Shown here piece by piece: positions 1-64,000 of a stretch of 64,000 nt of DNA. The notes below the pieces were generated by a model, which had not been told where the DNA came from, did not search any database, and worked only from the letters and a program-made list of their open reading frames with translations. The DNA comes from Niastella populi. GTDB lineage: Bacteria; Bacteroidota; Bacteroidia; Chitinophagales; Chitinophagaceae. Position 1 is the first letter of the stretch. Each line of letters begins with the position of its first letter. The position numbers and the translations under genes are program-made. The stretch covers positions 186,001-250,000 of the forward strand of contig NZ_LWBP01000243.1 in NCBI RefSeq assembly GCF_002078015.1, written 5' to 3'.

Positions 1-1101
1 AATTTGAAGATCGCCATTTCTACCAATGGCAAATCGCCCACCGCCGCCAAACGTATAAAAGAAGTATTGAACAATGCCTTACCGGCCGAGCTCGACGATA
101 TGATCAATAACCTGCATGCGGTAAGGAATAAGCTGAATGGCAATTTCGACTACAAGGTAAAAAGGCTGAACGAGCTCACCCGCATCCTTGTTGAAAAGGA
201 TAACGTGGAAAGGGAACGGCGCTGGCGCAAAATTGCTACGTATTCGTTGATCGCGTTCGGTCTGATGCTTATCGGTCACTTCATATTCTCTTATTTGCCG
301 TTTCAGCGAATTGCCGATGATACGGTAAGATGGTATCAGCAACTCGATCCAAATTTCCATTGGATGTTGCTGGGTGGTTTCCTTGCTCAGTTGGTCGATG
401 GCGCCCTTGGTATGGGCTATGGCGTTACCAGCGCTACCATACTGCTATCGGCCGGGGTTAACCCCGTGGCCATGAGTGGTAGTATTCACACCGCTGAAAT
501 GTTTGCAAGCGGTGCATCGGGTTATAGCCACTATAAATTCGGTAACGTAAATAAAAAGCTGTTCAAAGCATTGGTGATACCAGGAGTACTGGGCGCCGTG
601 TTAGGCGCTTACCTGTTGGCCGAGTTAACGAAACTTGGCGCATCGACAGCAGGTGATTATATCAGACCTGTTATAGCATGTTATACCATGCTGCTGGGAA
701 TTCGTATAATTTGGAATGCTTTTAAAAAGGAAAACCGGAAAAAGAAATTCAAACATTATGGCTGGCTGGCCGGTTTCGGCGGTTTCTTCGATTCATTCGG
801 CGGCGGCGGCTGGGGCCCCATCGTAACAACGACCCTCATCACCAAAGGCAGAAGCCCACGTTTTGTGATCGGTTCTGTAAGCCTTACCGAATTCTTCGTA
901 ACGCTGGCGAGCGCCTTCACATTCTTTACGCTGCTGGGGGTACAACACTGGCAGGTAATAGTAGCCCTGGTTGTTGGCGGTTTACTGGCAGCGCCGCTGG
1001 CGGCAAAACTGGCCGGTAAATTACCCCGTAAAACCTCCCTCGTATTATTAGGAATTCTCGTTGTGATCTGGAGCGTACGAATTATCGTAAAGATCTTATA
1101 G
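1..1101 (+). CDS. Siroheme synthase (precorrin-2 dehydrogenase-type) C-terminal part fused to TauE/SafE permease, 5'-truncated
   Basis: The reading frame is open to the window edge, so the start lies upstream; the TTG at base 4 is not a credible start. The first ~65 visible residues (AISTNGKSPTAAKRIKEVL, then LPAELDDMINNLHAVRNKL) match the dimerisation region of Met8/CysG-N precorrin-2 dehydrogenases. A membrane segment follows at about residues 78-98, then a TauE/SafE permease with several hydrophobic segments and the glycine-rich FGGFFDSFGGGGWGPIVTT stretch. Siroheme is the cofactor of assimilatory sulfite reductase and TauE/SafE proteins export sulfite or related sulfur compounds, so a fusion would couple both to sulfate assimilation. 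The domain call is from recognition, not a search. The missing N-terminal part should hold the NAD-binding Rossmann fold. Confidence 0.8.
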   Translation, partial: NLKIAISTNGKSPTAAKRIKEVLNNALPAELDDMINNLHAVRNKLNGNFDYKVKRLNELTRILVEKDNVERERRWRKIATYSLIAFGLMLIGHFIFSYLPFQRIADDTVRWYQQLDPNFHWMLLGGFLAQLVDGALGMGYGVTSATILLSAGVNPVAMSGSIHTAEMFASGASGYSHYKFGNVNKKLFKALVIPGVLGAVLGAYLLAELTKLGASTAGDYIRPVIACYTMLLGIRIIWNAFKKENRKKKFKHYGWLAGFGGFFDSFGGGGWGPIVTTTLITKGRSPRFVIGSVSLTEFFVTLASAFTFFTLLGVQHWQVIVALVVGGLLAAPLAAKLAGKLPRKTSLVLLGILVVIWSVRIIVKIL

Positions 1102-1108
1102 TTTCAAG

Positions 1109-1309
1109 TCCCGGTAGAAAAATGCCGGGATTTAAAATATTTTATAAGTCTACTAAATAAATAGACTATATTCGCTTAAGTTTATCCCGTTAGCTTTTAT
1201 TGGCGGGATTTTTAAATCCCTTTACGTCTGTTAATCGCAGCACCGATCTCCCGGTATTTTATGTGACCGGGATTTATTATAAACTAATAGTCTATTAAAA
1301 TGATAGGCT
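1109..1309. promoter_or_regulatory. Duplicated hairpin plus operator module upstream of the TonB receptor
   Basis: Two inverted repeats, AGTCTA-N9-TAGACT (1147-1167) and AGTCTA-N9-TAGGCT (1289-1309), share half-sites and spacing. Each is preceded by a TCCCGG...CCGGGA hairpin (1109-1130 and 1249-1272) that ends exactly 16 nt before the operator. A third hairpin, ATCCCG...CGGGAT followed by a T run (1184-1209), lies between them. The arrangement looks like a tandemly duplicated control module for a dimeric repressor. The sulfur context suggests an Rrf2/CymR-like or other cysteine-responsive regulator, but that identity is inference. Confidence 0.6.
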
Positions 1310-1334
1310 TTATTTCAGGCAAAAATCACGATCA

Positions 1335-4300
1335 ATGAAACAGATTAACCAACCGGGCTGGAAAAAGGTTTTGCAGAACCTGAACATCCCACTCTTCACA
1401 CAGGTGAAAAAGGCTAAAAAACTAAAGTATGGTATCCTTTCCTCTGTAGCCGTTTTACTGTGTTCAACCTCCTTCACGCAGGCTGTAGCGCTTATCGAGA
1501 TCTCCGGTACGGTTATTAACCAGGAGAAGAATGAACCGTTGCCCGATGTAAGCGTTCAGATAAAAGGGTCGGTAACGGGAACGGTAACTGACAATACGGG
1601 CAGCTTTGTAATTCGCACAAAACAAAAATTTCCCTTCACGCTGGTTTTTAGTTCGGTTGGTTATAAACCGCAGGAGTTGGAAATAAAAAGCCTGGGTTCC
1701 AGATTACAGGTGGCTATGGTTACCCAAACCGTATTGGGTAATGAGGTGGTGGTAACGGCTTCCCGTGTGCCTGAAAGTATTTTGAGATCACCGGTGGCCA
1801 TTGAAAAGCTCGACATCAGGGCAATTCGCGAAACACCTGCACCCAATTTTTACGATGCGTTGGAAAATGTAAAGGGTGTGCAAATGACCACTTCCAGTTT
1901 GACATTTAAAGTGCCCAATACCCGTGGCTTCAATATCCCCAACAACTTCCGTTTTATGCAACTGGTAGATGGGGTTGATATGCAGGCGGCCACACTTGGT
2001 GTGCCCCTGGGTAATGCCATTGGCCCCACGGAACTTGATATTCAAAGTGTTGAAATAACGCCGGGCGCCGCTTCCGCTTTATATGGCATGAACGCCATAA
2101 ACGGCATGGCTAACCTCTTAACGAAGAACCCGTTCAACAACCAGGGTTTGAGCGTATATCATAAAACTGGCGTTAACCATGTCGATGGCAAAGATCATGA
2201 TGCGGCTATTTTAACCGAATCGGCCATTCGGTATGCCAAAGCATTCAACAACAGGTTCGCCTTTAAAGTGAACTTCGGGTATATGCAGGGGATCGACTGG
2301 CGTAGCAATACCCGGCTCGATCAAAATCCGAATAATCTCAAAAGCGCCAATCCCAATTTCCCTTCGCTGAATGGCGAAAACAATATCGCCTTCGATGGCT
2401 GGAACCGCTATGGCGATGATGCGCTGGCAGGAAGTAATACTTCTTCTATAAGCGGGTTAACGATCGATGGAAGGGCTAACCAAACCCTGCGGGTAGTACG
2501 CACCGGTTATTGGGAAACTGAACTGGTTAGTCCGAAGGTAAGCAACCTGAAATTCGATGCGGCTGTACATTACCGCCTCAATGAAAATGCAGCGTTGTCT
2601 TATTCCTACCGTATTGGTCAAGTGGATGGGGTGTTCCAGCGCGGAAATAAGATCCGCCTCGAAGATGTAAAAGTACAGAACCATCACCTCGAGTTGAAGG
2701 GAAGCAATTTCGTGGTGCGCAGTTATGTTTCGCTCGAGAACACCGGTAACTCTTATAACGTAAAACCATTGGCCGATAACCTCGATCTGGCCAGTGGCGG
2801 TTCGGGCAATGCATGGGCTAACAAATACAAAAATGCGTTGCTTGAATATGCAAATAACCATGGCGGTTTAACTGCTGATAACCTCGCGGCTGCTACACTG
2901 GAGGCCCGCCGCCAGGCCGATGCCAGCCGGGTAACACCAGGAACGCCGGCGTTTGATGAATTGAAAAATACCATTATAAAGATCAATAACTGGGATATCA
3001 GGTCTGCCGCCATACCCGACGCACCGGCAACCGGCGGCGCGGCCTTACGTCAGAAAAGCCGCATGTACCATACCGAGGCACAATGGGACCTGTCGAAATA
3101 CGTAAAGTTCATCGACCTGCTGGCAGGTGGCGATGCCCGTATATATGAGATCATTCCCGATGGAAATAATTTCGTTGATTTCGGCCGGCCTGTCGCAGAA
3201 AGGAATCAACCTGTTGTGGTTGATGGCAAAGTGCCCGATAGCAGTGATTTTGGGGCCAATGTTTACTATAAAAAATTCGGCGGTTTTACACAGGTTACCA
3301 AAACCTTCTTCAACGACAAACTGAAATTGTTCGGCTCATTACGGTTTGATTATAATCCCGAGTTCGATCCCAAATTCACCCCCCGTTTGGCTGCGGTGTA
3401 TACCGCCAACCAACGGCATAACTTCCGTGTTACCTGGCAGCAGGGATATCGTTATCCTGCATTGTTCGAAGCCTTGTCATATGTAAACAACGGCCGCGTA
3501 AAACGTGTAGGCAGTTTATCGTATATCAACGAAGGGTTGGGTTACCTCGAAAACAGTTATACCCAGGCGTCAGTAGTGAACTTCAACGCAGCAGTAGCCG
3601 CCGCCGGTAATACAGATGCAGCAGCCCTCGCCAGTCGCGAGCTGTTACTGGTAGCGAATTTGCCAAAAGCCCGTCCCGAGCAGATCACTTCATTTGAGAT
3701 CGGATATAAAAGCGTATTGCTGAACAACACGCTCATTGTGGATGTGGATGCCTATACAAATAAATACGACGGCTTTCTGGGACAGGTGCAGGTGTATGTG
3801 CCTATTGGAGAAACAGTGGGTTCAGATGCGGCAGTGATCTCGATGATCGACCGTAACCGTGACGCAACTGCAGCCAGCGGCGGTAACGGCGCCAGCAAAG
3901 GGCAGGAACGCTACCGCGTTTATACCAATGCAAAGAACACTTATTATAATTACGGTTCGGCATTGGGTGTTACCTGGAATTTTTATAAGAAATACACCGT
4001 TGCCGGTAACGTGAATTTCAATAAAATGAAAGCCAACAAAACCGACGACATTTTTGTAACGGGTTTCAATACGCCGCAATGGTCAACCAACTTATCGTTC
4101 GGCAACCGCGAAGTGGTGAAGCACGTCGGGTTCAACATTGTGTGGCGGTGGCAGGATGCGTTCCTGTGGGAAAGCCCTCTGGTGACCGGTACTATTGCAG
4201 CCTACAGTACGCTCGATGCACAGGTTACCTACCGTGTACCGAAAGCGAATGCAAGCGTGAAACTGGGCGGCGCCAATTTGTTGAACAACCGGTATATACA

Positions 4301-4370
4301 ATATGCCGGCGGACCAACCATCGGCGGTTTATATTACCTCGCGTTTACGATTGATGGGTTGTTGAAATAG
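1335..4370 (+). CDS. TonB-dependent outer-membrane receptor with CarboxypepD_reg-like domain
   Basis: 1011 residues. A hydrophobic signal segment lies at about residues 33-52, after a long basic N-terminus. It is followed by a CarboxypepD_reg-like beta-sandwich (~55-130, ISGTVINQEKNEPLPDVSV), a TonB-box-like VVVTASRVPES, a plug domain (~150-260, EITPGAASALYGMNAINGMAN) and a C-terminal beta-barrel ending in aromatic/hydrophobic residues. The start ATG at 1335 lies 26 bp after the second operator of the upstream module. Its neighbour and the operators point to import of a sulfur source such as a sulfonate, sulfate ester or siderophore-like ligand, but the ligand cannot be read from the sequence. 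A terminator-like hairpin lies 15 bp after the stop. Confidence 0.9.
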   Translation: MKQINQPGWKKVLQNLNIPLFTQVKKAKKLKYGILSSVAVLLCSTSFTQAVALIEISGTVINQEKNEPLPDVSVQIKGSVTGTVTDNTGSFVIRTKQKFPFTLVFSSVGYKPQELEIKSLGSRLQVAMVTQTVLGNEVVVTASRVPESILRSPVAIEKLDIRAIRETPAPNFYDALENVKGVQMTTSSLTFKVPNTRGFNIPNNFRFMQLVDGVDMQAATLGVPLGNAIGPTELDIQSVEITPGAASALYGMNAINGMANLLTKNPFNNQGLSVYHKTGVNHVDGKDHDAAILTESAIRYAKAFNNRFAFKVNFGYMQGIDWRSNTRLDQNPNNLKSANPNFPSLNGENNIAFDGWNRYGDDALAGSNTSSISGLTIDGRANQTLRVVRTGYWETELVSPKVSNLKFDAAVHYRLNENAALSYSYRIGQVDGVFQRGNKIRLEDVKVQNHHLELKGSNFVVRSYVSLENTGNSYNVKPLADNLDLASGGSGNAWANKYKNALLEYANNHGGLTADNLAAATLEARRQADASRVTPGTPAFDELKNTIIKINNWDIRSAAIPDAPATGGAALRQKSRMYHTEAQWDLSKYVKFIDLLAGGDARIYEIIPDGNNFVDFGRPVAERNQPVVVDGKVPDSSDFGANVYYKKFGGFTQVTKTFFNDKLKLFGSLRFDYNPEFDPKFTPRLAAVYTANQRHNFRVTWQQGYRYPALFEALSYVNNGRVKRVGSLSYINEGLGYLENSYTQASVVNFNAAVAAAGNTDAAALASRELLLVANLPKARPEQITSFEIGYKSVLLNNTLIVDVDAYTNKYDGFLGQVQVYVPIGETVGSDAAVISMIDRNRDATAASGGNGASKGQERYRVYTNAKNTYYNYGSALGVTWNFYKKYTVAGNVNFNKMKANKTDDIFVTGFNTPQWSTNLSFGNREVVKHVGFNIVWRWQDAFLWESPLVTGTIAAYSTLDAQVTYRVPKANASVKLGGANLLNNRYIQYAGGPTIGGLYYLAFTIDGLLK

Positions 4371-4384
4371 GCTGGCGATGAAAA

Positions 4385-4422
4385 CAAAAAGGGTGGGTTG
4401 CCTTCTGCAGCTCACCTTTTTT
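4385..4422. terminator. Hairpin terminator between convergent TonB receptor and chrA
   Basis: AAAAAGGGTG pairs with CACCTTTTTT across a loop of about 18 nt. A-rich and T-rich flanks on both sides mean it could act in both directions. Confidence 0.55.
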
Positions 4423-4628
4423 GTGCCGACAGATGGTTATCCTTCCCAGCGTTGTAAACCTTCTCCGGCTGGGTATCAATTTTTCAAAGCACCATGCAGT
4501 TTTCCAATAGTGAAATAGAATTAATCTGCATGCGCATGTATCAGATGCAATAACTATGGCTCTTAAATATAAAGCTCCTATTTATATAATGAGTGAAATT
4601 TTAAAAATGCCGGCCTGTTACTGAAGCG

Positions 4629-5792
4629 TTAAAAATACTTCAACAGATACCCCACCACAGCCCCACCCAAAATAACGAAGGCCGAGTTTACCTTTTTTAT
4701 GAATAACAACAACAGGCTAGCTACGGCAATCAATATCGTTCGCCAGTCAGTTATGGCATCTTTACCCAATGCATAACATACCGCTATAATTACAGCAACA
4801 GAGGCAATATTTACGCCGTCGAGAAAAGCGGCAAGAGCCGTTGAATTACGCATTTTCTTTACCAGCGGGTTCAGCAGTGCAACAAATAAAAAAGCAGGAA
4901 GAAAAATAGCAATGGTTGAAACAGTGGCGCCGGTAAGCCCATTGATCTGGTAACCAATAAAGGTAACCGATGAAAATACCGGTCCGGGTGTGAATTGCCC
5001 CACCGCAATGGCATCTGTAAGTTGCTGGTGGGTGAGCATTCCCCTCGTCACCAGTTCGCTTTCTGCATAAGCAAACAGAACATACCCGCTGCCATACAGG
5101 ATGGCGCCTATCTTTAAAAAAATAAAGAATAATTTCCAGTTTACTGCGGATGTAAACAGCAAAGCAGACCCGGGCACCTGAAGCAGGAACGGAAAAATTC
5201 CTTTTGTGCTGTGTTTCCCGGCGGTCAATAGCATTGCCACCAGGCCTGCACCGAAAATGACAAAGATCTCATCGATGTTCATCAATGATAACACCAGCGC
5301 CGTAACTCCTATGATGCCCAGTTGTATGGTTTTTAACGATTGTTTCGCCAATGGAAAGATAGCGCTGAGTATAACCGCAATGATAGCGGGTTTTATTCCA
5401 TAAATAAATGGCTGCACGTGGGGCAATTGTCCATACTGTTTATACAACCACGCAAACATACCGGTAATGATAACGGCAGGCAGTATAAAACAGGCGCCGG
5501 CCATCACTAAACCTTTTCCCCCGGCTCTTTCGCGCCCGATATGCATGGCCATTTCCGTACTGTTGGGCCCGGGGATAAGATTGGTAGCGCCTACCAGGTC
5601 TAAAAAATATTGCGATGTCATCCATTGCCGCTTCGTTACCACTTCTTCCCGCATTAGCGCAACATGTGCTGCCGGTCCGCCAAACCCGATAATGCCCAGC
5701 TTCAGAAATAGTTTTGCTATTTCAGCCAGGCCCGGCCGCTTGTTGATGGCCGGGGTTGTACCGGTAGTATTATTCCTTTCAGTCACTTGCAT
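4629..5792 (-). CDS. chrA: Chromate transporter, ChrA family (two-domain)
   Basis: 387 residues, the usual size of a long-chain CHR protein with two homologous halves. The N-terminal half carries GFGGPAAHVALMREEVV and the signature ATNLIPGPNSTEMAMHIG. The C-terminal half carries the matching AVGQFTPGPVFSSVTFIGY. About ten hydrophobic segments indicate an inner-membrane protein. Family members export chromate, sometimes in exchange for sulfate; chromate is a sulfate analogue, so placement next to sulfur-assimilation genes is suggestive. The gene is convergent with the TonB receptor and about 100 bp downstream of a small membrane-protein gene on the same strand, with which it may be co-transcribed. 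Confidence 0.9.
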   Translation of the reverse strand: MQVTERNNTTGTTPAINKRPGLAEIAKLFLKLGIIGFGGPAAHVALMREEVVTKRQWMTSQYFLDLVGATNLIPGPNSTEMAMHIGRERAGGKGLVMAGACFILPAVIITGMFAWLYKQYGQLPHVQPFIYGIKPAIIAVILSAIFPLAKQSLKTIQLGIIGVTALVLSLMNIDEIFVIFGAGLVAMLLTAGKHSTKGIFPFLLQVPGSALLFTSAVNWKLFFIFLKIGAILYGSGYVLFAYAESELVTRGMLTHQQLTDAIAVGQFTPGPVFSSVTFIGYQINGLTGATVSTIAIFLPAFLFVALLNPLVKKMRNSTALAAFLDGVNIASVAVIIAVCYALGKDAITDWRTILIAVASLLLLFIKKVNSAFVILGGAVVGYLLKYF

Positions 5793-5890
5793 GGATGTTA
5801 AGTCTTATTGCAAAATAACAATAAGATCAGCATTAAATGCAGCAGACTGGTATTAAGACGTTTCTATTTTCAAATCCTGCATTATGTATG

Positions 5891-6259
5891 TTATTTTCGA
5901 GTGTTGGCCGCTGCTGTATTGGCGATCCGCTTTGAACGGTTCAGCGCCAGCCAACCGAAGCATGAGCCGGTGAGCCCTATAGCCATGGCCACGATAGCGC
6001 CCAGTTTTCCGGAACCGGTGCCAAAACCGCCGTTTGAAAGAATTAACTGAAGCGCGCCTGCCAACACACCGAGCAAACCCATCACCAGGGCGAATATTGC
6101 TTTGGGACGCGAACTTACAGGGTGCGAAGAACGGATCAGTGCCTGCCGCCCAATGATAACGCTGGTTAGGCTTATGAGGCCGGTTACAATCGATGTCAGT
6201 CGCCCGATGGTAATAATTTGCAGGAGCAAACCGATAAAAAGCAAACTGTGCATATTCAT
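5891..6259 (-). CDS. Small integral membrane protein, possibly DUF6223
   Basis: 122 residues with about four hydrophobic segments. The central part has a conserved-looking pattern (RPKAIFALVMGLLGVLAG, GGFGTGSGKLGAIVAMAIGL) that I associate with DUF6223, a family of unknown function in Bacteroidota and actinomycetes. It ends with a basic tail after SKR. The gene diverges from the LytS-type kinase to its right and precedes chrA on the same strand. An overlapping longer frame on the same strand has no membrane or family signature, so this frame was chosen. No function is claimed. Confidence 0.7.
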   Translation of the reverse strand: MNMHSLLFIGLLLQIITIGRLTSIVTGLISLTSVIIGRQALIRSSHPVSSRPKAIFALVMGLLGVLAGALQLILSNGGFGTGSGKLGAIVAMAIGLTGSCFGWLALNRSKRIANTAAANTRK

Positions 6260-6539
6260 TTTTGTTTTTTAGATTGTGAAAAATTGAAATGGTTCTCAAA
6301 ACTAGCCGCGATGAGCGTTGCTTTTACGGCAAAAAGACAACAGCTGAAAATGTTGCGATAATGGCGGAACATCTGGCGGTTTTAATTCCATGGAAGCCGG
6401 CACCGGGGCTTGCAGGTATTGACAAGCAGAATTATGTCTCGCGAATTACCCTTTTTATAGCTCAAATTAGCTGCGTGGTATCTTCAGTAAATTTTATTTA
6501 ACTATATTTCTTTTCATTGCAGAAAGCAAAGCAGGTTCA

Positions 6540-7556
6540 ATGATGCGGATCGTAAAATACCGGTACTTTAGTTTCCTGGTGCATGCAGTGCTCTGGAGCA
6601 TCGTGCTTTTTTTCCCTTATTTTATTTCCAGTGCCGATGATCGTTATAAGATCGGCCCGCTCCCCGGCGGGTATTTTACCTTATCGCAAATTGTTCATCT
6701 GGTCATTTTTTATGGCAACAGTTTTTTGTTGTATCCAAAACTGCTGAACCGGGCCTACTGGTGGTTGTATATCATTGCCGTTATTTTGCTTATTGCTTTA
6801 TCTGTTGGCGTAAAGTTGTATATACTTTCCATATGGTTCCCGAACGATATGGCCGATGCAAGAACCCATGTACTCTTTCCTTCAGTGATAGTTTTTATTG
6901 TAAGTGTTTTCTACAGTATAACGGTTGAGAAGGTGCGCGCTGAAAAACGGCAAAAAGAAAACGAAGCGGTGAAACTATCAATGGAGCTGCAATTGTTGCG
7001 CTCGCAGATCAGTCCGCATTTCCTGTTCAATATTTTAACCAGCCTGGTTTCGCTTGCCAGAAAAAGATCGGGCGATCTTGAGGCATCGCTCCTGATGTTG
7101 TCGGGTTTAATGCGTTATATGTTGTATGAAGCCGGTAAAAGAATTTCGCTGCAGGCGGAGGTTGAATATCTTGAAAGTTATGTATCTCTGCAGCAAATGA
7201 GGTTTGGCCGGGAAGTGAAGATTGTTTTCAATATAGCCATATCACAGGAAGATACGAGTTATAATATTGAGCCCATGTTGCTGATCCCTTTTATTGAGAA
7301 TGCATTCAAGCATGGTACAGGTTATGCCCATGAGCCTTTTATCGATATTGACCTAAGTGTAAAAAACGGCATCCTGGTTTTTCATGTAATGAATAAATAT
7401 GAGGAAGGAACGGCGGCAGGCAAAGATGAAACTTCTGGCATAGGGTTGAATAATGTACGCTCGCGGTTGACGCTGCTTTATCCGCAGCGACATGAGTTGG
7501 TAATTCAAACGGGTAACAACCTGTTCAATGTAAATTTAACACTGCAACTATTATGA
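6540..7556 (+). CDS. LytS/YehU-type sensor histidine kinase
   Basis: 338 residues. About four N-terminal membrane segments (residues ~10-130) are followed by a short coiled coil and a His_kinase (PF06580-type) domain. The H-box is SQISPHFLFNILTSLVSLAR, the N-box LLIPFIENAFKHGTG, and the G-box SGIGLNNVRSRL. It has no periplasmic sensor domain. Its stop overlaps the start of the LytTR regulator by ATGA, so the two are translationally coupled partners. A TATATTTC sequence about 20 bp before the start resembles a -7 box. A second ATG three bases downstream is an alternative start. The stimulus is unknown; the divergent DUF6223-like membrane protein may belong to the same response. Confidence 0.92.
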   Translation: MMRIVKYRYFSFLVHAVLWSIVLFFPYFISSADDRYKIGPLPGGYFTLSQIVHLVIFYGNSFLLYPKLLNRAYWWLYIIAVILLIALSVGVKLYILSIWFPNDMADARTHVLFPSVIVFIVSVFYSITVEKVRAEKRQKENEAVKLSMELQLLRSQISPHFLFNILTSLVSLARKRSGDLEASLLMLSGLMRYMLYEAGKRISLQAEVEYLESYVSLQQMRFGREVKIVFNIAISQEDTSYNIEPMLLIPFIENAFKHGTGYAHEPFIDIDLSVKNGILVFHVMNKYEEGTAAGKDETSGIGLNNVRSRLTLLYPQRHELVIQTGNNLFNVNLTLQLL

Positions 7557-8260
7557 CGATGCGTTGTATAATTGTCGATGACGAACCCCTGGTTCGGGAA
7601 TTACTTGAAGATAATATCAGGCAGGTGCCGTTTCTTGAATTGGTAAGTTCGTGTAAAAGCGCCACGGAAGCCCTGGCGATCTTGCAAAACGAACAGGTGG
7701 ATCTTGTTTTTCTTGATATTCAAATGCCCCGCTTGAGCGGCTTGCAGTTGTTGCAATCATTAACTCATCCGCCGGTTGTTATCATCATATCGGCCTATGA
7801 AAAATATGCGGTGGAAGGGTTTAACCTGCAGGTGGCGGATTATATTTTAAAACCATTCAGTTTCGACCGTTTCCTGAAAGCGTGTAACCGCGCTGCGGAA
7901 TTGTTCCGCTTAAAGAAACCGGCAATGCCGGAGGAAACTGCAAAGAACTATGATTTCTTTGTAAACGTTGAATACTCGCATGTAAAGATCATAGCTGCAG
8001 ATATCCTTTATATAGAAAGTGACAGGGATTACATAAAGATCTATCTTTCTTCGGCTGCCAAACCCGTTATTACCCGCATGTCGTTAAAGAGTATTGAAGC
8101 AAAATTGCCGGAGGGCGCTTTTATCCGTACACACAAATCCTTTCTGGTAGCAGTTTCAAAGATCACCACCATCAAACGCGACACGGTATGCATCGGTTCA
8201 ACAGAAATACCGGTAAGCGAAACCTTCAGGGAAAATATTAACCGGGTGCTAAAGTACTAA
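7553..8260 (+). CDS. LytTR-family response regulator
   Basis: 235 residues. A receiver domain spans about 1-120, with acidic pocket D9-D10, phospho-acceptor D55 in FLDIQMP, and the conserved Lys in LKPF. A LytTR DNA-binding domain (~135-235) carries ILYIESDRDYIKIY and FIRTHKSFLVAV. It overlaps the kinase gene by 4 bp. LytTR domains bind direct repeats rather than palindromes. The gene is followed after 5 bp by the 3' end of a convergent lipoprotein gene. Confidence 0.93.
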   Translation: MTMRCIIVDDEPLVRELLEDNIRQVPFLELVSSCKSATEALAILQNEQVDLVFLDIQMPRLSGLQLLQSLTHPPVVIIISAYEKYAVEGFNLQVADYILKPFSFDRFLKACNRAAELFRLKKPAMPEETAKNYDFFVNVEYSHVKIIAADILYIESDRDYIKIYLSSAAKPVITRMSLKSIEAKLPEGAFIRTHKSFLVAVSKITTIKRDTVCIGSTEIPVSETFRENINRVLKY

Positions 8261-8265
8261 GGCAA

Positions 8266-8487
8266 TTACTGTTTAACCCGCGGGGTATCATTGGGAAGTT
8301 TTATAGAATCTGTCTTAACTGGTACATTGTTGTTTTTTGCAGGCAGTTGGTTCGTCATCTTTGCCGAACCTGCCGTACCGCTGGCATTGGTGTGGTCGTC
8401 GGGATTGAATGTTACCGGCATGGGGCCTTTACAGTTGGCCATACACAGCAAAACAAGTGCGAACAGATATGAAGATGTCTGTTTCAT
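8266..8487 (-). CDS. Small predicted lipoprotein
   Basis: 73 residues with a type II signal peptide: basic start, hydrophobic core and lipobox LLCMANC, predicting cleavage before a Cys at about position 19. The mature part is about 54 residues, rich in Asn, Thr, Pro and Lys, with no recognisable domain and probably disordered. It is convergent with the LytTR gene with only 5 bp between stop codons. No function can be assigned; the clear lipobox is the main reason for calling it a gene. Confidence 0.65.
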   Translation of the reverse strand: MKQTSSYLFALVLLCMANCKGPMPVTFNPDDHTNASGTAGSAKMTNQLPAKNNNVPVKTDSIKLPNDTPRVKQ

Positions 8488-8605
8488 ATGATTGGTATTT
8501 AGGAAGGCGCCTTACCGATCATATGAAAATTCTGTTCCAGCATAATGTACTGACCCGGAAATTTAACGAATGTATAGTGTGGAAGGATGGCAACAGATCT
8601 TAAAA

Positions 8606-8631
8606 AAAAGCTCCCTGTTACAGGAGCTTTT
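8606..8631 (-). terminator. Intrinsic terminator of the metal-type TonB receptor gene
   Basis: Perfect 9-bp stem AAAAGCTCC/GGAGCTTTT with an 8-nt loop. The uninterrupted T run of eight lies on the minus-strand side, 30 bp after the receptor's stop codon. Confidence 0.85.
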
Positions 8632-8661
8632 CGTTATCAGCGTTTTGTATAATTGCGTTTG

Positions 8662-10818
8662 TTACAATCTGATCTTAAAACCGCCATTTACGATGAAGCC
8701 TTCTACCGGCGCATAAATGTCTCTGAATACCGGGTTATCGATAGTTCCGGTATAGATAGTATCGAACCTCGATTGCCGCGTGTCGGTAAAATTTTCAAAG
8801 TTGATGTAAAGCGAGAGCTTTTCCCAAACCCTTTCAACCATAAATCCGGTTATCCAGTACGGTTTTCCGTTGCTGCCGTCATTCAGCATCTGTTTACTGA
8901 AGTAATATGCTTCCAGTCCCACTTTCCATTTTTCATCTTTTTCATACATCAGTACATTGTTCAGGCGGTGGCGGGCAGTTAACGGCAACCATTTTTTATT
9001 ATCGAAATGCGTATTGGCATCGGTAAAGGTATAACCAATAAACAATTTGAAATCGCCATATAACAGGCGCAAATTGGTTTCCATGCCCTTTGTATCGAAG
9101 TGACCGGCTGCGTTTATAAACTGTGCAGTGCCCGATGGGGTAACCGCCAACACCAGCGGATGGTTCAACCGCGTATAAAAGAAGAGGTGATTCAGGCTAA
9201 CGCCAACATCGCCAATATGGGTGCGGTAGTTGATATCCCAGTTGCCGCCGATAGAACGTTCATTCTTCGATTGATCGATGTCGATCGGCAACAGGTTCCT
9301 GAAATACATCCGTTCTGCATCTTCTGTAAAAATGGTTGGCGTTTTGTAGCCATAACCGCCGCCAATACGGGTGGTAAGGTTGGGCAACAGTTTGATCATT
9401 GCTGAAGCCCTTGGCAGCAGTTCGAAACCATAGTCATTTACATAGTCGCCCCGTAAGCCGGTTTCCAGAACAAAGTTTTTTGTAACCGTCCAGGCGTTTT
9501 GTACAAATACGCCAAAGGTATTGTAGTGATAATCACGCGAGGGGGCTGAGTTATGCTCAACTTCATTCAGGTCATCGGTCAATACATTGGCGCCAACAAC
9601 CCAGTCGGCTTTTTCTCCTTTTCTATTCCATGTAAGTTCTGAAAAAGAAGATTGTTGCAACGCATCGAACGTATAACCGGGAATGGTGATCACCCGGTCG
9701 AAACGGCTGTAGCTGTTCTTTAACTGGAGGGTAGTGGTTGCGTTTATTTTATGCGCAATGCCCAGCTGGGAAATGATACGATCGGTATTGTTCTTCTCAT
9801 AAAAACCGCTTTCACCATGTTTGATATAATTCATACTGCCACCGGTACGGTCTTCGGTAATGTAGGTTATACCAACATTGGCGGTTGTTTTTTTGCCATA
9901 CAGGAACAGGCGCGGGTTTACCGTGTAACGTTCATACTTCGGAATGGCGGTGAGGCCGATGTCGGCCGGGTCATAGGCTTTATTGCTGTTGCGCGAGGCA
10001 AAAAGGGTAAGGCCTGCTTTTCCATACCGCTCGCTGTAAAAACCGCTTAGGTCGAGACCGCCGGCGGAAGTTCCGTTGGCCAGAAAACTCAGCTCTCTGT
10101 TTTCACCCGGTGTTTTAGATACCAGGTTAACGAGGCCGGCAATGGCGCCGCCACCGTATAGTGTAGATGCGGAACCTTTGATAACTTCCACCTGTTTCAG
10201 ATCGAGCGGGGCTATTTGTAAAATGGAAAGTCCGCCGGAGAAACCTGCATATAACGGGTAGCCATCCCTGAGCATTTGAGTATACCGGCCATCGAGGCCC
10301 TGAATACGAATGCCTGCGTTAAATGAAGTGGCTGAGGTTTGCTGCGTTTGAATGCCGGTGCTTTCTGTTAGCAGCATCCTGATATCTCCGGGTTTCATAT
10401 TGGCTTTTTCACCCAGTTCCTCACCTGTGATCACCTCAACGCGGGTGGGTATATTGGAAATTGTTCTGCTGATACGGGTGGCCGTTACCACAACTTCCTC
10501 TTCTTCATCTTCTTCCTCTTTTTCGAGTTCAATGTCAACGGTTGCCGCTTCAGTCAAAGGAAAAGTATAGGAAACTGTTTTTTCCCCGTAGCCGATAAAT
10601 GTAATAATAAAGGTTTGCTGTCCGGCTGGTATGCCGGTAATAACCACCAGGCCGGTACTATCGGCAAAAGCCGGTTTGTTTTGTTCTTTCCAGATAATGG
10701 TGGCGCCGGGCAGGGGTGTTTTATCATCACTGCTCCTGATCGTTGCTTTAAAGATATGCTGCGCCTGTGCCGCAATAGTAAGGCAGCACAGGACAATGCC
10801 TGTCAATAGGTATTTCAT
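8662..10818 (-). CDS. TonB-dependent receptor, heavy-metal/siderophore type
   Basis: 718 residues: signal peptide (ending near AAQAQ), a short CarboxypepD_reg-like domain (~22-105), then a striking acidic run (EKEEEDEEEE) directly before a TonB-box-like VVVTATRIS. The plug follows (~120-230, QVEVIKGSASTLYGGGAIAG), then a compact BtuB/FecA-length barrel ending in GGFKIRL. It lies 43 bp downstream of a Cys-rich small protein on the same strand; in Bacteroidota such DUF6660-like proteins accompany receptors near copper or Czc-type metal genes. The inferred role is uptake or handling of a metal or metal complex; the ligand is not proven. A strong terminator follows. Confidence 0.9.
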   Translation of the reverse strand: MKYLLTGIVLCCLTIAAQAQHIFKATIRSSDDKTPLPGATIIWKEQNKPAFADSTGLVVITGIPAGQQTFIITFIGYGEKTVSYTFPLTEAATVDIELEKEEEDEEEEVVVTATRISRTISNIPTRVEVITGEELGEKANMKPGDIRMLLTESTGIQTQQTSATSFNAGIRIQGLDGRYTQMLRDGYPLYAGFSGGLSILQIAPLDLKQVEVIKGSASTLYGGGAIAGLVNLVSKTPGENRELSFLANGTSAGGLDLSGFYSERYGKAGLTLFASRNSNKAYDPADIGLTAIPKYERYTVNPRLFLYGKKTTANVGITYITEDRTGGSMNYIKHGESGFYEKNNTDRIISQLGIAHKINATTTLQLKNSYSRFDRVITIPGYTFDALQQSSFSELTWNRKGEKADWVVGANVLTDDLNEVEHNSAPSRDYHYNTFGVFVQNAWTVTKNFVLETGLRGDYVNDYGFELLPRASAMIKLLPNLTTRIGGGYGYKTPTIFTEDAERMYFRNLLPIDIDQSKNERSIGGNWDINYRTHIGDVGVSLNHLFFYTRLNHPLVLAVTPSGTAQFINAAGHFDTKGMETNLRLLYGDFKLFIGYTFTDANTHFDNKKWLPLTARHRLNNVLMYEKDEKWKVGLEAYYFSKQMLNDGSNGKPYWITGFMVERVWEKLSLYINFENFTDTRQSRFDTIYTGTIDNPVFRDIYAPVEGFIVNGGFKIRL

Positions 10819-10861
10819 CTTCGTTTACTGATAAGATTAATAAAAGGTGAATCGATATGTA

Positions 10862-11170
10862 TCAGCAAAAACGGGGAGGCTGAAAACGGGAAGGATGATA
10901 GGTAGCTAATTCCGATAAAAAGAAGGGACAATAATTTGTTTGAACAGTAGGTTCCTGTATGGTGATGCTGACCGGTGCTATGCTTTCGATGGCATGGGCA
11001 CAGGCGCCGCAGGCAAAAAACGGGGAGCAATTGCCTTTATCTTCATTATCCTGCGGATGCCGGCCGTTCAATGCGCTGGTTTCATTACTACAATCATCGC
11101 CCGGGCAACAGGGAACAATGGTGCCCGTAATGTTTACGATCAGTAATAATATGACCAACAGCGTCTTCAC
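10862..11170 (-). CDS. Cys-rich small exported protein (DUF6660-like), metal-associated
   Basis: 102 residues with an N-terminal hydrophobic signal (LLVILLLIVNITGTIVPCC). Cysteine clusters follow: PCCPGDDCSNE, then NCSPFFACGACAHAI. The C-terminus ends FQPPRFC, resembling the short proline-aromatic tail of DUF6660 proteins. It lies directly upstream of the TonB receptor in an apparent two-gene operon. The cysteines and interspersed histidines suggest metal binding in the periplasm or at the outer membrane. The family call is from pattern memory and should be treated as tentative. Confidence 0.6.
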   Translation of the reverse strand: MKTLLVILLLIVNITGTIVPCCPGDDCSNETSALNGRHPQDNEDKGNCSPFFACGACAHAIESIAPVSITIQEPTVQTNYCPFFLSELATYHPSRFQPPRFC

Positions 11171-11310
11171 TTTTCAAAGATAACATATCCAGGGGTTAAT
11201 GAAAGACTTTGCCGGGTGTATTTGGTTGCGTGTTGACGGTTTACCAAAACAGAGGGCCTTGAAAATCAATAGAACCAGCTAAATTGTGTTTTAATAAAAA
11301 CGAATAAGGC

Positions 11311-11802
11311 ATGATAGTTCCTGTACATCCGCACGACTTTACGATCGTTTATGAGATCATTAATGACGGCGCCTCGGCATACAAAGGAGTTATTCCGGCC
11401 GATAGATGGCATGAACCGTATATGTCTGCAAAAGAATTGCAGGCGCAGGTTGAAGATGGAGTAAAATTCTGGTGTTATATGGAAGGTGAAAAAATGATTG
11501 GTGTAATGGGCGTCCAGGATAAGGGCGATGTTACCTTGATCAGGCATGCATATGTTCGTACCGAAGCAAGAAATAAAGGTATCGGCAGCAAGCTGCTGCA
11601 GCACCTCACAACTTTGGTATCAACACCCGTTTTAATTGGCACCTGGGCCGATGCAACCTGGGCCATCGGCTTTTATGAAAAGCATGGTTTCCGGCAGGTT
11701 TCGTTCAATGAAAAAGAGCAATTGCTCAGGAAATACTGGAACATTCCGCTGAGGCAGATCGATACTTCGGTTGTGCTTGCAAGCGGGGATTGGGTGGGTT
11801 AA
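11311..11802 (+). CDS. GNAT-family N-acetyltransferase
   Basis: 163 residues. The acetyl-CoA-binding motif A is visible as AYVRTEARNKGIGSKLLQHL (the R/Q-x-x-G-x-G/A pattern is KGIG here). It is preceded by a beta-strand pair around GVMGVQDKGDVTLIRH and followed by the typical ATWAIGFYEKHGFRQV. It is a single-domain protein of usual GNAT length. The acceptor substrate cannot be predicted. The gene stands alone on the plus strand and its stop is 7 bp from the 3' end of the convergent metX gene. Confidence 0.88.
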   Translation: MIVPVHPHDFTIVYEIINDGASAYKGVIPADRWHEPYMSAKELQAQVEDGVKFWCYMEGEKMIGVMGVQDKGDVTLIRHAYVRTEARNKGIGSKLLQHLTTLVSTPVLIGTWADATWAIGFYEKHGFRQVSFNEKEQLLRKYWNIPLRQIDTSVVLASGDWVG

Positions 11803-11809
11803 ATACACA

Positions 11810-12823
11810 TTATTCCCCCAACCACCCTTTCAACACTTCACCGATCTTCGCCACCTCAACCATAAACCCATCGTGCCCATACATTGAATCTATTTCAACA
11901 AGCGTGCTATTGGGCAGGTGTTGTTGCATATGGCGTTGCTCTTCGAGCGGGCAAAGAATATCGCTGCTGATACCTATCAGTAACGTTCTTTGTTTTACGC
12001 TTTTCAGCATGGCCTCTGTGTCACCGCCGCGGCCGCGGGCGATGTTATGGGTGTCGAGCGCTTTGGTCAGCATCCAGTAGCTATACGCATTGAAACGTTT
12101 CACCAGTTTCTCGCCCTGGTAATTGATATAAGAGGCGGCTTTGTAGTCATCCAGCTTTTCGGTGTCGGTATCGGTTTGCTTTTGCACCATGATGCCATAG
12201 TTGCGGTAGGTGAGCATCCCAATGGCCCGGGCGGCTTTTAGACCTTTTTGTCCGGCCTCGGGCGTATTGTGTTGCCAGGTGCAATCGGCTTCTATGGCCA
12301 GTCGCTGGGTGGCATGTACAGCTATACCCCAGGCGCTTTCGGTAGGGGAGGTAGCCAGTAAGAACAGGTTTTTGATCACTGCCGCTTCCATAATGCTCCA
12401 TTCAAGGGCCTGGTAACCGCCCATGCTGCCGCCCATCAACAGGTGAATGTTGTCGATACCGAGATGCCGGCGTAAGAGAATGTGGGCATTTACCATATCG
12501 CGAATGGTGAACAGCGGAAACTGGTGGGTATACGGTTTTCCCGTTTTGGGATTGATACTCAATGGTCCGGTAGTGCCGTAGCACGAACCGAGAATGTTGG
12601 CGCAAACAATAAAGTACCTTTCGGGGTTAATTACACAGCCGGTTCCCACCACCCCATGCCACCAGTCGGCGGCGTCGGAATTGGCGGTTAGGGCATGACA
12701 TACCCATATGACGTTGTCTTTTTTGGCATTTAACGTTCCATAAGTATGATATGCAATGGTTAATGAAGGCAGTTGCGCCCCGTTTTCGAGATTGAAAGGT
12801 AGATTATATTCAAAACGCTTCAT
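11810..12823 (-). CDS. metX: Homoserine O-acetyltransferase (or O-succinyltransferase) MetX
   Basis: 337 residues from the ATG at 12823. The frame stays open further upstream, but that part reads antisense through osmC and does not fit the family. It is an alpha/beta hydrolase fold with nucleophile S133 in LLMGGSMGGYQALEW, Asp288 in SSDILCPLE and His317 in MYGHDGFMVE forming the triad. The family acylates homoserine for trans-sulfuration or direct sulfhydrylation. Acetyl and succinyl specificity differ by few residues and are not decided here. It is divergent from osmC and metZ, which use or accompany its product. A TTACTTTG sequence at 12850-12857 on the minus strand resembles a -7 box. Confidence 0.92.
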   Translation of the reverse strand: MKRFEYNLPFNLENGAQLPSLTIAYHTYGTLNAKKDNVIWVCHALTANSDAADWWHGVVGTGCVINPERYFIVCANILGSCYGTTGPLSINPKTGKPYTHQFPLFTIRDMVNAHILLRRHLGIDNIHLLMGGSMGGYQALEWSIMEAAVIKNLFLLATSPTESAWGIAVHATQRLAIEADCTWQHNTPEAGQKGLKAARAIGMLTYRNYGIMVQKQTDTDTEKLDDYKAASYINYQGEKLVKRFNAYSYWMLTKALDTHNIARGRGGDTEAMLKSVKQRTLLIGISSDILCPLEEQRHMQQHLPNSTLVEIDSMYGHDGFMVEVAKIGEVLKGWLGE

Positions 12824-12871
12824 TGGCCCCTGGCTAATAATTAAGGGTGCAAAGTAAATGCTTGCATGAAT

Positions 12872-12879
12872 TACATTTG
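12872..12879 (+). promoter_or_regulatory. -7 promoter box of osmC
   Basis: TACATTTG fits the Bacteroidota TAnnTTTG consensus exactly and lies 14 bp before the osmC start codon. Confidence 0.5.
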
Positions 12880-12893
12880 CAAAAATCTTTACC

Positions 12894-13337
12894 ATGATAA
12901 AAATTGAATTGGAAAGGGTCGAAGGTGATTTTGGATTTGAAGCGAAAGATGCCAACGGGCATACCGTACGGTTGGATACCAGCCCTGAAGGCGGCGGCAC
13001 CAATTTCGGCGTTCGCCCCATGCAAATGCTCCTGATGGGCCTTGGCGGGTGCAGCGGTATCGATATCGTGAACATTCTCAAAAAACAGCGGCAGACTATA
13101 GACGGGTTCAATATGAAAATAGAAGGGGAGCGCGAAGCGGGCAAAGAGCCCTCCATCTGGAAAAACGTGACCATCGTGTTCGAGCTTACCGGCAATATCG
13201 ACCCCGATAAAGCCAGAAGGGCATGCGAGCTGTCGATGGACAAATACTGCTCCGTTGCCGAAACCCTGCGCCGTGCGGGTGGAGAGCTGAAATGGGAGGT
13301 GCGGGTGAATCAATTGGCAATAGACAATAAGCAATAA
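12894..13337 (+). CDS. OsmC/Ohr-family peroxiredoxin-like protein
   Basis: 147 residues. The two redox cysteines of the OsmC family are present: C53 in LGGCSGIDIV and C119 in DKYCSVAETL. The family reduces organic or lipid hydroperoxides as cytoplasmic dimers. It lies between metX and metZ, a grouping that suggests a link to thiol or sulfide chemistry; some OsmC-like proteins act on reactive sulfur species, which is inference here. The last ~8 residues (QLAIDNKQ) are encoded by the first words of a CAATAAGC-type intergenic repeat, so the natural C-terminus may have been extended by repeat growth. Confidence 0.88.
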   Translation: MIKIELERVEGDFGFEAKDANGHTVRLDTSPEGGGTNFGVRPMQMLLMGLGGCSGIDIVNILKKQRQTIDGFNMKIEGEREAGKEPSIWKNVTIVFELTGNIDPDKARRACELSMDKYCSVAETLRRAGGELKWEVRVNQLAIDNKQ

Positions 13338-13413
13338 GCAAGCAGAAATGCAGGCCGCAGGCTGCAAGCCCATAGCTGCAAGCAATAAGCCGAAAGCCCA
13401 AAGCTGAATGCCG
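13311..13413. repeat. AAGC-word repeat after osmC
   Basis: Short variants of CAATAAGC, GCAAGC and AAAGC recur (GCAATAAGCAAGC, GGCTGCAAGC, AGCTGCAAGC, AAAGCCCAAAGC). This is the same word class as the large arrays at 15.8 and 41.4 kb. It begins inside the osmC 3' end. The rest of the gap to metZ (13414-13603) shows no ORF or clear hairpin, and ends in words such as AAACCATAAACTAC. Confidence 0.6.
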
Positions 13414-13603
13414 CCTGAATCAGGTTGCAAACCGAACGTTTAAAGCTGAAATTATTTTCCCGGCGACGGTGCTGGTATCGACGCCTGTTGCGTCGCACAC
13501 TTGTACGCCAGGATCGCTATTCAGCTGCCAGCAATTGTACGCGAGCCCTGAAGGCGGCCATTATCCAACAATCAACTATAAACAAGAAACCATAAACTAC
13601 AGC

Positions 13604-14767
13604 ATGCATCCAATAAGCAAAGCAATACGCATTCATACCGACCGTACCAACGAAATGGAGCATTCTTCACCTATGTTCCTTACCAGCAGCTTCTGCTTCG
13701 ATAACTCCGAAGATATGCGGGCTGCCTTTGCCGACGAAACCGACGACAATATTTACAGCCGTTTCAGCAATCCTTCCGTTCAGGAGTTTGTCGACAGAAT
13801 GGTGGCCCTCGAAGGCGCCGAAGCCGGTTATGCTACGTCATCGGGTATGAGCGCCATCTTTGCTTCGTTTATGGCATTGCTTAAAAAAGGCGATCACCTC
13901 CTTTCTTGCAACGCCATCTTTGGCAGCACCCACACGGTGATCACCAAATACCTGCCTAAATTCGGTATCGAGTATACGTACGTGCCGGCCGATAAACCTG
14001 AGGAATGGGAAAAGGCCATTAAGCCCAATACCAAAATGATCTATGTAGAAACGCCTACCAATCCCGGTCTGGAGATCGTTGACCTCGAAGCCGTTTCTAC
14101 CATTGCCAAAAAACATAATCTTATTTTAAATGTCGATAACTGCTTTGCCACACCGGTGAATCAACGGCCCATTGACTTTGGGGCCGACCTGGTGGTGCAT
14201 TCCGCCACCAAATGGATCGATGGTCAGGGACGTGTGCTCGGTGGCGTTATCGTTGGTAAAAAAGCGCTCATACAGGATATTTATTTATTCTGCCGCAGTA
14301 CTGGTCCGGCATTATCAGCCTTCAATGCCTGGGTGTTGAGCAAAAGCCTCGAAACCCTCGATGTTCGTATGGAGCGTCATGGCAACAATGCCCTGCAACT
14401 GGCCAAAGCGCTGGAAGGCCATCCAAAGATCAAATGGCTTAAATATCCTTTTCTCGTCAGTCACCCCCAGCACCGGATTGCGCTGAAACAAATGAGGAAT
14501 GGCGGCGGTATCGTTTGTTTTGAACTGGCGGGCGGGCTCCAGAGCGGTCGCAAGTTTCTCGATAACCTGAAAATGTTGTCGCTCACCGCCAATCTCGGCG
14601 ATACCAAAAGCATCGCCTCGCACCCGGCAAGCACCACCCACGCCAAACTCACCGATCAGGAGCGGCTGGCTGTGAATATAACCCCCGGTTTAATACGTAT
14701 TTCCGTGGGGCTCGAGCATGTTGATGATATCATCAGCGACATTCGCCAGGCGCTTGAAACCTGTTAA
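13604..14767 (+). CDS. metZ: O-succinylhomoserine (O-acetylhomoserine) sulfhydrylase, PLP-dependent
   Basis: 387 residues from ATG 13604; in-frame sequence upstream is repeat-derived and lacks homology. It is a Cys/Met metabolism PLP enzyme (fold type I). PLP-binding K203 lies in VVHSATKWIDGQGRVLGG, and the W-I-D-G-Q-G-R context is typical of MetZ. Other family segments are TSSGMSAIFA, YVETPTNPGL and NVDNCFATP. It condenses the acylated homoserine made by MetX with sulfide to give homocysteine. It sits downstream of osmC on the same strand after a 266-bp gap of repeat words. A perfect 12-bp palindrome and a stronger terminator follow. Confidence 0.92.
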   Translation: MHPISKAIRIHTDRTNEMEHSSPMFLTSSFCFDNSEDMRAAFADETDDNIYSRFSNPSVQEFVDRMVALEGAEAGYATSSGMSAIFASFMALLKKGDHLLSCNAIFGSTHTVITKYLPKFGIEYTYVPADKPEEWEKAIKPNTKMIYVETPTNPGLEIVDLEAVSTIAKKHNLILNVDNCFATPVNQRPIDFGADLVVHSATKWIDGQGRVLGGVIVGKKALIQDIYLFCRSTGPALSAFNAWVLSKSLETLDVRMERHGNNALQLAKALEGHPKIKWLKYPFLVSHPQHRIALKQMRNGGGIVCFELAGGLQSGRKFLDNLKMLSLTANLGDTKSIASHPASTTHAKLTDQERLAVNITPGLIRISVGLEHVDDIISDIRQALETC

Positions 14768-14773
14768 GAGCAC

Positions 14774-14805
14774 AGGTATGCCACACTTCATACTGTGGCA
14801 TACCT
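14774..14805. terminator. TGCCACA palindrome after metZ
   Basis: Perfect 12-bp inverted repeat AGGTATGCCACA/TGTGGCATACCT with an 8-nt loop and no T run. It shares its core with the palindromes at 29871-29895 and 60580-60625. Confidence 0.5.
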
Positions 14806-14839
14806 ACAGTGGTACACCCTGAAGTGACGGGAATCATCA

Positions 14840-14968
14840 ATTTGAATGCCTGTCATCATAGCATAGGCGGTAAGGGAACATTAACTTTATGACAGATTCT
14901 TTTTCATAATAAAAAGTTTTAAAAATTGAGCTGGTAAACGGGTTGGTTCTCCAACCCGTTTGTTTTTT
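14840..14968 (+). ncRNA. Candidate structured leader or small RNA ending in an intrinsic terminator
   Basis: CTGTCAT (14850-14856) pairs with ATGACAG (14889-14895). A perfect terminator AAACGGGTTGG/CCAACCCGTTT (14936-14961) then runs into TGTTTTTT, 41 bp before the CHAD start codon. It could be a small RNA, an attenuator for the CHAD gene, or simply the final terminator of metZ. Only the terminator is secure. Confidence 0.3.
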
Positions 14969-15008
14969 CCCGGCACCTCCAAAAATCGTATCTTTTAGTA
15001 AAAAGGAT

Positions 15009-15821
15009 ATGAAACGGCAGGCGCTGAAAGAAGTGATTGACAAGCATCTCGGCAGTATAAAGAAGTGCTGTGACCGCATGCCCGGCTGTTTTGACCAGGA
15101 TGATATCCACGACCTCCGCGTTGACTATAAAAAAACAAGGGCCTTTCTCAGATTGCTGCAGTTGGAAAAAGATTCCGGCGATCTGCAACTCCCCGATAAA
15201 CTGAAAGCGGTTTATCAAACTGGTGGTAAGGTAAGGGATTTGCAATTGTTCCTGGCTCAACTACATACCCTGCCTGTAGTGAATGAAATTCCCGCCTGTA
15301 TCGCCCGATGGAAAAAGCAGTTGTTTGCCTACAAAGAGCAGGCGGTTGTTGCTATTGAAGAGATGAACTTCAAAAAGATCTGGCAAGACATCATAAATGA
15401 GCTGCCCGGTGAACTGAAGGACGATACCGTAAAGAAGTTCCTTCACCGTAAAGTGGCAGCTATTCATATCATACTACTCGCCGCCGATGATGAAGATGAC
15501 CTTCATTCTGTTCGTAAACAACTCAAGGATATTATTTATGTCATTCGCATTTACGAAAACGATTGGGGCATACCGTTCCCCATTAGTGACTGGAATGAAA
15601 AAGAGTTAAGCGAACTGGCTTCGCAACTCGGCGATTTCAATGATCGCTGCATTTCCATTTCGCTGTTGCAGTCTGGTTATATCGAAGAGATCGGTGAGAT
15701 CGGTGAGAACGAAAGAACTAATTTGCTGGCGCTGCGTAACCAATGGCTGAAGGAAAAGAATGGGCAGGAACAACAGTTGCTGAAACTGATTAGGGAACTG
15801 AAAATGGGACATGCGTTTTGA
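15009..15821 (+). CDS. CHAD domain protein
   Basis: 270 residues from ATG 15009, preceded by AAAAGGAT as a plausible ribosome-binding site. It is almost entirely one alpha-helical CHAD domain with the conserved His/Arg/Lys helices: DDIHDLRVDYKKTRAFLRLL near the start, GKVRDLQLFL, and DDLHSVRKQLKDIIYVIR in the second half. CHAD domains bind inorganic polyphosphate through these basic surfaces. No CYTH triphosphatase domain is fused or adjacent. The intrinsic terminator only 41 bp upstream of the start suggests separate transcription or attenuation. The gene is followed by the large repeat array. Confidence 0.88.
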   Translation: MKRQALKEVIDKHLGSIKKCCDRMPGCFDQDDIHDLRVDYKKTRAFLRLLQLEKDSGDLQLPDKLKAVYQTGGKVRDLQLFLAQLHTLPVVNEIPACIARWKKQLFAYKEQAVVAIEEMNFKKIWQDIINELPGELKDDTVKKFLHRKVAAIHIILLAADDEDDLHSVRKQLKDIIYVIRIYENDWGIPFPISDWNEKELSELASQLGDFNDRCISISLLQSGYIEEIGEIGENERTNLLALRNQWLKEKNGQEQQLLKLIRELKMGHAF

Positions 15822-15854
15822 GAGTGAAAACAGCTGAATGATGAAGACCAAAGC

Positions 15855-16560
15855 CTAAAGCGAATACAAGCTTCAAGCTGCAAGCTGCAAGCTTCAAGCA
15901 AATACAAATACAGCTACATACTGCAAGCCTCAAGCTGCAAGCTTCAAGCAAATACAAATACAAATACAGCTACAAGCTTCAAGCTGCAAGCCTCAAGCCT
16001 CAAGCCTCAAGCTGCAAGCTTCAAGCAAATACAAATACAAATACAGCTACAAGCTTCAAGCTGCAAGCCTCAAGCCTCAAGCCTCAAGCTGCAAGCTTCA
16101 AGCAAATACAAATACAAATACAGCTACAAGCTTCAAGCTGCAAGCCTCAAGCCTCAAGCCTCAAGCTGCAAGCTTCAAGCAAATACAAATACAAATACAG
16201 CTACAAGCTTCAAGCTGCAAGCCTCAAGCCTCAAGCCTCAAGCTGCAAGCTTCAAGCAAATACAAATACAAATACAGCTACAAGCTTCAAGCTGCAAGCC
16301 TCAAGCCTCAAGCCTCAAGCTGCAAGCTTCAAGCAAATACAAATACAAATACAGCTACAAGCTTCAAGCTGCAAGCCTCAAGCCTCAAGCCTCAAGCTGC
16401 AAGCTTCAAGCAAATACAAATACAAATACAGCTACAAGCTTCAAGCTGCAAGCCTCAAGCCTCAAGCCTCAAGCAGCAAGCTTCAAGCAAATACAAATAC
16501 AAATACAGCTACAAGCTTCAAGCTGCAAGCCTCAAGCCTCAAGCCTCAAGCAAATACAGC
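15855..16560. repeat. 77-bp tandem array built from CAAGCYK heptamers
   Basis: The landmark CAGCTAC recurs at 15967, 16044, 16121, 16198, 16275, 16352, 16429 and 16506, exactly 77 bp apart, with a shorter 56-bp unit starting at 15911. Each unit is eight heptamers (CAAGCTT, CAAGCTG, CAAGCCT variants) plus three ATACAA-like hexamers and three bases. Units are nearly identical, so expansion is recent. No ORF covers it on either strand. Confidence 0.92.
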
Positions 16561-16561
16561 C

Positions 16562-16772
16562 TAAAGCTTAAAGCGAATACAAATACAGCTCATTTCCCGC
16601 CTTCATTCCTCCCTTCACTTCTGAATTCGATTTTGATTATTCTACACTCAATATTCTGTATTCCCTCTATCACCATTATCAACTTCTATCAACCTTTCAA
16701 CTATCTCATTTCCCTGTATTCAACTTCGACATTCAACATTCAACATTCGATATTCAGCATTCTATACCCTCC
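16562..16772. repeat. ATTC-word segment flanking murF
   Basis: Words such as ACATTCAACATTC, TCGATATTC and CCCTCTATCACCATTATCA. It is a diverged single copy, in reverse complement, of the 114-bp unit at 40482-41377. It reaches the stop codon of murF. Confidence 0.85.
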
Positions 16773-18053
16773 TCAACCTAACACCCGCTCCATGGCCATG
16801 CTCCTCGATCCTTTAATGAGAAAATAAGTATCTGTGAACGCCTGTTGCTTAAACCAATCAGCCGCCTCTGTTGCATTAGCCAGTTTTACAAACGGATGAT
16901 CGATCTTCAGGAAATCACCACCAACGAGTACAACCGCTTTCCATGAATGCTGTTTGATCAGTTCAATAATAGCTTCATGCTCCTGCTGGCTTTCCTGTCC
17001 CAACTCGGCCATACCGCCCAGCATCAATACTTTACCGGCGGCCTGTATACCGGCAAAATTCTCAATGGCGGCCTTCATGCTGGTAGGGTTGGCATTATAG
17101 GCGTCGAGAATGAATTTATTGCCATTCTTTTCAATAAGCTGTGAGCGGCTGTTCGATGGGGTATATTGCTCAATAGCGGTTTTTATCTTTTCATCGGGCA
17201 CATTGAAGAACTTACCTGCGGTTACGGCTACCAGCACATTGGGCAGGTTATAAGCGCCTACCAGTTGTGTTTGTATCGCCGGCAGAGTGGCGCCTTTCGA
17301 TATGGAAACCGTTAAGAAGGGCTCGCTTTGTTTAACTGTTCCCTGTATTTCTGTTGAGCTGGTAGTGCCGTATTTGATCACTTTTGGAATGCCGGCACTC
17401 ATCGTTTGCAGGTACTCATAATCCCACATAACGAATGCGGTACCATTATGGGCGCGTAAATAATCATACAGTTCGCCCTTTCCTTTGCGTACGCCCTCTA
17501 TGCTGCCAAATCCTTCGAGGTGGGCTTTGCCGCAATTGGTAATAATGCCATGGGTAGGCAGGGTATATTCGCAATAGCTGGCAATTTCGCGCAGGTGATT
17601 GGCGCCCATTTCTATTACGGCCATTTCTGCATCTTCCCTCACCGATAATATGGTAAGCGGAATGCCGATATGATTGTTCAGGTTACCCTGCGTAGTGTAT
17701 GTTTTAAATCCGGCCGACAGAACGGCATGCACCAGCTCTTTGGTAGTGGTTTTCCCGTTGCTTCCGGTAATGGCTATAAATGGAATGTCGAACTGCTGGC
17801 GATGGTATTTGGCCAACTGCTGCAGGGTGGTGAGTACATCGTCAACAACAATGATACGATCGTTGGGTGTTCCAGGCGCTTCGTCAACCACGGCATAGGC
17901 CGAACCTGCCTCCAGCGCCGCTGCGGCAAATTGATTACCGTTGAAATTGGGCCCTTTCAATGCAAAAAAGAGATCGCCCGTTTTCAGTTTGCGGGTATCG
18001 GTTTGTACCGAAGGATATTTCCTGTATATATCGTAAAGTTTTTCAATCGTCAT
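16773..18053 (-). CDS. murF: UDP-N-acetylmuramoyl-tripeptide--D-alanyl-D-alanine ligase MurF
   Basis: 426 residues, usual length. ATP-binding P-loop GSNGKTTTK at 97-105, with the N-terminal UDP-MurNAc-binding domain before it (QTDTRKLKTGDLFFALKG). Further Mur-ligase motifs: EMGANHLREIA, ITNCGKAHLEGFGS and the C-terminal DAYNANPTSMKAAIENF. It adds D-Ala-D-Ala to the peptidoglycan precursor in the cytoplasm. It lies downstream of gldJ on the same strand, but a strong terminator between them argues for a separate promoter. The stop codon abuts the ATTC-word repeat, so no conventional terminator is visible. Confidence 0.95.
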   Translation of the reverse strand: MTIEKLYDIYRKYPSVQTDTRKLKTGDLFFALKGPNFNGNQFAAAALEAGSAYAVVDEAPGTPNDRIIVVDDVLTTLQQLAKYHRQQFDIPFIAITGSNGKTTTKELVHAVLSAGFKTYTTQGNLNNHIGIPLTILSVREDAEMAVIEMGANHLREIASYCEYTLPTHGIITNCGKAHLEGFGSIEGVRKGKGELYDYLRAHNGTAFVMWDYEYLQTMSAGIPKVIKYGTTSSTEIQGTVKQSEPFLTVSISKGATLPAIQTQLVGAYNLPNVLVAVTAGKFFNVPDEKIKTAIEQYTPSNSRSQLIEKNGNKFILDAYNANPTSMKAAIENFAGIQAAGKVLMLGGMAELGQESQQEHEAIIELIKQHSWKAVVLVGGDFLKIDHPFVKLANATEAADWFKQQAFTDTYFLIKGSRSMAMERVLG

Positions 18054-18159
18054 AAAGCAAATTTAAGTTACAACGCTTGCCCCACAAACAGGGAGTGTAT
18101 GGTTCTTTTATTGCAGAAGGCGCTGCATCATTCGGCATCCTGAATGCGCAAGCGAGTTG

Positions 18160-18240
18160 CAAAGCGCGGTAGCAACAACAAACCAAAAACCATAAAAAAC
18201 AAACTCGATAGCGCGGCCGCAACAATAAACCACAAACAAA
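18160..18240. repeat. GTTTGT-word element (inverted partner of the 37.2-kb element)
   Basis: Read on the minus strand it contains GTTTGTTGTTGCT followed by ACCGCGCTTTG (18160-18183), and a second block GTTTATTGTTGCGGCCGCGC (18211-18230). Both blocks recur at 37197-37220 and 37251-37277 with two mismatches each and similar spacing. Confidence 0.75.
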
Positions 18241-18265
18241 AGCCCCGACGGGGACCGTCGGGGCT
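18241..18265 (-). terminator. Intrinsic terminator of gldJ
   Basis: Perfect 11-bp stem AGCCCCGACGG/CCGTCGGGGCT with a 3-nt loop, followed on the minus strand by TTTTGTTTG. It lies 22 bp after the gldJ stop. Confidence 0.88.
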
Positions 18266-18287
18266 CTATAAGAATTTGAAAAGTCAT

Positions 18288-19871
18288 TTATCGTTTTCTT
18301 GTGTTCTGGCGACGTGTTGGGTAACTGATACCGGTTTTACGGCCGTTACCTTCAGGGCTACCAAGGCGATCCATTGCGCAACGGAAACCTACAGTAGAGC
18401 TACCCTGATCTTCTTCCAGGAAGCGGCGTGTACCGGGGCTTAACCAGTATGGACGGTCGTTCCAGCTACCACCTTTGATCACTCTCGATTTATCGCTGAT
18501 CAATGTGCTTACACCATAACCACGGCCTATTTTCAGGTTCTCTTCAGCATCCATGGTACCATAAGCAACACCAGTGATCATAGAGTCACCATCGAGGTAG
18601 TTGATAACGTTACCTTTTTGATAGTTACGGCGGTTTTTGCTTTCTTCATCAGTTACGTAGGTAGTTTTAACGCGACCGAGGCTGTCTTTTTCAAACTCAC
18701 CATCTTTATTCTTGTACACGTTCTGATAGCGGTTACCACGATAAGGCGATACGTCATCAGCATCGGTAGGAGACAAAGGACGGTAAACATCACCTGTCCA
18801 CTCGCTCACGTTACCCGACATGTTATATAAACCGAATGAGTTAGGATAGAAAGAAGTTACAGGTGCGGTGTAAACTGCGCGGTCGTTCAAACCACCGGCC
18901 ACACCCATGTTATCACCGTTACCGCGTTTGAAGTTGGCGAGGAAGGTACCCTGCCATGCGCCACGGCGGCTGTCACGTAAACCGTTCACGTTTTGCGTCC
19001 AGGCGAAAACCTGTTTGTTGGTGATCAACTCCTCACCGCGTTTTCCTTCTTTGCGGCTGGGGTTGGGGTTCTGGCCAACCAGACCCATTGCAGCGTATTC
19101 CCACTCAGCTTCTGTAGGCAGACGATAGTTCGGTAACAAAATACCGTCTTCGAAAGTTACTGTAGTTCTGGGCGTACCGTTCGGGTTCTTTAAAGGGTTC
19201 TTTTTAGAACGAACCTGGTTACCGGGAGTAGGAGTAGTTAAACCAAGCAAATAGGCTTTGGTATTGAACGACTCGCTTCCCTGACCCTGAATATTTTTAA
19301 GGCTTGTTTTGTTGATAAAGCCTTTGTCTAACAATGCTTTTTCGTTAACGCGGTCACTGCGCCATAAACAGAAGTCGTGAGCCTGTCTCCAGGTTACACC
19401 TACCACAGGGTAGTAGTTATAAGACGGGTGACGCAGGTAGTATTCAACCAAAGGCTCGTTGTAAGCCAGCTCACTGCGCCATACCAGGGTATCGGGCAAT
19501 GCACCTGCACGTACATCTTTATATTCATCGCCATCGAACACGTTGTTTATCCAGTACAAATACTCACGATAGTGAATATTGGCAACCTCGGTACGGTCGA
19601 TGTAAAAAGAGTTTACTGTTTTACGGGTGGGAATGTTATTCCACTCGCCCATAACATCTTCTTCAGTGGCGCCCATGGTGAAGGTACCGCCCTGAACAAA
19701 TACCAGTCCCGGACCGGTACGTTGTTCTTTTTCACGGGAAACCTGGTAACCGCCCATGTTTTTGTCATTGTAATTCCAACCGGTAACGTCCGACTTTTCT
19801 TTCTTGTTGGACTTACAGCTGGTCACGGCGGCTGCGCAGGATAGTACGATAAATAGGTTTTTCAAATTCAT
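18288..19871 (-). CDS. gldJ: GldJ-like gliding motility / T9SS lipoprotein (FGE-sulfatase fold)
   Basis: 527 residues. Lipoprotein signal with lipobox AVTSC, so it is anchored in a membrane, probably the periplasmic face of the outer membrane. A formylglycine-generating-enzyme-like (SUMF1) domain fills ~50-510: GPGLVFVQGGTFTMGATEED, FYIDRTEVANIHYREYLYWI, LPTEAEWEYAAMGL, GNVSEWTGDVYRP, VIKGGSWNDRPYWL, VGFRCAM. In Flavobacterium johnsoniae GldJ is required for gliding and type IX secretion and its gene is close to porU and porV; the same grouping occurs here. GldK has the same fold, so GldK is the alternative, but the TGWNYNDKNMGG start and the porU linkage favour GldJ. A ~45-nt leader from an AATATTTG box (19921-19928, minus) is plausible. 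Confidence 0.85.
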   Translation of the reverse strand: MNLKNLFIVLSCAAAVTSCKSNKKEKSDVTGWNYNDKNMGGYQVSREKEQRTGPGLVFVQGGTFTMGATEEDVMGEWNNIPTRKTVNSFYIDRTEVANIHYREYLYWINNVFDGDEYKDVRAGALPDTLVWRSELAYNEPLVEYYLRHPSYNYYPVVGVTWRQAHDFCLWRSDRVNEKALLDKGFINKTSLKNIQGQGSESFNTKAYLLGLTTPTPGNQVRSKKNPLKNPNGTPRTTVTFEDGILLPNYRLPTEAEWEYAAMGLVGQNPNPSRKEGKRGEELITNKQVFAWTQNVNGLRDSRRGAWQGTFLANFKRGNGDNMGVAGGLNDRAVYTAPVTSFYPNSFGLYNMSGNVSEWTGDVYRPLSPTDADDVSPYRGNRYQNVYKNKDGEFEKDSLGRVKTTYVTDEESKNRRNYQKGNVINYLDGDSMITGVAYGTMDAEENLKIGRGYGVSTLISDKSRVIKGGSWNDRPYWLSPGTRRFLEEDQGSSTVGFRCAMDRLGSPEGNGRKTGISYPTRRQNTRKR

Positions 19872-20210
19872 TTTGATGACTTTTGCCTTTAGTTCAATTT
19901 GGTTAAACGCTATTACTAATCAAATATTGTACGGCTTTTCCAATTGCTTTTTCCACAAAAACTGCGGGGAAGGCGAATATACCGGTTTTTAGTAAAACAA
20001 CCTGTGTTACAGGACCTTTTACCCTCGTTTTGTTGGTAAAACCAACACCGGGCTAATACAATTTCTGTAATTCAGCAACGACACGTTGATTTGAAAGCAA
20101 TGCACAACTCTATTCAAATTTTGAGCCGGGCATATTGGGGACGGATTATTTTTTTTCGCTGCCCAGATCCTTTAAAGGATTGTGGTGTAAAATAAATTAT
20201 TTTTGGCCAG
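19872..20210. promoter_or_regulatory. Divergent promoter region between gldJ and porU
   Basis: 339 bp with no ORF. It contains two short palindromes, CCTGT-GTT-ACAGG (20001-20013) and GTTGGT-AAA-ACCAAC (20032-20046), which may be operators. The porU-side -7 box TATTTTTG lies at 20198-20205; on the gldJ side an AATATTTG sequence lies at 19921-19928 (minus). Confidence 0.5.
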
Positions 20211-23200
20211 ATGTCCTGTAGACCTGTTATCCTCCTTATGATGGCCGGCATCCTTACCTTCATCGGTTTGCCGGCATTGTCTCAACGTACATATACGGGC
20301 AATTCCGTGTTGGCGCTGGGTAACTGGTATAAAATAAGTACTGCTGCTCCCGGAATTTATAAGATCGACCTCCCTTTTCTCGCTTCCCTCGGTATCAATA
20401 CTGCTTCACTTTCATCGTCTTCCGTCAGGTTGTTTGGCAACGGCTGCCAGCTGCTGCCCGAAAAGCCGCTTGGCTCAAAACCCGACGACCTTATTGAAAA
20501 CGCTTTATGGGTGGAAGATGGGGGGGATGGACAGCTCACCGGTTCAGATTATATTCTTTTTTATGCAGCCGGCCCGCACGCCTGGCTCAGGGATTCTGTC
20601 AACAAAACCTTTAAACATCAACGGAATATATATACCGATTCTGCTTATTATTATCTGAACATAGGGGCAGGTGGCAAAAGGATTACCACCACAAATATAA
20701 CCGCCACGCCCAATACCATCATTACTTCGGCCACCCGCAGCTGGTTCTATGAACTGGATACCGTAAACTTTCTCAGCAGCGGCCGGCAATGGTATGGCGA
20801 AGAATTTTCGAACAACGGCGGAAAACCCCTTACCCGCTCGTACAGCGTGAGCATGCCCCATATTTTGGCCGAACCGGCTTCCATTTCGGCAGCCTGTGTG
20901 GCCCGCTCTTTCGGCATAGCCAGCCGTTTTTCGGTAAGCATTAACAATCAGCAGGCAATGCAATTAAATGTGCCCGCTACCGGAAATGGTTCCTATGATG
21001 CCTTTGCCGTGGCGGCGCAGGCTTCGGCAACTTTCAGCACCACCCAGTCGCCGCTCACCGTGCGTGTAGATTATACGCCCGGCAGCACGGGCAGCCAGGG
21101 CTGGCTCGACTGGCTGGAAGTGCAGGCCCGCGTAGAGCTTTCAATGAACGGCATCGATCAACTGCTTTTTCGCGACTGGAACAGCGTTGGCCCGGGTAAA
21201 ATGGGTAGCTTTATTATAAAGAACGCCACTGCCGCCACCCAGGTGTGGAATGTTACCGACCCGTTGCAACCCGTTCGAATGCAAGGTATTATGAGCGGCA
21301 GCGAGCTGCGTTTCACAAATGATTGCAGCCGCCTGCACGAATACATGGTATTCAATAATTCCGGGTTTTTAACCCCGAAAGGGGAAGGGATGGTGCCCAA
21401 TCAAAACCTGCATGGAAGCGCAATACCTCAATATATAATCATAACCCACCCGTCGCTGATGGGGCAGGCGCAGCGGCTGGTTCAATACCATCAGCAACGC
21501 GATAACCTGCCGGGCGTAGCGGTAACGGTAAACCAGGTGTACAATGAGTTTTCATCCGGTTCGCCCGACCCTGCGGCCCTGCGCGATTATGTAAAAATGT
21601 TTTACGACCGCGCCGGCGGCGATTCTGCCAAAGCCCCCAAATACCTGCTGCTGTTGGGCGACGCCTCTTTCGATTACCGCACCCGCATCAGCAACAATAC
21701 CAACATGGTGCCCTGCTGGGAAAGCCCGGTTTCGCTCGATCCGCTGGCAACCTATACTTCCGACGATTTCTTTGGCCTGCTGAACGATAATGACGATATC
21801 AATGGCACTGGCACCTACCTGCTCGATATTGGCATAGGCCGCATTCCCGCAAAAAATGAACGTGAGGCCCAGGCCATCGTTGACAAGATCGTTGCCTATA
21901 ATGATCCCAAAAGCCTCGGCCCTTGGCGCAACGAATGCACATTTGTGGCCGATGATGAAGACAATAACCTGCACCTGCAGGATGCCGAAATAATGGCAAC
22001 GGCCGTTGCTGAGGCCGCGCCGCAGGAAAACGCCGATAAAATATACCTCGATGCTTTTCAGCAGGAGAGCAATTCGGCCGGCAGCCGTTACCCGGCAGTG
22101 AACCTGGCCATAAATAATAAAATTTACAACGGTACCCTGGTTTGGAACTATACCGGGCATGGCGGGTACCGCCGCCTGGCCGAAGAAGTGGTGCTCGACC
22201 AGGACATTATCAATACATTCAACAACCCCAATAAACTGCCCCTGTTCGTAACCGCTACCTGCGATGTGGCGCCATACGATAACCCGCTAATAAATTCCAT
22301 AGGGGAGAACTTGCTGTTGCGCGAAAGAACCGGCGCCATCGCCCTTATGACCACCACCCGGCTGGTATTTGCGTTCAGCAACCGGGTAATGAACGAAAAT
22401 TACCTGAGAACGGCTTTTCAGAAAAAGCCCGATAGCAGCTATCGCAGCCTCGGCGAAGCGGTTCGCCAGGCCAAGAACGTAACCTATAGTTTTTTAGGCG
22501 ATGTGGTAAATAACCGCAAGTTCACCCTGCTGGGCGACCCGGCGCTTACCATCGCTTTCCCCGCTTACCAGGTAACCACCACGGCCATCAACGGCCGGGC
22601 GGTGAGCAGCACCCCCGATACATTAAAAGCATTGACGGAATATACAATCAGCGGGGCGGTGCAGGATAATATGGGGAATGTGCTGAATGATTTTAACGGT
22701 ACCATCTATCCCACCATTTTCGATAAGGTGCAAACGGTAAATACCCTCGGCAATGACCCCGGCAGCCAGGTAACGCCGGTTCAAGTGCAAAAAAATATCC
22801 TGTTCAAAGGCAGGGCATCGGTGAACAGTGGCCGCTTTTCTTTTAGTTTTATGGTGCCGAAAGACATTAGTTATCAATACGGTAACGGAAAGATCAGCTA
22901 TTATGCCGATAATGGCAGCAGGGACGGCAACGGGGTTTTAAAAAATATTATCATCGGCGGCTCAGGAAATGGCGTGGCCGACCCCCTCGGTCCAACCATT
23001 AAAGCGTATTTAAATGACGAGCAGTTCGTGAATGGCAGTATTACCAACGACCGGCCGGTGTTGCTGGTTAAGCTGGCCGATTCATCGGGCATCAATATCC
23101 TGGGTACGGGCATCGGGCACGACCTGGTGGCTACACTTGATAATGATCAAAAAACAGCATATGTGCTGAATGAGTTTTATGAGAGCGATCTGAATAATTA

Positions 23201-23639
23201 TCGGCAGGGAACAGTGCGGTTTCAAATGCCGGCGCTGGCGCCCGGTGTGCATACCCTAACCATAAAGGCATGGGATGCCGCCAATAATTCGGGCGAGGCA
23301 ACCATCGATTTCAGGGTAGTGGCCGATGAGCATTTTGCGCTTGACCATGTATTGAATTATCCCAATCCGTTTACCACCCGAACCACCTTCTGGTTCGAGC
23401 ATAACCGGCCTGGGGAAGAATTACTTATACGAATTCAGGTATATACGATTACAGGGAAGCTGGTAAAAACGATCAACAGGACAATATTTTCTACCGGAAA
23501 CCGTTCGAGTGACGTGGAATGGAATGCCCGGGATGAATATGGTGATAAAATCGGAAGAGGTGTGTATATTTACCGCCTGAGGGTACAAACCGCTGATGGC
23601 AAAGCAGCGGAGAAGCTTGAAAAGTTGTTTATACTGTAG
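20211..23639 (+). CDS. porU: Type IX secretion sortase PorU (C25 cysteine peptidase family)
   Basis: 1142 residues. Signal peptide (LLMMAGILTFIGLPALSQ), N-terminal beta domains, then a gingipain-like caspase fold. Catalytic His650 lies in NYTGHGGYRRLAEE and Cys684 in LPLFVTATCDVAPYDNP, spaced as in known PorU. The C-terminal ~85 residues form a T9SS CTD-like immunoglobulin domain (NYPNPFTTRTTFWF to KLFIL). PorU removes the CTD of T9SS cargo and transpeptidates it to A-LPS at the cell surface. A perfect -7 box TATTTTTG ends only 5 bp before the ATG, so the message may be leaderless or start at the Met codons ten and eleven residues in. porV follows in the same direction. Confidence 0.93.
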   Translation: MSCRPVILLMMAGILTFIGLPALSQRTYTGNSVLALGNWYKISTAAPGIYKIDLPFLASLGINTASLSSSSVRLFGNGCQLLPEKPLGSKPDDLIENALWVEDGGDGQLTGSDYILFYAAGPHAWLRDSVNKTFKHQRNIYTDSAYYYLNIGAGGKRITTTNITATPNTIITSATRSWFYELDTVNFLSSGRQWYGEEFSNNGGKPLTRSYSVSMPHILAEPASISAACVARSFGIASRFSVSINNQQAMQLNVPATGNGSYDAFAVAAQASATFSTTQSPLTVRVDYTPGSTGSQGWLDWLEVQARVELSMNGIDQLLFRDWNSVGPGKMGSFIIKNATAATQVWNVTDPLQPVRMQGIMSGSELRFTNDCSRLHEYMVFNNSGFLTPKGEGMVPNQNLHGSAIPQYIIITHPSLMGQAQRLVQYHQQRDNLPGVAVTVNQVYNEFSSGSPDPAALRDYVKMFYDRAGGDSAKAPKYLLLLGDASFDYRTRISNNTNMVPCWESPVSLDPLATYTSDDFFGLLNDNDDINGTGTYLLDIGIGRIPAKNEREAQAIVDKIVAYNDPKSLGPWRNECTFVADDEDNNLHLQDAEIMATAVAEAAPQENADKIYLDAFQQESNSAGSRYPAVNLAINNKIYNGTLVWNYTGHGGYRRLAEEVVLDQDIINTFNNPNKLPLFVTATCDVAPYDNPLINSIGENLLLRERTGAIALMTTTRLVFAFSNRVMNENYLRTAFQKKPDSSYRSLGEAVRQAKNVTYSFLGDVVNNRKFTLLGDPALTIAFPAYQVTTTAINGRAVSSTPDTLKALTEYTISGAVQDNMGNVLNDFNGTIYPTIFDKVQTVNTLGNDPGSQVTPVQVQKNILFKGRASVNSGRFSFSFMVPKDISYQYGNGKISYYADNGSRDGNGVLKNIIIGGSGNGVADPLGPTIKAYLNDEQFVNGSITNDRPVLLVKLADSSGINILGTGIGHDLVATLDNDQKTAYVLNEFYESDLNNYRQGTVRFQMPALAPGVHTLTIKAWDAANNSGEATIDFRVVADEHFALDHVLNYPNPFTTRTTFWFEHNRPGEELLIRIQVYTITGKLVKTINRTIFSTGNRSSDVEWNARDEYGDKIGRGVYIYRLRVQTADGKAAEKLEKLFIL

Positions 23640-23820
23640 TTCAGTTTTAGAAATTACTTATTTTAGCCAATCTATATCTATCGACAGGAAAATTTACCCA
23701 AAATTCTTATTGTTCCGCATCAACACGCTTTAATACAAAAGCATGGGTAATTTTATTGATACCAAACTGCTATTGAGGAAAATGTTGAACGCGGTATGAT
23801 CCTTAAAGACAACTCAAAAA

Positions 23821-24996
23821 ATGAAACGAAAATTCTTTAAACTAACTGTAGGTATGTTCCTGTTGGCGGGTGTTACGGCTGTAAATGCCCAAACCACACA
23901 AACCGATCCTATCAACGTAGTTACTACAGCTGTACCCTTTTTACGCATTTCACCTGACGCCCGTGCCGGTGCCATGGGTGATTTAGGCGTTGCAACTTCA
24001 CCCGATGCCAGCGCTCCGTTCTGGAACCTGGCAAAAGTGCCGTTTGCACAAAAGAACTTCAGTGTGGGTTTAACCTACACACCCTGGTTGAAAGACCTTG
24101 GTCTCAATGATGTGTACCTGCTGGCATTAGCCGGTTATTACAAACTCGATGAAGAATCGGCATTGGGTGGTTCTATTCGCTATTTCAGCCTTGGTAACAT
24201 TCAGTTCACCGACGGAAGCGGTAACGATTTTGGCAATGGCCGTCCCCGCGAGTTTGGTGTTGACTTCGGTTATACCCGTAAACTGAGTGATAAGATCGGT
24301 TTAGGTGTAGCTTTGCGTTATATTCGCTCAAACCTCGCCGGTAACCTGGCCCAAACCGGTACTGCTTACAAACCCGGTACTTCAGTGGCCGGTGACCTGT
24401 CGTTCTTCTATACCGGCCAAAATGAAATTGGCGAAGGCTGGAACTTCGGCGCCACATTAACCAACCTCGGTGGTAAGATCGGTTATACGAACGATGCAAC
24501 ACAAAGAGATTATATTCCTGCCAACCTGAGCTTTGGTACTACATATACCAAAGCTTTTGATGAAGCCAATAAAATAACCTTCGGTCTGGATGTGCATAAA
24601 CTGCTGGTGCCAACACCACCCGTTTGGACCGATGATCCATCTGCCGATTCTGCGCTCACAGCCGATTACCGCAATAAATCGGTTGTAAGCAGCTGGTTCA
24701 GCTCATTCAATGATGCGCCCGGCGGTTTCAAAGAAGAACTGAAAGAGTTTCAGATCTCAGCGGGTGCTGAATATGGTTACAACGACCAGTTCTTTTTCCG
24801 CGCAGGTTATTTTTATGAGAACAAAGACAAAGGCAACCGTAAATATTTCACCGTTGGTTTAGGTGTTAAATACAATGTATTTGGTTTGAACTTCTCTTAC
24901 CTGGTTCCTTCAGGTTCAGGGGTGAACCGCAATCCATTGTCGAATACCCTGCGTTTCGGTCTTATATTCGACCTCGACGACATAGGTGCTGAATAA
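23821..24996 (+). CDS. porV: Type IX secretion outer-membrane shuttle protein PorV (LptO)
   Basis: 391 residues. Signal peptide ending near AVNAQ, then an FadL-type 14-strand barrel of the PorV family: VPFLRISPDARAGAMGDLG, SPDASAPFWNLAKVPF, YTPWLKDLGLNDVYLLALAG, and a C-terminal strand NTLRFGLIFDLDD. PorV binds CTD-bearing cargo leaving the Sov translocon and delivers it to PorU. It lies 181 bp downstream of porU on the same strand. A terminator and TTAGC-word arms follow directly after the stop. The aromatic C-terminus and length fit the family. Confidence 0.93.
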   Translation: MKRKFFKLTVGMFLLAGVTAVNAQTTQTDPINVVTTAVPFLRISPDARAGAMGDLGVATSPDASAPFWNLAKVPFAQKNFSVGLTYTPWLKDLGLNDVYLLALAGYYKLDEESALGGSIRYFSLGNIQFTDGSGNDFGNGRPREFGVDFGYTRKLSDKIGLGVALRYIRSNLAGNLAQTGTAYKPGTSVAGDLSFFYTGQNEIGEGWNFGATLTNLGGKIGYTNDATQRDYIPANLSFGTTYTKAFDEANKITFGLDVHKLLVPTPPVWTDDPSADSALTADYRNKSVVSSWFSSFNDAPGGFKEELKEFQISAGAEYGYNDQFFFRAGYFYENKDKGNRKYFTVGLGVKYNVFGLNFSYLVPSGSGVNRNPLSNTLRFGLIFDLDDIGAE

Positions 24997-25112
24997 TTAG
25001 CTAATTTGCTAATTAGCTAGTGTGCTAATTAGAATTCAATATATTTGAAGCGTTCTGCGAAGCAGAACGCTTTTTTTATTAGCATATTAGCACATTAGCA
25101 AATTAGCACATT
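24997..25112. repeat. TTAGC-word arms around the porV terminator
   Basis: Left arm 24997-25032 (GCTAATTTGCTAATTAGC words) begins at the base after the porV stop. Right arm 25078-25112 (TTAGCACATTAGCAAATTAG words) ends at the base before the ispF ATG. The arms are reverse complements in imperfect form and enclose the terminator at 25049-25077, so they fill nearly the whole gap. Confidence 0.85.
25049..25077 (+). terminator. Intrinsic terminator of porV
   Basis: Perfect stem AGCGTTCTGC/GCAGAACGCT, loop GAA, followed by TTTTTT. It is the core of a longer arm-arm inverted repeat. Confidence 0.9.
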
Positions 25113-25589
25113 ATGCGTATAGGGTTCGGGATCGATTTTCACCAGTTAACGGAAGGCAGGGACCTATGGATCGGCGGCGTAAAGATTCCCCATCATAAAG
25201 GCGCCCTCGGGCACAGTGACGCCGATGTTTTATTACATGCCATTTGCGATGCATTGCTGGGCGCCCTTGCATTGGGCGATATTGGCGTGCATTTCCCCAA
25301 TACCGACGCCACCTATAAAGATATAGACAGTAAAATATTACTGCAGAAAAGCTACGATCTTATAAAAGCCCGCAATTACCGGGTGGTAAATATCGATTCC
25401 TCCATTTGCCTCGAGGCCCCCAAGATCAAAAAATATTCAGATCAGATGCGGCAGGTGATCGCCGGTATTCTCGAAGTTACCATAGACGATGTTTCCATAA
25501 AAGCCACCACCACCGAGAAGATGGGTTTCGTTGGAAGGGAGGAAGGGCTGGTGGCGTATGCGACAGTGCTCATAAAACCAATTAGCTAA
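25113..25589 (+). CDS. ispF: 2-C-methyl-D-erythritol 2,4-cyclodiphosphate synthase IspF
   Basis: 158 residues, standard length. Zn ligands D8 and H10 (GIDFHQ) and H42 ([11 protein letters not shown]) are in the canonical places, H34 is in LGHSDAD, and the C-terminal [19 protein letters not shown] matches the CDP-binding region. It forms the cyclic diphosphate in the MEP pathway and so supplies isoprenoids, including the carotenoid operon at 51 kb and quinones. The start codon directly abuts a TTAGC-word arm, so its 5' leader would consist of repeat sequence. The 3' end likewise runs straight into the next word repeat. Confidence 0.96.
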
Positions 25590-25728
25590 TATGATAATTA
25601 GCTAATGTGATAATTCCATTGGTGCGGTATTTCCTGTGATTTTCAAAGCTAACGCCAAAGCACTCACAAAACCCTGTATTCCATTATCACATTATCGAAT
25701 TATCACATTATCACATTATTTTTGCCCC
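25579..25728. repeat. TTATC-word arms between ispF and dut
   Basis: Left arm 25579-25617 (AATTAGCTAATATGATAATT words) overlaps the ispF stop. Right arm 25682-25720 (ATTATCACATTATCGAATTA words) is its imperfect reverse complement. The spacer of about 64 bp is non-repetitive. The end of the right arm supplies the TATTTTTG box in front of dut. Confidence 0.82.
25717..25724 (+). promoter_or_regulatory. -7 promoter box of dut
   Basis: TATTTTTG, a perfect TAnnTTTG match, ends 4 bp before the dut ATG; transcription would begin at or next to the start codon (leaderless). Confidence 0.5.
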
Positions 25729-26172
25729 ATGTCAAAAGTAAAAGTCAGGATCATTAACCAGTCGAACAATCCGCTGCCCGAATATGCAACGGAGGAAGCA
25801 GCCGGTATGGATATACGCGCTTTTATAGATGCGCCCATCGTTCTCAACCCCCTGGAACGGTTTTTAGTACCAACCGGTTTGTTTATAGAATTGCCAAAAG
25901 GCTACGAAGCGCAGATCCGCCCACGCAGCGGGTTGGCCATAAAACAGGGGCTAACCTGTTTAAATACCCCGGGCACCATCGATGCCGATTACCGGGGTGA
26001 AATAAAGGTCATTCTCATCAACTTATCGCAGGAAGCACAAACCATACACCCCGGTGATCGTATTGCTCAAATGGTGGTACACGATGTAGAACGTGTAAAA
26101 TGGAAACCCGTTAAATCAATTTCGGTAACAAAACGCCACGACGGCGGTTTTGGCCATACCGGTAAATCATAA
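25729..26172 (+). CDS. dut: Deoxyuridine 5'-triphosphate nucleotidohydrolase (dUTPase)
   Basis: 147 residues from ATG 25729; the longer in-frame region upstream is word-repeat sequence and not protein-like. All five trimeric dUTPase motifs are visible: [10 protein letters not shown] (1), [10 protein letters not shown] (2), [13 protein letters not shown] (3, with catalytic Asp and Tyr), GDRIAQMVV (4) and [10 protein letters not shown] (5). It hydrolyses dUTP to dUMP, preventing uracil incorporation and feeding dTMP synthesis. It is followed 3 bp later by a DUF4292 lipoprotein gene and probably co-transcribed with it. Confidence 0.96.
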
Positions 26173-26175
26173 TGA

Positions 26176-26997
26176 ATGAAGTATTTTTCAGCCATATGCC
26201 TTGTAGCATTGGTGACGATGGTATTCACTAGTTGCAGGTCAACAAAAACAATTCAAACGGCTATTGCCAAAAAAGATACAGCCCAGGTGATACCAGTGGT
26301 AGATCACCGTGCCGATTCAATGCGGTACATAAAAAAGGTTTGGGATACCATTCAAACCAATTACATAGATAATTTTCAAACCTTTTCAGCCAAGATCAAA
26401 GTAGATTTCGAGGGCGGCGATGGCAAGAAAATGTCCTTTACCGCTTTTGTGCGGTTAAAAAAAGACAGCCTGATATGGGTAAACATCACTGCGCTGTTGA
26501 ATATTGAATTTTTCAGGGTGCTGATAACGCCCGATAGCGTTAAGGTGCTTGATAAAAATAACAAGACCGCCCAGTTGCGGTCGGTTGAGTATTTGCAGGA
26601 GGTTACGAAGATCCCGATGAAGTTCACCGATCTGCAAAACCTGCTTATTGGCAATCCGATTTTTCTCGATAGTAATATAAATTCGTATAAGAAGGATGAT
26701 AAATCAATTTCACTGATGAGCCTCGGCCTGCTGTTCAAGCACCTGCTTACGGTGAATAAAGACGATTACACCCTGCAATACAGCAAACTCGATGATGTGG
26801 ATGCCATCAGGGCCCGTACTGCATACCTGAGCTATGGCGATTATCAGGTAAAGAACGGCCGGCGGTTTTCGACCCACCGCAAAATTACGGTATCGGAAAA
26901 GTCGAAACTCGACATAGAGATGGAATTCAAACAGTTTGATTTTAACGTTGATTTAAACTTTCCGTTCAATATTCCGAAAAATTATAAGCGGAAATAA
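26176..26997 (+). CDS. DUF4292 lipoprotein (LolA/LppX-like fold)
   Basis: 273 residues with a type II signal peptide (VALVTMVFTSC; Cys at ~20). The mature region fits the DUF4292 family: IDNFQTFSAKIKVDFEG, KKDSLIWVNITALLNIEFFR, and LTPDSV-like and YGDYQVKNGRRFSTHR strands. The family is predicted to adopt a LolA/LppX half-barrel that holds a lipid moiety and is common in Bacteroidota next to dut and EnvC-type genes, as here. It starts 3 bp after dut. A role in envelope lipid or lipoprotein handling is inference. Confidence 0.8.
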   Translation: MKYFSAICLVALVTMVFTSCRSTKTIQTAIAKKDTAQVIPVVDHRADSMRYIKKVWDTIQTNYIDNFQTFSAKIKVDFEGGDGKKMSFTAFVRLKKDSLIWVNITALLNIEFFRVLITPDSVKVLDKNNKTAQLRSVEYLQEVTKIPMKFTDLQNLLIGNPIFLDSNINSYKKDDKSISLMSLGLLFKHLLTVNKDDYTLQYSKLDDVDAIRARTAYLSYGDYQVKNGRRFSTHRKITVSEKSKLDIEMEFKQFDFNVDLNFPFNIPKNYKRK

Positions 26998-27092
26998 GCG
27001 TTATTGCATTACCGGCGTCCAACCCTATAGAATTGGCCCATAAGTTGATCATAACCCTGCCCAAAACCGTTAACACTTAAAAATCGTTCAGT

Positions 27093-28499
27093 ATGCTGAA
27101 AATGATATTTACCTGTTTTTTGGCCATGGCAGTTCCTGTTGCCATGCTTGCGCAACAAGGCAGTGACGAACTGAAAAGAAGACAGGCGGAAATTCAGCGT
27201 GAGATAGATGATTTGAGAAGTACTTTGCGGGCTACCAAGAAGAATACCAAGGCAGGGTTGTTACAATTGTCGATGGTGCAAAGGAAGCTGCGCCTTCGCG
27301 AGCAGGCCATCAACAACATAAACCAGCAGATCAACGTTATAGAAGGCACCATTGAGAAGTCGAAAAGTGAGATCAGCCGCCTTAAGGGTGAGCTCGATAC
27401 CCTGAAGATGCAATATGCCAGAAGTATCGTGTATGCTTACAAGAATCGTAGCAACTACGATTTTTTGAATTTCATTTTTTCCGCTTCGAGTTTCAACGAT
27501 GCGTTGCGCCGGGTGCAATACCTGCGGGCGTACCGGTTGTACCGGGAAGAACAGGCTGCCAACTTAAAAAATACACAGGTAGTATACCTCGATAAAATTG
27601 CAAGCCTTGAATCGTCACGTAAGGAAAAAGATGCCGTTCTGCAAAAACAGGAGAAGCAAAAGACCGAACTGGTAGAAGAGAAGAAAGAGAAGAATGAGAT
27701 CCTGAGCCAGTTGAAAGCCCGGGAAAAAGAGATCTCGAAAGAGCTTACCTCAAAACAGAGGGCCGACCAGAAATTGAAGAACGCCATCAAGGCTGCCATC
27801 ACCAAGGAAATAAATGCAGCCCGCGAAAAAGCGGCGGCAGAAGCAAAAGCCAGGGAACTGGCCGAAGCGGCGAAAGCGGCAGAAGCGGCAAAGGCAAGAG
27901 AACGGGAGCGTGAGCGCGAAAGGGAAAGAGAGGCGGCAGAAGCGAAAGCCAGAAAAGCGGCAGAACCTGAAAAAACCACAGCCACTCCTCCGCCCATAGC
28001 AAAAGTTGAAAAACCTGAACCGAAGAAAGAAGTGGTGGCGGTGAAGAAACCCGAGAGTGTGCTGGAGGCAACACCGGAAGGCTTCCGTATCAGCGGCAGC
28101 TTTGAAGGCAATAAAGGCCGGCTACCCTGGCCCGTTGAAAAAGGTAATGTGAAGATCCATTTCGGAACATATTCTATCGAAGGCACAAGACTGCGTGGTA
28201 ACAACCCCGGTATAACCCTGGCAACCGATGCAGGGGCGGTGGTAAGAGCGGTGTTCGAAGGTGAGGTGTCGCGTATATTCGATATAGATGGTAACTGGAG
28301 CGTGCTTGTACGGCATGGTAAATATTTTACAGTGTACAGTAACCTGTCTTCGGTAAGTGTATCAAAAGACCAAAAAGTGACCGGAGGCCAGATGCTGGGC
28401 CGTGCCGCTGTTAACGACGACGGCAACGGTGAAATTGAATTCCTGCTGATGCAGGAGAACAGGAACCTTGACCCCGAAAAATGGATACGAGGGAAATAA
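27093..28499 (+). CDS. EnvC-like amidase activator with degenerate LytM (M23) domain, copy 1
   Basis: 468 residues. Signal peptide (AMAVPVAMLAQQ), a long coiled coil (~25-245), then an extreme Ala/Lys/Glu/Arg-rich linker (AEAAKAAEAAKARERERER and more, ~245-320) and a LytM domain (~340-468). The domain lacks all zinc ligands of active M23 peptidases: the first His/Asp pair reads NNPGITLAT, the second His position is VYSNLS, and the HxH motif is EIE. As in E. coli EnvC this suggests an activator of cell-wall amidases in division rather than a hydrolase. A paralogue follows in tandem. A terminator lies between the two. Confidence 0.88.
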   Translation: MLKMIFTCFLAMAVPVAMLAQQGSDELKRRQAEIQREIDDLRSTLRATKKNTKAGLLQLSMVQRKLRLREQAINNINQQINVIEGTIEKSKSEISRLKGELDTLKMQYARSIVYAYKNRSNYDFLNFIFSASSFNDALRRVQYLRAYRLYREEQAANLKNTQVVYLDKIASLESSRKEKDAVLQKQEKQKTELVEEKKEKNEILSQLKAREKEISKELTSKQRADQKLKNAIKAAITKEINAAREKAAAEAKARELAEAAKAAEAAKAREREREREREREAAEAKARKAAEPEKTTATPPPIAKVEKPEPKKEVVAVKKPESVLEATPEGFRISGSFEGNKGRLPWPVEKGNVKIHFGTYSIEGTRLRGNNPGITLATDAGAVVRAVFEGEVSRIFDIDGNWSVLVRHGKYFTVYSNLSSVSVSKDQKVTGGQMLGRAAVNDDGNGEIEFLLMQENRNLDPEKWIRGK

Positions 28500-28525
28500 G
28501 TTGACAAGTGCAAACGTTGATAAGT

Positions 28526-28573
28526 CCGGAAGAGTTATAATGGAAAGCACCTCTTCCGGGCTTTTTCTTTTTT
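28526..28573 (+). terminator. Terminator between the two EnvC-like genes
   Basis: Stem CCGGAAGAG/CTCTTCCGG with a loop of about 16 nt, followed by CTTTTTCTTTTTT. Confidence 0.75.
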
Positions 28574-28602
28574 GATCAGGTTCAATTTTAAAATCTACCC
28601 CT

Positions 28603-29823
28603 ATGTTAAAGTGGATGGCCACCAGTTTTTTGACACTGGTAATTACTGTAACCCTGCATGCCCAACAACCCGCTGGCGAAGACCTGAAACAACAACAGAT
28701 CGCACTTCAGCGTGAGATAGATGAACTTAATAATTCGCTCAAAGACCAGAAGAAACATACCCGTGTAAGTATACGGCAACTGGAACTGGTAAAACAGAAA
28801 TTACGGCTTCGCGAGCAGGCCATCAAAAATATCAACAGGCAGGTAAACATCCTCGAGGGTAATATTGGTAAGTCGAAAAACGGCATCGACAGTTTAAAAG
28901 ACCGGCTCGATACCATGAAGGCCCAGTATGCCCGCAACATCGTTTACGCTTACAAACTCCGCAACAATTACGGGTTCCTCAACTTTATCTTCTCTGCCAC
29001 ATCTTTTACCGATGCGTACCGCCGCGCGCAGTATTTTCGCGCCTATCACCAGTATTGCGAAGACCAGGTGGAAGCCATAAAGAATACGCAAAAACTGCTG
29101 GCCGGAAAGATCACCGGCTTTGAACTGGCGCGCCGGGAAAAAGATGCCGTGATACAAAAACAGGAAAAGCAACTGGAAGTGCTGGAAGAAGAGAAAAAAG
29201 TAAAGCATGCCATTGTAAAAGATCTGAAAACAAGGGAAAAAGAAATAGCCAGGGAGCTCAACGCAAAAAAGAGCGCTTACAAAAAAGTGATGTCGGCCAT
29301 TACGAATACCATCGGTGATATGTATGCCGCCGACGCGAAACTGAGCGGATCTGCCGCCAGCGGTACCCGGGCAAAAAAAGAGGTAAAGAAGCTGGAGCTT
29401 ACCCCCGAAGGGAAACGGATCAGCGGAAGTTTTGAAGACAATAAAGGCCAGTTGCCCTGGCCGGTTGAAAAAGCATCTATTAAAACCCGCTTCGGCCGCA
29501 GCCAGCAGGGGCCGGTTATTATCAACAATCCCGGTTTAACGATAGAAACGGAACCTAACGCTACCGTTAAGGCCATCTTTGAAGGCGAAGTGGTACGCAT
29601 CTTTGATATTGAAGGCGCGTGGAGCGTGATCGTTCGCCATGGTAAATACTTTAGCGTATACAGCAACCTGCAATCGGTAAGCGTTTCAAGAACTCAAAAA
29701 ATCGTTGCCGGCCAAACGGTAGGTGTAGCGGTTAGAAATGGTGAAGGCAATGGAGAAATTGATTTTATCATTACGCAGGAAACCAAAAACCTTGACCCCG
29801 AAAAATGGCTTAAGAAGAAATAG
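28603..29823 (+). CDS. EnvC-like amidase activator with degenerate LytM (M23) domain, copy 2
   Basis: 406 residues. It is a clear paralogue of the preceding gene: signal peptide ending TLHAQQ, the same coiled-coil opening (LRLREQAIKNINRQVNI) and the same C-terminal LytM domain. It lacks the Ala/Glu-rich linker, which is replaced by a short basic segment (~245-275). Zinc-binding residues are missing at the same positions (NNPGLTIET, VYSNLQ, EIDF), so the loss predates the duplication. It probably activates a partner amidase, perhaps a different one from copy 1. A terminator separates the two genes, and the 3' end meets a palindromic terminator shared with bshA. Confidence 0.88.
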   Translation: MLKWMATSFLTLVITVTLHAQQPAGEDLKQQQIALQREIDELNNSLKDQKKHTRVSIRQLELVKQKLRLREQAIKNINRQVNILEGNIGKSKNGIDSLKDRLDTMKAQYARNIVYAYKLRNNYGFLNFIFSATSFTDAYRRAQYFRAYHQYCEDQVEAIKNTQKLLAGKITGFELARREKDAVIQKQEKQLEVLEEEKKVKHAIVKDLKTREKEIARELNAKKSAYKKVMSAITNTIGDMYAADAKLSGSAASGTRAKKEVKKLELTPEGKRISGSFEDNKGQLPWPVEKASIKTRFGRSQQGPVIINNPGLTIETEPNATVKAIFEGEVVRIFDIEGAWSVIVRHGKYFSVYSNLQSVSVSRTQKIVAGQTVGVAVRNGEGNGEIDFIITQETKNLDPEKWLKKK

Positions 29824-29897
29824 ATGATGTGCCACACTTTGAAAGGTGTGTACTACGAAAGATAACAGATGTGCCACACTTTAAAAGTGTGGCACTC
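29824..29897. terminator. Bidirectional TGCCACAC palindrome between EnvC-like copy 2 and bshA
   Basis: A 25-bp perfect palindrome, GTGCCACACTTT-A-AAAGTGTGGCAC (29871-29895), follows an imperfect copy of the same word (29826-29852). Both converging genes end within 7 bp of the region. Confidence 0.7.
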
Positions 29898-29901
29898 CTT
29901 T

Positions 29902-31041
29902 TTACACCCTGCTGTTAATATCCTGTAAGAACCGGTTGTACAATGCTTCGTACCGCGGCACTATGGTATCTATATCGTATAAACGCGCATGAGCAGCTGC
30001 TTTTGTTTTGAACTTTTGCAGTTTGCTTTCATCAGATAACAGCTCAACCGCCCGGCGGCCCATGGTTTCCACATCGCCCACATCGGCCAGGTAGCCTGTT
30101 TCACCATCTACATTTACTTCGGGTAAACCACCCGCGTTACTCGAAATAACCGGTACACCGGCAGCCATGGCTTCCAGTGCCGCCAAACCGAAACTTTCAT
30201 AATCTGATGGCAGTAAGAAAAGATCGGAGATCGCCAGCACTTCTTCAATTTGTTCCTGGCGGCCTACAAAACGGGTTTCATCGTATATACCAAGGTCGCG
30301 TGCTAAACTTTCAGCTGCGGGGCGCTCGGGTCCATCACCTACAAACAACAGTTTGCTGGGCACATTCTTATTGATTTCGGCAAAAATGCGCACCACATCG
30401 GTAACCCTTTTCAGTTTACGGAAATTCGACGCATGCAGCACCACTTTTTCATTATGCGGCGCAATTACGCGGCGAAAGGCATCGATGGGTTTTTTACGAA
30501 AGCGCTTTACATCAACGAAGTTCTGAATAACCTTAATTTCTTTTTCGATCTTGAAATTGCGATAGGTTTCAGCGGCGAGATTTTGCGATACCGCGGTAAT
30601 GGCATCGCTTTCATTGATTGAAAAGGCAACAACCGGAGCAAATGTTTTATCACGGCCTACGAGGGTGATATCCGTACCGTGCAGGGTAGTGATCACCGGA
30701 ATGATCTTGCCCTGTTTTTCGAGGATCTTTTTGGCCATGTATGCTGCCGACGCATGTGGGATAGCATAATGTACGTGCAACAGGTCGATATTGTTATTTA
30801 CAATAACGTCAACCATGGTGCTCGATAGGGCCGTTTCATAAGGTGGATAATCGAACAGGGGATAGGTAGGCACCCGTACCTCATGATAAAATATGTTGGC
30901 ATTGAACTCACTCAACCTTACCGGTTGCTGGTACGTAATAAAATGTACCTGGTGTCCCTTATCAGCCAGTGCCTTTCCCAATTCCGTTGCTAATACGCCA
31001 CTACCACCAAACGTTGGATAGCAAACAATTCCAATACGCAT
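29902..31041 (-). CDS. bshA: N-acetyl-alpha-D-glucosaminyl L-malate synthase BshA
   Basis: 379 residues from ATG 31041 (MRIGIVCYPTFGGSGVLATE); 15 further in-frame codons upstream do not resemble the family. GT4 glycosyltransferase with the GGSGVLATELG donor loop, VHYAIPHASAAYM, TTLHGTDITLVG and the C-terminal PSDYESFGLAALEAMAAGVP motif that contacts UDP. BshA makes GlcNAc-malate, the first step of bacillithiol synthesis, the main low-molecular-weight thiol of many Bacteroidota. No bshB or bshC is in the window. The divergent neighbour is an M28 peptidase. Confidence 0.93.
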   Translation of the reverse strand: MRIGIVCYPTFGGSGVLATELGKALADKGHQVHFITYQQPVRLSEFNANIFYHEVRVPTYPLFDYPPYETALSSTMVDVIVNNNIDLLHVHYAIPHASAAYMAKKILEKQGKIIPVITTLHGTDITLVGRDKTFAPVVAFSINESDAITAVSQNLAAETYRNFKIEKEIKVIQNFVDVKRFRKKPIDAFRRVIAPHNEKVVLHASNFRKLKRVTDVVRIFAEINKNVPSKLLFVGDGPERPAAESLARDLGIYDETRFVGRQEQIEEVLAISDLFLLPSDYESFGLAALEAMAAGVPVISSNAGGLPEVNVDGETGYLADVGDVETMGRRAVELLSDESKLQKFKTKAAAHARLYDIDTIVPRYEALYNRFLQDINSRV

Positions 31042-31133
31042 ACTGCGATCTATATTAAGAGTGTGAAGGTAACTTAAAACAGGCAATTATGTCCAGGGGA
31101 TCATTTTGCCTATTTTAGCGTAAAATAACGCAC

Positions 31134-32501
31134 ATGAGATTGAAATTGTTTACGCTATTGTTAACAATTGTTCCACTTATTGGCCTTGCGCGGCAGGAAG
31201 ATTCGTTAAAAATACGCGCAATTGCCAACGAAATACTGCTTCACGGCCAGGCATACGAAAATTTACGCATTCTTACCAAACAGGTAGGCGCCAGGCTTAC
31301 CGGTTCGCCACAAACCTATAAAGCCGAGGCCTGGGGCCAACAAGCCCTTCAACAGGCCGGGGCCGACCGGGTTATTTCCCAGTCATGTCTTGTTCCGCAC
31401 TGGATACGCGGCGGAAAAGATGAAGCATGGATAGCTGCTCCCGGAAAAAAAAATCAACCGCTCGATATTCTGGCGTTGGGCAACACCGTGGGTACCGGGC
31501 CTAAAGGCATTCAGGCCCCGGTTGTACTGGTGAATTCATTTGAAGAGCTGGAGCAAAAGAAAGCCGGCCTCAAAGGAAAGATCGTTTTCTATAATTATAA
31601 GTTCAACGCCACCTATGTAAGAACTTTTGAAGCTTACCGCGATGCGGTAGGTTACCGCGGTTCAGGCCCCAGCCAGGCCGCCCGTTATGGCGCGGTGGCT
31701 GTGCTGATCCGTTCCATGAGCCATGCGGCCGACAACCATCCGCATACCGGTAGTACCCGTTACAACGATTCTTTTCCAAAAATACCTGCCGCCGCCATGG
31801 GCCTGCAGGATGCCGACCGGCTGGCGGCATTACTTGAAAAGGAACCGGTAAACGTATTTTTGAAAACGCATGGAAAAATGCTGCCCGATACCGTTGCTCA
31901 TAATATTATCGGTGAAATAACCGGCAGTGAATTTCCCGATGAGATCATCACCGTTGGCGGCCACCTCGATTCGTGGGACGCGGCCGAAGGCGCGCATGAT
32001 GATGGGAGTGGATGCGTTCAATCGATAGAAATATTACGTGCTTTTAAAGCCATTGGGTATAAACCGAAACGCACCATCAGGGTGGTATTGTTTGCCAATG
32101 AGGAGAACGGGTTGCGTGGCGGCAGCCGCTATGCAGAGGAAGCCCGTACAAAAAAGGAAAAACACATCTTTGCCCTTGAAAGCGATGCCGGTGGCTTTAC
32201 CCCGCGCGGTTTTGGGTTTACCATTTCACCCGAACTGTTGAAAAAAGTACAGGGCTGGCTGCCATTGTTAAAACCTTACGGTATCTGTGAACTGGAACAG
32301 GGCGGCGGCGGTTCCGATATCGGCCCGCTGTACCGCGAACTGGGAACGCCCCTGGCAGGTTTGCTTCCCGATTCACAACGGTATTTCGATATTCATCATG
32401 CCCGCAGTGATGTGTTTGAAGCGGTAAATAAACGCGAACTGGAACTGGGTGCTGTTTCTATGGCGGCATTAATATATCTTGTGGATAAATACGGGTTATA
32501 A
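31134..32501 (+). CDS. M28 family zinc metallopeptidase (carboxypeptidase Q-like), secreted
   Basis: 455 residues. Signal peptide ending near GLARQ, a protease-associated (PA) insertion (~115-235), then the M28 catalytic domain. Co-catalytic zinc ligands are all visible: His in VGGHLDSWD, Asp in AHDDGSG, Glu pair in FANEENGLRG, Asp in LESDAGG and His in FDIHHARSD. The family removes amino acids from peptides or dipeptides outside the cytoplasm. It has no CTD, so it is probably periplasmic or outer-membrane associated rather than T9SS cargo. It stands alone; word-repeat arms follow the stop. Confidence 0.92.
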   Translation: MRLKLFTLLLTIVPLIGLARQEDSLKIRAIANEILLHGQAYENLRILTKQVGARLTGSPQTYKAEAWGQQALQQAGADRVISQSCLVPHWIRGGKDEAWIAAPGKKNQPLDILALGNTVGTGPKGIQAPVVLVNSFEELEQKKAGLKGKIVFYNYKFNATYVRTFEAYRDAVGYRGSGPSQAARYGAVAVLIRSMSHAADNHPHTGSTRYNDSFPKIPAAAMGLQDADRLAALLEKEPVNVFLKTHGKMLPDTVAHNIIGEITGSEFPDEIITVGGHLDSWDAAEGAHDDGSGCVQSIEILRAFKAIGYKPKRTIRVVLFANEENGLRGGSRYAEEARTKKEKHIFALESDAGGFTPRGFGFTISPELLKKVQGWLPLLKPYGICELEQGGGGSDIGPLYRELGTPLAGLLPDSQRYFDIHHARSDVFEAVNKRELELGAVSMAALIYLVDKYGL

Positions 32502-32631
32502 AACGCTTAAGGCTTAACGCTAAACGTGGAACGCCTGTGAATGAATATCGGGCTGCCTGATTATAGTCAGACAACTCGAAGCTCTGATATGCGTTAAGCG
32601 TTCTGCGCTCTGCGTTCAGCAAATTCTTTTT
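32502..32631. repeat. ACGCT-word arms between the M28 gene and a small membrane-protein gene
   Basis: Left arm 32502-32538 (GCTTAACGCTAAACGTGG and similar) and right arm 32591-32622 (GCGTTAAGCGTTCTGCGC and similar) are imperfect reverse complements. The same words form the arms at 35549-35700. Confidence 0.78.
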
Positions 32632-33006
32632 ATGCGAAAGATTTTTTTGATAGTTCTTGTGGTCGTTCTGTCTGCCGTAGGCATCTTCCTCTACTGGAGA
32701 TATTTTTATGTTTTTGGCGAAGGGGTGAAGTCGGGCCATTTGAATTATGTAGTACTGAAGGGCGACATCTTCAAAACCTATGAAGGCAAGCTGATACAGG
32801 AAGGCATAAGGTCAAGAACGGCCGGCAGCATACAATCATATGAATTTGAATTCTCCGTTGTAAATAAAAGCATTGCCGAAAAGCTGATGGCCAACAGCGG
32901 CAAGTGGTTCGATCTGCATTACCGCGAATTCCATAACGTAGTGCCCTGGCGCGGTAATACCACTTATATAGTTGATAGTATTCTTTCGATGCGGGAAACC
33001 AGATAG
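32632..33006 (+). CDS. Small conserved membrane-anchored protein of unknown function
   Basis: 124 residues: one N-terminal membrane segment (IFLIVLVVVLSAVGIFLYW), then a soluble domain of ~100 residues. Recognisable conserved-looking segments are FGEGVKSGHLNYVVLKGD, KTYEGKLIQEGIRSR and LHYREFHNVVPWRGNTTYIV. I recall similar proteins in Bacteroidota, sometimes labelled 6-phosphogluconate dehydrogenase, but no dehydrogenase motif is present and that label should not be used. The topology predicts a periplasm-facing domain. Its start codon follows closely on a word-repeat arm. Confidence 0.8.
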   Translation: MRKIFLIVLVVVLSAVGIFLYWRYFYVFGEGVKSGHLNYVVLKGDIFKTYEGKLIQEGIRSRTAGSIQSYEFEFSVVNKSIAEKLMANSGKWFDLHYREFHNVVPWRGNTTYIVDSILSMRETR

Positions 33007-33165
33007 TTAGTTTGTTGTTTGTTGTTTGTAGTTTGTTGTTGAACCCGAATTTTCTACAGGTTCACTATTGCATGCACTCCGGGTTTCGCAATTGAATTAG
33101 TTTGAGAATAAGCGAAGTTAAAAATTATAGCGCGTTTCGAAGTTAAACAACCACAAACAGTTTAA
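33007..33165. repeat. GTTTGT-word arms between convergent genes
   Basis: Left arm 33007-33043 (TTTGTTGTTTGTTGTTTG words) and right arm 33143-33165 (AAACAACCACAAACAG) are imperfect complements around a ~100-bp unique spacer. The gap lies between the small membrane-protein gene and the convergent RsmI-like gene. Confidence 0.72.
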
Positions 33166-33876
33166 TTATACCGCCAGCAAACAAAATATAGTAGGTCGCT
33201 TGTGCAGGTCCGGTAGCTTTTTTCTCCAGTCGGCCAGTGTTTTCGTATGAATGAATTCGGTAGGCGCGGTAAGATCAGTGGCAATGCAGAGCCTGGTAGT
33301 GGGTCTGCCGGTCTTCACAAGCGTTTCGAGTAACTGATTGTTCCGGTAAGGCGTTTCAATAAATAGCTGCGTACAGTTCTTTTTTGCCGATTCTGCTTCG
33401 AGGTCTTTTATGGTTTTGCTGCGTTCTGCAGTGTCGATGGGCAAATAACCAACAAATTGAAATTGTTGTCCGTTCATGCCGCTGGCCATCAATGCCAGCA
33501 GGATACTGCTGGGGCCAACCAGGGGTTTTATAGTGGCGCCGGCGGCATGCGCCGCATCGGTCAGCATCTGGCCGGGGTCGGCAACGCCCGGGCACCCCGC
33601 TTCGCTAATAATACCAATGGTTTTATTCTCCTTTACATGTTTATTGAAGGCGTTGAGCGTAGCCATGTTATTGGTCTTGTCGATAAGCACCCAGGTATAG
33701 TTATCGATCACCATTTCTTTCCAGATGCTTTTTAAGTAACGCCGGGCCGTACGTTCATTCTCTACAAAAAATACCTGGCACTGGCCAACCGCATCGCGTA
33801 CATAGGCGGGTATGGTTGCCGCAGACCCTTCAGATAAAACGGAAGGAATGAGATATATTATACTTGTTGAGGACAT
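33166..33876 (-). CDS. SAM-dependent tetrapyrrole-methylase-fold protein (RsmI-like)
   Basis: 236 residues from ATG 33876 (MSSTSIIYLIPSVL); the frame is open 17 codons further, but that overlaps the upstream EI24 gene. TP-methylase fold with IGIISEAGCPGVADPGQ, PLVGPSSILLALMASGMNGQ and FQFVGYLP, the RsmI signature set. RsmI 2'-O-methylates C1402 of 16S rRNA. The classical N-terminal motif is weaker than in true RsmI (LIPSVLSEG rather than LYLVATPIGN), so this may be the shorter Bacteroidota paralogue with an untested substrate. It begins 19 bp after the EI24 gene stop, in a likely two-gene operon. Confidence 0.82.
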   Translation of the reverse strand: MSSTSIIYLIPSVLSEGSAATIPAYVRDAVGQCQVFFVENERTARRYLKSIWKEMVIDNYTWVLIDKTNNMATLNAFNKHVKENKTIGIISEAGCPGVADPGQMLTDAAHAAGATIKPLVGPSSILLALMASGMNGQQFQFVGYLPIDTAERSKTIKDLEAESAKKNCTQLFIETPYRNNQLLETLVKTGRPTTRLCIATDLTAPTEFIHTKTLADWRKKLPDLHKRPTIFCLLAV

Positions 33877-33895
33877 TGTAATTGTTTGTATATGA

Positions 33896-34672
33896 TCAGG
33901 CCTGCTCAATTCCCACTTTATCGTCACGATGATACAGGCTGATAGTAGCTGCCACTACCGCATACGCGGGCGCCAGCACCCAGCCTGCAAATGGAATAAC
34001 ATGCATCAGGTAAAACACCATGCCGTTCCCGATGGCCAGTCCTTTGTGTTTGCCTATGAACTGGATACTTTCCGAAGGCGACAATTTGTGCCGTTCGCAA
34101 CTGTAATCGAGCATCGAAAAGCCATAGTAATAACATTCAACCAGCAGCGTGGTTACGGGCACTACCCAGCCAACGATGGGAATAAATGAAAGGATCAGCA
34201 GCGAAATAGTGTATACCGATTGCCAGAGCGTATTGCGCAGGGCCAGTTTTATGCCGCGCAGAATATCGGCCATCAGTTGTTTGAAGCTGAATGGAAAATC
34301 TTTTCCCTCCATAATAGCTTCTGTTTTTTCGCTGAGGTAAGCGAAAACAGGTGAACCTATAATAAGGAAGATATATTTGAACAGGGAAAAATAGAACAAC
34401 ATCATGATGAGCCGCACCATAATTTCACCCATCAGGAATAAAAAGCTGAGAATAGGGCTGCGTTGCTGGTGAAGCCAGCGATCGATACCCAGCCAATGGT
34501 TAAAAGACGAAACGAACTGGTTCGAGGAGATCCAGAAAAAATACATGCCCGCCAGGAACAGGAGGGTATAAATGATACCCGGCACTATGATCCATTTCCA
34601 AAGCCGGTGCTCCCTGATAAAACGATGCGCCCTGGCATATGACTGAATGGCTGTAACGATTTCTTTCAGCAA
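33896..34672 (-). CDS. EI24/CysZ-like integral membrane protein
   Basis: 258 residues with about four to five hydrophobic segments. The EI24 (PF07264) pattern is visible in YFSLFKYIFLIIGSPVFAYLSEKTE, given here in part, and in LILSFIPIVGWVVPVTTLLVE, with the FYLMHVIPFAGWVLAP segment near the end. In E. coli CysZ of this family transports sulfate; in most Bacteroidota the substrate is unknown. It lies upstream of the RsmI-like gene on the same strand. The 281-bp gap to its right holds a CTGCCCG/CGGGCAG hairpin (34901-34925) and no ORF above ten codons. Confidence 0.82.
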   Translation of the reverse strand: MLKEIVTAIQSYARAHRFIREHRLWKWIIVPGIIYTLLFLAGMYFFWISSNQFVSSFNHWLGIDRWLHQQRSPILSFLFLMGEIMVRLIMMLFYFSLFKYIFLIIGSPVFAYLSEKTEAIMEGKDFPFSFKQLMADILRGIKLALRNTLWQSVYTISLLILSFIPIVGWVVPVTTLLVECYYYGFSMLDYSCERHKLSPSESIQFIGKHKGLAIGNGMVFYLMHVIPFAGWVLAPAYAVVAATISLYHRDDKVGIEQA

Positions 34673-34953
34673 GTTTTATAAATTTGATTTTTCAGTTTAC
34701 TGTTATCGGGCGGGGTCAAACTTAGTAAAGTTTTTTCATTAGGGCATGATAATCACTAAATTTTGGGTATAATACAGGCCCATTTTGTTTCATAAAAAAT
34801 AGTTAAAGCGCTTACAGGAGAACATTTGTCAATGAAACGTCCATGGCAAAATTTTCATTAAGGCGCACTGGAAAATAAAATTTTTGCCATAGCAAGTGCC
34901 CTGCCCGTCCGGTAAAGGCGGGCAGCTGGCCAAAACTCAATGATCATTTTCAA

Positions 34954-35565
34954 ATGAAAAAATTAGATACCGGTTTCTATAATCGTGCCGATGTGGTGAA
35001 GATAGCGAAAGAATTGTTGGGCAAAGTGCTGGTAACTCAATTCGGTGATATTACAACTTCGGGCCGTATTGTGGAAACAGAAGCCTATGCAGGCCATATT
35101 GACCGGGCTTCACATGCTTTTGGGGGCAGAAGAACGAACAGGACAGAAGTGATGTTCCAAACCGGCGGTACCGCTTATGTTTACCTGTGTTATGGTATTC
35201 ATCATTTGTTTAATGTTGTTACCAACCAGAAAGACGTACCACACGCCGTTCTGATAAGGGCCGTAGATCCCATACAGGGCATCAATACCATGCTGGCCAG
35301 AACGGGCAAAAAAAGGGCCGACTATACCCTTACCAAAGGTCCCGGCAATGTTTCCAAAGCGCTGGGTATTAATACCGGCCACACCGGCCGAAGTTTACTT
35401 GACAATGACATATATATAGCAGCAGATGAATTTGTGGTAAATAAAAAAGATATTATTGCCACCCCGCGCATCGGAGTCGATTATGCCGGTGAAGATGCGA
35501 AATTACCCTACCGTTTTATTTTGAAGGACAATCCGTATGTTAGCGGCAAAAAGCTGAACGCCTAA
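34954..35565 (+). CDS. DNA-3-methyladenine glycosylase (AAG/MPG family)
   Basis: 203 residues, typical for bacterial AAG-type enzymes. Catalytic Glu lies in GRIVETEAYAG; base-flipping and binding residues are in GGTAYVYLCYGIHHLFNVVT, and the C-terminal TKGPGNVSKALGI and RIGVDYAGEDA segments match. It excises alkylated purines, hypoxanthine and ethenoadenine from DNA in the cytoplasm. It is monocistronic; the ACGCT-word arms begin inside its last codons (GKKLNA), so its extreme C-terminus may be repeat-derived. Confidence 0.93.
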   Translation: MKKLDTGFYNRADVVKIAKELLGKVLVTQFGDITTSGRIVETEAYAGHIDRASHAFGGRRTNRTEVMFQTGGTAYVYLCYGIHHLFNVVTNQKDVPHAVLIRAVDPIQGINTMLARTGKKRADYTLTKGPGNVSKALGINTGHTGRSLLDNDIYIAADEFVVNKKDIIATPRIGVDYAGEDAKLPYRFILKDNPYVSGKKLNA

Positions 35566-35705
35566 CGCAAAAAGCTTAACGCTAAATACCGTACCTTAAG
35601 CCTGTATTTATTGTTTAAAACCGCGGGCGTGCGGCAGAGAGAGGCGCATCTGAATTCGGGATGCGGGAGTTCAGCGTTCAGCCTTCTGCGTTCAGCATTT
35701 AAAAT
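35549..35705. repeat. ACGCT-word arms between the glycosylase and the DASS transporter
   Basis: Left arm 35549-35586 (GCTGAACGCCTAACGC, AGCTTAACGCTAAAT) and right arm 35667-35700 (GTTCAGCGTTCAGCCTTC, GCGTTCAGCATTT) are imperfect complements. They match the words at 32502-32622. The right arm is translated in frame if the transporter start is placed too far upstream. Confidence 0.78.
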
Positions 35706-35715
35706 AAACTACCAT

Positions 35716-37176
35716 TTGAAACCGATCAATACTAACCTGCGCAACCGGCTTGCCCTCGCGGGCGGTGTAGCCCTGTTCCTTTTTGCCTTGTTTGTAAACC
35801 CTTTTCACTTTGATGCAAAGGCCGCTAAAGTACTGGCCGTTGCCGCGCTTATGATCACCTGGTGGATCGCCGAAGCACTGCCTATGCCCGTAGTGGCATT
35901 GATTCCATTGGTGCTGTTCCCTTTAATGAACATCATGACCATAAAAGAAGTGTCGGCCGGTTATGCCGACAGCAATATCTTTTTGTTCATGGGCGGGTTT
36001 ATGATCGGCCTTGCCATTGAAAAATGGAACCTGCATAAACGCATAGCGCTTTCCATTGTAAATATTACCGGTACCAGCGGCGATCGCATAGTGCTGGGTT
36101 TTATACTTGCCTCCGGGTTGTTGAGTATGTGGCTGAGCAATACCGCCACTACCATGATGATGTACCCGATAGCCGCATCGGTAATTCATGTTATAAGAGA
36201 AAACCATAAAGGCAGTGCCCGGCTCGATAACCTGGCTGTTGGCATTATGCTGGCTATTGCCTATGCCAGTAATTTCGGCGGTATTGCAACTATTGTGGGC
36301 ACCCCGCCCAATGTGGCTTTTGTGGGTTTTATAAGAGATAAATACAATTATACCGTTCAGTTTGCCGACTGGATGCTGATCTGTACGCCTATTTCCCTGA
36401 TGCTGTTGTTTTCGTTATACATTGTAATGACGAAGTGGTTATACCCGAACAAACTGGGCGCCGATGCCGCTACCCGCGACCTTATAAAGTTTGAATTAAA
36501 ACAACTGGGGCCGCTTTCGAAAGCCGAAAAAAGGGTATTGTTCATTTTCGTTGCTACGGCCATGTTATGGATCACCAAAGACCTTATCAATGCGCTTAAG
36601 ATCGTAAAGCTCGATGATACCATGATCGCCATGGCCGGCGCACTGGCTTTGTTTATTTGTCCGGCCGGTACAGGCGACAAAAAAGAAAGCAGCGGAAAGA
36701 TCCTGGTATGGGCCGATACCACCAAAATGGCCTGGGGTATTTTGTTATTGTTTGGGGGCGGTATTGCACTGGCCGGCGCATTGGAGAAAGCCGGATTGAT
36801 AAAACAACTGGGCGCATGGATTGCCGGTTTTTCAGGAAGCGGCGGTTTGATGCTGATATTCGTCATTGCGCTGGTTTCGTTGTTCATCAGCGAAGTAATG
36901 AGCAATATTGCGCAGGTAATTGTATTTTCCCCGGTCATTGGCGGTATTGCCGATGCCATGCATATAAACCCTCTCTTACTGGGATTGCCCATGTGCCTTG
37001 GCGCCAGTTGCGCCAGTATGATGCCGATGGGTACGCCGCCCAACGCCATCGTATTCGCCAGCGGTCATATTAAATTCAACCAGATGGTAAGGGCGGGGTT
37101 GGTGATGAATGTGATTGCGATCATATTGATCACTTTATTCTGCTGGTACCTGGTACCTTTATTAATGGGTTTGTAG
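35716..37176 (+). CDS. DASS/SLC13-family sodium-coupled anion transporter
   Basis: 486 residues from TTG 35716 (KPINTNLRNRLALAGG). A start at 35611 is possible by frame only, since it would translate word-repeat sequence. About eleven hydrophobic segments. SLC13 signature parts: WWIAEALPMPVVALIPLVLF, FLFMGGFMIGLAIEKW, SNTATTMMMYPIA (first SNT motif), GGIATIVGTPPN, and in the second half SEVMSNIAQVIVF (second SN motif) and LPMCLGASCASMMPMGTPPN. Family members import di- and tricarboxylates or sulfate with Na+. The substrate is probably a dicarboxylate. Confidence 0.9.
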   Translation: MKPINTNLRNRLALAGGVALFLFALFVNPFHFDAKAAKVLAVAALMITWWIAEALPMPVVALIPLVLFPLMNIMTIKEVSAGYADSNIFLFMGGFMIGLAIEKWNLHKRIALSIVNITGTSGDRIVLGFILASGLLSMWLSNTATTMMMYPIAASVIHVIRENHKGSARLDNLAVGIMLAIAYASNFGGIATIVGTPPNVAFVGFIRDKYNYTVQFADWMLICTPISLMLLFSLYIVMTKWLYPNKLGADAATRDLIKFELKQLGPLSKAEKRVLFIFVATAMLWITKDLINALKIVKLDDTMIAMAGALALFICPAGTGDKKESSGKILVWADTTKMAWGILLLFGGGIALAGALEKAGLIKQLGAWIAGFSGSGGLMLIFVIALVSLFISEVMSNIAQVIVFSPVIGGIADAMHINPLLLGLPMCLGASCASMMPMGTPPNAIVFASGHIKFNQMVRAGLVMNVIAIILITLFCWYLVPLLMGL

Positions 37177-37346
37177 TTTGTTGTTTGTGGTTTGTGGTTT
37201 GTTGTTGCTGGCGCGCTTTGGGAAATCACCAAAACAGTTTATAGTTTATGGTTTGTAGTTTATTGTTGCTGCCGCGCGGGTTCTCGCGAAGCCTGCGCTT
37301 TGCAGGAGATTTCGAATAAAAGAACCATAAACCACAAACTGATACT
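37177..37346. repeat. GTTTGT-word element with GC-rich cores (inverted partner of the 18.2-kb element)
   Basis: Words GTTTGTGGTTTGTGGTTTGT (37184-37203 region) lead to core GTTGTTGCTGGCGCGCTTTG (37201-37220). A second word block leads to GTTTATTGTTGCTGCCGCGC (37258-37277), and AACCATAAACCACAAACTG (37322-37340) forms a complementary arm. Cores match 18160-18183 and 18211-18237 in reverse orientation. Confidence 0.8.
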
Positions 37347-37414
37347 AAGGAAGTAATTCGCTTAAGGAAAGGAAATAATAGGTTTATAGTAGTAGTGCCG
37401 TTATCATTCCGCCA

Positions 37415-38443
37415 TTAGAAATGCGGACAGGGAATGCCTTTATTGCCCGGCGGACGTTTGATAAAGATGAGCGAGATTTCGATTCCACCCCGGCTTTGTG
37501 AAGCCGCTTTCAAACTGGAAATATTTACATCGTACGATGCACCCAGCCTGAAGCCGCCGAACTCGAGCCCAAGGTAGGGGATCAGCGCATCGTTCACGTT
37601 GTTGAAACGTGTCCAGAGGCCTGCATAAAAGTTGGTGGGGTTTTCTTCGTCTTCGTTCATATTGAAGCCAACCGCACCACCGGCTACCATGTTGGTAGCG
37701 CCGGCCTGCCGGCTGAACAAAGTGCTTACGTAAATGGTGCGGGTATTTTCCGCTAAAGGAATGGCGCCACCTGCGTGCACGGTTAAACGGGGATTCAATG
37801 TGTAGAAGATATCGCCGGTAAACGATTCTTTTGGTTTGTTGAGGTGATAACCGGCCACACCGAGATAGTAGTTGTTATACCCATCGGTAGAACCGTTGAA
37901 CAGGGCACCTACCGAAAGATCGAAATAACTGAGATTGATCTGCCTGTCGTTCACCATTTCACCACTTGGGTTGGTCCAGCCGCCGAACTGATCCAGTTCA
38001 TCTTCAAAGTTCAGCTTGGTGCCATCGAGCCGTTTTGTATTGTAGGTTCCCTGGAAGCCCAAACCGATCGAGTTCAGTCCATCTTCGTCGATGCCTTTAT
38101 GATAGGAAGTAGAAACCGATAACAAGTTAGTGGATAGGATACCGTTAGCAGTTTTATCCGTCATTGCCAGCACCCCTACGCCCCACGTATCTATTTCGCT
38201 GATCTTGCTGCGCAGGATAGGAGCGTCAAAAGAAACGGTGCTTGTAACAAATGCCTTACTGATCGCCGGCCATTGATCGCGGTAATTGCCGGCTATGCGG
38301 AAATCGCCATTGAATTTACCGGTTAAAGCAGGGTTAAGTGTAAGGGGTGAAACGAAAAATTGTGAAAAATTGGGGTCTTGAGCCGAGGCCGTCTTCACCA
38401 GGGTGCAAGTTAGAATTGCAATATAAAATTTCCTCATCCGCAT
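37415..38443 (-). CDS. PorP/SprF-family type IX secretion membrane protein
   Basis: 342 residues from ATG 38443; ATGs at 38464 and 38437 are alternatives, and the signal peptide MRKFYIAILTCTLVKTASAQ fits the two shorter forms. PorP/SprF barrel with the diagnostic start DPNFSQFFVSPLTLNPALTG, the DQWPAISKAF segment, and a C-terminal SRGGIEISLIFI strand. Such proteins anchor or help export T9SS cargo, and the best-known members pair with a large adhesin encoded nearby (SprF/SprB). Here no partner adhesin is adjacent. It complements the porU, porV and gldJ genes 13 kb away. Confidence 0.9.
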   Translation of the reverse strand: MRMRKFYIAILTCTLVKTASAQDPNFSQFFVSPLTLNPALTGKFNGDFRIAGNYRDQWPAISKAFVTSTVSFDAPILRSKISEIDTWGVGVLAMTDKTANGILSTNLLSVSTSYHKGIDEDGLNSIGLGFQGTYNTKRLDGTKLNFEDELDQFGGWTNPSGEMVNDRQINLSYFDLSVGALFNGSTDGYNNYYLGVAGYHLNKPKESFTGDIFYTLNPRLTVHAGGAIPLAENTRTIYVSTLFSRQAGATNMVAGGAVGFNMNEDEENPTNFYAGLWTRFNNVNDALIPYLGLEFGGFRLGASYDVNISSLKAASQSRGGIEISLIFIKRPPGNKGIPCPHF

Positions 38444-38629
38444 AGGTTTCGAGTCTAGTAACAAAATACGAAAAAAAACGACAAGTCTGAAATTAAACGG
38501 TTAATCGGGTATTAAATTTTCGCGATCGCACAGAATGCACAAAAAAAGAAATATCTAATTTATAGTTTGTTTCTACTTAAAAGGTTGATACAGGAAAAGA
38601 ATGCCTGAAAATAGTGGTAAAGCACTATG

Positions 38630-39280
38630 CTACATCTGTACTTTGGTGCCGAATGCAAGATCGCCGGCGTCTCCCAATCCGGGAACGATGTAACCTTTGG
38701 CCGTTAGTTCTTCGTCGATGGCGCCGCACCAGATCTTCACCTGCGGCTCGCTTCGTTGAACGTATTCGATACCAACGGTGCAGGCGATGGCAACAACAAC
38801 ATGGATCTCGCGCGGGTGTCCTTCATCGCGCAGGTATTGAATGGTTTTAACGAGGGAAGAACCGGTTGCCAGCATGGGATCAGAAATGATCACCACCCGG
38901 TTTTCGAGTTCGGGGCAGGAAATATAATCGAGGCTGATCTCGAAACTGCCGTCATGCTGGTGTTTGCGGTATGCGGAAATGAACGCGTTGTCGGCTTTGT
39001 CGAAGTAGTTGAGCAATCCCTGGTGCAGCGGCAGCCCGGCCCGCAGGATGGTGGCCAGTACCGGTTGTTCCTTTAATACCTTGCATTGAGAGATGCCCAG
39101 TGGCGTTTGTACTTCTTTTTCTTCATATACCAGTTGCCGGCTTATTTCATAGGCGGCTATTTCACCAATACGTTCCAGGTTTCGCCGGAAACGCATGCGG
39201 TCCGACTGAATTTGAACATCCCTGATCTCGCTGATCCAGTCGCAAACAAGGGAACATTCGGTACTAAGGTTGATAACCAT
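38630..39280 (-). CDS. upp: Uracil phosphoribosyltransferase
   Basis: 216 residues. PRTase fold with the PRPP loop VVIISDPMLATGSSLVKTI, the upstream LATILRAGLPLHQGLLNYFD and the uracil-binding C-terminal YIVPGLGDAGDLAFGTK. It salvages uracil to UMP with PRPP. The N-terminal ~20 residues precede the usual UPRT core, which is common in Bacteroidota. It is divergent from anmK with 97 bp between them and no obvious operon partner. Confidence 0.95.
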   Translation of the reverse strand: MVINLSTECSLVCDWISEIRDVQIQSDRMRFRRNLERIGEIAAYEISRQLVYEEKEVQTPLGISQCKVLKEQPVLATILRAGLPLHQGLLNYFDKADNAFISAYRKHQHDGSFEISLDYISCPELENRVVIISDPMLATGSSLVKTIQYLRDEGHPREIHVVVAIACTVGIEYVQRSEPQVKIWCGAIDEELTAKGYIVPGLGDAGDLAFGTKVQM

Positions 39281-39377
39281 TTAGAACAGTTTTGGATTTT
39301 GAGTGGCGATATATGAAATTTGACGGGCAAATCTATTCTAAATATCTTTTTTAATACCAGAAAATCTACCAACTGTT

Positions 39378-40481
39378 ATGATATATCGGGCAATCGGCAT
39401 TATGAGCGGAAGTTCACTCGACGGACTGGACATTGCTTTTGTTGAATTTCACGAAAGTGCGGGTAAATGGACGTATGAGATCATGGCGGCCGATTGTCAG
39501 CCATATTCCGAAGAATGGGTGAAGCGGCTGCGCGGCGCCATTCAGCTTAATGCGTTGGATTATCAACTGTTACACACAGAATACGGCCATTATATCGGCG
39601 AACAGGTGAATACTTTCATTGCCCGTCATAACCTGCATTACAAGGTGCAGCTCATTGCCTCTCACGGTCACACCACCTTTCATGCACCGGCTAAAAAAAT
39701 GACCGGCCAGCTGGGTGATGGCGCAGCCATTGCCGCCGTTACCGGTATTAATGTGGTGAGCGACCTGCGCGCCATGGATATTGCCCTCGGCGGTCAGGGT
39801 GCCCCTATAGTGCCAATTGGCGAGAAACTGTTGCTGGGCGATTACACCTTTTTCCTGAACCTGGGCGGAATAGCCAATGTTTCTTACAACAACCCCGACA
39901 AATACATCGCTTTTGACGTTTGCCCGGCCAACCGGGTTATGAATATGCTGGCTCACGAAGCCGGCAAACCTTATGACGAGGGCGGACAAATTGCCGCTTC
40001 CGGTAAGGTGAATGAGAAGCTGCTGAAAATGCTGAATGAACTGGAATATTACCAGCTGCCGCATCCAAAATCGCTGGCCAATGATTTCGGCACCGATGTA
40101 CTGTACCCGTTAGTGAAAAGCAGCAGCGTAACGGTACCTGATGCCATGCGCACCATGGTAGAACATATTGCCACCCAGATAAGCGAACCTATCGTAAAAC
40201 TGCTTGAAACCGATCCCCCGGCGAAAAGCGATCTGAAACTACTGGCCACCGGCGGCGGCGCCCATAACCATTTTTTGATGGAACGTTTGCAGGCGGCTTT
40301 ACAGCCGGCCGGAGTTGAAGTAGTGACGCCGGATAAAAACATTATCGATTTCAAGGAAGCCGTAATAATGGCGCTTATAGGCGTTTTACGCTGGCGCGAA
40401 GAGAACAATGTGCTGGCTTCGGTTACCGGCGCCTCGCGCAGCAGTATCGGCGGTGCGGTTTGGATAGGGCTGGAAGCCTAG
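39378..40481 (+). CDS. anmK: Anhydro-N-acetylmuramic acid kinase
   Basis: 367 residues, normal length. The ATP/sugar signature IGIMSGSSLDGLDIAFVEF opens the protein, and other AnmK motifs are ASHGHTTFHAP, QLGDGAAIAAVTGINVVSDL (catalytic Asp region), LNLGGIANVS, FDVCPANRVMNMLA and LLATGGGAHNHFLMERL. It opens and phosphorylates 1,6-anhydroMurNAc released by cell-wall turnover, giving MurNAc-6-P. It pairs functionally with the EnvC-like and MurF genes in wall metabolism. The stop codon TAG is immediately followed by the first 114-bp repeat unit, leaving no conventional terminator. Confidence 0.95.
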   Translation: MIYRAIGIMSGSSLDGLDIAFVEFHESAGKWTYEIMAADCQPYSEEWVKRLRGAIQLNALDYQLLHTEYGHYIGEQVNTFIARHNLHYKVQLIASHGHTTFHAPAKKMTGQLGDGAAIAAVTGINVVSDLRAMDIALGGQGAPIVPIGEKLLLGDYTFFLNLGGIANVSYNNPDKYIAFDVCPANRVMNMLAHEAGKPYDEGGQIAASGKVNEKLLKMLNELEYYQLPHPKSLANDFGTDVLYPLVKSSSVTVPDAMRTMVEHIATQISEPIVKLLETDPPAKSDLKLLATGGGAHNHFLMERLQAALQPAGVEVVTPDKNIIDFKEAVIMALIGVLRWREENNVLASVTGASRSSIGGAVWIGLEA

Positions 40482-41377
40482 GGAAGGAGTTGATAAGTTG
40501 ATAGGGGTGATAATGGTGATAGAGGGAATACAGAATGTTGAATGTAGAATATTCCATATCGAATGTAGAAGTGAAGGCGGGAAATGATGCGGAAGGGAAG
40601 GAGTTGATAAGTTGATAGGGGTGATAATGGTGATAGAGGGAATTCAGAATGTTGAATGTAGAATATTCCATATCGAATGTAGAAGTGAAGGCGGGAAATG
40701 ATGCGGAAGGGAAGGAGTTGATAAGTTGATAGGGGTGATAATGGTGATAGAGGGAATTCAGAATGTTGAATGTAGAATATTCCATATCGAATGTAGAAGT
40801 GAAGGCGGGAAATGATGCGGAAGGGAAGGAGTTGATAAGTTGATAGGGGTGATAATGGTGATAGAGGGAATTCAGAATGTTGAATGTAGAATATTCCATA
40901 TCGAATGTAGAAGTGAAGGCGGGAAATGATGCGGAAGGGAAGGAGTTGATAAGTTGATAGGGGTGATAATGGTGATAGAGGGAATTCAGAATGTTGAATG
41001 TAGAATATTCCATATCGAATGTAGAAGTGAAGGCGGGAAATGATGCGGAAGGGAAGGAGTTGATAAGTTGATAGGGGTGATAATGGTGATAGAGGGAATT
41101 CAGAATGTTGAATGTAGAATATTCCATATCGAATGTAGAAGTGAAGGCGGGAAATGATGCGGAAGGGAAGGAGTTGATAAGTTGATAGGGGTGATAATGG
41201 TGATAGAGGGAATTCAGAATGTTGAATGTAGAATATTCAATATCGAATGTAGAAGTGAAGGCGGGAAATGATGCGGAAGGGAAGGAGTTGATAAGTTGAT
41301 AGGGGTGATAATGGTGATAGAGGGAATACAGAATGTTGAATGTAGAATATTCAATATCGAATGTAGAAGAGAAAGCA
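40482..41377. repeat. 114-bp tandem array (GAATGT-word unit)
   Basis: The landmark GAGTTGATAAG recurs at 40487, 40601, 40715, 40829, 40943, 41057, 41171 and 41285, always 114 bp apart: seven full units and one partial. Within the unit GTTGATAAGTTGATAG, GAATGTTGAATGTAGAATATT and related words repeat. Units are almost identical. Because 114 is a multiple of three, the minus strand stays open over six 38-codon repeats; this is treated as chance. Confidence 0.93.
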
Positions 41378-41465
41378 GGGAAAGAGCAGCTGTATTTGTA
41401 TTTGCTTTTGGACTGTATTTGCTTGCAGCTTGCAGCTTGAAGCTTGAGGCTTGAAGCTTGAGGCT
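41378..41465. repeat. GCTTG-word segment (reverse complement of the 15.8-kb CAAGCYK array)
   Basis: GTATTTGCTTGCAGCTTGCAG followed by GCTTGAAGCTTGAGGCTTG-type words (within 41396-41465). These are the reverse complements of CAAGCTT, CAAGCCT, CAAGCTG and CAAATACAG in the 77-bp array, here present about once. Confidence 0.85.
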
Positions 41466-41480
41466 GTATTTGCTTTCAGG

Positions 41481-41900
41481 ATTAATGCTTCGGCTAATCG
41501 GTATTCCACGACACCAACTCAATTTTGGACCTTTCCAAAGGAGGAGAAGACTTTTCCAATTCGGGCAATTAGTCTTCCAATCTGGTTGAACCGCTTCCCA
41601 ATCAGGTTAATGCTTCGGCCAGTTGGTTGTATACTTTTCCCAATCAGGTCTATGCCTTTACAGATCGGTAAAGGGTTCTTGCCATTCCGGTTTATGCCTT
41701 CTCCTTTCTGGTTAGTGCTTTCTCCAGTCGGTTTAATGCCATCACCGGTCAGGTGAAGGCAATAACCAATCGGGTTTTTCACGCAACAACCCAGTTGTTG
41801 ACACTTCCCCAAAAAGTAAAAGCCTTCTCCGATCGGGGGAAATGGTATTCCCTGTCAGGTAAAGGCGTTTATCAATCCAAATACAGGTGCCGCCGGAAAG
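41481..41900. repeat. Diverged 21-bp phased repeat, family 1
   Basis: Cutting from 41481 in steps of exactly 21 gives about 20 units such as TTGAACCGCTTCCCAATCAGG, TGTATACTTTTCCCAATCAGG, TTTATGCCTTCTCCTTTCTGG and TTAATGCCATCACCGGTCAGG. The consensus is close to TTNATGCYTTNCCAATCRGG with one more base. Units differ strongly in sequence but no indel breaks the phase. Both strands stay open over most of it, reading heptapeptide-like patterns. Confidence 0.8.
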
Positions 41901-41937
41901 AACAAAGGATAAACTAAACTATTCATCGCCTCATTTT

Positions 41938-42085
41938 GATCGGTCATGAGCACAAACTGAACAGGTAAGGTCAAAAATTGATTTGTTATGTCATAAAAAC
42001 GGGTAGAAATAAGGCAATATCAAACTATGTTAGTCAAAAAACCGATGGGAGAGGTCAAAAACTGACCGGGAAAGTCAGTTATTTG
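41938..42085. repeat. Diverged 21-bp phased repeat, family 2
   Basis: Seven units of 21 bp from 41938 share a GTCAAAAA core near the same position (GAACAGGTAAGGTCAAAAATT, AAACTATGTTAGTCAAAAAAC, CGATGGGAGAGGTCAAAAACT, GACCGGGAAAGTCAGTTATTT), with at most 1-bp drift. The sequence is unrelated to family 1. Weaker AAAAACTGA words continue to about 42180. The rest of the gap up to 42286 shows no gene. Confidence 0.65.
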
Positions 42086-42286
42086 GCCAGCCCTTTGAAA
42101 AACTGAGTCGATCACGGGGCATTCCGCACCCACCTTTCAAATTCCGGGCTGGAAGCGTGAAAAACTGAACGGTCTTTTTAAAAAACCAGTTGAAAGGGTG
42201 ATGATGTTTCGGTTGCACGATCCTCATTGACATCGGAAATCGGTATATTTAACTTTACATTGTTACTAACGGTATAAAACCTTACC

Positions 42287-44014
42287 ATGACCAGATTCAT
42301 GACCTTGTCCTTTTCGGTGATCTTACTCCATTTTGCCATGCCGGTGTGGGCGCAACCTGCGGCCCGCGAAAAAAAATACTTCAAATTACTGGAAAAAACA
42401 TTCGACGAACAACAGGCATACAAAACCGTATGGTTTGTTGAGCAGCGCTGGCGTTTAGCCGGTAACAGCGGTTTCAATGAAAGCATTTATGAGGTGGAAA
42501 AAATACTGCAACAGGCCGGCTATGTAAAAGAAACCAATGGCGAAGCGGCGGCAACACTTACCTATCGCATTGAACGAAGACCCATGAAACACGCTACCTG
42601 GGAACCCGTTGATGCCAGCCTGTATATCGTTGGTGAAAAGGAACCGGTGCTGCAGTTCAAAACCAACCGGAATATGATCGCCATGTATTCGGCATCAACA
42701 CCGGCCGAAGGCATTACGGCCGAACTGGTTTATATAGGGAAAGGAACCGCCAAAGAACTGGAGGGCAAAGACCTTTCCGGAAAAATTGTAATGGCGGAAG
42801 GCGGTATTGGCGGCGCATACAACAACGCCATCAAAAACGGCGCGCTGGGCGCACTGGCCTATTCGATGCCGAAATATAACCAGCCTGAAAAAAATATTCA
42901 CTCCATCCAGTTCCAGGGAATCGGGTATACCGATTCGCTGCGTCAGAAATGGGGCATTTTGTTATCGTACGCTGCCAAAGAAAGGTTGAAAACCGCCCTT
43001 GCAAAGGGAACGGTAACGGTAAAAGTGGTGGTGAACACAAAGATCTATACTTCGGAAGAACTAACGCTGGTGGCCAATGTACGCGGAAAAAAACGGCCCG
43101 ATGAACGGTTTGTGTTCAGCGCCCATGTACAGGAACCCGGGGCCAATGATAATGCCTCCGGGGTAGGGGCCCTGGCTGAAATGGCGCGTACAACCGCCCT
43201 GCTGGTAAAAAAGAAAAAGGTGGTTCCACAACGCACCCTTACTTTTCTATGGGGCGATGAAATTGTTTCAACCCGCCGGTACATCCGGGATGATTCCATC
43301 AGGGCCAAAGGCATAAAATGGGGATTGAGCCTCGATATGGTGGGAGAAGATATTCAAAAAACAGGCGGCACTTTCCTCATTGAAAAAATGCCCGATCCTT
43401 CGGCTATCTGGACACGCGGCAATGAAAAACACAGCGAATGGGGCGGAAGTCCGCTCAGTGAAGCGGAAATGTTCCCGCATTATTTCAACGACCTGCTCCT
43501 GAACCGCTGTTTGTTCGAAGCTGCCAATACCGGTTGGGTGGTACGCACCAACCCGTTCGAGGGAGGTAGTGACCATACGCCCTTTCTGGCGGCAAAGATC
43601 CCCGGTTTGCTGATGTGGCATTTTACCGATGTGTATTACCATACCGATGCCGACCGGCTCGAGATGGTTTCACCGGCCGAAATGAAACATGTTGCCAAAA
43701 GCGCCCTGGCAACGGCCTTTCTGCTGGCCACTGCCGATGACAGAACAGCGGTTGCGCTCATAAAAGAACTAACCCGTAACGCATTACAGCGCCTGCAAAC
43801 GGAATTTGAATTGAGCAAAAAGGCAGTACAGGCCGGAGAGGATAAAGCGAAAGAACAGCATATCCTGGAAGTGTGGGGAAACTGGTATGTAAAAGCCGTC
43901 AATGCTGCCATTGATATTCCTGCCAGGGAAGCCGGTAAAACGGTACAACAGGCCATTGAAAAAGCCAAACAACAAATTCAACAACAGACAACCACTTATA
44001 TTTCACAGTTGTAA
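42287..44014 (+). CDS. M28 family zinc metallopeptidase with PA domain, secreted
   Basis: 575 residues. Signal peptide ending PVWAQ, a PA-type insertion (~140-250, ELEGKDLSGKIVMAEGGIGG), an M28 catalytic domain (~265-485) and a helical Gln/Lys-rich C-terminal tail. Metal ligands are visible as His in FSAHVQEPGAND, Asp in ANDNASGVG, Glu in LWGDEIVS, Asp in SLDMVGED and His in VYYHTDADR. The first motif is HVQ rather than the usual HxD, so one second-shell Asp is missing. An extracytoplasmic aminopeptidase role is likely. It follows the repeat block and its promoter must lie within about 100 bp of it. Confidence 0.88.
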   Translation: MTRFMTLSFSVILLHFAMPVWAQPAAREKKYFKLLEKTFDEQQAYKTVWFVEQRWRLAGNSGFNESIYEVEKILQQAGYVKETNGEAAATLTYRIERRPMKHATWEPVDASLYIVGEKEPVLQFKTNRNMIAMYSASTPAEGITAELVYIGKGTAKELEGKDLSGKIVMAEGGIGGAYNNAIKNGALGALAYSMPKYNQPEKNIHSIQFQGIGYTDSLRQKWGILLSYAAKERLKTALAKGTVTVKVVVNTKIYTSEELTLVANVRGKKRPDERFVFSAHVQEPGANDNASGVGALAEMARTTALLVKKKKVVPQRTLTFLWGDEIVSTRRYIRDDSIRAKGIKWGLSLDMVGEDIQKTGGTFLIEKMPDPSAIWTRGNEKHSEWGGSPLSEAEMFPHYFNDLLLNRCLFEAANTGWVVRTNPFEGGSDHTPFLAAKIPGLLMWHFTDVYYHTDADRLEMVSPAEMKHVAKSALATAFLLATADDRTAVALIKELTRNALQRLQTEFELSKKAVQAGEDKAKEQHILEVWGNWYVKAVNAAIDIPAREAGKTVQQAIEKAKQQIQQQTTTYISQL

Positions 44015-44083
44015 TCAGTTCAAAACAGGACGCGGCACTGCCATGCGGCGCCACATTTTCTGCATACATCCTGCCCATAAAAC

Positions 44084-44110
44084 AAAAAGCACCCCGGTTA
44101 CCCGGAGTGC
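44084..44110 (-). terminator. Terminator of the small exported-protein gene
   Basis: Stem GCACCCCGG/CCGGAGTGC (one G-U/mismatch) with loop TTAC; on the minus strand it is followed by TTTTTGTTTT, about 40 bp after the stop codon at 44153. Confidence 0.75.
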
Positions 44111-44152
44111 CTCGTGAAAATCTATAATTGTTGAATGACTGGACGCTGTTGA

Positions 44153-44560
44153 TTACTTCAGCTTGTTTACCACAGTTTCTTCCACGTAAGTGTGGCTTCT
44201 GTTGATGGTGTATACTTCGGTAGTGTTATATTTCTTTGATTTAACTACTACGTTCAAAGCTGAATCATTGAACTCATCAGATTTCAACATGAACTTTTTG
44301 GTGATACCTGCACCTTTAAATTTATCTGTGTACAACACGTTACCGGCATCATCGCGGAATGTAACGATGAACTCATCATCTTCAGTGTTGTTCAGGTTCA
44401 GCTGGAAAACCGGTTGGTTCTCCATGTTGCCGATAAACTTCAGTTCTGTTATATTTTTAGTTTTTCCTTCGTCGTTAGCGAGTGAAATAGTGGAGAATCC
44501 TACAGTCAATGTGATTAATGTGATGATCATTAAGCTGTAATTCTTCATTGCCTTTTTCAT
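44153..44560 (-). CDS. Small exported protein of unknown function
   Basis: 135 residues. Signal peptide (MIITLITLTVGFSTISLA) followed by a ~105-residue beta-rich domain: ELKFIGNMENQPVFQLNLNN, EFIVTFRDDAGNVLYTDKF, KKFMLKSDEFNDSALNVVVK and VYTINRSHTYVEE. The pattern of a conserved GNMENQPVF motif followed by alternating strands recurs in many short Bacteroidota exported proteins I have seen, none with a known role. Expression is probably monocistronic: the gene has its own terminator and a 375-bp upstream gap. Two starts (44560, 44548) differ by four residues. Confidence 0.8.
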   Translation of the reverse strand: MKKAMKNYSLMIITLITLTVGFSTISLANDEGKTKNITELKFIGNMENQPVFQLNLNNTEDDEFIVTFRDDAGNVLYTDKFKGAGITKKFMLKSDEFNDSALNVVVKSKKYNTTEVYTINRSHTYVEETVVNKLK

Positions 44561-44935
44561 AGATGTAATGTTTATATGTTTATTTTCTATTTACTACTTA
44601 CTGTATGGAGACAATCGCGGAGGCAGGCAATGCGTAAGTTTGTGGAGTGTGCAACGTATTTTTACGAGAAGTACACCCTTTGGTGTGTGTCAGTTGCGTT
44701 TCGTAATGCAAACATACACCGGGTTATGAGAACCTGAAAACCAACAAAAGCCTGTTTTTAGTATGGGTAAGGCCCCTATGAAAAGTTAAAACCCGCTTTG
44801 GTAGCGGGTTTCAACGTATATAAGTCATGATGTCCAACGGTTATTCACGTGATCATATAGCCTCAAAAAATCTATTTCTAACGGAAATGAACGCAGCCAA
44901 TGGGTGAATTCGGGCCGTGAAATAAGAGAGCCCGC
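44561..44935. other. 375-bp intergenic region with one terminator
   Basis: No ORF with protein-like features. It contains the presumed promoter of the exported-protein gene, an ACACC-CTTT-GGTGT hairpin near 44683-44696, and the terminator at 44789-44811. Confidence 0.5.
44789..44811 (-). terminator. Terminator downstream of the T9SS-sorted protein gene
   Basis: Perfect stem AAACCCGCT/AGCGGGTTT with a 5-nt loop; TTTTAACTTTT follows on the minus strand, about 125 bp after the gene's stop. Confidence 0.7.
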
Positions 44936-46069
44936 TCACCTTTTCTCCACCTTCATCTTCCTGTTGCCTGCGCTTATAACATATACACCAGGTTGTAAAT
45001 CGTTGATATTAACGGTCATGGTGTTGTTAATTGCCGGTGCCGAAAGGTACATGCATTGTCCGTACATATTGGTTACCGCTACCCGCTCACCCGCCATAAT
45101 GCCTTTTACCTGTATATCCGATGTAAACGGATTGGGAAAGCAGGTTAAGGTTGTATGATCGATCAGCGCAAATGGCTGCGTAGTGGTATAACTTACACCG
45201 CCATCAGGAGTTGTCATTTTAATCCGGTAATACGATTTGCCGGTGAAAGGCTTTGTGTCTGTAAACGTATGCAATGAGCTGTTGCTATTTTTTTGCGTGC
45301 TGCCTTTCACCGTTTCCCAGGTACGCCCGTTGGCCGATCGTTCAACTACATACGAAGTGGTTTCCTCTGTGCTTTGCTTCCAGGAGAGAAGCGCCGAACG
45401 ATTGGATGCATTGACTACATTGAATTGAATGGCTTGTGCAGACAATACAGTGGGATCGAGGTAATGAACCGTGATGCTGATTTGATCGATGCGTGCAGTG
45501 GGAAAGAGCGATACTGTGGTAATTATTTCCCCGGCTATGGAAAAACCAAAATTATTGCTATTGATATCTGAAGGCGACCAGGAGGTGCCCCAAAGATCGT
45601 TTACACCTCCATAGGTGATATAAGTATCCGATGCGCTCCATTGTGCGGGATCGGCCATATTGGGGCCGGTGAGTGAATTGTTTTTAATAATACGAACATT
45701 GTAGTCAGTCACAGATGCAAGGTTAAGCAAAACGTTGTCAGCGCTTTTAACCACGTGTACTTCTATGCCGCAGATGGAGGCGCCTGTGGGAATATTGAAG
45801 CCGAAGTTCTTTACCTGTAAATAATCTGTTTGCTGGTTGAACAAACTGAGAACGGAAGCGGCTGTAGAAACATTATTGTCATTGGCCAGTGCATTCGTCG
45901 GATTACTAAACGAATAATCGCTTCCCGAATATGGAACGCTGGCAGAACTGGCGGGACTATTGGGCCCTGATGCAATACACTGCGCCTGAGCGTAAGGGAT
46001 AGAAAATAGAATAAAGCAAATAAAGAGCATGACGATCCTGAACGGTCGTTTTCCGGGTACTGGATACAT
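44936..46069 (-). CDS. Secreted protein with fibronectin-like region and T9SS type A C-terminal sorting domain
   Basis: 377 residues. Signal peptide ending YAQAQ; a beta-rich N-terminal region (~30-215) of unknown function; a fibronectin type III-like stretch (~220-300, SWKQSTEETTSYVVERS); and a C-terminal CTD of ~75 residues starting LTCFPNPFTSDIQVKG and ending GVYVISAGNRKMKVEKR. The CTD sends the protein through the T9SS, with anchoring by PorV/PorU encoded at 20-25 kb. The N-terminal region has no family I recognise. It is monocistronic with a hairpin upstream (46126-46142, GGTGTTT-ATA-AAACACC). Confidence 0.88.
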   Translation of the reverse strand: MYPVPGKRPFRIVMLFICFILFSIPYAQAQCIASGPNSPASSASVPYSGSDYSFSNPTNALANDNNVSTAASVLSLFNQQTDYLQVKNFGFNIPTGASICGIEVHVVKSADNVLLNLASVTDYNVRIIKNNSLTGPNMADPAQWSASDTYITYGGVNDLWGTSWSPSDINSNNFGFSIAGEIITTVSLFPTARIDQISITVHYLDPTVLSAQAIQFNVVNASNRSALLSWKQSTEETTSYVVERSANGRTWETVKGSTQKNSNSSLHTFTDTKPFTGKSYYRIKMTTPDGGVSYTTTQPFALIDHTTLTCFPNPFTSDIQVKGIMAGERVAVTNMYGQCMYLSAPAINNTMTVNINDLQPGVYVISAGNRKMKVEKR

Positions 46070-46264
46070 GGTTAATAGGGTTAATGATTAGAGTAATTCG
46101 GTTTTTCACTTAACCAGCCTCACATGGTGTTTATAAAACACCGGAAGGCTACTCTATGAACCAATGTCAACCAGCAAAAAAATATGTAATAAGCAGTATG
46201 TGTATTTATTTATAAGTGTTTTGTATTATACGTGTTCGAGATACATATGTAGTAAAAGGGCGGT

Positions 46265-47005
46265 TTAAATTCCTAAAACGTTTTTCAATTTTGTATAACC
46301 CGTCTTGCTTACAGGCACCTGTGCGCCTGTTTTTAACTGGGCCAGAAAATTTTCTTTTTCATAAGGGTCTATACGGGTAACCAGCTGCACATTTACCATA
46401 TAGGAGCGGTGGGTACGTACAAATTGCTGCGGGTTCAGCACCTTTTCAAAATGACCCATGGTTTTGTTTTTCAGGAACGCGCCTTCTTTTGTGTGGATCT
46501 TTACATAATCATCGGCCGATTCAAGATAGTGTACTTCATCAATTGGAATGATCTTGATCTTGTTACCGGTCTTTACCACAATGCGTTGGTTCTGTTGCGG
46601 TCCCTGGGCGGCGGTATCGAGCAGTTCGCGGGTATTGCCGGCAGTTATGGCGGCATCGCGTTCCGTTAAACGTTCTATGGCTTTATTAAAACGTTCCTGG
46701 CTGAAGGGTTTCAGCAGGTAATCTACCGCATGGCTTTCAAACGCTTTAATGGCATATTCATCGAAAGCGGTGGTAAAAATTACAGCCGGTGGTTGTTCAA
46801 CCAGTTCAAGCATTTCAAAGCCGTTGATCTTTGGCATTTGTATATCGAGGAAGACCACATCGGGTTGATGCTGCATGATCGCCTTAATACCTTCAAAGCC
46901 ATCATTACATTCCTGCACTACAGTGATGGCAGGGTGTTGCTGCAGGTATTCTTTAACTACCAGGCGGGCCAGCGGTTCATCATCTACAATAATGGCTGTT
47001 TTCAT
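46265..47005 (-). CDS. LytTR-family response regulator
   Basis: 246 residues. Receiver with acidic D8-D9, phospho-acceptor D54 in VVFLDIQMPKINGFEML, and Lys in YLLKPFSQERF. A ~25-residue linker (about 122-146) is followed by a LytTR domain: EVHYLESADDYVKIHTKEG, FVRTHRSYMVNV, VPVSKTGYTKLK. It lies 47 bp downstream of the LytS-type kinase gene on the same strand and is its likely partner. The cluster also contains LiaF-like and DUF4288 genes upstream, so the regulated process may be envelope stress. Confidence 0.94.
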   Translation of the reverse strand: MKTAIIVDDEPLARLVVKEYLQQHPAITVVQECNDGFEGIKAIMQHQPDVVFLDIQMPKINGFEMLELVEQPPAVIFTTAFDEYAIKAFESHAVDYLLKPFSQERFNKAIERLTERDAAITAGNTRELLDTAAQGPQQNQRIVVKTGNKIKIIPIDEVHYLESADDYVKIHTKEGAFLKNKTMGHFEKVLNPQQFVRTHRSYMVNVQLVTRIDPYEKENFLAQLKTGAQVPVSKTGYTKLKNVLGI

Positions 47006-47052
47006 TCCTGTACAATGTTTTTTATATGATATCTATATAAGGTTTATATCGG

Positions 47053-48093
47053 TTATGAGGGCTGTGGTATTTTTATTACCGTAGTGAACGTGTTTTCGGT
47101 ATGCCGCGTGTTTAACAGGTCGTTCCGCGCAAACAGCAGGTACAAACGGCGCTGAACCGAGCTCAACCCAAAGCCTGTTCCCTGTTTGGGCGATGCCGTT
47201 TCAGGGTCGAACGGGTTTTGTATGGTAACCACCAGGTAATTATTGTCATGGGCGGCCTCTATGCTGATGGTAACCGCTTCTGTGGTGTCATACAATCCGA
47301 ACTTGATGCCATTTTCTACCAGTGGTTGCAACAGCATACTGGGTAGTTGAAGTTTGATATCGGAGCCGGCGCATTTTATTGAAGTATTTAACCGGTGACC
47401 GAACCGCACTTTCTCAATATCGAGGTATAACTGTAAATGTAGCAATTCATCTTCCAGGCTGATCCACTGGTTCTCTTCCTTCTTTAATGTGCCTCTTAAA
47501 AAATCAGATAACTGTTGTATCATTTTACGCGCCTGTGCCGGTTGAACGGTTATAAGGGCGCTGATCGAATTCAGGCTGTTGAATAGAAAATGCGGTTGTA
47601 ACTGCTGCCGCAGTTTGTACAATTCCGCTTCGCGCGACAGCTTTTCGGCATCTGTCTTGCGGTGCTCGCTGTCTTTTTGTTCTTCCAGTGTATAGAACAG
47701 TTCGCTTACCAGCGCCACGCACAGCGTAATGAGGAGGGCGAAATAAAACCTGATAGGCATGAATTTATCGAGGAACTGCAGGTATGCTGTTTCCTTTGGA
47801 AAAATATTTAACATGGCATATTTCACCATCACGCTCCACAAACCGGCTTTAACCGCACACACAATGATGATATAAATGTACTTCCCTTTTTTAGGCCGGT
47901 AGTACCGCAGGTTATTGATAACGATAATGGTGATGGCTGCCAGCAATGTATTACTCACCAGGCTGTCGAGGGCTGCCATTTTCCACTCAAGCCCCCAGTC
48001 CTGCAATAGTTTAACCTGCATCAGCGACCAGATAAGCCATGCTGCTGCAAAAATTGTTTTATTCTTTAATGTACCGAGTGGTGATAGTGCCAC
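47053..48093 (-). CDS. LytS/YehU-type sensor histidine kinase
   Basis: 346 residues. Four hydrophobic segments (~10-140), a coiled coil with TLEEQKDSEHRKTDAEKL, and a His_kinase domain with H-box QLQPHFLFNSLNSISALI, N-box MLLQPLVENGIKFGLYD and G-box GTGFGLSSVQRRLYLLF. It has no extracytoplasmic sensor domain, so sensing is through the membrane or an accessory protein. The neighbouring LiaF-like protein is a candidate, since in firmicutes LiaF inhibits the LiaS kinase; that analogy is inference. It is followed by its LytTR regulator. Confidence 0.93.
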   Translation of the reverse strand: MALSPLGTLKNKTIFAAAWLIWSLMQVKLLQDWGLEWKMAALDSLVSNTLLAAITIIVINNLRYYRPKKGKYIYIIIVCAVKAGLWSVMVKYAMLNIFPKETAYLQFLDKFMPIRFYFALLITLCVALVSELFYTLEEQKDSEHRKTDAEKLSREAELYKLRQQLQPHFLFNSLNSISALITVQPAQARKMIQQLSDFLRGTLKKEENQWISLEDELLHLQLYLDIEKVRFGHRLNTSIKCAGSDIKLQLPSMLLQPLVENGIKFGLYDTTEAVTISIEAAHDNNYLVVTIQNPFDPETASPKQGTGFGLSSVQRRLYLLFARNDLLNTRHTENTFTTVIKIPQPS

Positions 48094-48099
48094 AGATAA

Positions 48100-48165
48100 A
48101 ATGTTTCAGGTTACAGGTTGCCGGTTCCGCATGCTGCGTTCATTCTTCCGCGTTCCGCGTTAAAA
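48100..48165. repeat. Short GGTTGCCGGTT / GCGTT word stretch
   Basis: TTACAGGTTGCCGGTTCCG is followed by GCGTTCATTCTTCCGCGTTC-type words. The first phrase recurs near 60220 (TTACAGGTTGCCGGTTTCCG), suggesting another dispersed intergenic word family. Confidence 0.45.
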
Positions 48166-48519
48166 TAACTGCAAATATTTGTGTGTGCTGCTCGATTTAA
48201 TATGAGCGGCTTTTTTATGTACCAGTTCCTTATACGATTTGGCATCATCGGATTCCTGTATGCGTGAATAGAGTTCCGCACCATCGATAAGGGCCGATAT
48301 TTTATACAGCTCACAAACATTCACAAACTGCCAGGTCACTAATTTCTGTTGCTGGTTCATGAACATTTCCTGCTCCTGTTCGCCAATGGCCCTGGCTTTA
48401 TCAAAAGCTTCATTTTCGTCAACAGCCTGTATCAGGCGTAACTGTTCATCGAACTGGGCTGTGTGGTTTCCTTCTCCACAAACTATCTGGTATACTATTT
48501 TTGCCAGGAACCAGTGCAT
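48160..48519 (-). CDS. DUF4288 protein
   Basis: 119 residues. The N-terminal half carries the DUF4288 pattern: MHWFLAKIVYQIVCGEG, FDEQLRLIQAVDENEAFDKA, RAIGEQEQEMF and WQFVNVCELYKI. No signal peptide or membrane segment, so it is cytoplasmic. Function is unknown for the family. It lies 32 bp downstream of the LiaF-like gene and 66 bp before the kinase on the same strand; its C-terminal codons overlap the beginning of a short word-repeat stretch. Tight spacing implies co-transcription with the LiaF-like gene. Confidence 0.85.
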   Translation of the reverse strand: MHWFLAKIVYQIVCGEGNHTAQFDEQLRLIQAVDENEAFDKARAIGEQEQEMFMNQQQKLVTWQFVNVCELYKISALIDGAELYSRIQESDDAKSYKELVHKKAAHIKSSSTHKYLQLF

Positions 48520-48551
48520 ACAATAGGTTTTAATGGTTGTATTGAATAATT

Positions 48552-49454
48552 TTAATAGCTTTTTATTTCAATGCCGCCGAAGAAAGTAGTGCCTCGCAAT
48601 ACGACTACTTTATCTTCATCATAATTCATTTGCGGGGGGCGTTTATCTTCGACGCCGCCGAAAATGGCCACCATTTCAGAACGGATCTGCCAGTGGGGAG
48701 GAACGATCAGTTTGGCGCCGCCAAAGATCTGTACCATTTCTATAGAGATGGAACCGTTGAAGTCGGCCTGGCTTAAATTGATCTCTGAACCGCCGAAGAT
48801 GGATACAATATCTCCTCCCTTGAAATTCTTCGAATACACGAGCTTTTTTACATTGCCGAAGATGGTGACGGTATCGAGCCAGTTATCGGCGCTTTTTTTT
48901 TCACTTTCATATGGCGCTTCAGCAGCCTGACCCGTAACGGTGGCCGCCTGGGTGAAAGTTGTGCCCTGTTTAACAGTGGGATCGGGAACATCCTGTGCCT
49001 GCTGCCATTTTTGTAGTTCGTTCATTTTTTCCTCTTCAACTATTTCCCTGAGCCTGGCTCTGCGCTCCTGCCACATGCGGTGGCGTTTGGGCGCCACGAT
49101 AATAATTAAACCCACGGCCATTATAAGCACCGGCCATAGATGTTGAATAGGAATTTCCGGCCATATTTTGCCAAGAAGGAAAATGGTGCCTACGGCAGTG
49201 ATTATCACCCAACCCGGATCGCGGAACGAATTACCGGCGCCGGCCAGTAAACCAAACGCAACTATGATCATGGGCCAGGTAAATAACCAGGCGGGAAAGG
49301 GAACGCCAAATTGTTTTAACAGCAAAATGGTACCCACGCACAGGATTATAAAGCCGGCCAAAACACTGCTGCTTCTTTTGCGCCTGCTTGTGAGTTCCTT
49401 CCTTCTTGCTTTTCTGTAGGCTTTCCGCTGTTCCTTTAACGTTCTGTCGCGCAT
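48552..49454 (-). CDS. LiaF-like membrane protein (DUF5668 plus LiaF C-terminal domain)
   Basis: 300 residues. Basic N-terminus (KAYRKARRKELTSRRKRSS), four hydrophobic segments (~33-125), an acidic linker, and a C-terminal beta-helix-like domain (~195-300) with repeated IFGG turns: VTIFGNVKKL, VSIFGGSEINL, VQIFGGAKLIV, VAIFGGVEDKR, TTFFGGIEIKS. The IFGG repeats are diagnostic of the LiaF/DUF2154 family. In Bacillus LiaF keeps the LiaRS system off until the envelope is stressed. Here it heads a minus-strand cluster with DUF4288, LytS and LytTR genes. Confidence 0.9.
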   Translation of the reverse strand: MRDRTLKEQRKAYRKARRKELTSRRKRSSSVLAGFIILCVGTILLLKQFGVPFPAWLFTWPMIIVAFGLLAGAGNSFRDPGWVIITAVGTIFLLGKIWPEIPIQHLWPVLIMAVGLIIIVAPKRHRMWQERRARLREIVEEEKMNELQKWQQAQDVPDPTVKQGTTFTQAATVTGQAAEAPYESEKKSADNWLDTVTIFGNVKKLVYSKNFKGGDIVSIFGGSEINLSQADFNGSISIEMVQIFGGAKLIVPPHWQIRSEMVAIFGGVEDKRPPQMNYDEDKVVVLRGTTFFGGIEIKSY

Positions 49455-49663
49455 GGGGTATTAATTTTCATCAAAGCTACCGCCCGCTGCGCTACGAGGC
49501 AAGCGCCTGCCGCCTAACAGAAAGGTTAAGTCGGTAAAACCGGCTGTTTTGCCGGTGAAAATGGAGAGGTTGATTGGGGTTGCCGGGTTAACTGGTTGAC
49601 TAGGTTCCTCAGTGCGGCAACTTGCGTTTTACGTTTGCCGAAAATTCACCATTGACCATCGAC
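49455..49663. other. 209-bp intergenic region
   Basis: No ORF. One hairpin, ACCGGC-TGTTTT-GCCGGT (49539-49556), could be the crp/fnr-type gene's terminator or an operator; it has no long T run. Confidence 0.35.
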
Positions 49664-50317
49664 CTAATTGAATTCATTAATGTTCCGCGACAACTTGCTT
49701 CTTATGCGGCTAAGCGTTTCCAGCGTCATGCCAAGGTAGGAGGCAATGAACTTCAGCGGTACCCGGTTCAGCAGGTCGCTTTTGGTGGCAATAAAATGTT
49801 TGTACTTGGATGTGGCTTCCATCAGCCGGGCAATGAACGCCCTTTCTTCCGCATCGCGGTAATATTTCTCCAGGATCTTCCGGCCTACGATGTTCAACTC
49901 GGGAAAATGCTCGTACAGGTATTGCAGGTCTTCCACGCTCAATACCCACAGCTCACAATCTTCCAGCGCCTGAATGTTCTCGCGTGCAGGTTGCTTTAAC
50001 CCAAAACAGGTAATACAGGTGGCCAGTTCCTGTTCGGCCGAGATCCAGGTGGTAATTTCTTTTGCGCCCTCTTTTACAAAACTGCGCAGAATGCCTTTGC
50101 GTATAAGGTATACATTGTCGCACATGGCGCCGGCGGTAACAAGCATTTCGCCTTTTGCCGGCTCGCTGGGATAAGCTTTTCGATTGATAAAGTCCTGCGC
50201 GGCTGTACTAACAGGGTATATATTTTTTATATACTGCGTGAAAGGAGATTCGGAGATCGCATTTTTCGCAAGCCACTGCTCTACACCTGCGGTTGGGTTT
50301 ACAGTTGTCGTCATCAT
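49664..50317 (-). CDS. Crp/Fnr-family transcriptional regulator
   Basis: 217 residues. A cNMP-binding beta-roll (~40-150: GEMLVTAGAMCDNVYLIRKG, ITTWISAEQELATCITCF) is followed by a C-helix and a winged-helix HTH (LKFIASYLGMTLETLSRIRS). The RSF-type phosphate-binding cassette of true CRP is not obvious, and there is no Fnr-type cysteine cluster, so the effector is unknown. It is monocistronic, divergent from the carH-like gene. A GGTTTAAAACC palindrome (50361-50371 region) lies upstream and might be its own operator. Confidence 0.9.
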   Translation of the reverse strand: MMTTTVNPTAGVEQWLAKNAISESPFTQYIKNIYPVSTAAQDFINRKAYPSEPAKGEMLVTAGAMCDNVYLIRKGILRSFVKEGAKEITTWISAEQELATCITCFGLKQPARENIQALEDCELWVLSVEDLQYLYEHFPELNIVGRKILEKYYRDAEERAFIARLMEATSKYKHFIATKSDLLNRVPLKFIASYLGMTLETLSRIRSKLSRNINEFN

Positions 50318-50539
50318 GTAAGGTTTTTAGTTCCTGAATGGGATGTACGGTTTAAAACCTTCTGGCTTCAGAGGAAAGGTGCAGGTAATGATAAAGATGT
50401 TGTTTCTAAAGATATAAAGAATTATTTAGTTAAATGGTATTTATAATATATAGAAAGGGGGCGGGTAAATGGGGATTTTCAAGGGGCTTTGCCAACCAGG
50501 GGTTTAGAGCGGAATAATAATTTTTTGAAATTTGAATTT

Positions 50540-50567
50540 GTTTAAATAATTTGGTAAAAATTTAAAC
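50540..50567. promoter_or_regulatory. CarH-type operator 1, upstream of carH
   Basis: Inverted repeat GTTTAAAT-N12-ATTTAAAC, 28 bp, ending 2 bp before the TTG start of carH. A near-identical site lies between carH and crtI. Confidence 0.7.
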
Positions 50568-50569
50568 AA

Positions 50570-51466
50570 TTGGATCTATTTTCCATTTCGCAACTGCAAC
50601 AGTTCTCTGGTATTAAGGCCCATACGATCCGGATCTGGGAGCAGCGGTACAATGCTTTAACGCCAGGGCGCAGCGAAGGGAATACCCGGCATTACAACGG
50701 GGAACAGCTCAGGCGATTGTTGAATATCGTCAGCCTGATGAATACCAATAATAAGGTCTCGGAGCTCTGTACCATGAGCGATGAGAAATTACACCGGTTA
50801 ATTGAAAAACAGGCGATACCTTTACAGTCTGCCGTTCCCGAATACGACTTTTATATATCGCAGATCGTAGCTGCAGCTCTTGAATATAATGAGGTCCGTT
50901 TTGATAAAGTGTTCTCCAATGCATTGATGCGTTACGGAATGAAGGACGTATACGTACATATCGTTTATCCTTCACTCGGGCGTTTGAGCCTGCTTTGGTC
51001 AACCAGTGTACTGGCCCCCGCGCAGGAGCATTTTATCACTAATTTGTTCAGGCAAAAATTCCTTGCCGCAACGGATGCCCTGCCGATTGCCACTTCCGCC
51101 GCTGCCGGCAAAGACGCCTGGCTGCTTTTTCTGGGGGAAGACGAATTTCATGAGCTGGGGCTGCTTTTGGCCGGTTACCTGCTTAGGCAGGCCGGCAAAA
51201 AAGTCTTCTACCTTGGCGCCAATGTTCCCTTTGATTCCCTTGCAGCTGCCGTAAAATCTATAAAACCCGCTAATCTTCTGTACTTCCTGGTGCATAAAAA
51301 TGACACCGAAACCGACCAGGAACTGCTTACCCGCATGGGACAACAGTTTGGAAACCTGCACCTTTATCTGGCCTGTGATGTAGCCCGTTCAACCAGTTTC
51401 AAAAAGCCTAAGAATTGTACCCTGCTGCATGCAGCGGGCGATCTGATGGCTGTTTTGGAAAAGTGA
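50570..51466 (+). CDS. carH: CarH-type MerR regulator with adenosylcobalamin-binding photoreceptor domain
   Basis: 298 residues from TTG 50570; no ATG start fits the MerR N-terminus (FSISQLQQFSGIKAHTIRIW). The HTH (~1-70) is followed by a helical bundle and a B12-binding domain. The light-sensing signature W-x9-EH is intact (W143, E153, H154 in LLWSTSVLAPAQEH), and the lower B12 ligand motif ExHxxG is present with H194 (EFHELG). In Myxococcus and Thermus, CarH with AdoCbl represses carotenoid genes in the dark and releases DNA on illumination. Here crtI, crtB, crtZ and a lycopene cyclase follow directly, with matching operators before carH and before crtI. Confidence 0.92.
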   Translation: MDLFSISQLQQFSGIKAHTIRIWEQRYNALTPGRSEGNTRHYNGEQLRRLLNIVSLMNTNNKVSELCTMSDEKLHRLIEKQAIPLQSAVPEYDFYISQIVAAALEYNEVRFDKVFSNALMRYGMKDVYVHIVYPSLGRLSLLWSTSVLAPAQEHFITNLFRQKFLAATDALPIATSAAAGKDAWLLFLGEDEFHELGLLLAGYLLRQAGKKVFYLGANVPFDSLAAAVKSIKPANLLYFLVHKNDTETDQELLTRMGQQFGNLHLYLACDVARSTSFKKPKNCTLLHAAGDLMAVLEK

Positions 51467-51467
51467 T

Positions 51468-51495
51468 GTTTAAATAATTTAAAAAAAATATAAAC
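51468..51495. promoter_or_regulatory. CarH-type operator 2, between carH and crtI
   Basis: GTTTAAAT-N12-ATATAAAC, 28 bp, starting 1 bp after the carH stop and ending 8 bp before the crtI ATG. It matches operator 1 in length and at most positions. Confidence 0.7.
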
Positions 51496-51503
51496 ACTAA
51501 TTG

Positions 51504-53000
51504 ATGTCAAAAACTGCCGTCATAGGTGCAGGCTTTGCTGGTTTGAGTGCGGCTTGTTATTTATCGGCCGCCGGTCACGAAGTGCATGTGTTTGAAAAGA
51601 ATGCCGGTGCCGGGGGCAGGGCCAGGCAGTTGCGCACAGCCAATGGCTTTGTGTTCGATATGGGACCCAGCTGGTACTGGATGCCAGCGGTGTTTGAACG
51701 TTTTTTTGCCGATTTCGGTCACCGTGTAAGCGATTTCTACCAATTGCACCTGCTGAGCCCTTCATTTGAGATCGTTTTTGATAAACAGGACACGCTGGTT
51801 GTTCCGCCTGCTTTTAAAGACCTGCAGGATCTGTTTGAATCGATAGAGCCGGGAAGCGGGGCCGCCTTGCAACAATTTTTACACGAAGGAGAGCAGAAAT
51901 ACCGGTTGGGTATGGAGGAACTGGTGTATAAACCGGCGCTTTCCTTAACCGAATACCTGTCGGCCAAACTCATTTGGAGAAGTTTGCAGGTAGATGTATT
52001 CACCGCCTTTGATAAACATGTTCGAAAGTTCTTTTCCAACCCACGACTGCAGGCGCTGATGGAATTTCCCGTGCTGTTCCTTGGCGCCAAACCTTCCCAA
52101 ACGCCTGCGTTGTACAGTTTGATGAATTATGCCGGATTGAAACTGGGTACCTGGTACCCCATGGGCGGGTTTGGAAAGGTGATCGGGGCCATGGAAAAAT
52201 TGGCACTTGAGCAGGGGGTTGTATTTCATTATAATGCCGGGGTTGAAAAGATCGTTACCGCAGCAGGCCGGGTTACCGGGTTGCAGGTGAACGGACAAAC
52301 CGTACCATGTGATGGGGTTGTTGCCGCCGCCGACTACAATCACGTGGAGAAAAACCTGTTACCGGCCGGTGCAGAGAATTACAATGAAAAGTACTGGAAC
52401 AAAAAAGTAATGGCGCCATCCTGCCTTATCTATTACCTCGGCATCGATAAAAAACTGCCGCGCCTGCACCATCATACCTTATTCTTCGATGAAGACCTTA
52501 ACCACCATGCCGATCAGATCTACAAAGACCCGCAATGGCCAACAAAACCTTTGTTCTATGTATGCTGTCCGTCAAAGACCGATGATACCGTAGCGCCACC
52601 GGGGCATGAGAACCTGTTCCTGCTGATGCCCATTGCCGCCGGGTTAACCGATGATAAGGACACCAGGGACAAGTATTATACTATCATGATGAAGCGGCTC
52701 GAGGAATTTGCAGGCGAATCGGTACATAACCATGTGGTTTACCGGCAGAGCTATTGTGTAAACGATTTTATCAGCGACTACAATTCATACAAAGGGAACG
52801 CTTACGGGCTCGCCAATACCTTATCCCAAACCGCCATCCTGAAGCCCACCATCAGGAATAAACAATTAAAGAACCTCTTTTATTCAGGGCAGTTAACCGT
52901 ACCCGGACCCGGCGTGCCGCCTTCGATCATTTCAGGAAAGATAGCCGCCGGATTATTGAATAAGCACTTAACAAAAAAGACGCATGAAATATTTGTTTGA
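51504..53000 (+). CDS. crtI: Phytoene desaturase CrtI
   Basis: 498 residues from ATG 51504. N-terminal FAD-binding Rossmann motif VIGAGFAGLSAACYLSAAG, then GGRARQLRTANGFVFDMGPS. The C-terminal bacterial phytoene desaturase signature is NLFYSGQLTVPGPGVPPSII. It converts phytoene to lycopene in four desaturations at the membrane. It is the first structural gene of a carotenoid operon controlled by the CarH-like regulator and overlaps crtB by 17 bp. Confidence 0.95.
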   Translation: MSKTAVIGAGFAGLSAACYLSAAGHEVHVFEKNAGAGGRARQLRTANGFVFDMGPSWYWMPAVFERFFADFGHRVSDFYQLHLLSPSFEIVFDKQDTLVVPPAFKDLQDLFESIEPGSGAALQQFLHEGEQKYRLGMEELVYKPALSLTEYLSAKLIWRSLQVDVFTAFDKHVRKFFSNPRLQALMEFPVLFLGAKPSQTPALYSLMNYAGLKLGTWYPMGGFGKVIGAMEKLALEQGVVFHYNAGVEKIVTAAGRVTGLQVNGQTVPCDGVVAAADYNHVEKNLLPAGAENYNEKYWNKKVMAPSCLIYYLGIDKKLPRLHHHTLFFDEDLNHHADQIYKDPQWPTKPLFYVCCPSKTDDTVAPPGHENLFLLMPIAAGLTDDKDTRDKYYTIMMKRLEEFAGESVHNHVVYRQSYCVNDFISDYNSYKGNAYGLANTLSQTAILKPTIRNKQLKNLFYSGQLTVPGPGVPPSIISGKIAAGLLNKHLTKKTHEIFV

Positions 53001-53820
53001 CAGGGTTTCGATAGAATGCAGCAGGCTGACAACGAAAACCTATAGTACGAGTTTTTCACTGGGCATACTTTTTCTGGCCAGGCCTTTACGCAACCCCATA
53101 TACGCCATTTATGGCTTTGTGCGGTTTGCCGATGAAATTGTCGATAGCTTTCAGGGGTATAATAAAAAAGAACTATTGGCCACATTTCGCAACGATACCG
53201 AAGCGGCGCTTCGTGATAAGATATCGCTGAACCCGGTTTTAAATGCTTTTCAGGCAGTGGTGCATGAATATGGTATCGACAGGAAGTGGATCGATATTTT
53301 TCTCGACAGCATGGAAATGGACCTGTACTTTCAAACGTACAATGAAGAAAGCTATAAAAAATATATACTCGGTTCTGCCGAAGCGGTAGGTTTGATGTGT
53401 TTACATGTATTTACCAATGGCGATACCGGGTTGTACGAAAAACTCAAACCGTACGCTATGAGATTGGGTGCCGCTTTTCAGAAAGTGAATTTTTTACGCG
53501 ATGCACAGGCCGATAACCTGCAACTGGGCCGTACTTACTTTCCTTCGGTAAATCTTCGTAACTTTTCAAAGGCCGATAAAGAAAAGATAGAAAAAGAAAT
53601 AGCGGAGGATTTCGCTGAAGCGTTGAAGGGAATTAAAATGCTGCCGGCCTCATCAAAAAAAGGCGTATACCTGGCATACTATTATTATTGGGTGCTCTTT
53701 AAAAAAATAAAAAAGCTGCCGGCTGAAAAAATACTCAGCGAGCGCATCCGGATCCCCAATTATCAAAAACTGGTATTGATGGTAGAGTCGAACGTGAAAT
53801 GCCAGTTGAATATATTTTAA
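52984..53820 (+). CDS. crtB: Phytoene synthase CrtB (squalene/phytoene synthase family)
   Basis: 278 residues. The two Asp-rich motifs for Mg-diphosphate binding are DEIVD (in VRFADEIVDSF) and DAQAD (in NFLRDAQADNLQLGRTYFP). The opening TTKTYSTSFSLGILFLARP is typical. It joins two GGPP molecules to phytoene. The ATG lies inside the end of crtI (17-bp overlap), so translation is probably coupled. No GGPP synthase is in the window. Confidence 0.95.
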   Translation: MKYLFDRVSIECSRLTTKTYSTSFSLGILFLARPLRNPIYAIYGFVRFADEIVDSFQGYNKKELLATFRNDTEAALRDKISLNPVLNAFQAVVHEYGIDRKWIDIFLDSMEMDLYFQTYNEESYKKYILGSAEAVGLMCLHVFTNGDTGLYEKLKPYAMRLGAAFQKVNFLRDAQADNLQLGRTYFPSVNLRNFSKADKEKIEKEIAEDFAEALKGIKMLPASSKKGVYLAYYYYWVLFKKIKKLPAEKILSERIRIPNYQKLVLMVESNVKCQLNIF

Positions 53821-53844
53821 GCAAGTTCATAAATAAACTTTATC

Positions 53845-54306
53845 ATGGTAGTCATAAACATCCTGATCGTGCTGACCGCATTTGTAGCAATGGAAGGAGT
53901 TGCCTGGTTCACTCATAAATACATTATGCATGGGCTCTGCTGGTTCCTGCATAAAGATCATCATCGGAAGGAATCGGAAGGCTTTTTTGAACATAACGAT
54001 TTTTTCTTTCTGATCTTCGCCATGCCCGGCATAGCCGGATTGTTCTGGGGCATGAAACAAAATTACAACTGGGCCTTCTGGGTTGGGCTCGGCATAACAT
54101 TATACGGGCTCGCTTATTTCCTGGTGCATGATGTGTTCATTCATCAACGCTTCAGGATATTCAGAAACACCGACAACGCATATTTTAAAGCCATCAGGCG
54201 GGCGCATAAAATGCATCATAAACATTTGGGAAAAGAAGAAGGCGAGTGTTTCGGCATGTTATGGGTTCCGTTCAAATATTTTAAAATGAAAGCGCAGGGT
54301 AACTAA
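53845..54306 (+). CDS. crtZ: Beta-carotene hydroxylase CrtZ (fatty acid hydroxylase superfamily)
   Basis: 153 residues with three or four hydrophobic segments and the full set of histidine motifs for the di-iron centre: HKYIMH, HKDHH, HDVFIHQ, HKMHHKH. It is of typical CrtZ length. It adds 3-hydroxyls to beta-ionone rings, making zeaxanthin from beta-carotene. It follows crtB by 24 bp and is followed 1 bp later by the cyclase gene, in the same operon. Confidence 0.93.
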   Translation: MVVINILIVLTAFVAMEGVAWFTHKYIMHGLCWFLHKDHHRKESEGFFEHNDFFFLIFAMPGIAGLFWGMKQNYNWAFWVGLGITLYGLAYFLVHDVFIHQRFRIFRNTDNAYFKAIRRAHKMHHKHLGKEEGECFGMLWVPFKYFKMKAQGN

Positions 54307-54307
54307 A

Positions 54308-55063
54308 ATGCATTCAACATATTTGCTCATAAATATTTGCTCAGCCATTGTTCCGTTCCTGTTCTCATTTTACCCGGCGATCAGGTTCAGTAAACACTTT
54401 AAAGCTTTTTTTGCCGCAAACCTGATTGCTTCGGCATGTTTCATTGCCTGGGATATATTATTTACCGCTCAGGGCGTATGGGGGTTTAATGATACCTATA
54501 TCCTTGGGCCTAAGATGTTTAACCTGCCTGCCGAAGAAGTGTTGTTCTTTATTTGTATTCCCTTTGCCTGTGTATTCACCTATCATTGTTTTAATACATT
54601 TTACCGTATCACCTGGCCTGAAAAGGTAGAAAGAGCCGTTGTTGCCGGATTGTCGTGCCTGTTGCTGGTGATCGGGTTCATGCATACCGGCAAAGCATAT
54701 ACTTCGGTAACGTGTATAAGCACAGCCATACTACTGATAGCATTGGAGTTTGTATTTAAAGTGAAATGGCTGCCGGGGTTTCTGAGCATTTATCCTTTAT
54801 TGCTCATTCCTTTCTTTATGGTAAATGGTTTACTTACCGGAACCGGTTTGGAACAACCCGTGGTCTGGTACAATAATGACGAAAATGTAAGCATCAGGGT
54901 GCTTACCATACCGGTTGAAGATTTCGTATATGGGCTCGAGATGTTGTTGTTCAATCTCTTTTTCTACGAAAAATTTAAACCGCTGTTTATTGCACGGCCT
55001 TCACAAGTTGAAACGAATCCCCGTCAAACAATCCGAGGTCGCTCAGTTTCAAATGTGGAATAA
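54308..55063 (+). CDS. Lycopene beta-cyclase, CrtYc/CrtYd-fusion type
   Basis: 251 residues with about seven hydrophobic segments. It is made of two related lycopene_cyc_dom halves: [20 protein letters not shown] in the first and [20 protein letters not shown] in the second, each with the conserved Pro-x-Glu-Glu/Asp motif. It closes beta rings on lycopene, so together with CrtZ the expected end product is zeaxanthin or a derivative. Its last ~25 residues (starting near [12 protein letters not shown]) overlap the 3' end of the convergent adenine deaminase gene by 77 bp and may be a recent extension, since cyclase homology ends before them. Confidence 0.9.
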
Positions 55064-56642
55064 CCAGCAAAGCCATAAATGAGAGCGTCATGAACGGCGC
55101 CGACAGGGTAGCGCCCTGTGATTTTGCCATGGCATCGATGGTGGTATAAGCGTTCGCCACCTCATACCCGTCTTCAGCGCTCATTAAACCTGCAACCGGT
55201 AAGGGCAGTACCAGCGAGGCCTGCGGGCTTACGCAACTAACACCACCCTGTTGTTCAATTACGAGGTTCACCGCCTGGCAAAGGCTATCGTCATCAACAC
55301 CAACCGCAACAATGTTATGGCTGTCGTGGGCAACCGAAGAGGCAATGGCGCCCTGTTGTAAACCGGTGTTCTTTATGAATGAAATGGCAACAACCGCATT
55401 GGCGTAACGGTTAACGACAGCTATTTTGAGTATATCCCTTTCCGTATCGCTTACCATTAGTCCATCACTTGTTTTGGGCGCCAGCATCAGTTTGTTGGTG
55501 ATCAGCTGGCCGTCGAGCGCTTCAATTACGGCAATCTCTTTTTCGCCATTATACCGTAGCTGGAAATCAGCGGCCGTTTTTATGTTGCAATTGAAATTAT
55601 TGATAACGCGCGATGGTTTTGATTCAATCTTCGGGTTCCCTTTGTCTGCCACCAGTTCGCCATTGATATAGGTTTGCAGCACATTGAACTGTTTCAGATC
55701 GGCGATTACGATGAAATCGGCGGCATCGCCGGGTTGCAACAACCCAACCGGAAGTTTATAATGCAGAACGGGATTTACACAGGCGGCCTGCAATACGTTA
55801 AAAATATCGATGCCTTTGGCCACGGCCCTTGCACAAAGCTGGTTAATATGGCCGGCCACCAGGCTATCGGGATGTTTGTCATCGCTGCCAAACATAATGT
55901 GTTGCGGATGATCGTTCAGCAGATCGATCAGCGCTTCAAAATTACGTGCGGCGCTTCCCTCCCTGATAATGATCTTCATGCCGTACTGCAGTTTGTCAAG
56001 CGCTTCTTCGCGGGTAAAACATTCATGGTCGGTGCTGATGGTCACCTGGCCGGGTTCTCCGGCCTCTATGTATTTACGGGCCTGTTCGCCCCGTAACCCC
56101 GGGGCATGCCCGTCAACAGGTTTGCCTGCCTGCCGCGCGGCCGCTATTTTTTTCATTACCGCCGGGTCGTTGTAGAGTACGCCGGGGAAATTCATCATTT
56201 CGCTTAAGTAGGGAATTTCTTCTTTTTGTAAAAGCGCCGCCACCTGGCCGGTATCGAGGGTAGCGCCTGCGGTTTCAAAAATGGTGGCCGGTACACAACT
56301 GGGCGCGCCAAAGAAGAATTTGAACGGAACGGTTTTGCCGTTTTCGATCATGTATTCAACCCCTTCTATGCCGCACACATTGGCAATTTCATGCGGATCG
56401 CTGACGGTGGCTACCGTACCATGCACCACGGCCAGCCGTGCAAACTGGCAGGGCACCAGCATGGAGCTTTCGATATGCACGTGACTATCAATAAATCCCG
56501 GCAAAATATAAGGCAGTTGCCCGGCGGCTTCCGTTTCAACCGGTGCTATGGTTTCAATTTTACCATTTACAACGGTTATGGCTGCAGGGTATATTTTTTT
56601 CTTCCATATGTCAACTAATTGGGCGTTTATTGTGAAATGCAT
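54987..56642 (-). CDS. ade: Adenine deaminase
   Basis: 551 residues, usual length for the Ade (COG1001) family. Amidohydrolase metal motifs: [76 protein letters not shown]. The Ade C-terminal domain has [18 protein letters not shown] and GGVSCVS. It deaminates adenine to hypoxanthine for purine salvage. It is convergent with the lycopene cyclase gene, with which it shares 77 bp; its C-terminus looks conserved, so the overlap is likely due to the cyclase. Confidence 0.95.
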
Positions 56643-56841
56643 AAAAGGTATATGTATGTTGAACTACTTTTTTTGTTAGCCGATTTCTTCCCGCCCACAA
56701 TATTAATTTAAAAAGATATGATGCCGCTTGTAATAATTTAACACGGAACGGCACTAATAATTTGAGCCGCTACGTGCGAAAGTTCTATATTTAGAAACGG
56801 CCAATTTTCAAACAACCTAATTACCAATTAAAAGTCAAAAA

Positions 56842-57564
56842 ATGAGATCCCTTCGAGTTGTTCTGATGGCAGCCAGCGTGCTGTCTGTAGTTTCTTTACA
56901 TGCACAAACCGCCGACGAAATTGTCAATAAACATATTGAGGCGCTGGGTGGAAAGGATAAACTGTCTTCGATCAAGACCGTATACACCGAATACGATATG
57001 GAAGTAATGGGCCAAACACTTACAGGCACTACCTGGCTTGTAAATGGCAAAGCCTTTAAAAATGAAGTTGATCTGGCGGGCCAGAAAATGATCCAGTGTT
57101 TTACCGAAGAGGGTGGTTGGGGAATTAATCCCATGATGGGCCAAACCTCAGCTGAAGTGATGCCTGCAGACCAGGTAAAATCGGGCAAAGCGCAGCTGGA
57201 TGCCGGTGGTCCGTTGTTCAATTACGTCACAAAGGGCAATACCGTTGAACTGGCAGGTAAAGAAGCTGTAAATGGAAAAGACGCTTTCAAGTTAAAATTA
57301 AAGACCAAAGATAGCGTTGAAAGCTTTATCTGGATAGATCCCACAACCTGGTACATTATGAAAAGCAATGTTAAGACCAAAATGGGAAATGATGAGGTAG
57401 AGACCACCGTCGCATTCTCGAACTACAAGAAAACCGACTTTGGTTATGTATTGCCAACCAATACCGAAGTAACAATGCCGCAAGGGGTGGTTTTGAACAT
57501 TATCAGTAAAAAGACCGAGATCAACAAGGAAATGGATATGAAGATGTTCGAAATGCCGAAGTAA
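56842..57564 (+). CDS. Exported LolA-like protein of unknown function
   Basis: 240 residues. Signal peptide ending LHAQ; then the DEIVNKHIEALGGKDKLSSI opening common in Bacteroidota exported LolA/LppX-like proteins, and long antiparallel beta-strands (MEVMGQTLTGTTWLVNGKAF, SFIWIDPTTWYIMKSNVKTK, FGYVLPTNTEVTMPQG). No lipobox, so it is periplasmic. The half-barrel fold is inferred from the strand pattern. Lipid or glycolipid binding is possible but untested. A perfect terminator follows, so it is monocistronic. Confidence 0.78.
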   Translation: MRSLRVVLMAASVLSVVSLHAQTADEIVNKHIEALGGKDKLSSIKTVYTEYDMEVMGQTLTGTTWLVNGKAFKNEVDLAGQKMIQCFTEEGGWGINPMMGQTSAEVMPADQVKSGKAQLDAGGPLFNYVTKGNTVELAGKEAVNGKDAFKLKLKTKDSVESFIWIDPTTWYIMKSNVKTKMGNDEVETTVAFSNYKKTDFGYVLPTNTEVTMPQGVVLNIISKKTEINKEMDMKMFEMPK

Positions 57565-57598
57565 TAACTTTAACATTTCCTGAACAAAAAATAGTACG

Positions 57599-57631
57599 AC
57601 CACGGCGCAATCACCGGCGCCGTGGTTTTTT
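57599..57631 (+). terminator. Intrinsic terminator of the LolA-like gene
   Basis: Perfect stem ACCACGGCGC/GCGCCGTGGT, 8-nt loop, then TTTTT. Confidence 0.9.
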
Positions 57632-57689
57632 ATGATATTGAGATAAGCCGGTGCTTCGGCAATTTAGTTTGCCGGTAACGGTTGTTTTT

Positions 57690-57697
57690 TTAATTTG
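57690..57697 (+). promoter_or_regulatory. -7 promoter box of the GH31 gene
   Basis: TTAATTTG, one mismatch to TAnnTTTG, with TTTG 19 bp upstream as a -33 element. It implies transcription from about 57703, which makes ATG 57716 the start. Confidence 0.4.
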
Positions 57698-57715
57698 ATG
57701 CCTCAATCTGGTAAT

Positions 57716-60196
57716 ATGGCAATTATTAAAAGAAGCATTTGCGGTTTAATAGTATTGGTATTTGCTGTAACTGTGCAGGCGCAGCAGGTAACTATCAATA
57801 CTGTTGGAAAAGACCCGTTCGTTGGAAAGACAACTGAAGTTATTTACAAAGGAAAAGAAGGCACCTGGACCTTCCAGGGTTTTAACAACACCGTTATTAA
57901 AACCACTTACAAGCCGAACGACTACAGTAAAACAGAACAGGTTACCGATGCGGTAATTGCCAAACCGCCGGCCGTGGGCACCAAAGTAACAAACGCGGTA
58001 TCGCAAACCGTAGAGTGGGACAACCTTACCAGCGTGGTGGTGCAGCGCGATAAATTGTATTATAAAACCGGTAAGGAAGTAAAGGTAAAATCTGCTGTCT
58101 ATTTTTCCCAGGGCGATATGCGTGGGTTCCGTTTTCAGCTTTTTGACAACGAACAGTTCTTTGGCGGCGGCGAAAGGGCATTGCCCATGAACCGGCGCGG
58201 TTACCGCCTCAATTTATATAACAGTCCGGCCTATGGTTATGGCCTCGGTGCTGAAAACCTGAACTTTTCCGTTCCGGTATTTATTTCATCAGCCGGTTAT
58301 GCCCTGTTCTTTGATAATGCTTCAAAAGGATATGTTGATATAGGTTCAACCGAAAAAAATACATTCGAAGCCGGGTTTACCAGCGGTGAGTTAACCTATT
58401 ATGTGGTTTTTGGAAAAAGCATCGATGAAATGATCAGTAACTACACGGCTATCACCGGCCGCCAGCCATTACCTCCGCGTTGGGTATTCGGCAATTTCGT
58501 TTCGCGTTTTGGTTACCGCAGCGAAGAGCAGGTGAAACAGGTGGTAAATAAAATGAAACAGGACCATTTTCCTATGGACGCGCTGGCATTCGACCTGTTC
58601 TGGTTTGGCGATGAGGTAAAAGGCACAATGGGTAACCTCGATTGGGTGAACACCCGGAAATGGCCCAACCCCAAACTTATGCTCACCGATCTTAAAACAA
58701 AAGACAACCTGAAATCGCTGTTGGTCACAGAGCCTTATATTTTGCAGAATACAAAAACCTATGCAGAGGCTACACCATTCCTGGCAACCGGCGCTGATGG
58801 CAGTGCCATGATGGTTCCCGATCTGTATTTCGGTACCGGCGGACTGCTTGATATTTTCCGCAGGCAATCGCAGGACTGGATCTGGAAACACTATAAAAAA
58901 CAGGTGGGCAATGGCGTAAGCGGCTGGTGGCTCAATCTGGCGGAACCCGAAAAACACCCCGCCGGCATGATGCATAACCTGAAAGATTATGGCGTTACCC
59001 GCCCGATGGGCGCCGATGAGGTGCATAACGTATACGGGCACTACTACAGTAAGATGTTTTTCGAAAAATATAGCTCAGATGTAAGCGATCAGCGCCTGGT
59101 TTTGTTGAACCGGTCGGGTTTTGCCGGCAGCCAGCGGTATGGCGTGCTGCCCTGGACGGGCAATGTTGCCCGCAGCTGGAGCGGTTTGAAAGCGCAGCCG
59201 CTGGTGTTACTGGGAATGAGCCTGAGCGGGTTGCCATATATACATTCCGATGCCGGTGGTTTTGCCACAGCCGAAAAAATGGATGCGGAACTGTATACCC
59301 GCTGGTTGCAGTTTGCGGCGTTCACCCCGGTGTTCCGCCCGCATGGAACAGCGCTGGAAGATTATGATAAAAGCATAAAAAGTATTCCCTCGGAGCCCTG
59401 TTTTTTAGACGAACCACATAAAAGCATCGTGCGCAATTATATCAACCTGCGTTACCAGCTACTGCCTTATAACTATTCATTAAGCTATGATCAGGCAGTG
59501 TTGGGTAAACCATTGATGCGCCCATTGTATTATTACAATTTTGCCGACAGCGCTGCCTTACGGGCCGATGATGAATATTTATGGGGCGATAATATACTGG
59601 TGGCGCCGGTAACCACACAGGGCGCTACTGCGCGGATGCTGTATTTGCCGGCCGGTAAATGGTACAGCCTGGCCAACAATTCGGTTGTTGATGGTGGTAA
59701 AATGATCAGTCAGCCGGCTGATCTGAAACAGATCCCCGTGTTTGCCAGAGAAGGCGCATTCATTCCCTTATGGATCACAAAAGATACCATTAAGTCAACA
59801 GAGGCATTCGATTCAAAAAATGTAACGGTGCGGTACTATCCTTCTGCCAACGCCACTACTTATGTATGGTACGACGACGATGGCATCAGCACCAGAACGC
59901 TGGAGAAAGCCGATTATGAACTGGTAACGTTCAGGGGCGTTACCGCAGGCAATAAAGTAACCATCGATATTACTACAAACAATCCCAATCAGTACGGTAA
60001 GAAATTCAAACGCAAATTCAATCTTGAAATTCCGGTAGGCCTTGCTGTGGGGCAGCAGGTACTGGTTAATGGCAAGCCTGTAGATAAGGAAAGTACCGGC
60101 AAACAATTGGATCCGTTTCAGCAATTGTCGAATGATTTTGTAACGGTGGAATTTGCCGGCAAACCGGTAAAAGTGGAGCTTACAACAGCGAAATGA
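57716..60196 (+). CDS. GH31-family (alpha-glucosidase-like) protein lacking both catalytic Asp residues
   Basis: 826 residues from ATG 57716, which gives a clean signal peptide (IVLVFAVTVQAQ); ATG 57698 lies between a promoter-like box and this start. Domains: N-terminal beta-sandwich (~25-245), (beta/alpha)8 barrel (~250-610) and C-terminal beta domains. Substrate-pocket motifs are intact (AFDLFWFGDE, TPVFRPHGTA, HSDAGGFAT). The nucleophile position reads WWLNLAEPE (N407) where the family has W-x-D-x-x-E, and the acid/base position reads LPWTGNVARSW (N483) where the family has a GD pair. Both Asp-to-Asn changes suggest a binding protein or a changed mechanism. It is exported, probably periplasmic, and not linked to a Sus locus. 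Confidence 0.9.
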   Translation: MAIIKRSICGLIVLVFAVTVQAQQVTINTVGKDPFVGKTTEVIYKGKEGTWTFQGFNNTVIKTTYKPNDYSKTEQVTDAVIAKPPAVGTKVTNAVSQTVEWDNLTSVVVQRDKLYYKTGKEVKVKSAVYFSQGDMRGFRFQLFDNEQFFGGGERALPMNRRGYRLNLYNSPAYGYGLGAENLNFSVPVFISSAGYALFFDNASKGYVDIGSTEKNTFEAGFTSGELTYYVVFGKSIDEMISNYTAITGRQPLPPRWVFGNFVSRFGYRSEEQVKQVVNKMKQDHFPMDALAFDLFWFGDEVKGTMGNLDWVNTRKWPNPKLMLTDLKTKDNLKSLLVTEPYILQNTKTYAEATPFLATGADGSAMMVPDLYFGTGGLLDIFRRQSQDWIWKHYKKQVGNGVSGWWLNLAEPEKHPAGMMHNLKDYGVTRPMGADEVHNVYGHYYSKMFFEKYSSDVSDQRLVLLNRSGFAGSQRYGVLPWTGNVARSWSGLKAQPLVLLGMSLSGLPYIHSDAGGFATAEKMDAELYTRWLQFAAFTPVFRPHGTALEDYDKSIKSIPSEPCFLDEPHKSIVRNYINLRYQLLPYNYSLSYDQAVLGKPLMRPLYYYNFADSAALRADDEYLWGDNILVAPVTTQGATARMLYLPAGKWYSLANNSVVDGGKMISQPADLKQIPVFAREGAFIPLWITKDTIKSTEAFDSKNVTVRYYPSANATTYVWYDDDGISTRTLEKADYELVTFRGVTAGNKVTIDITTNNPNQYGKKFKRKFNLEIPVGLAVGQQVLVNGKPVDKESTGKQLDPFQQLSNDFVTVEFAGKPVKVELTTAK

Positions 60197-60404
60197 GAAA
60201 GGGGCCAGTTCCGGGGATTACAGGTTGCCGGTTTCCGGTTAAGCAATGTAAGGGCAGGTGAAATGTGAATAAATAAGTTTTTAGAAAAGAATTGATAGTC
60301 AGCACAGGAAGTGGATGTGTTAATTACGGCACGTATTTCTCCTATGCAAATAATTTCACTTTGGCACAGGACGTGCATTTGTATGTATACGTAAATCCAC
60401 CCTT

Positions 60405-60476
60405 ATGAAAAAGACAATAGTCTTAACACTGGCTATGCAGTTACTGATTTACCTTTTGATCTTTTTGATAGCATAG
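60405..60476 (+). CDS. 23-residue hydrophobic peptide
   Basis: ATG to TAG encodes MKKTIVLTLAMQ followed by LLIYLLIFLIA: two lysines then one continuous membrane-spanning stretch. A promoter-like arrangement (TTTG near 60360 and TGCATTTG near 60375) lies upstream, and a strong terminator starts 22 bp after the stop, so it looks like a free-standing transcription unit of about 140 nt. It resembles small membrane proteins and type I toxins in general form; no antisense RNA promoter could be established. It could also be a leader inside a structured RNA. Confidence 0.45.
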   Translation: MKKTIVLTLAMQLLIYLLIFLIA

Positions 60477-60498
60477 TTTACTATCCTGTTACTTGTAG

Positions 60499-60530
60499 CG
60501 GTTTGGTCTTTTGACCAGACCGTTTTTGTT
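60499..60530 (+). terminator. Terminator of the small-peptide unit
   Basis: Stem CGGTTTGGTC/GACCAGACCG (one G-U pair), loop TTTT, then TTTTTGTTTT. Confidence 0.88.
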
Positions 60531-60579
60531 TTACGATATGCAACGTTAATTTTGGTTTCACCCTCTGCTGGGGAATCAG

Positions 60580-60625
60580 GGTGTGCCACACATACCCCGG
60601 CGAAGCAAACGAAGTGTGGCACACC
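60580..60625. terminator. TGCCACAC palindrome at the trmD 3' end
   Basis: GGTGTGCCACAC (60580-60591) and GTGTGGCACACC (60614-60625) form a perfect 12-bp stem with a 22-nt loop, 8 bp after the trmD stop. Confidence 0.55.
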
Positions 60626-60633
60626 TGGCATTA

Positions 60634-61314
60634 TTAATGTTTATCAAACAGATCGGGTCTTCTGTCTTTGGTGCGTTGCAGCGATTGTTCGTACCGCCAG
60701 TCATCCACCTTTTTGGGATCGCCGCTTAAGAGGATCTCGGGCACCTTCCAGCCCCTGAAATCGGCCGGTCGGGTATATACAGGGGGCGCTAATAAATTAT
60801 CCTGGAATGAATCGGTAAGCGCTGAGGTTTCATCGTTCAATACACCCGGTAATAACCGGCCAACCGCATCAACTACAATAGCAGCCGCCAGCTCGCCGCC
60901 GCTCAATACAAAATCGCCGATAGAAATTTCCCGCGTTACAAAATGTTCGCGAATGCGTTCGTCTATTCCCTTATAGTGCCCGCAAATGATGATGATATTA
61001 TCTTTCAGCGACAGTTGATTGGCAATCGACTGGCTGAACCGCTCCCCGTCGGGTGTCATAAATATAATTTCATCATATTTCCGGTCTTTCGACAGCGTTT
61101 CAATGGCATTGGCCAGCGGTTCGCACATCATCACCATGCCGGCGCCGCCCCCGTACTGGTAATCATCAACCTGCCCGTATTCATTAACCGCCCATTGGCG
61201 CAAATGGTGCACGTGCACCTGCAGCAACCCTTTTTCGCGGGCTCTTTTCATGATAGAGTGTGAAAAAGGGCTTTCGAGCAGCTCGGGTAAAACGGTGATT
61301 ATATCAATACGCAT
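60634..61314 (-). CDS. trmD: tRNA (guanine37-N1)-methyltransferase TrmD
   Basis: 226 residues from ATG 61314 ([17 protein letters not shown]); 26 codons further upstream are open but unlike the family. SPOUT trefoil-knot enzyme: [55 protein letters not shown] and the C-terminal [19 protein letters not shown]. It methylates G37 next to the anticodon and prevents +1 frameshifting. It is alone here, without the usual rpsP-rimM-rplS neighbours, which is common in Bacteroidota. Confidence 0.95.
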
Positions 61315-61425
61315 AATGCAAAGATAATATTGAATAGAAGAATAATAGGGCCTGAATTTTAAGGCAGCGGGCATTGTCCTATATTGCAGCAATATCAGTA
61401 ATTTGTTACTGATTTTATTTCAACC

Positions 61426-62979
61426 ATGTTTAAAGAGAAACCTTTCAATGTTATATTATTCTGTTCGGTTGTGACGGTGAGCACAGCCGTACTGCAGTAC
61501 CTGTATCCCCAGTTCAGTTTTTTGGACGGGGGCCTTATTACGGCCATTTTGCTTACCGTTTTTTTACAAAATGACCTTTATACCAAAATATTCGGCGTTG
61601 TATCCCTGGCGCTCATCATTGTTTCTACTTTTTATCCCAACGATGCCATGAGCCGGCAACAGGTGATCATGCAGCATTTGTTTTCGGGCATCATTGTATT
61701 GCTCACCATGATCTCGGTATTGTATGTGAAAAAGCTGTACGGCTCCATTGAATCGGATAAACAACAGGTGACCGCACTATTCGAACATGCAACGGAAGGC
61801 ATCATCCTTACCAACCAGCGGGGCGAGATCGTTTTGATCAACCCGGCGGCGTTGACTATGTTCGGTTACAGGAAAGATGAATTATTGAGCAGGTCGATTG
61901 AAATACTGATACCCGGGCGTTTCAAACCTAACCACCACAAATACCGCGAGGGATTTTACAAAGCGCCTGCCAACCGATCCATGGGGCATGGCCGCGACCT
62001 GTTTGCCCGCATGAAGGACGGCACCGACCTGCCCGTGGAAGTGAGCCTGAGCTTTTATAAACAGAAAGGCGAATTCTACGTGATCGCATTTGTGGTTGAT
62101 ATTACCCAGCGCAAGGAAAGCGAGCGCCGGTTGATAGAACAAAAAGAACAACTGGAAAAAGTATCGGCCGATATCCGGAAATTAAATGCCGAGCTGGAGA
62201 ATAAAGTAGAAGAAAGAACGCTCATTCTGAAAGAAGCGTTACAGGAACTGGAAAAATCGCAACAAGACCTGCACGATGCATTGAACAAGGAAAAGGAATT
62301 GAACGAGATCAAATCGCGGTTCGTGTCAACGGCCTCGCACGAGTTCAGAACGCCGTTAAGCACCGTGCTGTCGTCTGCCGCCCTGTTGTCGAAGTATGTA
62401 CATACGGAAGACCAGGATAAACGGGAACGGCATATCAGGCGCATAAAAGATTCTGTAAAACATTTGAACGACCTGCTGGAAGACCTGTTGTCGCTGGGTA
62501 AACTCGAAGAAGGAAAATTACAGGCAAAACCGGAACCGGTAGAGATAAAAGAATTCCTCGACGACGCCGCTGAGGAAATGAAGGCTATTGCCAAACCCGG
62601 CCAGCAGATCCTGGTTGAACTGCATGGCGATACCTGGTTCACTACCGATAAAAAATTATTGAAGAACATTCTCATTAACCTGTTGAGCAACGCCGTGAAG
62701 TTCTCGCCCGAGGAAGGCATTATAGATCTTTCGGCCCGCAATCTCAACAACCAGCTGGTTATTTCGGTAAAAGACAGGGGCATTGGTATTGCAGAAGAAG
62801 ACCAGCAGCATTTGTTCTCCAGTTTTTACCGGGGAAAAAATGCCATCAATATCCAGGGCACCGGTTTGGGACTGCACATTGTTAAAGGGTATGTTGAGCT
62901 GCTGCAGGGCGCCATCGCCCTGCAAAGCGCTATCGGCGAGGGTACTACCATCACCATCGATCTCCCCGCTTTGGCATAG
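61426..62979 (+). CDS. Membrane sensor histidine kinase with PAS domain (orphan)
   Basis: 517 residues. Three to four membrane segments (~8-105), a PAS domain (~115-235: GIILTNQRGEIVLINPAALT, FGYRKDELLSRSIEILIPG, VVDITQRKESERRL), a coiled coil (~235-295), HisKA with H-box FVSTASHEFRTPLSTVLSS, and HATPase_c with N-box NILINLLSNAVKFSPEEG and G-box GTGLGLHIVKGYVELL. It has no receiver domain and no response-regulator gene adjacent, so its partner is unlinked. It is divergent from trmD with 111 bp between. Confidence 0.93.
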   Translation: MFKEKPFNVILFCSVVTVSTAVLQYLYPQFSFLDGGLITAILLTVFLQNDLYTKIFGVVSLALIIVSTFYPNDAMSRQQVIMQHLFSGIIVLLTMISVLYVKKLYGSIESDKQQVTALFEHATEGIILTNQRGEIVLINPAALTMFGYRKDELLSRSIEILIPGRFKPNHHKYREGFYKAPANRSMGHGRDLFARMKDGTDLPVEVSLSFYKQKGEFYVIAFVVDITQRKESERRLIEQKEQLEKVSADIRKLNAELENKVEERTLILKEALQELEKSQQDLHDALNKEKELNEIKSRFVSTASHEFRTPLSTVLSSAALLSKYVHTEDQDKRERHIRRIKDSVKHLNDLLEDLLSLGKLEEGKLQAKPEPVEIKEFLDDAAEEMKAIAKPGQQILVELHGDTWFTTDKKLLKNILINLLSNAVKFSPEEGIIDLSARNLNNQLVISVKDRGIGIAEEDQQHLFSSFYRGKNAINIQGTGLGLHIVKGYVELLQGAIALQSAIGEGTTITIDLPALA

Positions 62980-63023
62980 ATTTCGGGGTAATTTTCGTAA
63001 CTTAATAACATAAAATTCCGAGT

Positions 63024-63257
63024 ATGTTACGAAATCCTGCATTCGTTACAACTTTCGTTACCGTTTACCTGGTAATTTATACCAACCTGTTGCACACCGG
63101 CGCTTCGGAAAACATCACCACTTTGTTATTTGCCCTTTCGCCGTTTTTAGTAATATGGATGGCTGTCACTATTATGAAATACGGAAAATATACCGGACCC
63201 GAACTAAAAGAAGATGAAGAGTGGGGGTACCAGGATGTGGATAAAAGAAAGCCTTAA
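63024..63257 (+). CDS. Small two-helix membrane protein
   Basis: 77 residues: hydrophobic segments at ~8-22 and ~33-51 separated by a short polar loop, then an acidic/basic tail (GPELKEDEEWGYQDVDKRKP). I know of no named family. It follows the kinase gene by 44 bp on the same strand and could be co-transcribed. Its stop codon overlaps that of the convergent TauE/UreH-like gene by 3 bp (TAA on both strands around 63254-63257). Confidence 0.72.
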   Translation: MLRNPAFVTTFVTVYLVIYTNLLHTGASENITTLLFALSPFLVIWMAVTIMKYGKYTGPELKEDEEWGYQDVDKRKP

Positions 63258-63958
63258 TGGCAAGAGATGACCGGCTGCGGTGCATCGGCCAGTACCGGGC
63301 TTACGAAAGGGATGCCGAGGTTCATACCGCGTAAGATAAGCAGCACCGCCATGCCGGCAACGATGAAGGGCACCGCCTTTTTGATCTGCCGGCGTAATGA
63401 TACCTTTATATGCACGCCAAAGAAAGACAGCAGTAGCATGGCAGGCAAAGTGCCTAACCCAAAGGCCGACATAAACAATACGCTTTCGTCGATCCCCGAT
63501 GTGCTTAAGGCGCCGGCTATGGCGAGGTATACCATTCCGCAAGGCAATAAGCCGTTGGCCATTCCAAGCAGCAGGTAATTATGTAAACGGGGCGCCTGCA
63601 ATAACTTACCCATAAGGTGTTGTATACCGTTATGAAAAGCGCGCAGCCAGCCCGGGCTGAAAGAACGGTTCAGAAAATAAAAAAGAAAAGCGAACGCAAG
63701 TATTATAATTCCCATCGTAATAGAGAACCATTGCTGAAAACCGGCGATGTAAATACCGCGGCCCAGCCACCCGAACAGGGCGCCCATCAAAGAATACGTG
63801 ATCACTCTTCCGGCATTATACAACAATATGGCCAGCGCCTGCTGCATTCTTTGTAAATGATGCACGGGTAATGCCAGCGCCAGGGGGCCGCACATGCCTA
63901 CGCAGTGAAAACTGCTGACCAGTCCCAATAAGATGCCTGCTATTGCTGCCTGCCACAT
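63254..63958 (-). CDS. TauE/SafE-superfamily, UreH/CcdA-like membrane protein
   Basis: 234 residues with about six hydrophobic segments. The N-terminal VSSFHCVGMCGPLALALP and the mid-protein MANGLLPCGMVYLAIAGAL are the paired Cys motifs of the UreH-like (DsbD/CcdA-related) branch, unlike the permease at the left edge of the window. In Bacteroidota such genes commonly end the ccoNOP-ccoG-fixH cluster for cbb3 oxidase and are thought to help copper or redox handling during assembly. Consistent with this, a possible fixH end lies 7 bp upstream. Function is inferred from context. Confidence 0.85.
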   Translation of the reverse strand: MWQAAIAGILLGLVSSFHCVGMCGPLALALPVHHLQRMQQALAILLYNAGRVITYSLMGALFGWLGRGIYIAGFQQWFSITMGIIILAFAFLFYFLNRSFSPGWLRAFHNGIQHLMGKLLQAPRLHNYLLLGMANGLLPCGMVYLAIAGALSTSGIDESVLFMSAFGLGTLPAMLLLSFFGVHIKVSLRRQIKKAVPFIVAGMAVLLILRGMNLGIPFVSPVLADAPQPVISCH

Positions 63959-63965
63959 GATGAGG

Positions 63966-64000
63966 TCATTGTTTCTTTAATGAATAGTTACCGGTACTTC
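63966..64000 (-). CDS. Possible 3' end of an upstream gene (FixH-like), partial
   Basis: In one minus-strand frame the edge sequence reads STGNYSLKKQ then TGA, 7 bp before the TauE/UreH-like start, the spacing expected in an operon. The short end fits the Tyr-plus-basic C-terminus of Bacteroidota FixH, but eleven codons cannot establish identity. Confidence 0.25.
   Translation of the reverse strand, partial: STGNYSLKKQ

Follow-up and report, generated by a model that had tools for sequence, protein, structure and literature searches.

In the 64,000-nucleotide stretch of Niastella populi DNA analyzed here (the window), a tract of 21-bp repeats lies between two genes. It raises the question of what such a tract is and whether its regular spacing matters. 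A sequence-only reading had described two unrelated repeat families locked to one period, at 41481–41900 and 41938–42085, the first cut every 21 bases without an indel, and had offered a same-face DNA-binding array, a curved-DNA tract, or a coding heptad repeat as explanations. The features discussed below are as follows.

39378..40481, plus strand: left flanking gene, an open reading frame; this neighbor is conserved in 6 of 8 fetched relatives
40480..41383, no strand: 114-bp tandem repeat, 7.9 copies, on the long-arm side (tandem repeat finder); a neighbor for which element membership is not claimed
40483..42209, no strand: extra DNA relative to the relatives, comprising the 114-bp tandem repeat, heptamers, and the 21-bp element; ends approximate
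41421..41465, no strand: heptamer (GCTTGAA) array adjoining the element (tandem repeat finder); a neighbor only
41480..41894, minus strand: long arm ("GGC" arm), made of some 20 21-bp units of type CCGATTGGnGAAGGCATTAAC that read leftward (cyclic HMM, autocorrelation)
41895..42192, plus strand: short arm ("GTC" arm), made of some 14 units of type CTGACCGGnAAAGTCAAAAAC that read rightward (cyclic HMM)
42050..42104, plus strand: block well conserved among the four copies in this genome, GTCAAAAA..GGCCAGCCCTTT (alignments A1 and A2)
42287..44014, plus strand: right flanking gene, an open reading frame with relatives at 8 loci

Period and Architecture of the Window Element

We examined the period by autocorrelation against 1000 dinucleotide-preserving shuffles. 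Over 41481–41900, lags 21, 42, and 84 reached z scores of 8.9, 10.4, and 7.8, and the maximum over lags in the shuffles had its 99.9% point at 4.5; the 21-bp period read there thus lies far beyond the shuffles. The same period had been claimed for 41938–42085, where it is present in weaker form (z 4.3 at lag 84 and 4.0 at lag 21), exceeding the 99% point of the shuffled maximum (3.9) and not reaching the 99.9% point (4.6).

Analysis with a two-direction cyclic HMM describes a single divergent element, 41480–42192, with its left arm on the minus strand and its right arm on the plus strand. Both arms are built from one unit, roughly CCGATTGGnnAAGKCAnnAAC, whose consensus, trained on the four copies in this genome, is CCGATTGGTAAAGTCAAAAAC. 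Because the arms share this unit on opposite strands, the two supposedly unrelated families are diverged variants of it, and the second array runs past the proposed end at 42085 to about 42192. Phase is nearly intact, as had been read, although not free of indels: two single-base slips occur in the 415 bp of the long arm (41480–41894), and four occur in the 298 bp of the short arm.

The flanking genes, which we take to be anmK-like on the left and an M28-type peptidase on the right, also adjoin each other in six Niastella/Longitalea relatives, where the gap between them is ~95–480 bp and contains no 21-bp array. Compared with N. vici, the window carries extra DNA over ~40483–42209; homology on the right starts at 42210 in two of six alignments, and the other four place its start at 42153–42237. 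Elsewhere in the window, 15924–16551 holds a long, near-perfect 77-bp tandem repeat of 8.2 copies with a heptamer-like interior; the 114-bp repeat is likewise near-perfect.

Copies of the Window Unit Family

Using blastn, we found three further copies of the element in the same genome (G000; 8.6 Mb, 263 contigs), designated L002, L003, and L004, each at E 3.3e-8; a search with the L003 copy as the query returned the same four places. Search model R1, built from the right arm of these four copies, which holds the conserved block 42050–42104, returned the four copies at E ≤ 1e-38 and no other strong place, a recovery that follows by construction, so that the independent support is that from blastn. 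All four copies share the divergent layout of a minus arm followed by a plus arm. Pairwise, they are 58–64% identical over 580–816 bp with 18–35 small gaps per pair, and the two aligned spans differ in length by 0–2 bp in four of the six pairs; for the remaining pairs the differences are 14 and 22 bp.

These six pairs, compared with a pairwise aligner, bear on the proposal that the tract encodes a heptapeptide repeat or is a pseudogene of one. Mismatch rates at the three positions (modulo 3) lie close together (0.32–0.43), far from a coding contrast, and the gaps shift the frame, as do units of 20 and 22 bp. One residue class does have the lowest rate in every pair (0.32–0.34 versus 0.34–0.43), a weak bias, which could also arise from a unit length that is a multiple of three, and two frames of ~100 aa are open across part of the array. 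No open frame spans a complete array among the arrays checked. We rejected the coding heptad repeat on these grounds and consider it hardly credible.

Of 15 places fetched from the sister Niastella genome G007, 13 carry the divergent element (the model trained on the window's genome recognizes both arms at 12, and retraining raises the count to 13); some of these copies have near-identical units, and a few units are 22 bp long. Unit model R2 matches in four of ten genus genomes. Among 147 family genomes, searched under stricter filters, it matched six, namely, the genome of the window and five with one weak match each. Among 60 phylum genomes, it matched two, namely, the genome of the window and G174. 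Weak R1 or R2 matches at L091, L093, L095, L120–L127, and L129–L135 were dropped, as they show no clear array of the window unit family. L119, L128, and L094 do contain 21-bp arrays, with unit sequences different from those of the window family.

Arrays of 21 bp as a Class in Niastella

We surveyed 400 kb each of G000, G007, and G003, giving 1.2 Mb of Niastella DNA, in which noncoding arrays cluster at periods of 7, 8, and the 21 series. Among the 38 noncoding arrays with periods of 10–90 bp, 22 fall at 21, 42, 63, or 84 (±1), compared with an expectation set by 12 of 81 integer periods (binomial 1e-9); other survey settings gave 23/37 and 18/32. The corresponding counts are 0/8 in G015 and G018, which represent two further genera of this family and contributed 200 kb each, and 2/19 in two other genomes of the class. 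The surveyed Niastella DNA holds about one array of the 21 series per 50 kb. The commonest noncoding arrays in this survey are those of 7 and 8 bp (62 and 26 in 1.2 Mb).

From one array to another, the units mostly share no sequence relationship, and the period is kept. Many units are self-complementary, for example, TTGCCCGCGGGCAA and AATCCYGGGATT. By column permutation, dyad symmetry over 21 or 42 bp was present at p ≤ 0.02 in 9 of 22 survey arrays, with 0/6 in G000; in divergent two-arm arrays, that of the window included, inversion of the arms supplies part of this symmetry.

Curvature was predicted with a wedge model. It exceeds column-permuted controls in 3 of 11 arrays. For the window itself, 48 of 150 permutations were as high as the minus arm and 2 of 150 were as high as the plus arm. 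The plus arm is thus among the three arrays above their controls and the minus arm is not, and the suggested curved-DNA tract was rejected as a general explanation.

Selection on the 21-bp spacing is plausible from the sequences; it is unproven, since duplication in 21-, 42-, 63-, or 84-bp steps would keep phase as well. At one shared site (L245/L257), two species have an array between the same pair of genes. The gene-side flank aligns there and the units are out of register, so that this orthologue comparison does not demonstrate selection on spacing.

A Gene Family Downstream of the Arrays

Comparison of flanks revealed one gene family, encoding proteins of ~203 aa, near copies of the window element. 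The window unit family has such gene-linked copies at L247, L251, L254, and L261, with the gene 0.4–1.1 kb from the array and, in L251, another frame between the two. A search of eight Niastella genomes gave 63 matches to this gene (8, 7, 5, 10, 0, 24, 8, and 1); across ten Niastella genomes, the number ranges from 0 to 25 matches, with 25 in one genome. G005, a Niastella genome of 8.9 Mb, has no match.

We examined 42 of the 63 members, of which 20 were cut out automatically, 20 were hand-picked down the list, and 2 were already in the survey. The arrays are associated with this gene and lie on one side of it. With an array defined as a match of at least 0.50 over 105 bp, 33 of the 42 members have a 21-phased array upstream (one doubtful) and none has one downstream, versus 59 of 754 control genes with an upstream array (Fisher p 7e-26; controls not matched for intergenic length). 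The doubtful positive, L276, scores 0.50 with control lags at 0.50–0.55 and lies inside an open frame. A clear upstream array is missing in 9 of 42 members, and one member with just 513 bp of upstream sequence was counted as a miss. Upstream arrays can start 1 kb before the gene.

Dyad symmetry is frequent in these upstream arrays. Of 45 upstream regions looked at, 34 had a stretch long enough for the test, and 23 of these show a dyad at p ≤ 0.01 (the better of 21 and 42 bp); 11 fail. The arrays fall into many unit families, and paralogous modules have different units with the same period. The more alike two of the proteins are, the more alike their arrays tend to be (rho 0.17; Mantel test, 0 of 2000 permutations; 35 arrays, 595 pairs): at protein identities of at least 70%, 7 of 10 pairs share units, compared with 1–2% of pairs at 35–45%. 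This covariation may reflect plain co-inheritance.

Most arrays have no such gene beside them. Among 23 listed noncoding arrays of the 21-bp family (1.2 Mb), the ~203-aa gene is the nearest neighbor of only three, and in G003 this number is 0/9. A fourth gene-linked array, at G007 C1:89959, was left off the list as more than half "coding". Like most arrays, the window copy is an orphan without the ~203-aa gene. Orphan arrays sit between genes in all four orientations.

Tandem duplication alone could perhaps produce such arrays. In a neutral minisatellite explanation, slippage in this genus would favor 21-bp (and 7- and 8-bp) duplications, and arrays would pile up in long intergenic regions, including those upstream of the ~203-aa family. 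The higher-order units of 42, 63, and 84 bp and the near-identical units of some arrays do indicate tandem duplication, and both the greater abundance of 7- and 8-bp arrays and the many arrays away from the gene agree with this explanation. It is opposed by the strong one-sided link to one gene family, which is found in other genera too, and by the dyads within units. Furthermore, G018 is rich in heptamer arrays yet free of 21-bp arrays in 200 kb, and is without the gene, and lag 7 is absent from the 12 top lags of either window array. We regard neutral minisatellites as distinctly improbable.

The ~203-aa proteins, searched singly, gave no match above the curated cutoff (four against Pfam and three against NCBIfam). 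The C-terminus is FN3-like: in a table without a cutoff, 20 of the 40 members searched have an fn3 match at E ≤ 0.1 (best E 2e-4), and the C-terminus of the family profile matches solved FN3 domains, with titin the best at E 8e-9. The N-terminus looks helical by eye. Among the Pfam families matched by 40 members there is no DNA-binding domain, and among the 11 matched at E ≤ 0.1 there is no Y1/HUH transposase. PHROGs tail-protein matches, seen in 7 and 2 of 40 family members, were read as shared FN3-type folds.

A plasmid or phage element was rejected as an identity for the module: one member matched neither plasmids nor phages, one HTH-like protein has no plasmid match, and a search with alignment A5 found no relative in viral contigs. 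A defense system was likewise rejected, with no PADLOC match for five proteins.

Leader Sequences and an HTH-like Partner

A conserved dyad, TTGGCCAA, lies between the array and the gene, ~75 or 190 bp before the start. It is present within 300 bp upstream of 30 of 42 members versus 11 of 756 control genes. The flanks of the dyad covary, with 24 double-changed cells versus a shuffled mean of 11.4 (0 of 500 shuffles; 25 chosen members). In 33 of 42 members, an [AG]TAGC word occurs 33–50 bp before the start, a count made in members only.

Of the 42 module places, 9 carry a member of a small HTH-like family (10 locus records, one place having two); the 1.26-Mb survey contains a single occurrence, at one of those nine places. 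The assignment comes from sub-threshold HTH matches in three of five proteins. The position of the gene varies: L254, L274, and S000 have it beyond the array, L277 has it between the array and the ~203-aa gene, and L282 has it on the ~203-aa gene's far side.

A cis-regulatory or leader RNA is another explanation. The array would then be transcribed as a long 5′ leader, in which hairpins formed by the 21-nt palindromes would control the downstream gene, and the orphans would be relics. Gene-linked arrays that occur upstream only, the covarying leader dyad, and the window array itself, which folds better than its shuffled versions (20) on either strand, with z −3.0 and −2.6, are consistent with this explanation. 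A leader does not readily account for orphans in all four orientations or for arrays that start 1 kb before the gene; RNA hairpins would presumably need no strict 21-bp spacing, and Rfam matches in the window at gathering scores number zero. A leader RNA thus seems to us quite unlikely.

Distribution in Other Genera

The ~203-aa family is patchy, occurring in 15 of 147 family genomes and 12 of 100 genera, and in 4 of 198 genomes of a phylum sample. Five members from other genera, picked by hand, all have an upstream array (5/5); one of them, from G340, belongs to another family of the phylum. The period is 21 bp in two of them (G029 and G340), 42 bp in one (G093), and 44 bp in two (G054 and G091). 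The two 44-bp arrays, L306 and L307, have near-identical copies. By eye, the 44-bp unit of L306 consists of two 22-bp halves with palindromic or near-palindromic cores. G015 and G018 contain no 21-bp arrays in 200 kb each and no match to the gene, and many heptamer arrays are present in G018.

The arrays do not require the gene in every genome. G174 has a large double 21-bp array (L196) and no match to the gene model, and most arrays have no such gene as a neighbor, so that the link between array and gene is not a strict one.

Comparison with Known Systems

Plasmid iterons and the operator arrays of DNA-binding filament proteins consist of direct repeats about two helical turns apart beside a gene. 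The Niastella arrays resemble them in both respects, having repeats about two turns apart with a gene adjacent. They differ in that their units are very divergent and different at each locus, with 0–25 gene matches per genome, and, from iterons, in that one ~203-aa member has no match in a plasmid collection.

REP/BIME sequences and their RAYT (REP-associated tyrosine transposase) partners (PMC3733652) are dispersed palindromic intergenic sites with a linked gene that covaries with the repeat family. The Niastella arrays share these features: they are palindromic and intergenic, they have dispersed copies, and the linked gene covaries with the repeat family. The dispersed intergenic palindromes that define REP/RAYT repeats are thus found here, given the dyads in 23/34 upstream and 9/22 survey arrays. 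In contrast to REP/BIME, the Niastella sites follow one another head to tail, with a constant spacing of 21 bp, in long arrays; no common GTAG or CGTC end tag was seen by eye among the unit families, and the ~203-aa protein, unlike RAYT, has no transposase family among its Pfam matches.

By analogy with REP/RAYT, the arrays could be selfish repeats, in which case the module protein would mobilize its cognate arrays and the orphans would be non-autonomous copies. This would explain why gene-linked and orphan copies of one unit family occur in the same genome, why an array occupies the window site and not that of six relatives, and why the unit family tracks the protein. However, the four copies in this genome are only 58–64% identical, so that no recent transposition is seen, and in two species one array site has stayed between the same two genes as its units turned over. 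In addition, no transposase family is among the Pfam matches of 40 members at E ≤ 0.1. We therefore consider selfish repeats unlikely.

Two other kinds of array invite comparison. TAACTGA heptamer arrays (PMC4679880) occur in Beggiatoaceae, Cyanobacteria, and five Bacteroidetes and are tandem, noncoding, and often upstream of genes. The likeness lies in both being tandem noncoding arrays, often upstream of genes, in Bacteroidetes; the heptamer arrays have a period of 7 and one fixed word, whereas the Niastella arrays have a period of 21 and units that vary by locus. CRISPR arrays are similarly regular in period, with a partly palindromic repeat, but the Niastella units are contiguous at 21 bp and have no unique spacers, which sets them apart from CRISPR.

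A Possible Binding Platform

We tentatively favor the explanation that the window element is an orphan array of phased palindromes that would serve as a binding platform on one face of the helix and represents the cis part of a Bacteroidota gene module not described before; we give this somewhat less than an even chance of being correct. As observed, the module comprises the ~203-aa gene, an upstream array of sites at steps of 21 bp (in some cases 42 or 44 bp), and the leader close to the gene, and some modules have the small HTH-like gene in their flank. The same-face, two-turn binding array proposed from the sequence alone is the best supported of the earlier suggestions, through the dyads of the upstream and survey arrays and the kept period, with binding itself inferred.

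A dimeric module protein, either the ~203-aa protein or its HTH-like partner, may bind the dyads. Spacing by two turns would set the sites on one face of the helix, where the bound proteins could stack into a filament or form a loop. One-face binding of dyads would explain why periods of 21, 22, 42, and 44 bp, all near whole turns, are allowed and why the units drift. The gene-linked array might then control the gene or nucleate assembly, and orphan arrays could be dispersed binding sites spread by duplication. Autoregulation, chromosome organization, and spread of the array are candidate functions.

A more specific version of the binding platform, which we hold with considerable doubt, is a self-cognate system. 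In this version, paralogous modules would each read their own two-turn dyad arrays, motif and protein would diversify together with the spacing held constant, and the orphans would be private, genome-wide sites that could organize or mark the chromosome.

The arrays tie a protein family without a named family of its own to noncoding DNA in which sequence is free and the 21-bp step is kept. If the ~203-aa protein reads its array, the modules would supply many naturally occurring pairs of protein and DNA site, and some of the puzzling intergenic repeats in these genomes would gain a function. The gene-free Niastella genome G005 offers a natural test of array absence. The literature matches listed in our search, in which subscription journals were mostly not covered, include no publication on 21-bp Chitinophagaceae arrays or on the ~203-aa family.

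Three 21-bp arrays deserve separate mention. L128 (1885–2160; G007 C9) has unrelated units and lies directly after a large gene, with no detected family member near. In L196 (1080–1790; G174, from another family of the phylum), adjacent 21-bp families of the CAACTCATAAAATATATATTC and GGACTTCCTCAAAAGTCTTAC types form the double array, which lies between two divergent genes that are DHH/pheS-like by eye. Finally, the array in L119 (1840–2920; G029) is directly upstream of a gene for a 227-aa protein, which has no Pfam match above the cutoff and by eye resembles a second helical plus FN3-like family.
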